Below are positions 1-37,743 of a stretch of DNA of 37,743 bases, one piece after another. The translations under genes were made by a program, and so were the position numbers. The stretch lies in the NCBI GenBank assembly GCA_011525805.1, contig WYBR01000064.1:1-37743 (forward strand), in the 5' to 3' direction. The DNA comes from Vicinamibacteraceae bacterium (lineage in GTDB: Bacteria > Planctomycetota > Phycisphaerae > Phycisphaerales > UBA5793). Positions within the stretch are counted from its first letter, which is position 1; the number at the start of each line of letters is the position of its first letter. Under the pieces are notes generated by a model that searched no databases, was not told where the DNA came from, and worked only from the letters and a program-made list of their open reading frames with translations.

Positions 1-321
1 AGCCCCACGCGTAAGCACGGGTGTTGGACGCCTGGGCCGCAACGGGTTACGGCGATCGCGGGCGTGTGAGCGCGCGTGCGCCTTTGCCAAAGCGAGCGGC
101 GAGCAACCACGATCGGCGAAGGCCACTCCCTCACGGTCGGGGCTCGGATCATCGCCTTGCGATGATTGGAACCGAGCCCCACGCGTAAGCACGGGTGTTG
201 GACGTCTGGGCCGCAACGGGTTACGGCGATCGCGGGCGTGTGAGCGCCCGTGCGCCCTTGCCAAAGCGAGCGGCGAGCAACCACGATCGGCGAAGGCCAC
301 TTTCTCACGGTCGGGGCTCGG
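1..321. repeat. Two-copy 147-bp direct repeat, period 174 bp
   Basis: Positions 1-147 and 175-321 are near-identical, with five mismatches in 147 bases by direct alignment and no gaps. The 27-bp spacer (148-174) holds a small stem (ATCATCG/CGATGAT). The flanks GGGGCTCGG (139-147) and CCGAGCCCC (172-180) are also complementary, so the join can fold into a longer imperfect hairpin. Reading frames exist through the repeat, but they are low-complexity, Arg-rich and have no family look, so I regard it as non-coding. The first copy begins at the window edge, so the array may extend left. Confidence 0.9.
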
Positions 322-353
322 TTTCTACGTGTTCTTCGTGCCTCCGTGGTGAA
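322..353. repeat. Dispersed repeat of the TTCACCACGGAGGCACGAAG type
   Basis: Read on the minus strand, this stretch has the form TTCACCACGGAGGCACGAAG followed by AACACGTAG, a short wordy repeat built from CACGAAG/CACGGAG units. An imperfect relative lies inside the acetyltransferase gene at about 2085-2115. It abuts the second copy of the 147-bp repeat. I recall this repeat style from planctomycete genomes, but that is memory, not a search. Confidence 0.55.
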
Positions 354-461
354 GTCCCGGCGGCGTGGGTTGGGTGGCGCTGGCGGGCGGGTTGCTTCTC
401 TCCGGCGGTCGTTGGGTTCCTGCGGCGGGCGGGCGGCTTCGCTTCGCGGGCCGCTCCCCTC

Positions 462-555
462 ACTCACCGGGGCGTTCGCCCGCCTCAGCGGGGGGTCCGC
501 TTGCCTCAGCGGGTCGTTCGCTTGCCTCAGCGGGCGAGCCGCCTGGCTCAGCGGA
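462..555. repeat. 21-bp tandem repeat, about five units
   Basis: The core CCTCAGCGGG recurs at 483, 504 and 525. Degenerate units start near 462 (ACTCACCGGG) and 546 (GCTCAGCGGA), giving a steady 21-bp period. As 21 is a multiple of three, every frame through it yields a seven-residue peptide repeat, which produces artificial-looking open frames. The last unit merges into the palindrome at 547-567. There are no unique spacers, so it is not a CRISPR array. Confidence 0.8.
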
Positions 556-567
556 TGATCCGCTGAG
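547..567. terminator. Perfect 9-bp stem-loop, terminator-like
   Basis: CTCAGCGGA at 547-555 pairs perfectly with TCCGCTGAG at 559-567 around a three-base loop TGA, followed by TCTCTTT. The shape resembles an intrinsic terminator for plus-strand transcription entering from the left, but the T tract is broken. It may equally be the end unit of the 21-bp tandem repeat. Confidence 0.4.
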
Positions 568-728
568 TCTCTTTACCGGACTGGCCCGCACAGACGGAAC
601 CGGGAATCCTCCGATCTCACGATTTCTCCGATTCGCGCTGGACGCCGCTTCGGGTGGGGCCGATCACTCGCCCTGTCGCACGGGGAAGCGTTCCCCGTCA
701 ATTCTTCCCGCAATCGGAGAAGCGAATC
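568..728. other. Leader region upstream of the first gene
   Basis: No gene is seen here. The only assigned signal is a GGAGA Shine-Dalgarno at 716-720, eight bases before the ATG at 729. An in-frame upstream start at 654 exists but would add 25 residues with no family character. A promoter is expected here, but I cannot pick out convincing -35/-10 boxes. Confidence 0.4.
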
Positions 729-1397
729 ATGCCGAGTTATGATTACATTCCCGGGCCGGACAATGACTTCCGGACCTGGGCCGAGGCGTTCCGCGACGGG
801 ATCGACGCGGACCCCGCGAAGTATTTCCTCACCGCAGCCGACGCCGCGACCATTACATCCGTCGTCGATGACTTCGTCACCAAACTCGCCATCGCCAGCA
901 ATGAATCCACGCGCACGAGCGTGACCGTGGCGGACAAGGACGATGCGCGGGGCACGTGCGAGGAACTGCTGCGGCAGTACGCCATCGACATCAAGAACAA
1001 CGAGGGCATCTCCGACGGCGACAAGATCGCCATCGGCGTGCGGCCCATCAACCCCAACCGCGAACCCATCGACCCGCCGGGCACCAGCCCGCTTCTCAAC
1101 ATTCTCGGCGCCACGCCGGGAAACCAGACCCTGCGCTATTCGGACTCGCTCACGCCCGATTCGCGGAGCAAGCCCTTCGGCGTCATCGGCCTGGAGCTCT
1201 ATCGCGGCATCACGGATGAGGGCGAGGCCGCCTTGTCGGCGTGCCAGTTCGTCGGCCTTCAGACCCGCAACCCCATCGACTCCGAGTTTGACGAAACGGA
1301 CGATGGGAAGTTGGCCACGTACTACGGAAGGTGGGTGAACGGCAAGGGCGAGGTCGGGCCGTGGAGCCTGCCCGTGAGCATGCGCATCGCGGCGTAA
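729..1397 (+). CDS. Hypothetical protein with C-terminal FnIII/Ig-like region
   Basis: This 222-residue protein is not assigned a function. The first two thirds look alpha-helical and hydrophilic, with an ADKDDAR segment near residue 70 followed by an amphipathic helix. The last third reads as a beta-sandwich ending in RWVNGKGEVGPWS, a pattern common at the end of fibronectin type III or Ig-like domains. No signal peptide or membrane segment is seen. The ATG at 729 was chosen because GGAGA lies eight bases upstream; the longer frame from 654 has no ribosome site. From memory, similar helical-plus-FnIII small proteins occur as uncharacterised proteins in several phyla. Two further small genes follow on the same strand. 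A structural or surface role, possibly element-borne, is only a guess. Confidence 0.8.
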   Translation: MPSYDYIPGPDNDFRTWAEAFRDGIDADPAKYFLTAADAATITSVVDDFVTKLAIASNESTRTSVTVADKDDARGTCEELLRQYAIDIKNNEGISDGDKIAIGVRPINPNREPIDPPGTSPLLNILGATPGNQTLRYSDSLTPDSRSKPFGVIGLELYRGITDEGEAALSACQFVGLQTRNPIDSEFDETDDGKLATYYGRWVNGKGEVGPWSLPVSMRIAA

Positions 1398-1450
1398 CGC
1401 GGGCGCGGATCGAAGTGAGATCGTGAACTCTTGCAGAACGGAGTCATTCC

Positions 1451-1774
1451 ATGTTGCAGACAACGGAACGAAGGAATCGCGACCGCGTGAAGATCACCAA
1501 GCGGCCGCCGATCCGCATCAACAGCGCCTCGGCGGCGCTGACGGTGCTGACGGTGACGTTTGATCAGCCGGTGGGCCTCAAGGGCGTGCCGGCGTACACG
1601 ACGGACGTGGCCGGGGCGGCGCCGGTGAGCGCTGTGCAGACCTCGCCGACGACGATCGAGATCACGTTTGACGTGTCGATCGCGCTGGCGACGGTCGTGA
1701 ACATTCCCTACCAGGAACCCGCGGTGCGCAACGCCAAGGGCGGGTACGTGTCGGACAGCACGTTCACTCTGTGA
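1451..1774 (+). CDS. Small Ig-like hypothetical protein
   Basis: This 107-residue protein has a basic N-terminus and then alternating Val/Thr-rich strands, including LTVLTVTFDQPVGLKG and TTIEITFDVSI, and ends in SDSTFTL. The strand pattern resembles SbsA-type or other bacterial Ig-like domains, in which a strand of the form V-T-F-D-x-P-V opens the fold. No signal peptide or catalytic motif is visible. The start is supported by GGAG at about 1440, seven bases upstream. It follows the FnIII-like gene by 53 bp and is followed by a strong stem-loop, so the two probably share a transcript. Function unknown. Confidence 0.75.
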   Translation: MLQTTERRNRDRVKITKRPPIRINSASAALTVLTVTFDQPVGLKGVPAYTTDVAGAAPVSAVQTSPTTIEITFDVSIALATVVNIPYQEPAVRNAKGGYVSDSTFTL

Positions 1775-1784
1775 TCCATGGACC

Positions 1785-1828
1785 GGGGCCGGCGCGGCGG
1801 ACCTTCTCTGCCGGGCCGCGCCGGCCCC
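1785..1828. terminator. Perfect 14-bp inverted repeat, terminator-like
   Basis: The arm GGGGCCGGCGCGGC at 1785-1798 pairs perfectly with GCCGCGCCGGCCCC at 1815-1828 around a 16-base loop. It sits 10 bp after the stop of the small Ig-like gene and ahead of the acetyltransferase gene. There is no T run after it, so it may be a terminator for a high-GC host, an attenuating hairpin or an mRNA-stabilising structure. Confidence 0.6.
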
Positions 1829-1862
1829 CTCCTGATTACGAACGCTTCAGACAGGAAAAGCG

Positions 1863-3083
1863 ATGATGAACCGAGAGACGGGCATGATGAATGATCGAGT
1901 TGTCGCGGGCCTGGCCGTGCGGCCGTCGCCGCGGTGCGCGGTGTCCATCCGCGCGGCCGCGGGGAACGATCTGCCCTTCATTGATGCACTCCAGAAAATG
2001 CACTCGCACATGGTGGGCTTCATGCCGCGCGGGCAGATCGAGAAGTATGTTGCAGGCGGGCACGTGCTGCTGGCGGAGGAAAGCCCTCACCACGAAGAGC
2101 ATAACGAGCACGAAGCGGGCACAAAAGACGGCTCTGGTTCCGGTCCATCCCGATCGTCGCTCGGCCGGAACTCGGTGTGCTCCCGGTCTTCGGCGGTGAA
2201 GGCCCCGATCGGGTACATCATGTTCCGCGATCAGTACATGAAGCGCGATGATGTGGGGATCATCTACCAGTTGAACGTGCTGCCGCTGCGGCAGCGCCAC
2301 CTCGTGGGGGCGATGCTCGTCAAGGCGGCCTTCGAGCGTGCGGCCTACGGCTGCCGCCTGTTCTGCTGCTGGTGCGCTCAGGACATCCAGGCGAACTGGT
2401 TCTGGGAGTCGATCGGGTTCATTCCGCTGGCGTTTCGCACGGGCAGTGCCGCCAAGCAGCGGATTCACATCTTCTGGGAGAGGCGGGTGCGCGAGGGGGA
2501 CGATTCGACGCCGTACTGGTTTCCATCGCAGACGGCCGGGGGCGCGGTGGGCGAGGATCGAATCGTCCTGCCGATCCCGCCCGATACGCACTGGCGGGAC
2601 GCCAAGCCGGTGCTGCTGCCTGATCTGCCGGCCCCGGAGCCGGAGCAGCCGTTGACCCTGCCGGGCGGACAGCCCGTGCGGCCGCGCGCCGAGCAGTCGA
2701 AACTGAACGCGCGGGAGCGGGCCGCCATGATCCGGGCGCAATCCAGACACCTCGGCGGCGCGCCGATCGGGAAGAAGGCGGTGCTGCGCGGCGGCCGGAT
2801 CGCGTACGTCACGCGCGAGGATTACTTGGAGGATCCGGATTCGCCGGACCTGTGGGCGCAGCCGCGGGCGAAGAAGCCGACGGCCAGGCGGCCGAGCAAG
2901 CGGCACGATCCCAAGTACCTCGCCGCCGCGCGCGAGTTGCGCGACCGGTACCTGGAGCAGGTGAACACGGGTCGGCTGCTGCCGGAGTCAAGCGGGAAGT
3001 ACGACGTAGGGAGGGCGCTGGAGGCGGGGAGGGCGGAGGGCGTTCAGCCCGAGCCGGTCAAGGGGTTGCTGGACGCGGCGTGA
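1863..3083 (+). CDS. GNAT-family N-acetyltransferase with a 40-residue insert
   Basis: This 406-residue protein has a GNAT fold in residues about 25-210. An N-terminal helix pair (NDLPFIDALQKMHSH) leads to the strands VLLAEE and APIGYIMFRD. Then come the acceptor strand IIYQLNVLPLRQRHLVGAML, matching the usual V-x-P-x-x-R-x-x-G-x-G/A acetyl-CoA loop, and the late helix/strand QANWFWESIGFIPL. Residues 74-113 are a polar linker splitting the strands AEE and APIG (see the separate entry). The C-terminal half is Pro/Arg-rich and basic, with short helices (about 330-406), and has no family assignment. ATG at 1863 follows AGGA at 1853-1856. The substrate is unknown. The gene converges on the antiporter gene with 11 bp between them. 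Confidence 0.85.
   Translation: MMNRETGMMNDRVVAGLAVRPSPRCAVSIRAAAGNDLPFIDALQKMHSHMVGFMPRGQIEKYVAGGHVLLAEESPHHEEHNEHEAGTKDGSGSGPSRSSLGRNSVCSRSSAVKAPIGYIMFRDQYMKRDDVGIIYQLNVLPLRQRHLVGAMLVKAAFERAAYGCRLFCCWCAQDIQANWFWESIGFIPLAFRTGSAAKQRIHIFWERRVREGDDSTPYWFPSQTAGGAVGEDRIVLPIPPDTHWRDAKPVLLPDLPAPEPEQPLTLPGGQPVRPRAEQSKLNARERAAMIRAQSRHLGGAPIGKKAVLRGGRIAYVTREDYLEDPDSPDLWAQPRAKKPTARRPSKRHDPKYLAAARELRDRYLEQVNTGRLLPESSGKYDVGRALEAGRAEGVQPEPVKGLLDAA
2082..2201 (+). repeat. In-frame 120-bp insert in the acetyltransferase gene
   Basis: Exactly 40 codons separate two strands that are normally adjacent in GNAT proteins (GCG GAG GAA then GCC CCG ATC GGG). The left part reads CTCACCACGAAGAGC and then GAGCACGAAG, resembling the dispersed repeat at 322-353. 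The encoded peptide is His/Glu-rich, then Gly/Ser-rich, unlike the flanking domain. I infer an insertion of intergenic-type repeat DNA that kept the frame. Confidence 0.6.
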
Positions 3084-3094
3084 GAGAGCGGGGT

Positions 3095-4474
3095 TCAGCC
3101 GCGGGTTTCGCCGGCCTTGATGAACCCGAACCGCAGCAGGATCGGGCCGAAACTCTCGAAGAGCGCAATCGACGCGAGAAGCAGGCTGGTGAGGTAGGGG
3201 CCCCACACGAACTCGGAATAGAGCGTGGAGACCGACGTGGCGAGCGCGATGGACACGCCGGCCTGCGGGATCAGCGCCGTCCACAGCCAGTGGCGCGCCG
3301 GACTCGGCACGTCGGTGATCCGGCAGGCCAGCGTCGTCCCGCTCCAGATCGAAGCGACGCGCACCACGACGATGGCCAGCGCCACCGGCCAGAGCAGGAG
3401 CACGGCGTTCAGGTCGATCTTCGCGCCGGCGATGGCGAAGAAGACGCAGTACACCGGCAGCGACAGGTTCTCGATCGAGTGAAAGAGGCTCTCGCTCTTG
3501 CCCGGCCAGATGTTGGAGAGCATGAATCCGGCGGTGAGGGCGACGAGGAGCGGCTCGAGATGGAGCGACTCGCTGACGAGGACGATGCCCAGCGTCGTTC
3601 CGAGGACGAAGAGGGGGGTGTTGCGGCCCAGGCGGTCGATGAACGTGCTGACGACGGCGCCGAGGGCGGCCCCGACGCCGATGGAGCCGAGCAGGTGCCA
3701 GGCGAGTTCGGCGAAGAGCGAGGCGTTGAGCGCCGTGCCCCCTTCGGCGCGGAGCATGCCGTATCCGACGCCGCTGGCGACCGTGAAGAGCACCACGACG
3801 AGCAGGTCCTTGCACACCGTGACCGCGAGGGCCGTTTCGGCCATCGGTCCGCGGGCCCGCGTTTCCCCGAGCATGGCGACGAGGACGGCCGGCGAATTCG
3901 TCATTGAGATCACCGCGACGACCACGCTGACGACGAGCAGGTGACGCGAAGAGAGATCCGCGAGAAAGTCGACATGCCTCCCGCCGAGATAGAGCAGGCT
4001 GAGCACCGAAACGAAGACGAACGCCATCTCGACGAGCGTGATGGTCAACACGCGTCCGAGGCCGCGCCGCAGAAGGTCGATCTTGATCTCACCGCCCGCG
4101 GTCATGCCGATGAGCGCGATGGCGAGCGAACTGAAGATGCGCAGGTGGTCGATCTGCGCCATGGAAAGCAGGGGAGGCGTGTTCTCTGAAATCACGGAGA
4201 TGAGCGAAGGGCCGATGAGGATGCCGAAGGCGAGGTAGCCGGTAATGCGCGGCAGGTGAAGAAGTTTGAAGACCCGGCCGCTCAGCCACGCGCCCAGGAG
4301 CAGCATGGCCAGCGCCGTGGCCGTGGCGACGTGGTCGTAAGGCGGGGCCTTGAACGTCCGGCCGATCGCGTCCAGGTACTCCATCTCGCCGTGAGACGCC
4401 GTCAGCAGGCGCAGCGCCGCCACCGCGACAAGGAGCAGCACCCAGACGGCCAGCAGGCGCGGAATGGCTTTCAT
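3095..4474 (-). CDS. Cation/proton antiporter (CPA-type), second of a pair
   Basis: This 459-residue integral membrane protein has roughly 12-13 hydrophobic segments, consistent with a monovalent cation/H+ exchanger of the Na_H_Exchanger domain family. Visible hallmarks are an early ITGYLAFGILIGPSL helix (Gly/Pro-rich entry helix), IALIGMTAGGEIK, a SMTNSPAVLVAMLGE stretch where related antiporters have a T/S-N/D-x-P unwound segment, and KDLLVVVLFTVASG following it. No cytoplasmic regulatory domain such as TrkA-N is fused. The ATG overlaps the previous gene's stop as ATGA, so translation is probably coupled. With the neighbouring antiporter it may form a paired or heteromeric exchanger. Na+ versus K+ cannot be told from sequence. 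Confidence 0.85.
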   Translation of the reverse strand: MKAIPRLLAVWVLLLVAVAALRLLTASHGEMEYLDAIGRTFKAPPYDHVATATALAMLLLGAWLSGRVFKLLHLPRITGYLAFGILIGPSLISVISENTPPLLSMAQIDHLRIFSSLAIALIGMTAGGEIKIDLLRRGLGRVLTITLVEMAFVFVSVLSLLYLGGRHVDFLADLSSRHLLVVSVVVAVISMTNSPAVLVAMLGETRARGPMAETALAVTVCKDLLVVVLFTVASGVGYGMLRAEGGTALNASLFAELAWHLLGSIGVGAALGAVVSTFIDRLGRNTPLFVLGTTLGIVLVSESLHLEPLLVALTAGFMLSNIWPGKSESLFHSIENLSLPVYCVFFAIAGAKIDLNAVLLLWPVALAIVVVRVASIWSGTTLACRITDVPSPARHWLWTALIPQAGVSIALATSVSTLYSEFVWGPYLTSLLLASIALFESFGPILLRFGFIKAGETRG

Positions 4475-5820
4475 GCCCCCGCCTCCTGCGCCCCTTGGGC
4501 GCTCGCCTGGGCGGCGGTCGCGTCGCCCTTGCGCCGCGCCAGAATGAAGGGCAGCAACTCGCTCACGGCGCCGACCACGATCACGATCGTCAACAGCCGC
4601 TGGTTGAGAATGGAACTTTCGTGCAGCACGAGCGAGACGGCCAGCGCCAGCGCGACGAGCGACTGCCGCAGTGGCGCGCGAAAGAGCGGGCTGCGGCCGG
4701 GAAGTGCATGGTCGAACCGGTTCAGGCTCAGGCGCATCAGCGGCGTCTTGACCGCGACGCGCAGGGCCACCAGCCCGGCCACCAGCGCCGCGCCCCACAC
4801 GCCGATCCGCGGATCGAGAAGCACACCGGCAAGCAGGGCGAAGAGGATCGCCACCGGCTGCTCGGCGCGGAGGATGAAGCGCTCGAACTCGCGGAGTTTC
4901 GGTCCGCCGAGGTTGGTGATGACGATTCCGCAGAGCATGGCCGCAAAGAGCGGCGAGACCGCCAGTTCCGACGCGATGCCGCTGATGATCGCGATCATCG
5001 CGATGTGGATGACAAGCAGTTCGCGACGTTCGCGACCGGCCTGCTGCAGCAGGTAGCGGCCGATGAAACCCACGCCCGTGGCCAGCAGAGCCGCCGCGAG
5101 CAGGCGCAGCGCCCCCGTCGGGATCGACACAACGACGTCCCCGCTTGCATCGCGCGAGGGGAGGATCATGAGCAGCCCGTGAAGGCAGACGGCGAGGATC
5201 GCGGCCAGCCCGGCGCCGGCCTGCACGAGCACCTCGAGGTGCCGACCCGCCGCGGTCCGCTGTTCGCCGAGGGATCGAGTCTCGGCCGCCCATCCGATGC
5301 AGGCGGTGATGAGCAGTCCCACTGGCGCGACCCACCAGGCGGCGCGGTCCGCGGTCAGCATCTGCCCAAGCGCCAGCGCGGAGACGAGCCCGCCCAGCGC
5401 AATCATGGCCAGCGCGTCCATCGCGACCCACCGCCGCACGGCGGTCGGAACGGCCGTCAGCAGCGACCGGCGGGCCTGGAGGCCGATGATCGCGCCGATC
5501 CAGCCGAGGCCCACCATGAGCGCCGGCCGCACCTCGAGGAGCATCTCGTCGGTGACGACGTTGGCTCCCCACGGCCCGAGGAGGAAGCCGATGAGCACGG
5601 CGATCCAGCCGCCGCTCATGTAACGGGCCAGGAGCAGATTGCGCTGGAAGCGGTAAAGGGACTTGCTCGTCGCGAGAATCGCCAGTCCCGAGAGCAGCAC
5701 CATCGCCGCGAATATCCGCAGCGCGCTCGCGCCGGCGCCCGCCCCCGTCGAGCCTTCAGCCGCGAGAATCAGCAGCGGCGCAAGGCCGTCGGTGGCGTGC
5801 AGGGGAATCGGAGCGTTCAT
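4471..5820 (-). CDS. Cation/proton antiporter-like membrane protein, first of a pair
   Basis: This 449-residue protein has about 12 hydrophobic segments. After a short N-terminus come a transmembrane helix, a loop with SLYRFQRNLLLARYMSGG, and GWIAVLIGFLLGPWG, the equivalent of the first exchanger helix. The second half includes ELAVSPLFAAMLCGIVITNL and EQPVAILFALLAGVLLDPRI, typical of the C-terminal half of CPA transporters. It is more divergent than its downstream partner, and I do not see a clear N-D or D-D ion-binding motif in the equivalent helix, so it may be a non-transporting or altered-specificity subunit. It lies 29 bp after the PII-like gene and overlaps the next antiporter by 4 bp. 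Confidence 0.75.
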   Translation of the reverse strand: MNAPIPLHATDGLAPLLILAAEGSTGAGAGASALRIFAAMVLLSGLAILATSKSLYRFQRNLLLARYMSGGWIAVLIGFLLGPWGANVVTDEMLLEVRPALMVGLGWIGAIIGLQARRSLLTAVPTAVRRWVAMDALAMIALGGLVSALALGQMLTADRAAWWVAPVGLLITACIGWAAETRSLGEQRTAAGRHLEVLVQAGAGLAAILAVCLHGLLMILPSRDASGDVVVSIPTGALRLLAAALLATGVGFIGRYLLQQAGRERRELLVIHIAMIAIISGIASELAVSPLFAAMLCGIVITNLGGPKLREFERFILRAEQPVAILFALLAGVLLDPRIGVWGAALVAGLVALRVAVKTPLMRLSLNRFDHALPGRSPLFRAPLRQSLVALALAVSLVLHESSILNQRLLTIVIVVGAVSELLPFILARRKGDATAAQASAQGAQEAGA

Positions 5821-5849
5821 CTCTTACTCACGGTTCGCGTGCTCGCGGG

Positions 5850-6191
5850 TCAGGCGCGGATCGGTCCCCAGAACTCGGCGACGGGAATCGCAATGCCGAT
5901 CGGCTGCTGATCCGGCTCCATGTCGTCCACGTACGTCTGAAGGCGTTCGATCTCCGAGGTGGAGGTGAGGGAGATCACGACCCGGCTGCCGGTGTGCTGG
6001 GGCAGAAGCGCCGCCAGGCCGGCGAACATCGGCATGTCCTGACGAAGGATCGCGCCCAGCCCCTTCGACTCGATCACCGTCGCGCCGGTGATGCCCACGT
6101 CGAGCATCCCGGTGACAAGTTCGTCCAGTGCCGCCTCGCTTCGCGCGATCAGGATGAGCAGCCTCGTGTTCGAGCGCGCCTCTTCATCCAT
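5850..6191 (-). CDS. PII-like signalling protein (degenerate)
   Basis: This 113-residue protein matches PII length (about 112). It has the beta-alpha-beta opening (RLLILIARSEAALDELVTGM), the conserved turn DVGITGATVIESKG, and a second beta-alpha-beta (SRVVISLTSTSEIERLQTYV). It lacks the PII T-loop tyrosine region and the TGxxGDGKI B-loop, so ATP/2-oxoglutarate sensing as in GlnB/GlnK is unlikely. It is better placed among the PII-like proteins that often sit beside transporters. It is translated between the IIA-like gene (8-bp overlap) and the antiporter pair, so the likely job is allosteric control of the antiporters. The ligand is unknown. Confidence 0.75.
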   Translation of the reverse strand: MDEEARSNTRLLILIARSEAALDELVTGMLDVGITGATVIESKGLGAILRQDMPMFAGLAALLPQHTGSRVVISLTSTSEIERLQTYVDDMEPDQQPIGIAIPVAEFWGPIRA

Positions 6192-6648
6192 GAGATCGAT
6201 CCTCCGCGAGCAGCGTCTCGTAGAGGTCGGCGGCGCTCGCCGCGCCTCGCAGGCGCGTCCGGGCCGTCTCCGATCGCACGATGCGCGCCAGCCGGGCGAG
6301 CAGGCGGACGTGGTCCCACGGATCGCTCGTCGGGCCGAACATGCAGAAGACGAGGTCCGACCTGGGATGATGCGCCACGCCGAAATCGACGCCAGGCTTG
6401 AGCAGCGCCGCCGCCACGTGCGTCTTGTCGATCTCCGCCGCCAGCGCGTGCGGAAACGCCACCCCCTCGGGCGTCGAGGTCGGCATCTGCTTCTCGCGCG
6501 CCATCAGCCGCTGCACCAGCGCTTCGCCCTTGAGCGCGGGGATCATCGCGTCCACGGAGGCGGCCAGCCGCTTGAAGAGTTCATCCCGCGACTCGATGCC
6601 TTCAAGGATGAACGTGAGGTCCGGCCGGATGTAGGGTTGCAGAGCCAT
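6184..6648 (-). CDS. PTS IIA-like (EIIA fructose/Ntr type) protein
   Basis: This 154-residue protein is the length of a single EIIA type-2 domain. Residues 45-69 carry the family signature (LMAREKQMPTSTPEGVAFPH), putting the phosphorylatable His at about residue 67. LVFCMFGPTSDPWDHVRLLA matches the later conserved strand-helix before the C-terminus. No EIIB or EIIC partner is present. It heads an operon with a PII-like protein and two antiporters, so a regulatory phosphoprotein (PtsN-like) controlling ion transport is more likely than sugar uptake. ATG at 6648 follows a GGCGGGA stretch. The stop overlaps the next start by 8 bp. PtsN regulating K+ homeostasis in proteobacteria is an established parallel; direct action here is inference. 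Confidence 0.85.
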   Translation of the reverse strand: MALQPYIRPDLTFILEGIESRDELFKRLAASVDAMIPALKGEALVQRLMAREKQMPTSTPEGVAFPHALAAEIDKTHVAAALLKPGVDFGVAHHPRSDLVFCMFGPTSDPWDHVRLLARLARIVRSETARTRLRGAASAADLYETLLAEDRSHG

Positions 6649-6777
6649 GATCCCGCCAGCATAGGGGCGATCGACCTGATTGGACAGTGCCGGCCTCGGG
6701 CGGCGTAGAGTCTCGGGTTCTAATCGGCGCACGCTCGCCACGATCCGCTGCCCGAATCTCGTTCGGAGGTGCCGCCC
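6649..6777. promoter_or_regulatory. Divergent intergenic region (IIA operon / PDZ protein)
   Basis: This 129-bp gap separates two divergently read genes, so it should hold promoters for both. On the plus strand TTGGAC (6680-6685) and TAGAGT (6706-6711) are the only box-like words I see, but their 20-bp spacing is too long to trust. A CGGAGG ribosome site at 6764-6769 fixes the start of the plus-strand gene at 6778. Confidence 0.35.
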
Positions 6778-9162
6778 ATGCAACTCGCAGTCCCATCCGC
6801 GCCCCGCCGGCGCCGCCGCCGCGCCGCCACGCTGACCCTCACGGCGGTGCTGTCCTCCTCGATCACCTCCGCCTCGCCAGCGCAGCGCGACGAGCGGCCC
6901 ATTGCCGACCAACCCTTCCACGGCATGCTCGTTCGCGACCACGCCGAGACGGGCGGCTTGCTCGTCGGTTGGATCCTCCCCGGCCCGCTCAACGGCACCG
7001 GTTTCGCCTCCGACATCGTCAACCGCGGCGACCTCATCCTCGCCGTTAACGGCCAGCGCCTCAACCGCGAGGGGTTCAATGCATTCCTTCGCAGCGCCCG
7101 GCCCGGCGAGACGATCACCCTCACCGCGCGGCACACCGGCGGCGACGCCGGCGGAGCCATCCCCAGCGCCGGCGGCGGCACGGACGAGCGCGAGCATCGG
7201 ATCACCCTCGCCTCGCGCGAGCAGTGGTCCGGGCCGATCGCCCACTTGCAGGCCGATGATCCTCCCTTCGACGCCGATGCGACGCTCGGCATGAGCGTTG
7301 CGCCGACCACACTGGAGGAGTTCATCCGCGGACACGTCGAGCGGTTCGACCTTGCCGCCCCGATCGACAAACTGCTAGCCTACTTCAAGACGACGGTGGA
7401 GGAGAACAGCGGCGCCAACATGCTGTCGCGCGTCCGCACGGGCTTCCATCGGCCGACGCGGCTGGTTGAGTTGCAGGGCCTGGTGACGGGCGGCCTGGGG
7501 GAAGCGCCGCGCGATCCCCGCCGGATCTTCCTCGAGGCGGCTGCCAATCTCGATGGTGCAGCGCCCGCGTTCCCGGAGCCGCTTGGCCTGACCGATCCGC
7601 GGCGGACTGTCGAGTCCGTCGCAGCCGCGTTGCGCCGGTCGCAGGCGCATCTCGATGCGGCGTTTGCCGGCATCGACCCCGAACTCCGCGCCTCGCTGCC
7701 CGCCACGCTCATCGACATCACCGAGACCGTCGCGCAGAGCATCTACATCCACGGCCACCCGGAGGCGAAGCGCCTCATCGACGGCTTGCGCGCCAGCCGC
7801 GATGTCGATTTCGACGCGCTCCTCGCGGCGGGCGCGGCGCTGAGCGGCTTCTTGAACGGCGACGCCGCAGACCCCGCTGACGCTCCGGCCATCACCGTGC
7901 CCGTGCCCCTGCTGCAACTCGTGACCGGCGACATCCTCGCATTCGAGTCCATCGGCGATGAGTGGATCGTCTACGGCGGGAGCGGCCCGAACACCTACGA
8001 CATGTCGCGCCTTGCCGCCGTCATCGACGCCGGCGGCGATGATGAGTACCGCTACGGCCCGGTCGACGGCGCAGCGCCCGCCGACTGGCCGAGCGCGCAA
8101 CTCATCGTCGATCTCGCGGGCAATGACCGCTACATCGGCGGCGCGCGCGGCCCGGCCGGGGCGATCATGGGCGTGAGCCTGATCGTCGATCACGCCGGCA
8201 ATGATCGCTACGAAGGGCGGTCGCGCGCCTGCGGCGTCGGCGTCATGGGGGTGGGCGTCATACTCGATCGCGGCGGCGCCGACGTCTACTCCGGCACGCT
8301 CTGGTCGATCGGCGCCGCGTTCTACGGTCTCGGCGCGATCATCGACGGCGGCGCAGACGGCGACGCGTATCTTGCCGAGATGATGAGCCAGGGCATCGGC
8401 GGGCCGCGCGGCTTGGGCGTCATCATCGACGAAGCCGGCCGCGACCTCTATCGCGTCAACGGGCCGACGCCCTCCGTCTACGGCACCCCCGCCGTCTACG
8501 CCGGCTTCAGCCAGGGCGTGGGCTTCGGCGTGCGCCTCTACGACACCGGCGGCATCGGTGCGATCGCCGACCTCGCCGGCGATGATCGCTACGAAGGTGG
8601 CGAGTTCTGCCAGGGCGGCGCCTACTTCTGGGGACTCGGCATCCTCCACGACCGCGCGGGAAACGACCTCTACTACGGCAACCGCTACGGGCAGGCGTGG
8701 GCGGCGCACCAGGCGCTGGGCATCCTCGTCGATGACGCCGGCGATGACACTTACTGGTCGATGACCGCCGCGAGCCAGAGCGGCTCGTGGGACATCTGCG
8801 CCACGCTCCTGCTCGACCGCGCCGGCAACGACTCCTACCACGCCGACGGCCTGGCGCAGGGTGGCGCTTCGCAGCAGGCGATCGCCTGGTTCATTGACCT
8901 CGAAGGGATCGACCGCTACATCGCGCCCGCCGGCGCCACGCGGGGCCAGTCCGGCGGCAACGAGTATCACTTCGACGAGAGCGGCTGCTGGAGTTGGTCC
9001 GTCTTCCTCGACGCCGGCGGGTCAGAAGACTTTTACGCGACGGGGCGGGTGAACGGGGCGGTGCTCTCAACGGGCCAACCAGACACGAGCGCCCCGCACA
9101 ACAGCCCCTTGCATGGGCTGTTCATCGACACGCTGGGGTTGACGCCGCTTTTGCCTCGATAG
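6778..9162 (+). CDS. Secreted PDZ protein with Gly/Asp-rich repeat domain
   Basis: This 794-residue protein starts with an Arg-rich signal-like sequence (run of six Arg, then a hydrophobic stretch to about residue 33). Residues about 45-125 form a PDZ-like domain (GGLLVGWILPGPL, VNRGDLILAVNGQRL). A helical middle follows to about residue 380. Then come about twelve imperfect repeats around D-x-A-G-N/D-D-x-Y, for example IVDLAGNDRYIGG, IVDHAGNDRYEGR, ADLAGDDRYEGG and ILHDRAGNDLYYGN, spaced about 25-40 residues and separated by Gly/Ala/Gln-rich strands such as FCQGGAYFWGLG. This looks like a beta-helix or beta-roll with regularly placed acidic residues, possibly calcium-binding. No protease triad is seen. 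ATG 6778 was chosen over GTG 6769 because the latter overlaps the Shine-Dalgarno. Confidence 0.85.
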   Translation: MQLAVPSAPRRRRRRAATLTLTAVLSSSITSASPAQRDERPIADQPFHGMLVRDHAETGGLLVGWILPGPLNGTGFASDIVNRGDLILAVNGQRLNREGFNAFLRSARPGETITLTARHTGGDAGGAIPSAGGGTDEREHRITLASREQWSGPIAHLQADDPPFDADATLGMSVAPTTLEEFIRGHVERFDLAAPIDKLLAYFKTTVEENSGANMLSRVRTGFHRPTRLVELQGLVTGGLGEAPRDPRRIFLEAAANLDGAAPAFPEPLGLTDPRRTVESVAAALRRSQAHLDAAFAGIDPELRASLPATLIDITETVAQSIYIHGHPEAKRLIDGLRASRDVDFDALLAAGAALSGFLNGDAADPADAPAITVPVPLLQLVTGDILAFESIGDEWIVYGGSGPNTYDMSRLAAVIDAGGDDEYRYGPVDGAAPADWPSAQLIVDLAGNDRYIGGARGPAGAIMGVSLIVDHAGNDRYEGRSRACGVGVMGVGVILDRGGADVYSGTLWSIGAAFYGLGAIIDGGADGDAYLAEMMSQGIGGPRGLGVIIDEAGRDLYRVNGPTPSVYGTPAVYAGFSQGVGFGVRLYDTGGIGAIADLAGDDRYEGGEFCQGGAYFWGLGILHDRAGNDLYYGNRYGQAWAAHQALGILVDDAGDDTYWSMTAASQSGSWDICATLLLDRAGNDSYHADGLAQGGASQQAIAWFIDLEGIDRYIAPAGATRGQSGGNEYHFDESGCWSWSVFLDAGGSEDFYATGRVNGAVLSTGQPDTSAPHNSPLHGLFIDTLGLTPLLPR

Positions 9163-9272
9163 GTCGCAAGCCAGCCCGAAGCATCGGCGACGACTTCACG
9201 AACACGAAGCCCCGGCGAGGATTGGCGGCGCTGACCGCGGCAGACGCCCGATCCGCCGGGCCGGCAGAGGTG
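9163..9272. other. Convergent intergenic gap
   Basis: This 110-bp gap lies between the convergent PDZ and ligase genes. It contains a wordy CTTCACGAACACGAAG stretch near 9194, resembling the repeat style seen elsewhere in the window, and partly complementary GC-rich words, but no clean terminator hairpin with a T tract. Confidence 0.4.
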
Positions 9273-10565
9273 TCAGGTTTCGAGGCGAACCCAGCGCCGG
9301 GCCTTGAGATCGAAGCGCGGCAGTTCACCCGGCGCGGCCGCACGCACGGGAATCCGCAGATTCCAGGCGTCGCGAAGTGCGCGCTCGACGCGCGCGCACA
9401 GCGCTGCGGCGTCGCCTGCGTCCGCCGCAGGCTCGACGACCACCTGGAGTTCGACCATCCCGCCGCGCTCGCCGATCTCCGCGCGGTACTCCGCCACCTC
9501 GGCGAATCGACCCATGACGGCGTCGAGCGCGCCGGGATAGAGGTTGGTGCCGCGCACCACGATCATGTCGTCGTTGCGCCCGAGAATGCCGCCGGGAAAG
9601 CGCATCGTCACGCGGCCGCACTCGCACGGGCCGGTCTCAGCGCGGACGAGGTCACCCGTGCGGTAGCGCAGTACAGGCGACCCGGCGCGTCCGAGGGTGG
9701 TGATGACGAGTTCGCCCTCGGCATCGCCGGGGCGGCCCAGGCCGCTCTCCGGATCCACGATTTCGCAGAGGTACATCGCCTCATTGACGTGAAGCACGCC
9801 GGGACGGCGCGGGCACTCGTACGTCACCGGGCCGACCTCCGTCATGCCGTGGTGGTCGAAGAGGCGCGCGCCGGACCAGAGTCGCTCGATGCGGGCGCGG
9901 ACGGCGGGGATGCTCGCGCCGGGCTCGCCGCCGACGATGATGCGCTGGAGAGGTGCGGCGGCGAGGTCGAAGCCCTCCTGCCGTGCCGTCTCGCCGAGGC
10001 GGATGGCGTAGGTCGGCGTGCAGCAGAGGAGAGTCGCGCCGTTTGCGAAGATCGCCGCGAGGCGCGTGGTCGTGTTCATCGCCCCCCCGGGGATGCAGCG
10101 GCAGCCCAGTCGCAGCGCCGCGTCCCACGCCATCCAGAAGCCGATGAAGGGGCCGAACGAGAAGGCGAAGAAAGCGCGATCATCGCGCGTCACGCCCGCG
10201 GCGTCAAAAACCGCCTGCCACCCGTCGAGCAGCCACTGCCAGTCCTCCGGCGTGTCGAGCCAGCGCAGCGGCCGCCCGGTCGTCGAACTTGTCTGGTGCA
10301 GGCGGGTGAAGCGCTCGGTCGGATAGGTGAGGTTCGTTCCGTAGGGCGGGTGCTGCTCCTGGTCGGCGGAGAGTTCCGCCTTGGTGAGCAGAGGCATGCG
10401 CTCGAAGAAAGCGCCGAGCGACTCGACGCCTCCATCGATGCCCGCGGCGCGCAGCCGCGCCGACCAGAAGGGATTGTCGCGCTGGATCGCCTCGATCACC
10501 GACCGCAGCCGGCCCAACTGGTGGGCTTCGATCCCGGCGCGAGCAGTGAAGCGAGGTTCCGTCAT
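9273..10565 (-). CDS. Phenylacetate-CoA ligase-like (PaaK-type) AMP-forming ligase
   Basis: This 430-residue protein has the usual PaaK length. Adenylation motifs appear in order: QTSSTTGRPL near residue 93 (the phosphate-binding Ser/Thr/Gly loop, with SSTTG in place of the common SSGTTG), IIVGGEPG, DHHGMTEVGP (the Y/H-G-x-T-E motif), and RYRTGDLVRAETGPCECGR followed by GRNDDMIVVRGTNLYP, the signature hinge of PaaK enzymes. The family activates an aryl or acyl acid as an adenylate and transfers it to CoA in the cytoplasm. The acid used here is unknown. It is the last gene of the long minus-strand block, 7 bp after an EamA-like gene, with a thioesterase two genes upstream, which fits acyl-CoA metabolism. 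ATG at 10565. Confidence 0.88.
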   Translation of the reverse strand: MTEPRFTARAGIEAHQLGRLRSVIEAIQRDNPFWSARLRAAGIDGGVESLGAFFERMPLLTKAELSADQEQHPPYGTNLTYPTERFTRLHQTSSTTGRPLRWLDTPEDWQWLLDGWQAVFDAAGVTRDDRAFFAFSFGPFIGFWMAWDAALRLGCRCIPGGAMNTTTRLAAIFANGATLLCCTPTYAIRLGETARQEGFDLAAAPLQRIIVGGEPGASIPAVRARIERLWSGARLFDHHGMTEVGPVTYECPRRPGVLHVNEAMYLCEIVDPESGLGRPGDAEGELVITTLGRAGSPVLRYRTGDLVRAETGPCECGRVTMRFPGGILGRNDDMIVVRGTNLYPGALDAVMGRFAEVAEYRAEIGERGGMVELQVVVEPAADAGDAAALCARVERALRDAWNLRIPVRAAAPGELPRFDLKARRWVRLET

Positions 10566-10572
10566 GGTCGAT

Positions 10573-11124
10573 TCAGTGGTCGCTGCGCGGCGCTTCGGTG
10601 GAAGTGACGGGCCGGGCCGGCGCCGACCCCGGCGCGGGTTTGTAGAGCGTAACGAGCATCCCACCGCAGGCCGCGAGCACGATTCCCAACACGAAGGGCC
10701 AGCGGACTGCCGACCACCCACCTGCCGGCGGATGCATCGCCAGCGTGACGAGCGCGTTGACGATCGGCGCCCCGGCGAAGATGATCGACATGACCACCGC
10801 CGGGTGCCCCTTGGCGCCGAAGGCCAGCAGGACGCAGAAGGCGCCGACCGCGCCAACGGCGCCCGCCAGCAGCGACCAGGCGATTCCCTTGACCGGCATG
10901 GACCACGTCGCGCCCGACGCCAGCAGCAGCGCCGCGGGCGAGAGCACCGCGATGAGCACATACGCGATGCCGACCCAGAGGAACGCCTTGTACCGGCCGT
11001 TTACCGCGTCCGCCATGTTCACCTGGCCCGTGTGCAGGAAGATGCCGTACACCCCCCAGCACGCGACGGTCATCAGGGCGAAGGTGATCCAAAGCGATCC
11101 GGTCGCAGGAGAGGACTCGGGCAT
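10573..11124 (-). CDS. Small EamA/DMT-like membrane protein
   Basis: This 183-residue protein has about five hydrophobic helices: residues 12-30, 47-68, 78-105, 109-130 and 142-160. The pattern TVACWGVYGIFLHTG followed by AGAVGAVGAFCVLLAFGAKG resembles one EamA half-unit of drug/metabolite transporters, which are normally about 300 residues with two such halves. It may act as a homodimer or not be a transporter at all. The polar C-terminal tail (about residues 165-183) has no motif. It is packed between the thioesterase (12 bp) and CoA ligase (7 bp) genes, so it is probably cotranscribed with them; a link with export or import of their substrate is inference. Confidence 0.65.
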   Translation of the reverse strand: MPESSPATGSLWITFALMTVACWGVYGIFLHTGQVNMADAVNGRYKAFLWVGIAYVLIAVLSPAALLLASGATWSMPVKGIAWSLLAGAVGAVGAFCVLLAFGAKGHPAVVMSIIFAGAPIVNALVTLAMHPPAGGWSAVRWPFVLGIVLAACGGMLVTLYKPAPGSAPARPVTSTEAPRSDH

Positions 11125-11136
11125 GGGCGGTGATCC

Positions 11137-11604
11137 TCACGGGTCGGCGTTGAGCAGGTCGGGCGGCGCCGCTTCGATCAGGCGCATGAAAGACTCTGGC
11201 ATCGGCGCGGCGCGCAGCCGGCCGTCGGGGCCGTGGTTGGTCGCAAACAGCGCCGTCACGGCCCCGCGCGCCACCACGGGCGAGGAGGCGGTCGATCCGC
11301 CCTCGTCCACCTTGCGGAAGTTGAACCGGTAGGTGATGGCCTTGTCCGTCTTGCGCTCCACGAGCAACTGGACTTCCATCTCGTCCTGGAAGCGGAAGGG
11401 GGCGAAGTAGCGGCAGGACACCTCGACGCGCGGCCAGCCCGTCATCTTGTCGCCCACCTGCACGTGAACCGTCTCACCGATCGACCGGATGAAGGCGTGC
11501 TCGACCGCCTCCATGATGCGGAAGTAGTTGGCGAAGTGCATGATGCCGGCGGCGTCGGTGTCGGCGAACTCGACGAGGCGGCGTGCTCGAAACTCACAGG
11601 GCAT
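11137..11604 (-). CDS. 4HBT hot-dog acyl-CoA thioesterase
   Basis: This 155-residue protein has the YbgC/FadM type layout. The segment FADTDAAGIMHFANYFRIME contains the family active-site Asp at about residue 17 in the T-D-x-x-G context, followed by the long hot-dog helix (AVEHAFIRSIG). Later strands include WPRVEVSCRYFAPFRFQDEM and ITYRFNFRKV. Members hydrolyse acyl- or aryl-CoA thioesters in the cytoplasm. A longer frame to 11676 would overlap the glycosyltransferase gene, and family proteins start near MPCEFRARRLV, so ATG 11604 is preferred although its ribosome site is weak. It lies 14 bp after the glycosyltransferase gene and shares its transcript with a PaaK-like ligase. Confidence 0.85.
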   Translation of the reverse strand: MPCEFRARRLVEFADTDAAGIMHFANYFRIMEAVEHAFIRSIGETVHVQVGDKMTGWPRVEVSCRYFAPFRFQDEMEVQLLVERKTDKAITYRFNFRKVDEGGSTASSPVVARGAVTALFATNHGPDGRLRAAPMPESFMRLIEAAPPDLLNADP

Positions 11605-11618
11605 GTGGCGATCTCGAA

Positions 11619-12947
11619 TCAGACGGGAAGGGGACGCGCCGATGGCTCGCTTGCGCGGCTCGCCACCATCATACACACCTGCTCGACCTCCCGGGCCATG
11701 CGATCGACGCCGAAGTCCGCCAGGACACGCTCCCGGCCGGCCTCGCCGAGCGCCCGGGCGCGGGGGCGATCGCGCAGCAGGGAGGCGATCGCCTCGGCAA
11801 GCGAGGCGGGGTCGTCAGGCTCGCAGAGCACTCCTCCGCCCACCGCATCGAGCAGTTCGGGAAAGGCGCCGTGCCGCGGCTGCACGACCGGCACGCCGCA
11901 CGCCAGGGCTTCGAGGACGAAGAGGCCGAAGGACTCGCCATAGGTCGCCGGCACGGAGAAGACGTCGAGGCGTCGCAGCAGGTCGATCTTGGCGGCGCGA
12001 TCGACGTTGGGGTGGAACTCGACGCCGTCCAGCTCCCCCGCCTCGCGCAGCCGCGCCCGCAGGCTCTCAACGAACCGCTCGTCGCCGCGGAGCATGACCC
12101 CCGCCGCGCGGAGCCTCAAGCCTGCGAACTCCGCCCGCTTTCGGAGCAGGATGAAGGCCTCGACGAGCGTCGCCAGCCCCTTGTCGCGGCAGAGGCGAGC
12201 GAGGTACCCGATCGTCGGCGGCTCATCCTCCTGCCGGTCGAAACGCGGGGCGAAGTCAGCGAGGTCGATGCCGTTGAGCACCACATGGACGCGCTCTCGC
12301 GGCAGGTCGAGGCGATCGATCATCAGGTCGCCGCAATACCGGCTTACGGCAATGAAGCGATCGATCTCCCGCACGCGTTCGCGGAGAATGCCCCACGCCT
12401 CCTCGCGGTGCGCGGCGGGCAATGCATCGAGAAAAGGCGCTTCGCCCTGGAGGGTGCAGAGGATGGGACGGCGAAATCCGGCCGCGAGCGAGCCGACGAG
12501 ACCGCAGAGCATGGCGTTGGAGAGCAGAAAGCAATCCGGCGGCGGCGCCGCGCGCAGCGCCTCAACGAGGCGCCGCACTTCCTCCGCCTGCCGCCCTTCA
12601 AGGCCGCGCAGAGTGGAGATGGTCAGCTCGCCGAGTTCGGCGGCGCCCGTCATGTTGCTGCGCCGGGCGACCCAGCGGAGCAGCCCCGGGGCGTCGAGCG
12701 TCCGCCGCAGCCACGCCGGCAGCCAGTTCGCCAGGGCGGACTTGTGCTGAAGATACATGTTGATCCCGCCGAGGTGGACGGGGGCTTGCTCCTCCGGCTG
12801 GTGTTCCTCGAGCACGAAGGGCAGGTAGAGCGGCACGAGGCGCACCTCGTGCCCGAGGCGGCGCAGCGCGTGCCCGAGCGCGTTGTCGCGCAGGCACGAG
12901 CCGCAGTAGAAACTTCCGGTGCCGGGGATGAGTTGCACGATTCGCAT
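11619..12947 (-). CDS. Glycosyltransferase family 4-like (GT-B)
   Basis: This 442-residue protein has a GT-B layout. It opens MRIVQLIPGTGSFYCGSCLR, close to the usual first strand and Gly loop but with two Cys. The N-terminal Rossmann domain is about 1-210 (HALRRLGHEVRLVPLY, DRFIAVSRYCGDLM). A C-terminal glycosyl-transf-1 domain follows with NGIDLADF, GYLARLCRDKGLATLVEAF and GESFGLFVLEALACGVPVV, the last holding the E-x7-E-type donor site. It transfers an activated sugar to an unknown acceptor, probably at the cytoplasmic membrane face. It lies between a radical SAM gene (14 bp) and a thioesterase gene (14 bp); sugar metabolism is otherwise absent from the block, so its role there is unclear. 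Confidence 0.88.
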   Translation of the reverse strand: MRIVQLIPGTGSFYCGSCLRDNALGHALRRLGHEVRLVPLYLPFVLEEHQPEEQAPVHLGGINMYLQHKSALANWLPAWLRRTLDAPGLLRWVARRSNMTGAAELGELTISTLRGLEGRQAEEVRRLVEALRAAPPPDCFLLSNAMLCGLVGSLAAGFRRPILCTLQGEAPFLDALPAAHREEAWGILRERVREIDRFIAVSRYCGDLMIDRLDLPRERVHVVLNGIDLADFAPRFDRQEDEPPTIGYLARLCRDKGLATLVEAFILLRKRAEFAGLRLRAAGVMLRGDERFVESLRARLREAGELDGVEFHPNVDRAAKIDLLRRLDVFSVPATYGESFGLFVLEALACGVPVVQPRHGAFPELLDAVGGGVLCEPDDPASLAEAIASLLRDRPRARALGEAGRERVLADFGVDRMAREVEQVCMMVASRASEPSARPLPV

Positions 12948-12961
12948 CGCGACGGCGGTCC

Positions 12962-14305
12962 CTAGGCGATCCGCGTTTCCCGGTGCCGTTCCAGGAAGAA
13001 GTCGTGCAGCAGGCGGTCGATCTGGAGCAGTCCGGTGCGGGTGGTTTGCACGCCGCCGTTCACGACGCGGAGATATCCGCCTTCCGCGTGCCGATCGAGT
13101 TGCGGGGCGAATCGATCGATCACACTCACGCCGAACTTCTCGCGGAAGTACGAGTCGCGCACCGCGCCGAGTTTCAACTGGAGGATGAACTCTCGGATGA
13201 GGCGCTCCTCCGGCGTCGCGACCAGCGAGCGGTGGATCGGCAGTTCGCCGGCCTCGATGCGATCGACGTAGGGGTCGAAGTGATTCTCGTTCTGGAAGTG
13301 GACGCCGCCGAGGTGCGAGAAGGAAGACACGCCCAGGCCGAGCATGTCCGCACCCGTCCAGAGCGCATCGCGGTAGAGGAACTTCACGCTCGGGTCGCGC
13401 ACCGCCGTGTACGCGCTGCCGATGAGGTATCCGGCCTCTTCAAGGCGCGCGAAGGCCTCGTCAAGCCAGCGCCGCTTGGTCCGCCAGTCCGCCACCGGCA
13501 CGGCGTCGGGCCCGCCCTCCCTCATGCGCCGATAGTTCGTCGTGTTATAGGGGATCTCCATCTGGTAGATCGTGACGCTCTCGGGCTTGCGCTGGATCGT
13601 CTTCTCGATGCACGACTCCCAGTTCGCCTGTGTCTCGCCGATCATCCCGGCGATGAGGTCAATGTTGATCTGCTCAAACCCGACCTCGCGGGCGTAGTTG
13701 TACGCGCGGTCGATTTCGACGGCCCGGTGCGCGCGGTTGTTGATCTCGAGAATCGTCGGGTCGAAGTTCTCAACGCCCAGGCTCAGGCGCGTCACGCCGA
13801 GTTCTCGCAGGATCTTGATCTTGCTCTCCTGCAGCGTTCCCGGCTCGCACTCGAAGGCGATCTCTTCGGCGCCCTCCCAGGAAATGTGGCGCTGCAATCC
13901 CTTGAAGAGATACTCCAACTGCGGCGCCGAGAGGTACGAGGGTGTCCCCCCGCCGAAGTAGACGAAGCGCGGCGCGCGGCCCGCAAGATGTGAGCGCGCC
14001 GCGTACGCCCCCGCCTCGGCGATGACCGCGTCGAGATACCGATGAATCGCCCGCGCGTTCTTGTCCGTGTAGACCTTGTAGTAGCAGAAATCGCAGCGCT
14101 TGCGGCAGAAGGGGATGTGAATGTACAGTCCGAGCGGCACGCCGGGAGTGGGCGCCTCGTCGAGGCGTCGGTGGACCTCGGCGTTGTGCTCCGGCGTCCA
14201 GAAGGAGAAGGGCGGATAGTTGGCGACGAAGTAACTGCCCGCCGCGCTCGCTTCGTCGGGCGCGTCTTTCAGAATCGGGAGTTTGTGCGAACCGGATTCC
14301 GTCAT
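12962..14305 (-). CDS. HemN/HemW-like radical SAM protein
   Basis: This 447-residue protein carries the radical SAM cluster motif C-x3-C-x2-C as YIHIPFCRKRCDFCYYK (Cys about 67, 71, 74). FVYFGGGTPSYLS (SAM-contacting GGGTP) and LGVTRLSLGVENFD, QINIDLIAGMIGE and GLGVSSFSHLGG follow, as in the coproporphyrinogen oxidase-like group. The C-terminal part (about 360-447) looks like the HemN C-terminal domain. This group includes HemN (dehydrogenase), HemW (heme chaperone) and HutW/ChuW-type heme-degrading enzymes, which sequence alone does not separate. The gene begins 1 bp after the propeller lipoprotein stop, so it is tightly coupled. A link to heme uptake by the upstream TonB system is a possibility only. 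Confidence 0.88.
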   Translation of the reverse strand: MTESGSHKLPILKDAPDEASAAGSYFVANYPPFSFWTPEHNAEVHRRLDEAPTPGVPLGLYIHIPFCRKRCDFCYYKVYTDKNARAIHRYLDAVIAEAGAYAARSHLAGRAPRFVYFGGGTPSYLSAPQLEYLFKGLQRHISWEGAEEIAFECEPGTLQESKIKILRELGVTRLSLGVENFDPTILEINNRAHRAVEIDRAYNYAREVGFEQINIDLIAGMIGETQANWESCIEKTIQRKPESVTIYQMEIPYNTTNYRRMREGGPDAVPVADWRTKRRWLDEAFARLEEAGYLIGSAYTAVRDPSVKFLYRDALWTGADMLGLGVSSFSHLGGVHFQNENHFDPYVDRIEAGELPIHRSLVATPEERLIREFILQLKLGAVRDSYFREKFGVSVIDRFAPQLDRHAEGGYLRVVNGGVQTTRTGLLQIDRLLHDFFLERHRETRIA

Positions 14306-14306
14306 T

Positions 14307-15527
14307 TCATGGTCCCGTCTCGAGGCGCTGGGGTCCGAACGCGTAGAGCCGCCCGTCGTTGCAGCCGATGAGCACCATCCCATCCACCACGGCCGGAGAG
14401 GAAACGATCGACTTGCCCAGGTCATACGACCAGAGGGCGCTTCCCGTTGCAGCGTCCAGCACGTAGAGCAGCCCGTCGCCCGAGCCGACGACGACCTTGC
14501 CGTCGCACAGCACCGGCGAGGAATCCACCTGCCGTCGCGTGGAAAAGGTCCAGACCGGCTCGCCCGTGGCGCGGTCGACGCAGTGGACCTGCCGATCGCG
14601 CCCGCCGAACCACACGCGGTCGGCGGAGATCGCGGGTGCAGAGAAGAAGGCCTGGCGCTCATTGGCGTAGGACCATCGCTTCTCGCCGCTTTCGAGGTCG
14701 CGGCACTCAAAGGCGTTGCCGTAGTGGCCGAAGTACGCCGCACCCCCGGCAAGGCCCACGGAGCCGGCAACGAAGCACTCCGGCCCGAGTTCGATCTTCC
14801 GAATCGCCTGGCCGCTCGCGGCGTCGACGACGTGCACGTACGAGTCGCATCCGCCGAAGACGATGCGGCCGCCGTCCACTGCCGGCGTGCCGTTGACGTA
14901 GTTGCCGGTCTCGTACTTCCACACCGGTTTGCCGCGAGCGGCGTCGAGGCAGTAGAGAAAGTTGTCGTAGGAGCCGAAGACGAGGCGCCGCTCGCCGCCG
15001 GGCGTCTCAAACCAGTTCGCCCCGCTGAGCACCTTCTCGTCCGTCTCAAATCGCCACTTTTCGGCCCCGGTCGCGGCGTCAACTGCGTAAAAGCGGTAGT
15101 CTGACGAACCGACGTACACCATTCCCTCGAGCACCATCGGCGGCGCTTCGATGGCATCCTCCGTCTCAAACTTCCACGCGAGCGAGCCGTCGGAGAGGTG
15201 AACGGCGTAGAGGAAGCCATCGTCGGAGCCGATGAACGCGAGTCCGCCGGCGACGACCGGCGACGAGACGATGGCGGCAGTGGCCTCGAAGGACCAGCGC
15301 AGTTCGAGCGGCGCGGCCAGCGAGCCGGCGGCCACGCCCGTCTGGCCGCGGTCGCCGCGGAACATGGGCCAGGCCCGCGCGGGGGCGGCGGGCCCCGCAG
15401 CGCTGGAGGGCGAAGCCGGTTCGGCCGCCTCCTTCGGCGGCGCCGCGTCGTCCGCCTGGTCGCACCCGGCCCACGCGGCCAGGACCGTCGCCACGGCGAG
15501 AAGGGGCCCACACGACTTTCGTTCCAT
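14307..15527 (-). CDS. PQQ-like beta-propeller lipoprotein
   Basis: This protein is about 406 residues from ATG 15527. The N-terminus MERKSCGPLLAVATVLAAWAG then Cys looks like a lipoprotein signal with Cys at about residue 22. A longer frame to 15584 has no ribosome site. After an Ala/Pro linker, WPMFRGDRGQTG begins a PQQ-like propeller with repeated blades of the form V-x-x-G-x-x-Y/F-I/V-G-x-x-D-x-x-Y-A-x-D-x-x-T/S-G-x-x-x-W (e.g. LAFIGSDDGFLYAVHLSDGS, VYVGSSDYRFYAVDAATGAE). About seven or eight blades are visible. It is probably anchored in the periplasm or on the outer membrane, like BamB-type scaffolds; no vicinal Cys or heme motif supports a quinoprotein enzyme. It overlaps nothing but is 1 bp from the radical SAM gene. 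Confidence 0.85.
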   Translation of the reverse strand: MERKSCGPLLAVATVLAAWAGCDQADDAAPPKEAAEPASPSSAAGPAAPARAWPMFRGDRGQTGVAAGSLAAPLELRWSFEATAAIVSSPVVAGGLAFIGSDDGFLYAVHLSDGSLAWKFETEDAIEAPPMVLEGMVYVGSSDYRFYAVDAATGAEKWRFETDEKVLSGANWFETPGGERRLVFGSYDNFLYCLDAARGKPVWKYETGNYVNGTPAVDGGRIVFGGCDSYVHVVDAASGQAIRKIELGPECFVAGSVGLAGGAAYFGHYGNAFECRDLESGEKRWSYANERQAFFSAPAISADRVWFGGRDRQVHCVDRATGEPVWTFSTRRQVDSSPVLCDGKVVVGSGDGLLYVLDAATGSALWSYDLGKSIVSSPAVVDGMVLIGCNDGRLYAFGPQRLETGP

Positions 15528-15602
15528 CGGAAGCATCGAACCAACTGTAGGGACGCTTTGGAGCATCGAACCGGACAAAACCACCCGCGGCGACTGGTGG
15601 GA

Positions 15603-16781
15603 TCAATCGGCCTCGAGGGCAAGCAGGTAGAGCGACCGGAGATCGCCCTCGTTTGCCGGGCGGGGATTGAACCGCGCGGTCCACTGCGCCGCCGCCTCCA
15701 GGGCGAGCGTGTCGAGTGCGGCGGCCTCAACCCCGGCGTGTCGCGGCGAAGCCGGCAATCCACCCGCCGCGAGCCATGCGGCGAGTTGATCCGCGAGTGT
15801 CTCGGCGGCGTGCCGCGGCGCGGCACCCTGCCCAACCAACCCGCCCGCCTGCGCGAGTTGCGCGTAGCGCTGGGCCGAATCCTCGTCGGCTGCGTTAAAC
15901 CGCACGACGTGGGGGAGCATCATCCCGACCGCGGCGCCGTGGACCATGCCGTAGTGCGCCGTGAGTGGATTCGCCAGCGAGTGGGCGATGCCGAGCATGC
16001 TCTTCTCGATCGAGATGCCCGCGAGGCTGGCGGCGAGGAGCATCTGCCCCTGCGATTCAACGTCGTCCGGCGTGGCGAGGACGCGCGCAAAGTGCCGAGC
16101 GCTGCGCGAAAAGGACTCGAGCGCGAAGCGGCGCGACGCTTCGGTCGCGTTGCGCGCCACGCAGGATTCGACGGCGTGCGATATCGCGTCGATGCCGCCG
16201 GCGGCGATGACGGACCGCGGCTGGGTGACCGCCAGCATCGGATCGAGCACCGCGACGCGCGGCGCTGCCGAGGCGTCGCCGCACGCCATCTTCATGTGCG
16301 TCTTCTCATCCGCGATGAGGGCGAAAGACTGCACCTCGCTGCCCGTGCCCGCGGTCGTGGGAATCGCGATGAGCGGCAGAAGGGGAGCCCTTGCCTTGCC
16401 GCGGCCCTGGTAATCGCGCATGGCGCCGCCGCTGGTCAGCAGAAAGTTGCATCCTTTGGCGCAGTCGATGCTGCTGCCCCCGCCGAGGGCGACGAAGAAG
16501 TCGATCGACGTTTCCCGCGCCGCGGCAAGACACGCCTCCACGTCAAGGTCCGTCGGATTGGGGCGCACGCGATCGAAGACGGCGACCTTGAGGCCGGCGG
16601 CGTCGAGGTTCTCCCGAGCGCGCGCGGCGTGGCCCGCCTTCACCAGTCCCTGGTCGGTGACGAGCAGCACGCGCGATCCGCCCTGCTCGCGCACGAGCGA
16701 GCCGATCTGCGCGAGCGCACCGGGGCCGAAGACGACGCGCGTCGTCGTGGCGTCTTCGAGATCGGGCAGGGGCAGCGTCAT
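15603..16781 (-). CDS. Iron-type (group III) alcohol dehydrogenase
   Basis: This 392-residue protein has the usual family length. FFVALGGGSSIDCAKG (about 95-110) is the GGGSxxD dinucleotide loop, and PTTAGTGSEV (141-150) is the second signature. The metal ligands of the FucO pattern are all present: Asp198 and His202 in GGIDAISHAVESC, His267 in GIAHSLANPL and His281 in GMVHGAAVG, with the expected 4- and 14-residue spacings. The enzyme interconverts an alcohol and an aldehyde with NAD(P)H in the cytoplasm. It follows an acylating-type aldehyde dehydrogenase and a LuxE-like gene on the same strand, so it can complete acid-aldehyde-alcohol interconversion. The substrate is unknown. Start ATG 16781. 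Confidence 0.92.
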   Translation of the reverse strand: MTLPLPDLEDATTTRVVFGPGALAQIGSLVREQGGSRVLLVTDQGLVKAGHAARARENLDAAGLKVAVFDRVRPNPTDLDVEACLAAARETSIDFFVALGGGSSIDCAKGCNFLLTSGGAMRDYQGRGKARAPLLPLIAIPTTAGTGSEVQSFALIADEKTHMKMACGDASAAPRVAVLDPMLAVTQPRSVIAAGGIDAISHAVESCVARNATEASRRFALESFSRSARHFARVLATPDDVESQGQMLLAASLAGISIEKSMLGIAHSLANPLTAHYGMVHGAAVGMMLPHVVRFNAADEDSAQRYAQLAQAGGLVGQGAAPRHAAETLADQLAAWLAAGGLPASPRHAGVEAAALDTLALEAAAQWTARFNPRPANEGDLRSLYLLALEAD

Positions 16782-16922
16782 TGATTCAGTTTGGCCGCGA
16801 AAAGGCTCAAAAGGCGCAAAAGGGGTTGGGTCGCGATCATTGACTTCTCGTCTCTCTTCTTTGCGCCTTTTGCGCCTCTTTGCGGCGATTGCCTTGGGGC
16901 CATTGCATGACGGCCGATGCTG
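16782..16922. repeat. Intergenic inverted repeat of AGGCGCAAAAGG words
   Basis: AGGCGCAAAAGG at 16812-16823 pairs exactly with CCTTTTGCGCCT at 16866-16877; adjacent AAAGGC/GCGCC and CTCTTTGCGG words extend the similarity. The gap interrupts the gene block between the aldehyde and alcohol dehydrogenase genes. It may be a dispersed repeat, a hairpin with a 42-base loop that modulates expression, or both. No promoter is recognised. Confidence 0.7.
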
Positions 16923-18347
16923 CTATCCACTCTGCAAGGCGCGCTCGCGGTAGAGGAAACTGATGATGTTGCCCTCGTGCGGCTGGAGCCAGTTGAGGCG
17001 CGTTGTCGGCACGGCGCCGAGGTTCAGACGGTCGATGTTCGTCGCGTCAACCACGGCGCAGCGGAATGCCTCATCGTTGCTGATGACGGTGCAGACCAGC
17101 GTGTCGCCGATCGCCTTGAGGACGTCGCTCTGCGGACACTCCACGACGGCGGCGAAGGGGAACATGAACTCGGTGTTGGCGAGCGAGCGCTTGGGCGAAT
17201 CGCAATGCACGATGGTCGGCCGCAGGTAGGCGCAGCGCTGCTCGCGCACGAGCCGTTCGCCGCCGCGGTATTTCGCGGTCACGTCCTCAACGCCGCTCTC
17301 CGCCAGTGCGTTCTCGATCATCCCGTTGATTCCCTCGGCCTGCGCGGCGATGGTGAAGGCGGCCAGCGGCGCCTTGGGGTCATCCGGCGGCAGGGGCGCG
17401 ACGGGCCCGAGGCGCTGCGCCAGCGCTTCGGCGATCTCACGGCTGTGGCGCGAGACCCAGATGCCGGAGCAGTTGATGCAACCGCGCCCGCCGTTGAGCG
17501 CAATGCTGTCCACCATGAGATCGAGGTACTTCTCCCACTCATCCACGCAGTCGTCGCCGAGGATGATCTTGCTGAAGCCGGGTCCGTGGACCTGCACGGC
17601 CGGATTGCCGCGATACTGCTCGACCGTCGTCTTGCTGCCGAAGATCATGGTGCGCGGCACGTGATTGACGACGGCCATGCCGACTTCGGCGCCGCCGGGA
17701 TACAGGCCGATCGACTCGCGCGGCAGTCCCGCCTCAAAGAACGCCTGCGCCATGCGGAAGGGAGTCCACGGCTCAAGCGGGCCTGGCTTGAGCACGAGGC
17801 CGATCTGCAGCGCCGGCACCGGCAGCCACAGTCCGTGCGTGCCCGGTGAATTGGAGGGCAGGACCATCCCGAGCACCGGCGAGTTCGCCTGCATCGAGCG
17901 CATCACGCCGCGCTCTTCGCCGTAGCCGCGCGTGAGGATGCCGCGGTCGAGCCCGCGCGTGAGCGAGCCGAGTATCGCATCGAGGTTCGTGAGGACGTAG
18001 TGCAACTTCTCCATGTTGAAGCGGCACATGTGCTCGGGCAGGCCGGTGGTGGCGGACTGGCACCGGACGAAGTCCTCGGGGGACTGCCTGGCGCTGCCGA
18101 GGGGAAGCGTCGACTTGATGAAGAGACCGGCGGCCGTGCCCAGCCGCCGGCAGAGTTCATCGCAGGGGATGGCGCGCAGGGCCTGGCGCGCGCGGTGCGC
18201 CTGCCGCATGTCGCGCGCAATCAGCCCCGGGTTCGCCTGCGAGACCTGGCAGAGTTCCTCGCCGGTGGCGAAGTGAACAACCGTCTCGACGTCGAGACTC
18301 TCGTAGGGTTCACCCCAGCGGAGGATGGGAAAGTGCGGGAGACTCAT
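16923..18347 (-). CDS. Aldehyde dehydrogenase superfamily, acylating type likely
   Basis: This 474-residue protein has an ALDH core. LGMVLPSNSPGTHGLWLPVP carries the Asn of the oxyanion hole (about Asn165), IGLVLKPGP the cofactor Lys (about Lys187), and NGGRGCINCSG the nucleophile (about Cys290, with a second Cys at 293). Where ordinary ALDHs have the general-base Glu in E-L-G-G-K, this protein reads VHGPGFSKIILGDD, close to the V-G-x-G-N segment of CoA-acylating enzymes such as the AdhE aldehyde domain. I therefore infer reversible acyl-CoA/aldehyde conversion rather than free-acid formation. The LuxE-like gene lies 58 bp upstream and the Fe-type alcohol dehydrogenase 141 bp downstream. Alternative: a LuxC-like acyl reductase. 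Substrate unknown. Confidence 0.85.
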   Translation of the reverse strand: MSLPHFPILRWGEPYESLDVETVVHFATGEELCQVSQANPGLIARDMRQAHRARQALRAIPCDELCRRLGTAAGLFIKSTLPLGSARQSPEDFVRCQSATTGLPEHMCRFNMEKLHYVLTNLDAILGSLTRGLDRGILTRGYGEERGVMRSMQANSPVLGMVLPSNSPGTHGLWLPVPALQIGLVLKPGPLEPWTPFRMAQAFFEAGLPRESIGLYPGGAEVGMAVVNHVPRTMIFGSKTTVEQYRGNPAVQVHGPGFSKIILGDDCVDEWEKYLDLMVDSIALNGGRGCINCSGIWVSRHSREIAEALAQRLGPVAPLPPDDPKAPLAAFTIAAQAEGINGMIENALAESGVEDVTAKYRGGERLVREQRCAYLRPTIVHCDSPKRSLANTEFMFPFAAVVECPQSDVLKAIGDTLVCTVISNDEAFRCAVVDATNIDRLNLGAVPTTRLNWLQPHEGNIISFLYRERALQSG

Positions 18348-18364
18348 GTCGTTGCTTGCCGGCG

Positions 18365-18399
18365 CGCTCCCCTGCGCAGAGCCTTCGGGTCGCCGCTGA
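18365..18399 (+). repeat. Dispersed 35-bp repeat, copy A
   Basis: The core CGCAGAGCCTTCGGGTCGC lies within a 35-bp match to the reverse complement of 22956-22990, with 32 of 35 bases identical. This copy falls in the 58-bp gap before the aldehyde dehydrogenase gene. Confidence 0.75.
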
Positions 18400-18405
18400 C
18401 CAATT

Positions 18406-19503
18406 TCAATAGACCCCCTCGACGATGGTGGTCTTGCTCGCGCCGAAGGGGCGCACTTCGCCCACGCCGTCCCACGGATAGAGATCGCAGGGCCGGCGGC
18501 GGATCGCTTCGTCCCTCTCCAGGAACCGCGGCATGAAGAACTCCTTCGTCAGCGTCGTCAGTTCCACCCGGCCCCACTGCCCGTACTCGACAACGTGCTC
18601 CGGGTGATCCGGATCGACGACGCGCAGCATGGCTCGCGGCTGGGGCGCGTAATAGGTGATCGAGTAGCGATCTTCGGGCGTGAGCGGCTTGTGGCACGCG
18701 AGTCCCATGAGCGTGTTGCCGTACGTCGGGACGAACTTCGTCCGCCCCTCGAGCACCTCTTCGACGAGAAAGCGCGTGTACTGCGGCTCCATCGTCGTCC
18801 CGCCGCAGAAGACGCCCCTGATCCCGGCATCGGGAATCGAGATCTTCTCCGCCAGCGCTTCGAGGAGTTTGGGCGTGGTGAAGAGTGCGTTAACGCGGCG
18901 GTGGGTGAGGATCGTCACCGCCTGATCGACGACGTGCTCCATGTACGCCTTCGCCTGGTCGAACTGCTTACTCGAAATCAATTTCTTCACCCAGCGCGGA
19001 TCGAGATCGACAAAGAAGCACGAGCAGCCGCGGTAGTTGGCGAGATGCTCGATGGCCAGGCGCAGGCGCCGCGGCCCGGTCGGCCCCATCATGAGCCAGT
19101 AGCCGTTGCGGGGAAAGTCGGCATCGCGGAGCGTGGCGGAGAACTGCTCGTAATCAGTCTTGTAGTCCTCCCAGCCGATGCGCTGCTTGGGCATGCCCGT
19201 CGTGCCGCCGGTCTCGAAGATCGTGAAAGGCCGGCCCTTGTAGGCCGCGGGAACCCACCGTTCGAGCGGCTCGGAGCGCAGCGACTCGTCGGCGAAGTTG
19301 GGGAACACGAGCAGATCATCGACGATCTTCACTCGCGCGATCGGGTCGATGCCGGTGCGCTTCGCCCAGTCGAGCCAGAAGGGCGTGCCGGTCTCGGGGC
19401 TGAAGTGCCAGCGGACGATCTCGCGCAGGTGGGCGTCGAGGGCGCGGCGCGCGTCTTCGGTGGTGCGCGGGGCGGCAGTCGTGGCGGAGACGTCGGCGGT
19501 CAT
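18406..19503 (-). CDS. LuxE-like / small AMP-forming adenylating enzyme
   Basis: This 365-residue protein is close to LuxE acyl-protein synthetase length (about 370) and shorter than ordinary acyl-CoA ligases. FTIFETGGTTGMPKQRIG (about 94-110) is the Ser/Thr/Gly-rich phosphate loop, where LuxE has S-S-G-T-N-G. Downstream GVFCGGTTMEP and FVPTYGNTLMGLACH fill the places of the G-G-E and Y-G-x-T-E adenylation motifs, and the last 40 residues carry a short hinge-like segment (CDLYPWDGVGEVRPFG). Such enzymes activate an acid as an adenylate and hand the acyl group to a partner reductase. The next gene is an aldehyde dehydrogenase, a LuxC-LuxE-like pairing. GTG at 19512 overlapping the symporter stop (GTGA) is an alternative start. 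Confidence 0.75.
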   Translation of the reverse strand: MTADVSATTAAPRTTEDARRALDAHLREIVRWHFSPETGTPFWLDWAKRTGIDPIARVKIVDDLLVFPNFADESLRSEPLERWVPAAYKGRPFTIFETGGTTGMPKQRIGWEDYKTDYEQFSATLRDADFPRNGYWLMMGPTGPRRLRLAIEHLANYRGCSCFFVDLDPRWVKKLISSKQFDQAKAYMEHVVDQAVTILTHRRVNALFTTPKLLEALAEKISIPDAGIRGVFCGGTTMEPQYTRFLVEEVLEGRTKFVPTYGNTLMGLACHKPLTPEDRYSITYYAPQPRAMLRVVDPDHPEHVVEYGQWGRVELTTLTKEFFMPRFLERDEAIRRRPCDLYPWDGVGEVRPFGASKTTIVEGVY

Positions 19504-19508
19504 GAGAA

Positions 19509-21110
19509 TCACGCGGTTTCGAGGGGGTCAAAGAACCGGTCAATCGCCTCGCGCCGCGGCGGCGGCGTAAGGAGCGAGACGACGATCAGCGCCGCCGTGC
19601 TCGCGGCGAAGATGATCGTGACGGGCATCACGGCGCCGAAGACGAGCGTCTCGTCGTCCTGTCCCGGCGGCCGGTCGGCCTTGGCGATCATGTCGAGGGT
19701 GAACATGATGGTCCAGACCACCGCAGTGACGAGCACGCAGGCGATCGCGCCCGCCTTGGTGGCGCGCCTCCAGTACACGGCCGCGAAGACGAGGGGAAAG
19801 AGGGACGCAAAGCCGCTGAAGCACCACACGCCGAGGTCGAAGACGTGCGTGCCCTTCTGCAGGACCAGCGCGAGCAGGTAACTCACGATCACGATGCCGA
19901 GGATGAAGCCGCGCCCGATCCAGATCTTCTGGCCGTCGGTGAAGCGGTCCGGCCCGGTGATGCGCAAGACGACGTCGCGCGTGAACATCGTGCCGATGCA
20001 CATGAACTGCGAGTCGAGCGAACTCATGATGGCGGCAAGAATGCCAGCCCCAAGCAGGCCGCTGAGCCACGGCTGGTGGACGAAAGTGCTCACCATGCGC
20101 CCGAGCACGGTGTTGGCGTCGGCCGCGGGCGGATTGAGCGCCGCCGCGGCCCACACGCCGATCATGATGCACGGCAGCCAGACGATCGCAATGCAGACGG
20201 GATGCGCCACGACGGTGAGGCGAAAGGCCTTGGCGCTCTTCGCGGTGAGCCAGTGCTGGAAAAGGTGCGGGAACATGCCCACGGAGAGTGGAATGAAGCA
20301 GTAGGTGAAGAACTGCGCCCGGCCGATCAGCCCCTCGCGTCCCAGGCGCGTGGCCGCCTTTTCGTGAGCGGCGACGGCCTCACTCGCAACGGTCAGCCCG
20401 CCGAGTTTCGAGGCGATCATGTAGAAAGCGACGACGCCGGTGATCATGAACACCAGCGTCTGAAGCGTGTTGGCCCAGACGGCGCCGCGCAGCCCGCCGA
20501 AGAAGACGTAGAAGAGGACGATGAAGCAGATCACCCCCATACCCAGCCACGGCGGGACGCCGCCGTGCAACGCCGGATTGGGCGTCCCATCGGGCTTGAG
20601 CACCGGAAACAGGTCAGGAAAAGTGCCGGAGGTGATGGGCTGAATCGCCTTGCCCGCGCCGATCACGCCGACCAGCAGGTAGGGAATGACGAGCGCGACG
20701 AGAATGGGAAAGAGGATGTACCCCAGCGCCGGCGAGTCGAACCGCTCGCGGAAGTACTCGCATTGCGTGAGGTAGCCGTGCCGCTTTCCCACCGCCCAGA
20801 GGCGGATGCCAATGAGAAAAAAGCACGCGGAGTGGATCAATCCCGACCAAGAGGCCATCAGGCCGTAGACGCCGATGCCCGTCGAGTACGCCTTGCCCGT
20901 CGAGCCGACGAGCGCGAAGCCCGTCATCGTCGTGCCGAAGATTGACATGAGCATGAGGAACGAGCCGACCGAGCGGGAGACGAGGAAGTAGTCCGCCGCG
21001 GTGCCGCGAAAGAGCCGCGCGCTGGCGACGCCGAGGACGATGAGCAGCGCGAGGTAGGCGACGATGACGAGCAGGGGTGTGTGATCGCCGACGGCGAGCG
21101 TGAGGTTCAT
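19509..21110 (-). CDS. Sodium:solute symporter family (SSS) transporter
   Basis: This 533-residue protein has about 13 hydrophobic helices. The early segment LFRGTAADYFLVSRSVGSFL, then MLMSIFGTTMTGFALVGSTG, matches the SSS pattern of an unwound first core helix. FYVFFGGLRGAVWANTLQTL is the conserved G-G-x-x-A-V-x-W/T-D/N motif, and GILAAIMSSLDSQFMCIGTM is the Na2-site helix with its Ser-Ser/Asp. It imports an organic solute, often a carboxylate, sugar or amino acid, with sodium across the inner membrane; specificity is not readable. ATG 21110 overlaps the stop of the small DUF3311-like gene as ATGA, a common transporter pair. It directly precedes the LuxE-like gene, so its substrate may be the acid activated there. 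Confidence 0.9.
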   Translation of the reverse strand: MNLTLAVGDHTPLLVIVAYLALLIVLGVASARLFRGTAADYFLVSRSVGSFLMLMSIFGTTMTGFALVGSTGKAYSTGIGVYGLMASWSGLIHSACFFLIGIRLWAVGKRHGYLTQCEYFRERFDSPALGYILFPILVALVIPYLLVGVIGAGKAIQPITSGTFPDLFPVLKPDGTPNPALHGGVPPWLGMGVICFIVLFYVFFGGLRGAVWANTLQTLVFMITGVVAFYMIASKLGGLTVASEAVAAHEKAATRLGREGLIGRAQFFTYCFIPLSVGMFPHLFQHWLTAKSAKAFRLTVVAHPVCIAIVWLPCIMIGVWAAAALNPPAADANTVLGRMVSTFVHQPWLSGLLGAGILAAIMSSLDSQFMCIGTMFTRDVVLRITGPDRFTDGQKIWIGRGFILGIVIVSYLLALVLQKGTHVFDLGVWCFSGFASLFPLVFAAVYWRRATKAGAIACVLVTAVVWTIMFTLDMIAKADRPPGQDDETLVFGAVMPVTIIFAASTAALIVVSLLTPPPRREAIDRFFDPLETA

Positions 21111-21376
21111 GATCGCCCCCCGCGCTTCGCCTCGGGCGGCGGCGCGCCGGCGTCCGCCCACTGCTCGATGTGCGAAGGCCAGGCAAACTTCACTGCCGCC
21201 AGCCACAGCAGCGCCGCGGCGATCGAGTACGCCGCGTGGTACGCCAGACCGACCGGCAGAAAACCGAAGACCAGCGACCGGTCATCCCAGAACCAGAAGT
21301 CATGGTGCAGAGTGAACAGCAACGCCGCGGCGATCCAGACGAGGCGCCACGCGTTCGACCGCCGAGGTCTGCTCAC
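21107..21376 (-). CDS. DUF3311-like small membrane partner of the symporter
   Basis: This 89-residue protein has two hydrophobic helices (about 11-24 and 35-64) separated by HHDFWFWDDRSLVFGFLPVG, the region where DUF3311 proteins carry an aromatic/acidic loop followed by G-F/L-P. DUF3311 proteins commonly sit just before SSS transporters. The start is GTG at 21376, which overlaps the upstream propeller's TGA as GTGA; its own stop overlaps the symporter start as ATGA. The translational coupling on both sides supports a stoichiometric role with the symporter. The longer frame extending into the propeller gene is not real. Confidence 0.75.
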   Translation of the reverse strand: MSRPRRSNAWRLVWIAAALLFTLHHDFWFWDDRSLVFGFLPVGLAYHAAYSIAAALLWLAAVKFAWPSHIEQWADAGAPPPEAKRGGRS

Positions 21377-23028
21377 GGCGAGCCCTCCCCGCCCGCGGCG
21401 CTGAGGTTCGCGATGGCGAACAGGTGGGTGTGCGTAGCGACGTAGAGCGTGTGGTTGGCGGCGATGGCCGAGGAGTAGATCGGCGACTTCATGTCCACTT
21501 CGTTGATCACGTTGAGTTCCTTGCCGGCGGCGAGAATCGTCATGTAGCCGTCTTCGTTGCCGATGAAGACCTTGCCGTCCGCGACGAGGGGCGAGGCCCA
21601 GATGTGTCCCTTGGTGTCGTGGACCCAGTATTCGTGCCCCGTCTCCGCGTCGAGGCAGTAGACGAAGCCGGAGAAATCGGCCGCGTAGACAAGGCCGTCG
21701 TGAATCGCGAGCGTCGAAATCGACCGTGCGATCTTCTGGTAGGACCAGACCCTGCCGGACTTGGTGACGTCGCCGGTCCCGGACGCGTTGATGCACACGA
21801 GGTTTCCCGCGCCTTCGCCGTGCTCGGGATCCTGGCCGATGGCGACGTAAACGCGGTCCTTGTAGACGATCGGCGTGGCGAGCACCTCGCTCGGGCCGGC
21901 GCGCGTCGCATACTTGATCTTCTTGCCGTCTCGCTCGCGGTACTCCGGCGGATTGGCGTCGAATCGCCAGATTTCCTTGAGAATCGGGTAACCCTCCTCA
22001 TCGTCGGTCGGATCCGGGGCGAAGGCGTAGACCCAGCCGTCGGGTCCGCCGAAGATGGCCAGGTCCAGGCGATCGCTCTTGAGATAGGCAGGCGAAGTCC
22101 AGTTGCAGTGAAAGATGCGGCTGCTCAGGCCCGACTGCTCTTCCGCCAGGAGTTCGCCGGTGTTCTTGTCGACGAGGATGAGGCTCGGGGCGTTGGGGGC
22201 GGGGGTCTCGACGTGGCCGTAGTCCACGCCGTTGGACGTCGTCACCCACAACTGGTCGCCGACGACGAGCACGCTGCTGCTGGTGATGTTGTGCGGGAAG
22301 ACGCCGCACTCGTCGATCATGTTGAGCGTCCAGAGGATGTCGGCGTCAGTGGGGCGGACCTCCATCGGAGGATTGCCGCGGCCGGCGAGGTACTGCCCTT
22401 CCTCCTTGAAAGGCCCGTCGTTCCCGTTGGACATTCCTTGCACGTCGAGGCAGACGACCTCGCAGAGGTTGGTCACGAGGTAGACGCGCTCGCCGTCGAT
22501 GGTGGGAGAGGAGCAGATGCCGAGGTATTCCCAGTCGCTCACCTTGCCGGTGCCGAGTTTCGGGACGTTGAGCATCCAGATCATCTCGCCGGTGGCTTCG
22601 TCGAAGCAGTAGAGAACGCTGCGGTCGCCGGTGAAGCGGTCGTCGCGCGGCGAGTCGTTGTTGGTGCCGACGTAGATGCGGCCGTCGCGGACCGTCGGGT
22701 TGCCGTAGGCCTGCGAGCCGAGTTTGGCGATCCACTTGACGTTGACGGCCCTCGATGCGTCGATCTGGTCGGTGGCGCCGATGAACTCGCCGCAGTTGAA
22801 GTCGGTCGGCAGCCCGGTTGTCGTCGAGACCATGTTGCGGGTGATGTCGCGCCCCCACATGGGCCAGTCCTGGGCGTGGGCGTGCTGAATGGTCAATCCG
22901 CCCATCACAGAGACGCAAAGACTCAATGACAGGCAACGACGCACGGCGCCCCCGTTTAGCCGCGACCCGAAGGCTCTGCGAAGGGGAGCGAGTCGAGTGT
23001 TGCGAGTTTTCGAATGTCTGCTGTTCAT
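21373..23028 (-). CDS. Secreted PQQ-like beta-propeller protein
   Basis: This protein is 551 residues from ATG 23028, where GGAG lies about seven bases upstream. An alternative GTG at 22944 would give a cleaner signal peptide (VRRCLSLSLCVSVMGGLTIQ then HAHA). The mature part begins QDWPMWGRDITRNM and carries propeller blades such as IYVGTNNDSPR, VYVAIGQDPEHGEG, VYCLDAETGHEYW and KVFIGNEDGYMT. It is longer than its paralogues, with extra loops (about 160-290). No heme or vicinal-Cys motif is seen, so a binding or scaffold role in the periplasm is likelier than a quinoprotein. Unusually, codons 13-24 lie in a dispersed repeat (22956-22990), so the first 28 residues may be recent or untranslated. 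It is coupled to the DUF3311-like gene. Confidence 0.85.
   Translation of the reverse strand: MNSRHSKTRNTRLAPLRRAFGSRLNGGAVRRCLSLSLCVSVMGGLTIQHAHAQDWPMWGRDITRNMVSTTTGLPTDFNCGEFIGATDQIDASRAVNVKWIAKLGSQAYGNPTVRDGRIYVGTNNDSPRDDRFTGDRSVLYCFDEATGEMIWMLNVPKLGTGKVSDWEYLGICSSPTIDGERVYLVTNLCEVVCLDVQGMSNGNDGPFKEEGQYLAGRGNPPMEVRPTDADILWTLNMIDECGVFPHNITSSSVLVVGDQLWVTTSNGVDYGHVETPAPNAPSLILVDKNTGELLAEEQSGLSSRIFHCNWTSPAYLKSDRLDLAIFGGPDGWVYAFAPDPTDDEEGYPILKEIWRFDANPPEYRERDGKKIKYATRAGPSEVLATPIVYKDRVYVAIGQDPEHGEGAGNLVCINASGTGDVTKSGRVWSYQKIARSISTLAIHDGLVYAADFSGFVYCLDAETGHEYWVHDTKGHIWASPLVADGKVFIGNEDGYMTILAAGKELNVINEVDMKSPIYSSAIAANHTLYVATHTHLFAIANLSAAGGEGSP
22956..22990 (-). repeat. Dispersed 35-bp repeat, copy B
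   Basis: This is the inverted partner of 18365-18399 (32 of 35 bases match). It lies inside the 5' end of the propeller gene, between a well-placed Shine-Dalgarno/ATG and the signal-peptide-like hydrophobic segment, and would add the peptide APLRRAFGSRLN. Confidence 0.75.
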
Positions 23029-23070
23029 CGTTCTTCTCCGCGCCGAGGCGTCGCGGCCTGGGCGACGCTG

Positions 23071-25335
23071 TCAGTCGTTGGCAGTGACGGTGATGTTGTC
23101 GAGAAAGACGTGGAAGCGGCTCTGGGGCACGAAGCCGTAGATCCCCGGCGCGCCGCGCGGATGGCCGTTGCGATGCACGACCTCGATGCTCCACTCGGCC
23201 GGCTCGGCCTCGTCGCGCGGCCAGGCCTTGGCGCGCACGACCGCCGAGCCGTCGCTCTGGTTGTCCACGCGCGTCTTGAGGCGGTACCACACCCCCGGCT
23301 GCCAGCGGAAGGCGACCGACTCCTTGATCCGCTCCATGTTCGAGGAGATCTCGATCTCCTGGTGGTTGCCCTTGAGCAGGATCAGGTAGCGCTGATTGAC
23401 CACCCCGGCCGAGGACATGACGCGACGCGTTCCGTCGGAGAGGATGTCCACCTGCATGGTGTAGTTGCGGCTCTCGGGGTGGCCGATCATCGTCATGGTG
23501 CGCTGGAAGATTGGATTGTCGAGCGTCTGGGCGAGGACCTTGCCGCCGTCCTTCTCGACGACCTCCCAGCGCAGGCGGGCGGCGAGCCACTGGGCCGGGG
23601 GAAAGGCGTAGGAGGTGAAGGTCCCGCTCTCGCGCGACTGTGACAGGGCGATCGACTCAAAGTCTTCGCGCATCGAATGTCGCGGAAGGATGCGAACGCG
23701 CACGATCGACTTGAATCCCTTGTACTCGCCTTCGAGTTCGGCGGCGCCGCCGGCGGCATCCGGCGCGGCGATGAGTTCGCCCGAGGCGCCCGCGGAGACG
23801 CCCAGGCGCGGGTTCGCGGTCCACTTGACTCCGCCGCTTCCGGTTTCGACGAGCAGGCCGTGGTCGTCGATAAGGCGCGTCGTGAACGCCGCAGTCTCGC
23901 CCGGCGCGAGGATCACTTCGGCGGGGACGATCTGGAGGCGCGCCGCGGCGCCGGCCGCAGGCCGGATCTCGGTCGCGCGCACCGTCTTCGTGGCGCTCAA
24001 GGCGCCGGATCCCTGGAAGCAGTAGAGGCGCTCGGTGGTGTGGACGTACACGCGGCCGTTGGCGATCGCGGGCTGCCCGAGGCATTCGCCCTCGAGTTGC
24101 AGACTGGAGAGAATCTCCGGGCCGGCGTCCGTCGGGCGGATGATGTAGAACATGCCGTTGGCCATCGGGACGTAGAGTTTGCCGTCGCCGGCGGCGGGAG
24201 AGGCGTGAATCTGCGCCGCGGCGAGTTTCTCCGTCCACAGGATGCGCCCGGTGCCGGCGTCCACCGCGTTGAGTTCGCCCGTGTAGTTGGTAAGGTAGAT
24301 GCGATTGCCGACGAGCACCGGCGAACTGCTGAACGAATTGAGCCCGTTGCGCCACGCCTCACGCTCAACGCCGATATCGAGCGGGCCCGGCTTGCCGGCC
24401 TCCGGTGCAGCGCCGAGTCGGATGGCGAGCATGCGCCCGCCTTCGGAGGAGTCGAGATTCTCGGTGCCGTGAACGGCGATGAGCGTGTCGCCGTAAAGCA
24501 CCGTCGAGGCGCAGACGCCGCCGACGGTGATGGGCAGGCGCCACACGGGATCGCCGGTGCGGGCGTCCACGCAGACGACGTGCCCGCCGCCGGTGCCGGC
24601 GTAGAGCAGGCGCCGGCCGCCGCGCCATTCGAGAACGGGATGCGAGTAGGGATTGTCCTTGGGCGGTCCGCAGGGGCTGGACGCCCAGATGAGTTCGCCC
24701 GTCTTCTTGTCGAAGCCGTGGAAGCGGTCGCGGGCCGGGCCGTCCTTGCCCCAGCCGGAGGTCATGCCGCGCACGATGACGAACTCATCGTCGATGACGG
24801 GCGCGCCGGTGCGCCCGTTGGGATAGGTGAGGCGGCCGAACTCGTCCATCATCGAGTGCTGCCAGAGCAAATCGCCGTCGCGGCTGTAGCAGGAGAAGAG
24901 GCCGGCGTGGGTGGTCCAGTAGACGTTGCCCGTCTCAGGATCAACGGTCGGCGCGCCGATGGAGTAGCGGTTGTAGATGACGTCGCTGACGAAGTCGTTG
25001 GCGCCGGCCTTCCAGCGAATCTGTCCCGTTCGTTCATCGAAGCAGACGAGCACCTCCTGGAGGTCCGGCCCGGTGCCCTCGTAGCCGAGGGCGAAAACCC
25101 GGCCGTTGTGAATGACGGGCGTGCCGCGCCCGGAGATCGGGTGCGACCACGCGAGGTTCGGTGCGGCGAGGCTGATCTGATCGGGCAGGCCGCGCTCATC
25201 CGAACTGCCGTTCTGGTTGGGCCCGCGCCAGCGCGGCCAATCCTCCGCCGCCGCGTGGGCGGCCAGCGCGAGCACGGCGCCAAGCGCCGCGGTGAGCCGC
25301 AAGGGCCGCAGGGTTGCACTCCGCTGTCGTCTCAT
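23071..25335 (-). CDS. Secreted PQQ-like propeller / Ig-like / lectin-like fusion
   Basis: This 754-residue protein is much longer than the other propellers. ATG 25335 has GGAGG six bases upstream. Residues 1-30 form a signal peptide ending AAHAAA; EDWPRWRGPNQNGSS opens a propeller of about 30-430 (blades such as RVFALGYEGTG, LYAGTGGGHVVCVDARTGDP, KLYVPMANGMFYII). Residues about 455-545 read as an Ig-like domain (LQIVPAEVILAPGETAAFTT, a BIG2-like opening). The last 200 residues (REDFESIALSQ to FHVFLDNITVTAND) resemble a LamG/DUF1080-type jelly roll (YRLKTRVDNQSDGSAVVRAK). The arrangement suggests a periplasmic or surface binding protein for a polymer or wall ligand. It follows the TonB-dependent receptor gene by 53 bp. 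Confidence 0.82.
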   Translation of the reverse strand: MRRQRSATLRPLRLTAALGAVLALAAHAAAEDWPRWRGPNQNGSSDERGLPDQISLAAPNLAWSHPISGRGTPVIHNGRVFALGYEGTGPDLQEVLVCFDERTGQIRWKAGANDFVSDVIYNRYSIGAPTVDPETGNVYWTTHAGLFSCYSRDGDLLWQHSMMDEFGRLTYPNGRTGAPVIDDEFVIVRGMTSGWGKDGPARDRFHGFDKKTGELIWASSPCGPPKDNPYSHPVLEWRGGRRLLYAGTGGGHVVCVDARTGDPVWRLPITVGGVCASTVLYGDTLIAVHGTENLDSSEGGRMLAIRLGAAPEAGKPGPLDIGVEREAWRNGLNSFSSSPVLVGNRIYLTNYTGELNAVDAGTGRILWTEKLAAAQIHASPAAGDGKLYVPMANGMFYIIRPTDAGPEILSSLQLEGECLGQPAIANGRVYVHTTERLYCFQGSGALSATKTVRATEIRPAAGAAARLQIVPAEVILAPGETAAFTTRLIDDHGLLVETGSGGVKWTANPRLGVSAGASGELIAAPDAAGGAAELEGEYKGFKSIVRVRILPRHSMREDFESIALSQSRESGTFTSYAFPPAQWLAARLRWEVVEKDGGKVLAQTLDNPIFQRTMTMIGHPESRNYTMQVDILSDGTRRVMSSAGVVNQRYLILLKGNHQEIEISSNMERIKESVAFRWQPGVWYRLKTRVDNQSDGSAVVRAKAWPRDEAEPAEWSIEVVHRNGHPRGAPGIYGFVPQSRFHVFLDNITVTAND

Positions 25336-25388
25336 GTCCATCCTCCGATCACGCTCGTCGATACCGCCCAAGTCGCGCCGGGATGCGG

Positions 25389-27602
25389 TCAGAAGGTGAT
25401 GTTCACCGACACGCCAAAAGTCTGCGGCGCGCCGCTCTCGCCGACGAAGACGCTCGGGTCCACCGGGCTGGGCTGGAAAGCGACGAGCACATAGTCCTGC
25501 TCAAAGGCGTTGCGCACCCAGCCTTCGACGCTGACGTTGCGGCTGCGCACACCGACGCGGAAGTTCGCGAGTTCAAACTGCTCGCCGGCCCGGTTGCCCG
25601 CGTCGTAATAGTAGGTCCCCACGCCGACGTACTCGCCCCGGACGTACCACGTCGCGCTCTCGCACAGACGCCCGGTGTACTGCGCGCCGAAGTTCCACGT
25701 GCGCTCCGGGACGAACGCGAGGCTCCGCCCGCTCACGTTCGTTCCGAACGGGTCGACGAAGTGATCGAACTGGGCGTCGGTAAAGCCCAGACCCGCAAAG
25801 AGGTCCCACCCCTCCGCGGGGCGCACCCCCAGTTCGATCTCGAATCCGCGGCTCGTCGCCGAGGCCGCGTTGGCGATGTATCCACCCGTCATCGCGTCGA
25901 AGAGCGACAGTTGCAGGTCGTCCCAGTCGATGTGGAAAAGCGACGCATTGACGGCGAGGCGCTCGTCAAGAAAGGTGCTCTTGACGCCCACCTCGTAGGT
26001 CCAACTCGTCTCCTGGTCGAACGAGAGGCGGCCGGTGGGCGCGTTGAGGTTGAACCCGCCCGCCTTGAAGCCCATCGCCGCAAGGCCGTACGCCATCACG
26101 TTGTCGGAGAAGTGGTATGCGGCGCTCAACTTGGGCACCACGGCGTCGAAGTCGCGGTCGAGGCTCGTGCGCGTCGAGAGGACGGTGAAGCCGCCCGTCT
26201 CGAAGGTGTGGTTGACGGTCCCCTCCTTGTGCTCGAAGTCGTAGCGCAACCCTCCGGTGAGTTCGAGCCTCTCGTCGAGGATCAGCGTGACCTGGCCGAA
26301 CGGGGCGATGCTGAAGTCCTCGAAGTCGCCCCACTGGGTGTCGAGGCCGACCTGCCCCGGCGGGAAGAGAATGCCGGCGCCGCCGGGGCGGAAGTTGTTG
26401 GCGGCGAGGCGATCGGAGTCGGAGACGAAGAAGCTCAGCCCGCCAAGCCACTTGAGTTGTGCGCCCTCGCCCAGGTCGACGGGCCGGTCCTCCGAGGAGG
26501 AGAGGCGAAACTCCTGGCTGAAGTACTGCTGCGACTCCTCCGTCCGCCGGCGGATCCCGTCGATGAAGGAGAAGTCGAAGTCCGAGGTCTCGAAGACGTC
26601 CCAGTCCTGGAAGCCCGAGATGGAGACGAAATCAACCTCGTCGCCGAAGTAGTTCCACGTAAGCGACGTGCCGAGGAGGTCGCGGTGGGCGACGCCTTCG
26701 AAGTCCTGGTTGATGCGGTGGGGCTGGCGGCGCAGGCCGGTGAGTTCGGAAAGCGCGAAGCCGCCGTCACGCGACTTCTCGCCGTGGAACGTGAGGCGGA
26801 TTTCGGATCGCTCGTCGGGCGTCCAGAGCAGTTGCCCGCGCCCGAAGAGTGAATCGCGGTCGTCCACGTCATTGCCGGTGAACGTGTTGAACGTGTAGCC
26901 GTCGCGGCTGGAGTGCAATCCGGCGAGGCTGAAGAAGAGTTCGTCAGCCACCAGCGGGCCGCTGGCGCCGAGTTCGTACTCCTGGAGGTCGTAGTTGCCG
27001 AAGGTTCCCCCGCCGCGGAACTCAAGCGAGTCGCCCGGACGCTTCGTGAGGATGTGAATCAGCCCGCCGATCGAGTTGCGGCCGTAGAGCGTGCCTTGCG
27101 GCCCGCGGAGGAACTCGATACGCTCCACGTCGAGCATGGGCAGGTTCGTGCTGTTGATCGTCAGTTGGGGCACGCCGTCGATGTACGTTGTGACCGCCGG
27201 ATCGCCCACGCCCGAGCCGACGCCGCGGATCGTCGGAAAAGTCAGGCGACGCGACGTGAACTCGTTGATGAAGAGATTGGGAACGAGGAAGGACGCCTCG
27301 CGCATCGAGCGGATGCCCGCGTCGCGCAGCGCGGTTTCGCCCATCACGCGCAGGCTCTGCGGGACGTCCTGCGGTGTCTCCTCCCACTTGCGGGCGGTCA
27401 CAATCGTCGGCTCGTAGCGCGCCACGGGGGCGGGCGCCGCCGGCTCGGCCTGGGCGGGCGGCGCTTCCGCGGGCTCCTCTGCCGGAGGCGGCGCCTCCGC
27501 CGGGTCGGCCGGGTCTTGCGGCGGTGGATCCTGCGCGGCGCTGGACGCGCTGGTGAAGGCGCCGCCGAAGAGCAACGCCGCGGTCAGAAGTCGTTCGATC
27601 AT
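25389..27602 (-). CDS. TonB-dependent outer-membrane receptor
   Basis: This 737-residue protein begins MIERLLTAALLFGGAFTSAS, a signal peptide, with AAGGA-like sequence six bases before ATG 27602. Residues about 24-62 are a Pro/Ala/Glu-rich linker. PTIVTARKWEE (about 65-75) is the TonB-box-like element. The plug runs about 75-210 (QDVPQSLRVMGETALRDAG, FPTIRGVGSGVGDPA, VERIEFLRGPQGTLYGRNSI, GGLIHILTKRP), a classic Plug signature. The rest is a 22-strand barrel by pattern, ending FGVSVNITF with the terminal Phe typical of BAM substrates. The plug resembles the large group used for siderophores, vitamins, sugars and aromatics; the ligand cannot be assigned. Dedicated TonB, ExbB and ExbD genes lie upstream on the same strand. 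Confidence 0.95.
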   Translation of the reverse strand: MIERLLTAALLFGGAFTSASSAAQDPPPQDPADPAEAPPPAEEPAEAPPAQAEPAAPAPVARYEPTIVTARKWEETPQDVPQSLRVMGETALRDAGIRSMREASFLVPNLFINEFTSRRLTFPTIRGVGSGVGDPAVTTYIDGVPQLTINSTNLPMLDVERIEFLRGPQGTLYGRNSIGGLIHILTKRPGDSLEFRGGGTFGNYDLQEYELGASGPLVADELFFSLAGLHSSRDGYTFNTFTGNDVDDRDSLFGRGQLLWTPDERSEIRLTFHGEKSRDGGFALSELTGLRRQPHRINQDFEGVAHRDLLGTSLTWNYFGDEVDFVSISGFQDWDVFETSDFDFSFIDGIRRRTEESQQYFSQEFRLSSSEDRPVDLGEGAQLKWLGGLSFFVSDSDRLAANNFRPGGAGILFPPGQVGLDTQWGDFEDFSIAPFGQVTLILDERLELTGGLRYDFEHKEGTVNHTFETGGFTVLSTRTSLDRDFDAVVPKLSAAYHFSDNVMAYGLAAMGFKAGGFNLNAPTGRLSFDQETSWTYEVGVKSTFLDERLAVNASLFHIDWDDLQLSLFDAMTGGYIANAASATSRGFEIELGVRPAEGWDLFAGLGFTDAQFDHFVDPFGTNVSGRSLAFVPERTWNFGAQYTGRLCESATWYVRGEYVGVGTYYYDAGNRAGEQFELANFRVGVRSRNVSVEGWVRNAFEQDYVLVAFQPSPVDPSVFVGESGAPQTFGVSVNITF

Positions 27603-27674
27603 GGCGGTCCTTCTCAGATTAATGCACTTGGGGACGAAGCGTCTGAGCGGCCGCATCACGGCGGCGGGTCAAGG

Positions 27675-28928
27675 TTAGCCCTTGGGAGCACTCGCCGCAG
27701 CCGCCTTGCGGTGATCGAGGCAGACGAGATCGCCGAGGCTGTTGCGGCAATAGATGCGCCCGCCGGTGACGATGGGCGTGGTCCAGTATTTCCCGCCGTC
27801 GAGCACCTTGAATCGATGGACCTCGTTGAAGCGGACGGGAACGGCGTCGGCGATGACGAGCGAGCCGTCCTTGTCCATGACCACAAGGAAACCGTTGGCG
27901 ACGATCATCGCGCCCAGGCCCAGGCCGCGCTCGGCCCACTGCTCGTTGCCGTCGAGGTCGATGCACTTGAGCACGCCGTCGTCAAAGCCATAGAGATGGT
28001 CCTGCCACAGGACCGCCGCGTTCATCGCCGTCTTGAGCACCTTGCTCTCCCAGAGCGTCTCCAGACGCTCGCCGGTCCAGCGCAGCATGGCGCAGCCGTG
28101 GTTGGCGCCGCTGGAGATGAAGATGCGGTCATCGACGATCACGGGGGTCGCGGCGTTGATGTTGTTAGAGGTCTTCCACTCGTGCAGCGCCTTCTCCTCG
28201 CCCGTGGCGGGATCGAGAATGACCAGCCCCGTGGCGTTCATGACGGCCAACCACCGCCGGCCCCGCGCCGCGAATTCGACGGGCGTCGAGTAGCCGTTGC
28301 CGTAGTCGCGGCTCTTCCAGCGCAGGTCGCCGGTCATCTTGTCGAAACTGAACGTCATGCCGGCGTCGATGATGACCGCGTCGTCCACGATCACCGGCGC
28401 GGAGGAAAAGCCCCACAGGCCGAGTTCCGGCCCGTAGATCGCCCGGAGGTCCTTGCTCCAGCGCAGAGCGCCGGTCGCGGCGTCGAGGCAGAAGAGTTTG
28501 CCCTCGCGGTCCTTCACGTAGACGCGGTCGTCGTCGACGGTGGGCGTTGAGAGCGTTCCCCCCTCGTGCCCGTTGTTGAAAATGAGCGCCGGGTACTCAT
28601 ACGTCCAGAGCACCTCGCCCGTGTCCTCGCTCAGGCAGGTGACCACATCGCGGTCCTTCTCGACGTCAAAGCCGAGGGTGTAGACGCGGCCGGCGTGGAT
28701 CGCGACGGCGGAGTAGCCCAGGCCGACTTTCGCGCTCCAGAGCGGCTCGGCGGCGCCAACGATGCTCCACTCGGTGTCGGGCGAAATGCCGTTGCGATTC
28801 GGTCCGCGCCATGTCGACCACTCACCGCCGGCGACATCGGGACCGTCAATCGCGCTGAGCGGAGCGCAAAGCGCAGCGCCGAAGAGGAACGGGACAAAGA
28901 GTGCGCGGAGTGTGAACGACCGATTCAT
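27675..28928 (-). CDS. Secreted PQQ-like beta-propeller, paralogue 3
   Basis: This 417-residue protein runs from ATG 28928 (MNRSFTLRALFVPFLFGAAL is a signal peptide; a longer frame runs into repeats upstream). The mature part has EWSTWRGPNRNGISPDTEWS, then GLGYSAVAIHAGRVYTLGFD and blades through NAATPVIVDDRIFISSGANH, LYGFDDGVLKCIDLDGNEQW and YCRNSLGDLVCLDHRK. It is clearly a paralogue of the two upstream propellers, sharing those blades in the same order. There are no catalytic motifs or heme sites; it is probably a periplasmic scaffold or ligand-binding protein. It lies 72 bp before the receptor gene, so a role alongside outer-membrane uptake is reasonable but unproven. Confidence 0.88.
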   Translation of the reverse strand: MNRSFTLRALFVPFLFGAALCAPLSAIDGPDVAGGEWSTWRGPNRNGISPDTEWSIVGAAEPLWSAKVGLGYSAVAIHAGRVYTLGFDVEKDRDVVTCLSEDTGEVLWTYEYPALIFNNGHEGGTLSTPTVDDDRVYVKDREGKLFCLDAATGALRWSKDLRAIYGPELGLWGFSSAPVIVDDAVIIDAGMTFSFDKMTGDLRWKSRDYGNGYSTPVEFAARGRRWLAVMNATGLVILDPATGEEKALHEWKTSNNINAATPVIVDDRIFISSGANHGCAMLRWTGERLETLWESKVLKTAMNAAVLWQDHLYGFDDGVLKCIDLDGNEQWAERGLGLGAMIVANGFLVVMDKDGSLVIADAVPVRFNEVHRFKVLDGGKYWTTPIVTGGRIYCRNSLGDLVCLDHRKAAAASAPKG

Positions 28929-28993
28929 GTTGGTCCCCGGTGTCGTGACGTCCTGAAGAAGGGGAGGCAAAGACGCAATCGGTCTCGCATCCG

Positions 28994-29040
28994 TCAATCC
29001 CTCAGTGCCTTGATGACTCAATCCCCTGATGCCTCGATGA
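28994..29040. repeat. Two-unit 24-bp wordy repeat
   Basis: TCAATCCCTCAGTGCCTTGATGA (28994-29016) and TCAATCCCCTGATGCCTCGATGA (29018-29040) align at 18 of 23 bases. They fill the 116-bp gap between two propeller genes. The differences are all transitions. The repeat style is that of short dispersed repeats rather than coding sequence. Confidence 0.65.
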
Positions 29041-29044
29041 CGTT

Positions 29045-30274
29045 TCACTCTACCCGATGATCGCGGCAGACGAGCGTGCCGAGACTGTTGCGGCAGTAGA
29101 TCAGCCCGTCAACAAGGACGGGCATGGTCCAGCAGACGCCGCCGTCGAGCACCTTGGCGCGGGAGTGCTCGCGGTAGGCCGTGGGGTCGGCCTCGACAAT
29201 TACCAGATCACCCTTGCCGCCGATGGCGATGATGCGGCCGCCCGCGGCGGAAACGGCGCCCTGCCCCAGGCCCCGCTCGCGCCACTTCTCATTGCCCTCG
29301 AGATCGATGCACTTGAGAACGGCGTCGTCGAAGCCGTAAAGGTGACCGCCGAGGTAGACGCAGCCGCTCATCTGCGTGCGCATCACCTTGCTCTCCCAAA
29401 GCATCGACAGGCTCTCTCCGTCGAAGCGGAACATCGCGCAGCCGTGGTTGTAGCCGGAGGAGATGAAGATGCGATCGCCGATGACGATGGGCGTGGCGGC
29501 ATTCACGTCATAGGAGGTCTTCCATTCGTGGGTCGCGAGGACATTGCCGTCGGCGCGGTCGAGAACCGCCACGCCGCCGCCGTTGAACACGACGAGGCAC
29601 GCCCGGCCGTCAAACGTCGCATCCAACGGCGTGGAGTAGGCGTGGCCGAGGTCGCGGCTCTTCCACTTCACTTCTCCACCGGCCTTGTCGAGCGAGAAGA
29701 CGCTTCCGACGTTGATGACGAGCATGTCGTCGAGAACGAGCGGAGAGGCGGCGAAGCCCCAGGTGGGTATTGAAGCGCCGTGATCGGCGACCATGTTCTT
29801 CGCCCAGTGCACGCCGCCGCTCTCCGCATTGAAGCACGTCAGGCGCCCTTCGCGGTTGAGGACGTAGAGTCGATCACCTTCGATGGAAGGAGTGCAGTTC
29901 GTTCCGCCGCCGTGGTACTTGGCCCACTTCTCCGCGGGATAGGAGTGCGTCCAGAGTTCTTCTCCGCTTCGGGCGTCGAGGCACCAGATGACGTCGTGCT
30001 CCTTGCCCTCGTCCCAGCCGGCGGTGTAGAGCCGACCGCCGGCGACGACGACCGAGGAGTATCCGAGACCGACGGCGCGCGTCCAGCGCGGCGCTTCGGC
30101 TCCCTTCGGGGACCAGTTGGTTTCGGCGGAGATGCCGTCGCGGCTCGGCCCGCGCCACTGCGGCCAGTCCTGCGCCGACGCTGAGGCAGCGAAGGCGCCG
30201 ACGGAAAGCCATGCGGCGCACGCAAGGCCGCAATGTCGAGAAAAGACAGGATCGGGTCGATGGGGAGGCTTCAT
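29045..30274 (-). CDS. Secreted PQQ-like beta-propeller, paralogue 2
   Basis: This 409-residue protein runs from ATG 30274, with GGAG about eight bases upstream. The signal peptide is about 1-33, ending SASA. The mature part opens QDWPQWRGPSRDGISAETNW and continues with GLGYSSVVVAGGRLYTAGWD, NAATPIVIGDRIFISSGYNH, LYGFDDAVLKCIDLEGNEKW and LIYCRNSLGTLVCRDHR. These stretches recur nearly word for word in the genes on both sides, so three propellers arose by tandem duplication. The length fits an eight-bladed BamB-like propeller without extra domains. Enzymatic quinoprotein features are absent. An extracytoplasmic scaffold or ligand-binding role near the TonB system is the inference. Confidence 0.9.
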   Translation of the reverse strand: MKPPHRPDPVFSRHCGLACAAWLSVGAFAASASAQDWPQWRGPSRDGISAETNWSPKGAEAPRWTRAVGLGYSSVVVAGGRLYTAGWDEGKEHDVIWCLDARSGEELWTHSYPAEKWAKYHGGGTNCTPSIEGDRLYVLNREGRLTCFNAESGGVHWAKNMVADHGASIPTWGFAASPLVLDDMLVINVGSVFSLDKAGGEVKWKSRDLGHAYSTPLDATFDGRACLVVFNGGGVAVLDRADGNVLATHEWKTSYDVNAATPIVIGDRIFISSGYNHGCAMFRFDGESLSMLWESKVMRTQMSGCVYLGGHLYGFDDAVLKCIDLEGNEKWRERGLGQGAVSAAGGRIIAIGGKGDLVIVEADPTAYREHSRAKVLDGGVCWTMPVLVDGLIYCRNSLGTLVCRDHRVE

Positions 30275-30329
30275 GTCGTTGCTCCACGCCGGCGCGACGT
30301 CTGGTCGGTGCGGCGTTCTCAGGTGCGTT

Positions 30330-31562
30330 TCAGTTCGGGGATCGATGATCGAGGCAGACGATGTCGCCATTGCTGTTGCGGCAATAGATCAGTCCGTTGG
30401 CCAGCACCGGATAGGTCCAGTAGACGCCTCCGTCGAGGACTTTGGTGCGGGCGATCTCGCGGTACTCTGCGGGGTCAGGCTCGATGAAGACGAGTTCGCC
30501 CTGGGCCGTGAGGAGGATGAGTTTGCCGTCGGCCATGATGTGTGCGCCCTTGCCCAGGCCGCGCTGCTGCCACTTCACGTTTCCCTCGAGGTCGAGGCAC
30601 TTGTAGACCGCCTCGTCGAAGCCGTAGAGATGCCCCTCTTGGTGGATGCTCGGGGCCATGTGGTTGCGCATCTCTTTGCTCTCCCAGGCCACGACCGGTG
30701 CGTCGCCCGAGACGTCCACGAGCGCGCAGCCGCGGTTGTAGCCCGAGGAAATGAAAACGCGCTCGCCGAGGATGAGCGGGGCCGCGGCGTTGACGTTCGC
30801 CCGATTCGACCACTCCTGCACCATCACCTCCTCGCCCGTCTTGCGATCAAGGATCACGAGACCCGTCTGGTTGAAGACCGCGAAGCAGGGGCGGCCCTTG
30901 AGATCGAAATCCACGGGGGTGCAGTAGGCGTCGCCGTAGTTCTTCGGCGTGGCCCAGATCTCCTTGCCGGTTCCCTTCTCGAACGCGATCACCTTGCCGA
31001 CGTTCATGACGATCATGTCGTCAAGGATGAAGGGCGAAGCCGCGAGTCCCCACGTCGGGTACTCCAGGTCGTACTCCGTCTTGAGGTTCTTCTCCCAGTG
31101 GATGCGGCCGGTCGCGGCGTCGAAGCGGAAGAACCGCCCCTCGCGATTCGAGCAGTAGAGGTCGGCGCCGTCCACGCCGGGGGTGACGAGCGTGCCGCCG
31201 CGGTGCGAGCGATCCCATCGCTCGGCGGGGTAGTGATGCTCCCAGATGATCTCGCCGGTGAGGGCGTCGAGGCAGTAGATGCCGTCAAGGCCGGCCTCGA
31301 CGTCGTAGCCCATCGTGAACAGCCGTCCGTCGGCGACGGACATCGAGGAATATCCCAGGCCGACGGTGCGCTTCCAGATCGGCTCGGTCTTGCCTTGCAC
31401 CATCCACCCTCGCTCCGTCGTTGTGCAGTTGCGGTTGGGTCCGCGGAACTGCGTCCAGTCGTCGGCCGCGCCGCCGGCGGTGAACGCGACGGCCAACAGC
31501 GCCGCGGCGCCCAGAACGCGCGCTCGCCATGAGCGCCGCGTGATCGTCGTTGCTTGCCGCAT
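30330..31562 (-). CDS. Secreted PQQ-like beta-propeller, paralogue 1
   Basis: This 410-residue protein runs from ATG 31562, with AAGGA eight bases upstream. Its signal peptide is about 1-32 (WRARVLGAAALLAVAFTAGG). The mature part starts DDWTQFRGPNRNCTTTERG, a slight variant of the W-x-x-W-R-G-P-N opening, followed by GLGYSSMSVADGRLFTMGYD, NAAAPLILGERVFISSGYNR, LYGFDEAVYKCLDLEGNVKW and LIYCRNSNGDIVCLDHRS. It is first of three tandem paralogues and lies 50 bp after the TonB gene, which suggests the propellers belong to the same transcription unit as the energy-coupling genes. Function is not known beyond probable periplasmic protein or ligand binding. Confidence 0.9.
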   Translation of the reverse strand: MRQATTITRRSWRARVLGAAALLAVAFTAGGAADDWTQFRGPNRNCTTTERGWMVQGKTEPIWKRTVGLGYSSMSVADGRLFTMGYDVEAGLDGIYCLDALTGEIIWEHHYPAERWDRSHRGGTLVTPGVDGADLYCSNREGRFFRFDAATGRIHWEKNLKTEYDLEYPTWGLAASPFILDDMIVMNVGKVIAFEKGTGKEIWATPKNYGDAYCTPVDFDLKGRPCFAVFNQTGLVILDRKTGEEVMVQEWSNRANVNAAAPLILGERVFISSGYNRGCALVDVSGDAPVVAWESKEMRNHMAPSIHQEGHLYGFDEAVYKCLDLEGNVKWQQRGLGKGAHIMADGKLILLTAQGELVFIEPDPAEYREIARTKVLDGGVYWTYPVLANGLIYCRNSNGDIVCLDHRSPN

Positions 31563-31612
31563 GGGATGGTCCTTTCCGGCCGTGGTGAGCCGAGAGTGCC
31601 GAGGTTGAGGAG

Positions 31613-32461
31613 TCATTGCGAGTCCGTCAGGCGGAACTCGATGGGAACTTCAATCCAGAAGGCCGCCGGCCGCGCGTCGATGGACCCGGCGCGGAATCGC
31701 CACTGCTCGCGCACAGTTCGAGCCGCAGCGCGATCGAGAACGTCGTATCCGGAGGACCGGGTGATGGTCACGGCCCCGACGCGGCCGTCGGATTGCACGT
31801 GTACGAGCAGAAGGACTTCACCCTCGTAGCCGCGGCGGCGTGCGATGGCCGGGTAGCGCGGCTTGGGCCGGTGCTCGATGGTGGGCTCCTCGCGCGAGCC
31901 GCGCAGCGCCGGCGACGAAGGAGGGGGCGCCGCGGAAGCGGCGACCCGGCGCGGCAAGGCCGACCTCGCCCGCTTCGCCGACTGCTCGAGCAGCGCCAGC
32001 AGGAACTCCGGCGGCGATTCGATCACATACGCCTTGGCTGCGGCCACGATTGCCTCCACCGCCTCCTCGACGGAGGCGGCCAGCGGTACTGGCGGCGCCG
32101 CGACCGGTTGCGTCGGCGCCTCCTGCAAAGGCTCGGAATCGAGCGCCGCGGCCGGCGTCGTCGGCTCCGGGGTGACATCGGCGGCGAAAGTCCTTTCCTC
32201 CGCGAGCGAAACCGCGTCGGGCGGCTTGATCGCTTCGGCCGACTCGCCCTGGTCGACCGGTTCGATCACTGAATCGTCCGCTTCGCCGGTGTCGGGGACG
32301 AGGGGCGGAGGCTCCGGCGCGATCGACGTCATGGTGAGCGCGATGGGCTGGTCATGCGACGTCTTTGGTCCATGGGACGCGAGGCGCACCTCCAGCGATC
32401 CGAGCACCACGACGTGCAGCACAGAGGCGGCCAGGCCGGCGATGATGAGCGAGCGGCTCAC
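31613..32461 (-). CDS. TonB family energy transducer
   Basis: This 282-residue protein has one N-terminal membrane helix (about 5-22, LIIAGLAASVLHVVVLGS) as signal anchor. A long Pro/Ala/Glu-rich spacer of about 140 residues crosses the periplasm. The C-terminal TonB domain is about 190-282 (KPRYPAIARRRGYEGEVLLL, VHVQSDGRVGAVTITRSSGY, AARTVREQWRFRAG), the classic Y-P-x-x-A-R-x-x-G-x-E-G signature. It takes energy from ExbB/ExbD to outer-membrane receptors. The start overlaps the ExbD stop as ATGA. It sits upstream of a TonB-dependent receptor on the same strand, so it is probably dedicated to it. Confidence 0.93.
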   Translation of the reverse strand: MSRSLIIAGLAASVLHVVVLGSLEVRLASHGPKTSHDQPIALTMTSIAPEPPPLVPDTGEADDSVIEPVDQGESAEAIKPPDAVSLAEERTFAADVTPEPTTPAAALDSEPLQEAPTQPVAAPPVPLAASVEEAVEAIVAAAKAYVIESPPEFLLALLEQSAKRARSALPRRVAASAAPPPSSPALRGSREEPTIEHRPKPRYPAIARRRGYEGEVLLLVHVQSDGRVGAVTITRSSGYDVLDRAAARTVREQWRFRAGSIDARPAAFWIEVPIEFRLTDSQ

Positions 32462-32874
32462 GGCTCCACATGCTCCGTCGAGAGAATGGCGACGTTTGTC
32501 CAGCCGCGCCCGCGCAGCGCATCGAGGACGCTGAAGACCACGCCATGCGCCGCCGCCGCGTCGGCGTTGACAACGAGGCGAGGGCTCGACTCGCCTCCCA
32601 CCTTCGCGCCGACGCGCTCCGCCAGCGACCCGAGCGTCACCGGCTCGCGATCGAGAAAGATCGCCCCGTCCCGGGACACGGTGATGACGGCGGACTCGGC
32701 GTCGAGCCGCTCGACGCGCTCTCCCGAGGGCAGGTTCACCGGAAGGCCGCGCTGGATCGTCATGTTGAGCATCGAGTAGATGAAGAAGACGAGCAGAATG
32801 AACATGCAGTCGATGAGGGGGATCATCTCCACGCGGGCGCGGCGGCGTCGGGTCAGGCCGGTTTCAAGTCGCAT
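32458..32874 (-). CDS. ExbD/TolR-type biopolymer transport protein
   Basis: This 138-residue protein starts MRLETGLTRRRRARVEMIPL and continues IDCMFILLVFFIYS. The Asp at about residue 22 is the conserved protonatable residue of ExbD/TolR, at the start of its single membrane helix. A periplasmic domain of about 90 residues follows (RLDAESAVITVSRDGAIFLD, PRLVVNADAAAAHGVVFSVL), as usual. ATG 32874 overlaps the ExbB stop by 11 bp; a longer frame to 32934 runs into the ExbB gene and is rejected. It forms the proton-powered inner-membrane motor with ExbB for TonB. Confidence 0.93.
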   Translation of the reverse strand: MRLETGLTRRRRARVEMIPLIDCMFILLVFFIYSMLNMTIQRGLPVNLPSGERVERLDAESAVITVSRDGAIFLDREPVTLGSLAERVGAKVGGESSPRLVVNADAAAAHGVVFSVLDALRGRGWTNVAILSTEHVEP

Positions 32875-33478
32875 GGCGGGACATCCCCTTGCGGTACATG
32901 ATCTCCATGCCGGTGAGGCGGCTCTCCATCTCACTCACCGCGCGCTCGAGGCGGGCGGAGAAGTAGTTGTAGGGAATCAGCGAGAGCATGGCGACGACGA
33001 GCCCCGCCGCCGTTGTGATGAGCGCCTCGGCGATGCCGCCCGAAACGGCGACCGGATTGTCCACCCCGGCGCCCATGACGTCAAAGGAAGTGATGATGCC
33101 CAGCACCGTTCCAAGAATGCCCAGGAGCGGCGCGAGCGTCACAATCGTGTCGTGGATCTTGAGGTACCGCGCCATGCGGCGGACCTCTTCGCCCGCGCCG
33201 AGCCGCAGCGCCGCCTCGAGCGACTCGTGCCGGTGAAGCAGCGCAAAGCGAACGACGCGCGCCACCGGATCGTCCGAACCTTCGGACAACCGCTGCGCCT
33301 CGTCGATGCGCCCCTGCGCCATCAGATCGGCGAGGCGATCGAGGCGGTCGTGGTCGCGGCTGCGCCGCTCGCGGGCCCAGAAGAGCGCCCGTTCGAGCGT
33401 GATCGTCACCGAGATGAGCGAGCACGCCAGCAGCGGGTACATCACCGGCCCGCCCTGAACGATCCAGTCGAAGGTCAT
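32864..33478 (-). CDS. ExbB/TolQ-type MotA-family proton channel
   Basis: This 204-residue protein has three membrane helices: about 10-28 (GGPVMYPLLACSLISVTITL), about 115-135 and about 150-172. The family-defining segment APLLGILGTVLGIITSFDVM, then GGIAEALITTAAGLVVAML, is intact, including the small-residue-rich channel helix with Thr residues. ATG 33478 was chosen because related proteins begin just before the first helix; ATG 33493 adds five residues and has AGG immediately upstream, too close to be good. It powers TonB from the inner membrane. It lies 133 bp after the 948-residue protein gene on the same strand, a gap that could hold the promoter for the uptake genes. Confidence 0.92.
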   Translation of the reverse strand: MTFDWIVQGGPVMYPLLACSLISVTITLERALFWARERRSRDHDRLDRLADLMAQGRIDEAQRLSEGSDDPVARVVRFALLHRHESLEAALRLGAGEEVRRMARYLKIHDTIVTLAPLLGILGTVLGIITSFDVMGAGVDNPVAVSGGIAEALITTAAGLVVAMLSLIPYNYFSARLERAVSEMESRLTGMEIMYRKGMSRHAT

Positions 33479-33611
33479 GCGCCCGATCCTCATCCTGACG
33501 TGGCGCGGCAGCCGCCCGGCGGTCGGGGGGACTGCGCCTGCCGCACGAGGATGATACGTCGCCCGCGAAGGCGATCGGGGGGCTTGAAAGAGTCGCCCGA
33601 GCCGGGTGTGC
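33479..33611. other. Intergenic gap before the ExbB gene
   Basis: This 133-bp stretch is on the upstream side of the ExbB-ExbD-TonB genes and is the best place for a promoter of the long minus-strand block. I see only short GC-rich complementary words, such as TCGCC/GGCGA around 33567-33582, and no convincing boxes or operator palindrome. Confidence 0.35.
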
Positions 33612-36458
33612 TCAGCGGCCGGCGGCCGCGCCGGTCGGTCCGGGGCGCTTCGCGTCGAGGAGGAGGTTGAATCGCCCCGGCCCGCCCCGCTCGCGCAAAC
33701 CGACCCGCATCAGCGGATTGAGCAGCCGCGCCGCCGGATCGGGCAGCCGAAAGACGCGCACCGCCATCTCACCGGGATCAAGTTGGGCGACGTCGAGTTC
33801 CAGCCGCCCGTAGCCCTCCGCGAGAACCATCGCCGAGAGCCAGACCGGCGCGTCGGAGTTGTTGGCGATCTCGAGCGTGACCACGAGTTCCTCCAGGCCG
33901 TCGGGAGTGATGATGTACTCGTGGTGGGGCGTGAGCGTGACGCGACGGAATCCCAGTTCGACGATCGACTCCATGCGCACGGCCCCGGTCGAGATGTTCT
34001 GGAGTTCGATGTCGACGACGAAGCGCTTGGCGCCGCCCGTCTCGTAGGCGGGGTAGGTGAAGATGAGCGGCAGGCGCACTTCCTCGCCGCCGCCGATCGA
34101 AAAAGGCCGGATGCGCTGACGGATGTCCCACGATGCGGGCTCGACGATGCGCAGCGTGCCGGCGATGCTCGTCTTCCACGGATTCTTGAGGATCATCTCG
34201 TGGGTGTGAACGGCCGCGGCGCCTTCGATCCAGCGCGGTGTAACGGAAAAGCCCGAGCGCAGCAGCGCGAGGTTGATCACGGCGCCGTCGATGAAGCGCG
34301 GGCTGCGCGTGATCCGGATCTGGTGCACGCCGTCGGCGAGGGGGATCTCCTCCGCGTTGCCGAAGGCGTCCGTGAGCCGGATGGAATGATTGCCGAGAAA
34401 GATCGAGGCGGCGACGACGCCCACCTCGGGCGAATCGTGCCACACCGCGATCGTCCCTTCGCCCTCCTCGTCGCTGAAGACGATGGCCGTGACGTCTCGG
34501 CCGAGGTCCAGGCGGGAGCGGGCCGCGCGCCCGTCGAGGTGCGAGGCGACCGTGCGCCAGGCGGGGAACAGGGCCTCCGGGAACGTCGTGTTCGCGGAGA
34601 AGGGCGAGGTCCGCCACGGACGCTCGATGGCCAGTTCCGAGGCGCCGCCTTCGCGCGCCAGAATCGCCCGGCGGACCAGGTCATCCACGCGGTGCGCCAG
34701 GCCGTAGAGTTCGGCCGGCGCGGCTTCGAGCACGACCGTGCTCGACAGGCCGCCCTCCGTCCACGGCGACAGGTGCTCGGGCAGCGATTCCGGCGCAAGG
34801 TCGTTTCCCACGAAGACGGAGAAGTGAACCGGTCCGCGGGAGACCTGCGCCGAAAGCGCCTCGGCCGCGGGCCGGCGAGCGTCCGGCGCCGCCTCGTGAA
34901 GAATCGCCGCCTGCGCGGGTCGGTCAATCGACCACGGCAGCAGCGCCTGCGGCGAAGGAATCAGCGCCGCAAGGCGGTGCCGGATCGTCGCCAGCCGCTG
35001 CGGATGCGCCTCGGCCCGGCCGGAGCCGAACGCCGTGGTCGGGCCGAACTGCCAGCGCTTTACGGTCTGGCCGAAGGCCACCTGAAACTCCTCGAGGTAG
35101 CGCCACACCCGGTCTTCGTCCTGCCCGAACACTTCGTAGACGAGTGACGGGTTCGCGTGCTCCTGAACCGCGAGTTCCGCGGGAAGCGCGCCGAGCACGA
35201 GCGCAACGCCGCGCGAGTCGCGATTCAACCGCGCGATGGTCGGTTCAAGGACGAGGCGGTGCCCGCGGATGCCGCGCCGCGTCAGGTCATCCGGCCAGAG
35301 AGGCAGCGAGACGGAATCGGCGCCCAGTCGGGCGAGCAGGTCTGGCAGAGGGCTCCACTCCTCAATCGGCAGGTCCTCGGCGACGACGCCAAAGCCCTCG
35401 AAGCGCGGGTGCTCCGCCTCGCGCTCCAGTGCGGGCATCCAGGCGTAGTCGATCCACGTGCGCGCGATCTCCCGACCCGCCTCGCTCACATTCGCGATCG
35501 TGCGATACCAGCCCAGGGCCGGAAGGTCGGGACGAAACGCGGCCGGCTGCCAGTCGTTGCTCAGGCGCAGCGTCTGCTCCGCGACGAGTTCGCTCCGATG
35601 GTTGTAGGTGCGGATCGTGGTTTCGAGTTCCGCCGAGGCAACGTCCTGCGCGCGGAGGACGAGCATCGGCCGGGCGGGGTGAATGAACAGGCCCGTCGGC
35701 TCGGCCGAAGAGAGGTCGATGCGCGGCACGCGCCAGACGGTCAGGTCGTCAAAGTACGCGGCCGCTCCCCGCACATCCTCGAGGAGAACGCGGGGGCCGG
35801 CCGCCTCCGCGCCGGTCCAGGCGCTGGGCTGCTCGACGAGGAACTCGACCTGGATCCACGCCGGCGCGCCCGCAGGCGAGTCGTCGGCGCTGCGCCGCGG
35901 CAATCCCGGATCAAGGCCGCGCAGAACGACTTGCGTCTCGCGCCATTCGCCGCCCGTCTCAATCAGCGGCGAAGAGCCTTCCGGGGCCGGCACGCGCCGG
36001 CCCCCGTCGTCCACGAAGTAAGCGACCACCCGGGCGCGCGAGCGCCGCAGGCCGTCCGTGCGCACCCGCACCCGCAGGTGGTAGTCGATCGCCGGAATGA
36101 CGGGAATCACTCCCGCCACAAGGCGCAGCCCGGCGTGGCCGCCGTGCGTTGGCAGGCGCACGCAGCGATCTTCGGAAGCGCCCTCCCCCAGTTCAGGAAA
36201 GAGCGTCGCGTCGTTCCAGTCGGGAAACCCCGGGTCGGCGATGCGGACCCAGTAGAGCGGAACCGGATCGGCGTTTTCGGGCTCGTTGAAGTCGAAGCGA
36301 TCGACGATGCGCGAGGCGAGTTCGCCGGCGAGGTCCACCTCGGGCGGGTTCTGTGCGGTCGGGTCCGCCCCTTGCGCCCACGCGATTGGCGTTCTGGCGG
36401 CGAAGAGCAGCCCCATCAACCCGGCACGAACAACCTGACCAACACGGCGACGCGACAT
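33612..36458 (-). CDS. Large secreted multidomain protein, function unknown
   Basis: This 948-residue protein runs from ATG 36458, giving a signal peptide (SRRRVGQVVRAGLMGLLFAA to WAQG at about 29). Residues about 40-240 look like a carbohydrate-binding or jelly-roll region (VAYFVDDGGRRVPAPEGSSP, AAAYFDDLTVWRVPR). About 240-340 is an Ig-like section. About 345-560 is alpha/beta and could be a TIM-barrel-like hydrolase relic (GFGVVAEDLP, LGADSVSLPLWPDDL, KRWQFGPTTAF), but no paired catalytic acids are clear. The last 250 residues hold two beta-sandwiches (GFRRVTLTPHHEYIITPDGL, VTLEIANNSDAPVWLSAM), NEW3-like in style. No Shine-Dalgarno is visible for this start; ATG 36521 is an alternative but overlaps the divergent gene's start. 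Probably extracytoplasmic. Confidence 0.8.
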   Translation of the reverse strand: MSRRRVGQVVRAGLMGLLFAARTPIAWAQGADPTAQNPPEVDLAGELASRIVDRFDFNEPENADPVPLYWVRIADPGFPDWNDATLFPELGEGASEDRCVRLPTHGGHAGLRLVAGVIPVIPAIDYHLRVRVRTDGLRRSRARVVAYFVDDGGRRVPAPEGSSPLIETGGEWRETQVVLRGLDPGLPRRSADDSPAGAPAWIQVEFLVEQPSAWTGAEAAGPRVLLEDVRGAAAYFDDLTVWRVPRIDLSSAEPTGLFIHPARPMLVLRAQDVASAELETTIRTYNHRSELVAEQTLRLSNDWQPAAFRPDLPALGWYRTIANVSEAGREIARTWIDYAWMPALEREAEHPRFEGFGVVAEDLPIEEWSPLPDLLARLGADSVSLPLWPDDLTRRGIRGHRLVLEPTIARLNRDSRGVALVLGALPAELAVQEHANPSLVYEVFGQDEDRVWRYLEEFQVAFGQTVKRWQFGPTTAFGSGRAEAHPQRLATIRHRLAALIPSPQALLPWSIDRPAQAAILHEAAPDARRPAAEALSAQVSRGPVHFSVFVGNDLAPESLPEHLSPWTEGGLSSTVVLEAAPAELYGLAHRVDDLVRRAILAREGGASELAIERPWRTSPFSANTTFPEALFPAWRTVASHLDGRAARSRLDLGRDVTAIVFSDEEGEGTIAVWHDSPEVGVVAASIFLGNHSIRLTDAFGNAEEIPLADGVHQIRITRSPRFIDGAVINLALLRSGFSVTPRWIEGAAAVHTHEMILKNPWKTSIAGTLRIVEPASWDIRQRIRPFSIGGGEEVRLPLIFTYPAYETGGAKRFVVDIELQNISTGAVRMESIVELGFRRVTLTPHHEYIITPDGLEELVVTLEIANNSDAPVWLSAMVLAEGYGRLELDVAQLDPGEMAVRVFRLPDPAARLLNPLMRVGLRERGGPGRFNLLLDAKRPGPTGAAAGR

Positions 36459-36519
36459 TGGAAGTGGTATCGACCCGGCTGCGGACGAGTCTGCAACTGT
36501 GCCGATAGGATTGGTCGCC
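36459..36519. promoter_or_regulatory. Short divergent promoter region
   Basis: Only 61 bp separate the divergently read 948-residue and 251-residue protein genes, so both promoters or leaders must be packed here or overlap coding sequence. AGGA at 36507-36510 lies about nine bases before the plus-strand ATG. No reliable -35/-10 pair or operator is visible. Confidence 0.35.
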
Positions 36520-37275
36520 ATGCCGCGTCTTTCCACGCTCGTTTCCCTTCCTCTCACGCTGCTGATCCTGGCGCTGGCGATGCTGGCGTCGGCGATGGGC
36601 GGCGCGTGGTGGCACTACCGGCAGATGACCGCCTCGCGCGAGCGCGAACTGGAGCAGGCGCTGGTCGAGTCGGCCCGCAAACAGGCCGCCCTCGAAGCCA
36701 TGATCGAGCGCCTCTCCCGGCAACGGCGCCTGGCGCAGATCGTCGTGACCGGGCAGAAAACCGGACCTTCAGGACTTCCCGCCGAGACGACGCTGCTCAT
36801 GGTGGAACTGGACGCGGAAGAGAAGCCCGTCGCCCGCCACACGTTCCGCATTCCCGGCCACATTGCCTTTTTCGACGGCCTGGTCGTCAAGTTTGATCAC
36901 GAAGCGGTGGCGACGGCCCACCCGCTGCGCGGCCAGACGGTCGTGCTCCTGCGCCGCGTCTACTCCGAGCAGATGGCGCCGGACCAGGGGCTGCCCATCG
37001 ACGCGGTCGGCCAGGCGCCCGCGGGATATGCCGGACCGGAGCAGGCCGTGGACTTCGAGCGCAAACTCTGGGAGCGGTTCTGGGATCTGTGCAATGACCC
37101 CGCCCTCGCCGCTGAGTATGGCGTGCGCGTGGCGCAGGGCGAGGCGGTTTACAAGCCCATGGTTACGGGCGTGCTCTACGAATTGAGCGTGGACGCCGCC
37201 GGCGGGCTCAATCTGCTCACCCGTCCGCTTCCGGAAGCGGTCTCGGAGGTCCTCGCCGCGGTCGGCGAGAATTGA
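36520..37275 (+). CDS. Membrane-anchored coiled-coil protein of unknown function
   Basis: This 251-residue protein has one N-terminal membrane helix (about 6-28, LVSLPLTLLILALAMLASAM), probably an anchor. A coiled-coil-like stretch follows, about 36-72 (ERELEQALVESARKQAALEA). The conserved-looking domain is about 75-235, with LMVELDAEEKPVARHTFRIP, LRRVYSEQMAPDQGLPIDAV, VDFERKLWERFWDLCNDPAL and GEAVYKPMVTGVLYELSVDA. From memory, proteins of this last type recur uncharacterised in Planctomycetes and some proteobacteria. The layout is of a periplasm-facing anchored domain. GTG at 36499 is a possible earlier start, but the ATG at 36520 has AGGA upstream. It is divergent from the large secreted protein. 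Confidence 0.8.
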   Translation: MPRLSTLVSLPLTLLILALAMLASAMGGAWWHYRQMTASRERELEQALVESARKQAALEAMIERLSRQRRLAQIVVTGQKTGPSGLPAETTLLMVELDAEEKPVARHTFRIPGHIAFFDGLVVKFDHEAVATAHPLRGQTVVLLRRVYSEQMAPDQGLPIDAVGQAPAGYAGPEQAVDFERKLWERFWDLCNDPALAAEYGVRVAQGEAVYKPMVTGVLYELSVDAAGGLNLLTRPLPEAVSEVLAAVGEN

Positions 37276-37564
37276 CTCGCGACTCCTGAGCGGCGGTTCT
37301 TCTCCATCGCCGCGCCGACGCTCGCGACCGCCTCACCAACGTCGAAGTCGGCCGGCGCCGCGCGTGATGCCAGAGCGTGGCGTCACAGTCCAGCCCCGGT
37401 CGCTTGGTTCAGCGGCGGACGACGCCGAGAGCGGGGGAGCGCCGGCCGGAGGACCAGGAGAGGGCAGCAATTCAACCCCTCGTGTCTCGATGCCTCTCCC
37501 CAGTGCCCAGTGCCTATCGCCTCGGGCCTCGGAGTCCCATCCGCTTGCTCACACGCGCGGCTCG
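37276..37564. other. Gene-free stretch with short repeats
   Basis: I see no supported gene in this 289-bp stretch, which separates convergent genes. It includes CAGTGCC twice in tandem at 37501-37514 within a wordy sequence (TGCCTCTCCCCAGTGCC and on), in the style of the other dispersed repeats in the window. No clean terminator hairpin is found. Confidence 0.45.
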
Positions 37565-37743
37565 TCACCCGAATCGATGCACGACCAACTGGCTGATGGC
37601 GCACTCGCTCTGGACGAGCGCCTGAATGAGGAAGGTGCGGCCCTGGGCGGCGGGGGGGATGAAGCGAGTGAGTGTGGCGACTCCGTTCTGGTTGGCCGTC
37701 GCGGCGCCGGCGAAGATCGGGTCTTCGAGTTGCAGCGTCACGC
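37565..37743 (-). CDS. 3' end of a secreted protein gene (partial)
   Basis: The last 58 codons of a minus-strand gene run in from the right edge and stop at TGA (37565-37567). The peptide opens VTLQLEDPIFAG, then AATANQNGVATLTRFIPPAA, QGRTFLIQALVQSECAIS and QLVVHRFG. It reads as a C-terminal Ig-like sandwich strand set. The pattern G-x-A-T-x-x-x-x-x-P-x-x-x-G-x-x-x-x-x-Q-A, near the C-terminus and with a Cys between, is typical of secreted planctomycete proteins as I recall. The rest, including any catalytic part, lies outside the window. The gene is opposite to the 251-residue protein gene and convergent with it. Confidence 0.7.
   Translation of the reverse strand, partial: VTLQLEDPIFAGAATANQNGVATLTRFIPPAAQGRTFLIQALVQSECAISQLVVHRFG

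Follow-up and report, generated by a model that had tools for sequence, protein, structure and literature searches.

A conserved four-gene cluster joins PTS IIA-like and PII-like proteins to a CPA antiporter and an aspartate-less CPA-fold protein: a candidate two-input antiport module

Results

Four adjacent genes form one likely transcription unit

Four open reading frames lie at positions 3095-6648 of the 37,743-nt stretch of DNA analysed here (the window), all on the minus strand, and encode, in this order, a PTS IIA-like protein (IIA), a PII-like protein (PIIL) and two membrane proteins related to cation/proton antiporters (CPAa and CPAb). They raise the question of whether two separate signals, phosphorylation and ligand binding, could converge on ion exchange, as an initial annotation of the sequence had proposed. 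That annotation described the genes as overlapping or near-touching, and this is how they lie: IIA and PIIL overlap by 8 nt, PIIL is followed by CPAa after a gap of 29 nt, and CPAa and CPAb share 4 nt (ATGA). Both flanking genes (1863-3083, with a weak match to GNAT acetyltransferases, and 6769-9162, with a weak PDZ match) are on the plus strand, so the four minus-strand genes are set apart and probably form a single transcription unit; a sigma-70 type scan of the locus found no promoter or terminator above chance.

IIA is a PtsN relative with a conserved phosphorylation site

IIA (6184-6648, minus strand; 154 aa) is a lone PTS EIIA type-2 domain protein (PF00359 of Pfam, 74.9 bits, cut-off 27), the nearest solved structure of which in a PDB sequence search is IIANtr (1a6j, E = 5.9e-7). 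Its score against the PtsN equivalog model TIGR01419 falls far below the cut-off (50.6 versus 138.7 bits), and the protein is thus a relative of PtsN, not PtsN itself. The phosphorylatable histidine that had been noted from the single sequence is a family feature: the site, His67, is a histidine in 67 of the 68 aligned rows, and a second histidine, His113, is present in 62 of them. Three EIIA-2 proteins are encoded by the genome, as are EI (PF05524, 102.5 bits) and HPr (96.9 bits); with EI and HPr at hand, phosphorylation of IIA by the genome's own relay is plausible.

PIIL belongs to the PII superfamily but is not a canonical PII protein

PIIL (5850-6191, minus strand; 113 aa) scores below the Pfam cut-off for P-II proteins (PF00543, 14.5 bits, cut-off 25), and a PDB search with the single sequence returned weak PII matches mixed with chance matches. 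A sequence search with the family profile reaches PII structures (2eg1, E = 3.3e-4; 2gw8, E = 4e-4), and the structure predicted by AF2 (pLDDT 84.1) is ferredoxin-like with a T-loop between strands 2 and 3. Foldseek matched the predicted structure to PII, GlnK, SbtB and CutA (E about 1e-4), and VIA-align superposed it on CPII, SbtB and GlnK with Z scores of about 9-10 (rmsd 2-4 Å over 80-90 residues). By its family profile and predicted fold, PIIL is a member of the PII superfamily.

It is not a canonical GlnB/GlnK protein: besides scoring under the P-II cut-off, it lacks the B-loop motif GDGK, which none of the 19 aligned members, that of the window included, possesses. The description as a PII-like protein without a B-loop thus holds for the family. 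A search of the genome, which is 97% complete, found no canonical PII protein. The best conserved loop of PIIL is the T-loop, with the segment GxGxIxxxxxPxFAGLxxL (majority frequency of its core 0.74, versus 0.41 for the B-loop region). As the window protein lacks the nucleotide-binding B-loop, a PIIL ligand is an assumption; by analogy with other PII-like proteins, PIIL probably binds one.

One of the two CPA-fold proteins has lost the ion-binding aspartate

CPAb (3095-4474, minus strand; 459 aa) is a CPA antiporter by sequence, with 105.4 bits against PF00999 of Pfam and the ion-binding Asp in place. Whereas the single sequence found no matches in the PDB, the family profile aligns to PaNhaP (E = 1.8e-14), and the Asp falls on the ND motif of that protein. 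This residue (position 224 in the P0004 numbering, which counts one extra leading residue) occurs in all 73 aligned rows and is preceded by Lys in 49 rows, including that of the window (KD), and by Asp in 13. CPAb, in which no match beyond the exchanger domain was found, is probably a working ion/proton exchanger.

CPAa (4471-5820, minus strand; 449 aa) stays under the PF00999 cut-off (20.9 versus 26.2 bits), and its profile gave chance matches only against the PDB. Its predicted AF2 structure (pLDDT 88.1) matches NapA (Z = 28.4, 5.3 Å over 373 residues), MjNhaP1 (Z = 28.4) and KefC (8bxg, Z = 23.5, 5.0 Å over 371 residues), and hhalign aligns it with CPAb over nearly the full length (99.9%, E = 1.3e-31). 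The NapA match and the alignment to CPAb place CPAa within the CPA fold. PIIL and CPAa, both of which would have escaped a search limited to Pfam and NCBIfam, were recovered by profile and fold comparisons.

At the ion-binding site, CPAa of the window has Ala-Ala (Ala206/Ala207). Among the 62 family rows with a letter at this column only 7 keep the Asp, and the others carry A, S, G, W or further residues, with no single substitute. The column used for counting corresponds to Ala206, one residue off from Ala207, which hhalign places opposite the Asp of CPAb; in none of the other distinct rows is there an Asp or Glu within two residues of the counting column, and the offset therefore leaves the loss of the Asp unchanged. 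In a CPAa tree built without the Asp segment (by a quick method, some deep joins having long branches), 38 diverged rows including that of the window form one branch without Asp, and three changes of the Asp state are needed in all. The depth of this branch indicates that the loss is old and maintained rather than a recent lesion. A recent pseudogene was considered and rejected, since the copy in the window has no internal stop, the gene is conserved throughout the order, and the deep clade is entirely without Asp. CPAa also keeps invariant Gly, Asn and Glu positions and, in the aligned region, the conserved Arg of CPAb.

Without the ion-binding Asp, CPAa is unlikely to work as an antiporter in the known way. 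Where the initial annotation had seen two CPA-type antiporters, the fold is borne out for both (for CPAa, pLDDT 88 and Z 28), but the activity is not expected of CPAa; judged by sequence, the two are best regarded as a catalytic CPA-fold protein and a non-catalytic one.

The four genes are kept together across several phyla

Conservation of the gene order had been set beforehand as a test of the initial annotation. PIIL was found with the PIIL query in 16 of 41 relatives (the genome of the window included), and in all 15 other PIIL-bearing genomes of the same order the genes follow each other as IIA-PIIL-CPAa-CPAb on one strand (two of them carry a second CPAb). An independent search with the CPAa profile gave strong matches in exactly the same 16 relatives, and both proteins are absent from the other 25 (Fisher p = 1e-11, a value that ignores kinship among the genomes). 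One genome of the same genus (G002) and one of the same family (G005) lack both, and in a sample of the phylum PIIL occurs in 14 of 199 genomes.

When about 85,000 species genomes were scanned, 122 relatives were confirmed, of which 80 loci were kept, some of them from the same genomes as the same-order set. All four genes occur in order in 34 of these 80 loci (two with CPAb truncated where the contig stops), mostly in Planctomycetota, and also in Myxococcota, CSSED10-310, Aminicenantes and one MAG titled Proteobacteria. The complete genome CP050848 (Planctomycetales bacterium ZRK34, L088) has the four-gene cassette as well. The PIIL members of Myxococcota (e.g., L089, a MAG titled Deltaproteobacteria), CSSED10-310 (L090) and Aminicenantes share 31-44% identity with the query, and L089 and L090 are both four-gene loci; the CPAa of the MAG titled Proteobacteria (L087) groups within the branch of the Phycisphaerales, and this locus may have been transferred or misfiled. 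Five further loci are cut by contig ends. Wherever CPAa is visible on the contig, it is accompanied by CPAb in nearly all loci (exceptions: L055, L057 and L117). The linkage of the four genes, which recurs in all 15 other PIIL-bearing genomes of the order and in scan loci of several phyla, is much stronger than the earlier reading of one sequence could show.

Other arrangements were found as well. In 13 loci IIA is missing and PIIL neighbours one CPA gene (Clostridia, Christensenellaceae, Caldisericia, Bacillota), and in the Clostridia and Christensenellaceae PIIL overlaps or abuts this gene, which has a DD motif. IIA-PIIL or PIIL without a recognised antiporter occurs in Calditrichota, Caldiserica, Brocadiia and Spirochaetaceae.

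Two lineages encode IIA and PIIL as a single protein

Four genomes of the Planctomycetota family f17 encode IIA and PIIL in one ORF; their IIA domain is divergent and retains the His (PF00359, 18-30 bits; PF00543, 13.5-15.5 bits). The other fusion comes from a Verrucomicrobia MAG, where PIIL is combined with an unmistakable EIIA-2 domain (79.9 bits) in a gene that sits directly after a single antiporter gene. These fusions are the strongest sequence evidence on the relation of the two proteins, and suggest that IIA and PIIL act together.

Discussion

A candidate antiporter module with two inputs

In our reading the four genes are a likely operon that encodes a cation/proton antiport module under regulation: CPAb would be the catalyst, CPAa a partner of CPA fold without catalytic activity, and IIA and PIIL together a regulator with two inputs. 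We assign this reading a probability of roughly 0.6. CPAb would exchange K+ or Na+ for protons through its conserved Asp, and CPAa may serve as a subunit of a heteromer or as a docking platform for the regulators. PIIL would sense a metabolite and contact the two membrane proteins with its conserved, hydrophobic T-loop, much as SbtB does with SbtA, while IIA would signal through His67 whether the EI-HPr relay is phosphorylated and, as the fusions elsewhere suggest, would work as one unit with PIIL. By analogy with PtsN and YcgO, the likely sign of control is that unphosphorylated IIA restrains exchange. PII proteins are trimers and the known CPA antiporters are dimers, so the geometry of SbtB-SbtA is not directly transferable to PIIL and its CPA partners. 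The narrower proposal, a heteromeric CPA transporter of catalytic and Asp-less subunits gated by a joined IIA-PII sensor, would make exchange depend on both PTS phosphorylation and a PII ligand, and we put it forward tentatively, at somewhat less than even odds. The proposal of the initial annotation that two inputs act on ion exchange is plausible and partly supported: gene order and fusions favour it, but its membrane components are not two equivalent antiporters, one of them having lost the Asp.

The same gene arrangement might reflect co-transcription without direct control, IIA and PIIL acting on carbon or nitrogen metabolism or on other K+ systems and sharing with the antiporter genes no more than an operon. 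PtsN is known to have several targets, and no recognised antiporter accompanies PIIL or IIA-PIIL in Caldiserica, Calditrichota and a Spirochaete, where other targets may exist. The exact co-occurrence of CPAa with PIIL, the PIIL-CPA pairs of Clostridia, which have no IIA, and a gene order kept across phyla are less readily explained in this way, and we consider mere co-transcription unlikely. The initial annotation had named action of the small proteins on other targets as one of two outcomes that would count against it, and this may apply to some lineages; the other, a gene order that is not conserved, does not hold.

Two further explanations concern the role of single components. If CPAa moved another substrate through its Asp-less site, PIIL and IIA could each control one of two independent transporters, and the strong maintenance of CPAa, its intact predicted fold and its retained Gly, Asn, Glu and Arg positions would fit such a role; yet the variety of residues in the Asp column points to lost ion binding more than to a changed specificity, and wherever the contig permits a view CPAb accompanies CPAa, with few exceptions. 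We hold this to be the least probable of the alternatives. PIIL, for its part, might have lost ligand sensing and remain as a structural adaptor or constitutive plug, a view that agrees with the general absence of GDGK, the poorly conserved B-loop region and the prominence of the T-loop, and that is compatible with most of the two-input module. Against it, the PII-like proteins SbtB, PstA and CPII bind small molecules without a canonical B-loop (as PDB entries also show), and an adaptor-only PIIL seems improbable to us, about as much so as mere co-transcription.

If the heteromeric, doubly gated transporter is real, it would provide a pseudo-antiporter acting as a regulatory subunit, together with PII control of cation/proton antiport. 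CPAa, lacking the Asp, would clearly illustrate how a transporter fold can be taken over for a regulatory role. A conserved unit joining both controls, with the two sensors fused in two lineages, would tie K+/Na+/pH homeostasis to the carbon and energy state in one device, and it occurs mostly in poorly studied phyla.

Comparison with known systems

In the Kef systems (KefC/KefF, KefB/KefG), as here, a CPA2 antiporter and a small cytosolic partner are encoded adjacently, and KefC is among the folds matching CPAa. KefF and KefG are oxidoreductase-like and the Kef transporter bears its own KTN domain, whereas the partners here are IIA and PIIL. CPII of Thiomonas intermedia is likewise PII-like, and its structure 5ds7 ranks top among the folds matching PIIL, tied with others (Z = 10.2, 3.9 Å over 87 residues), but the identity is 12%, CPII is bound to ADP/AMP and bicarbonate in PDB entries, and its gene context differs from that of PIIL.

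That PtsN controls K+ systems and a PII-like protein controls bicarbonate transport, as the initial annotation had stated, is documented separately (PMC11808508 and PMC8352866). In E. coli, unphosphorylated PtsN binds and inhibits the CPA1 K+/H+ antiporter YcgO at its C-terminal cytoplasmic region (CorC/RCK), according to the available text of PMC11808508. Both systems combine a CPA-type antiporter with a lone EIIA-2 protein that carries a phosphorylatable His; unlike YcgO, CPAb (459 aa) has no match beyond the exchanger domain, and neither a PII protein nor an Asp-less partner is mentioned for YcgO in that text. SbtB inserts its T-loop into a cleft of SbtA (PMC8352866), and here too a PII-like protein, with SbtB among its closest predicted folds, is combined with a secondary transporter of inverted-repeat fold. 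SbtA, however, is a trimeric bicarbonate transporter and not a CPA protein, no IIA takes part, and the T-loop sequence of PIIL is its own.

Our literature search found no paper on the combination of IIA, PIIL and antiporter, an absence that carries little weight as subscription journals were largely outside its scope. A review of transporter control lists GlnK-AmtB, SbtB-SbtA and the targets of EIIA-Glc, with PtsN not among them in its available text (PMC10710835). Transporter control by EIIA proteins and by PII-like proteins is known, each in its own setting; what is new in the four-gene cluster is the Asp-less partner and the joining of the two sensors.

Distribution of the cassette and of its PII-like protein

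The genes for the PII-like protein (PIIL) and for CPAa, the CPA-fold membrane protein with a replaced ion-binding Asp, are absent from a genome of the same genus (G002) and from one of the same family (G005), which suggests a patchy occurrence of the cassette, close relatives included (alternatively, the genes may have been lost in assembly gaps). A cassette was also found in a MAG titled Proteobacteria (L087:5538-9043), where CPAa falls inside the Phycisphaerales branch, as a consequence of either transfer or a binning error. In two genomes of the same order (L044 and L047), and likewise at L086, CPAa is followed by two tandem genes for the antiporter CPAb.

Canonical PII (GlnB/GlnK) had no match in the whole 97%-complete genome carrying the window, in which PIIL was the only PII-superfamily protein seen. 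In Caldiserica (Cryosericum and its kin) and others, PIIL occurs with no recognised antiporter or IIA nearby (L091-L096, L098-L101, L103, L106 and L124); its neighbours, in those loci that were read, are a helicase-like ORF with a P-loop (GPPGTGKT) and a second ORF that is conserved but unnamed. In Calditrichota (L097, L110 and L111), IIA adjoins PIIL with no recognised antiporter, and L097 and L110 carry a second, divergently oriented EIIA-2 gene.

The ion-binding motif of CPAb

In most cassette CPAb proteins, including that of the window (3095-4474), Lys directly precedes the ion-binding Asp (KD), whereas well-known antiporters show DD, ND or QD; the clostridial relatives have DD.
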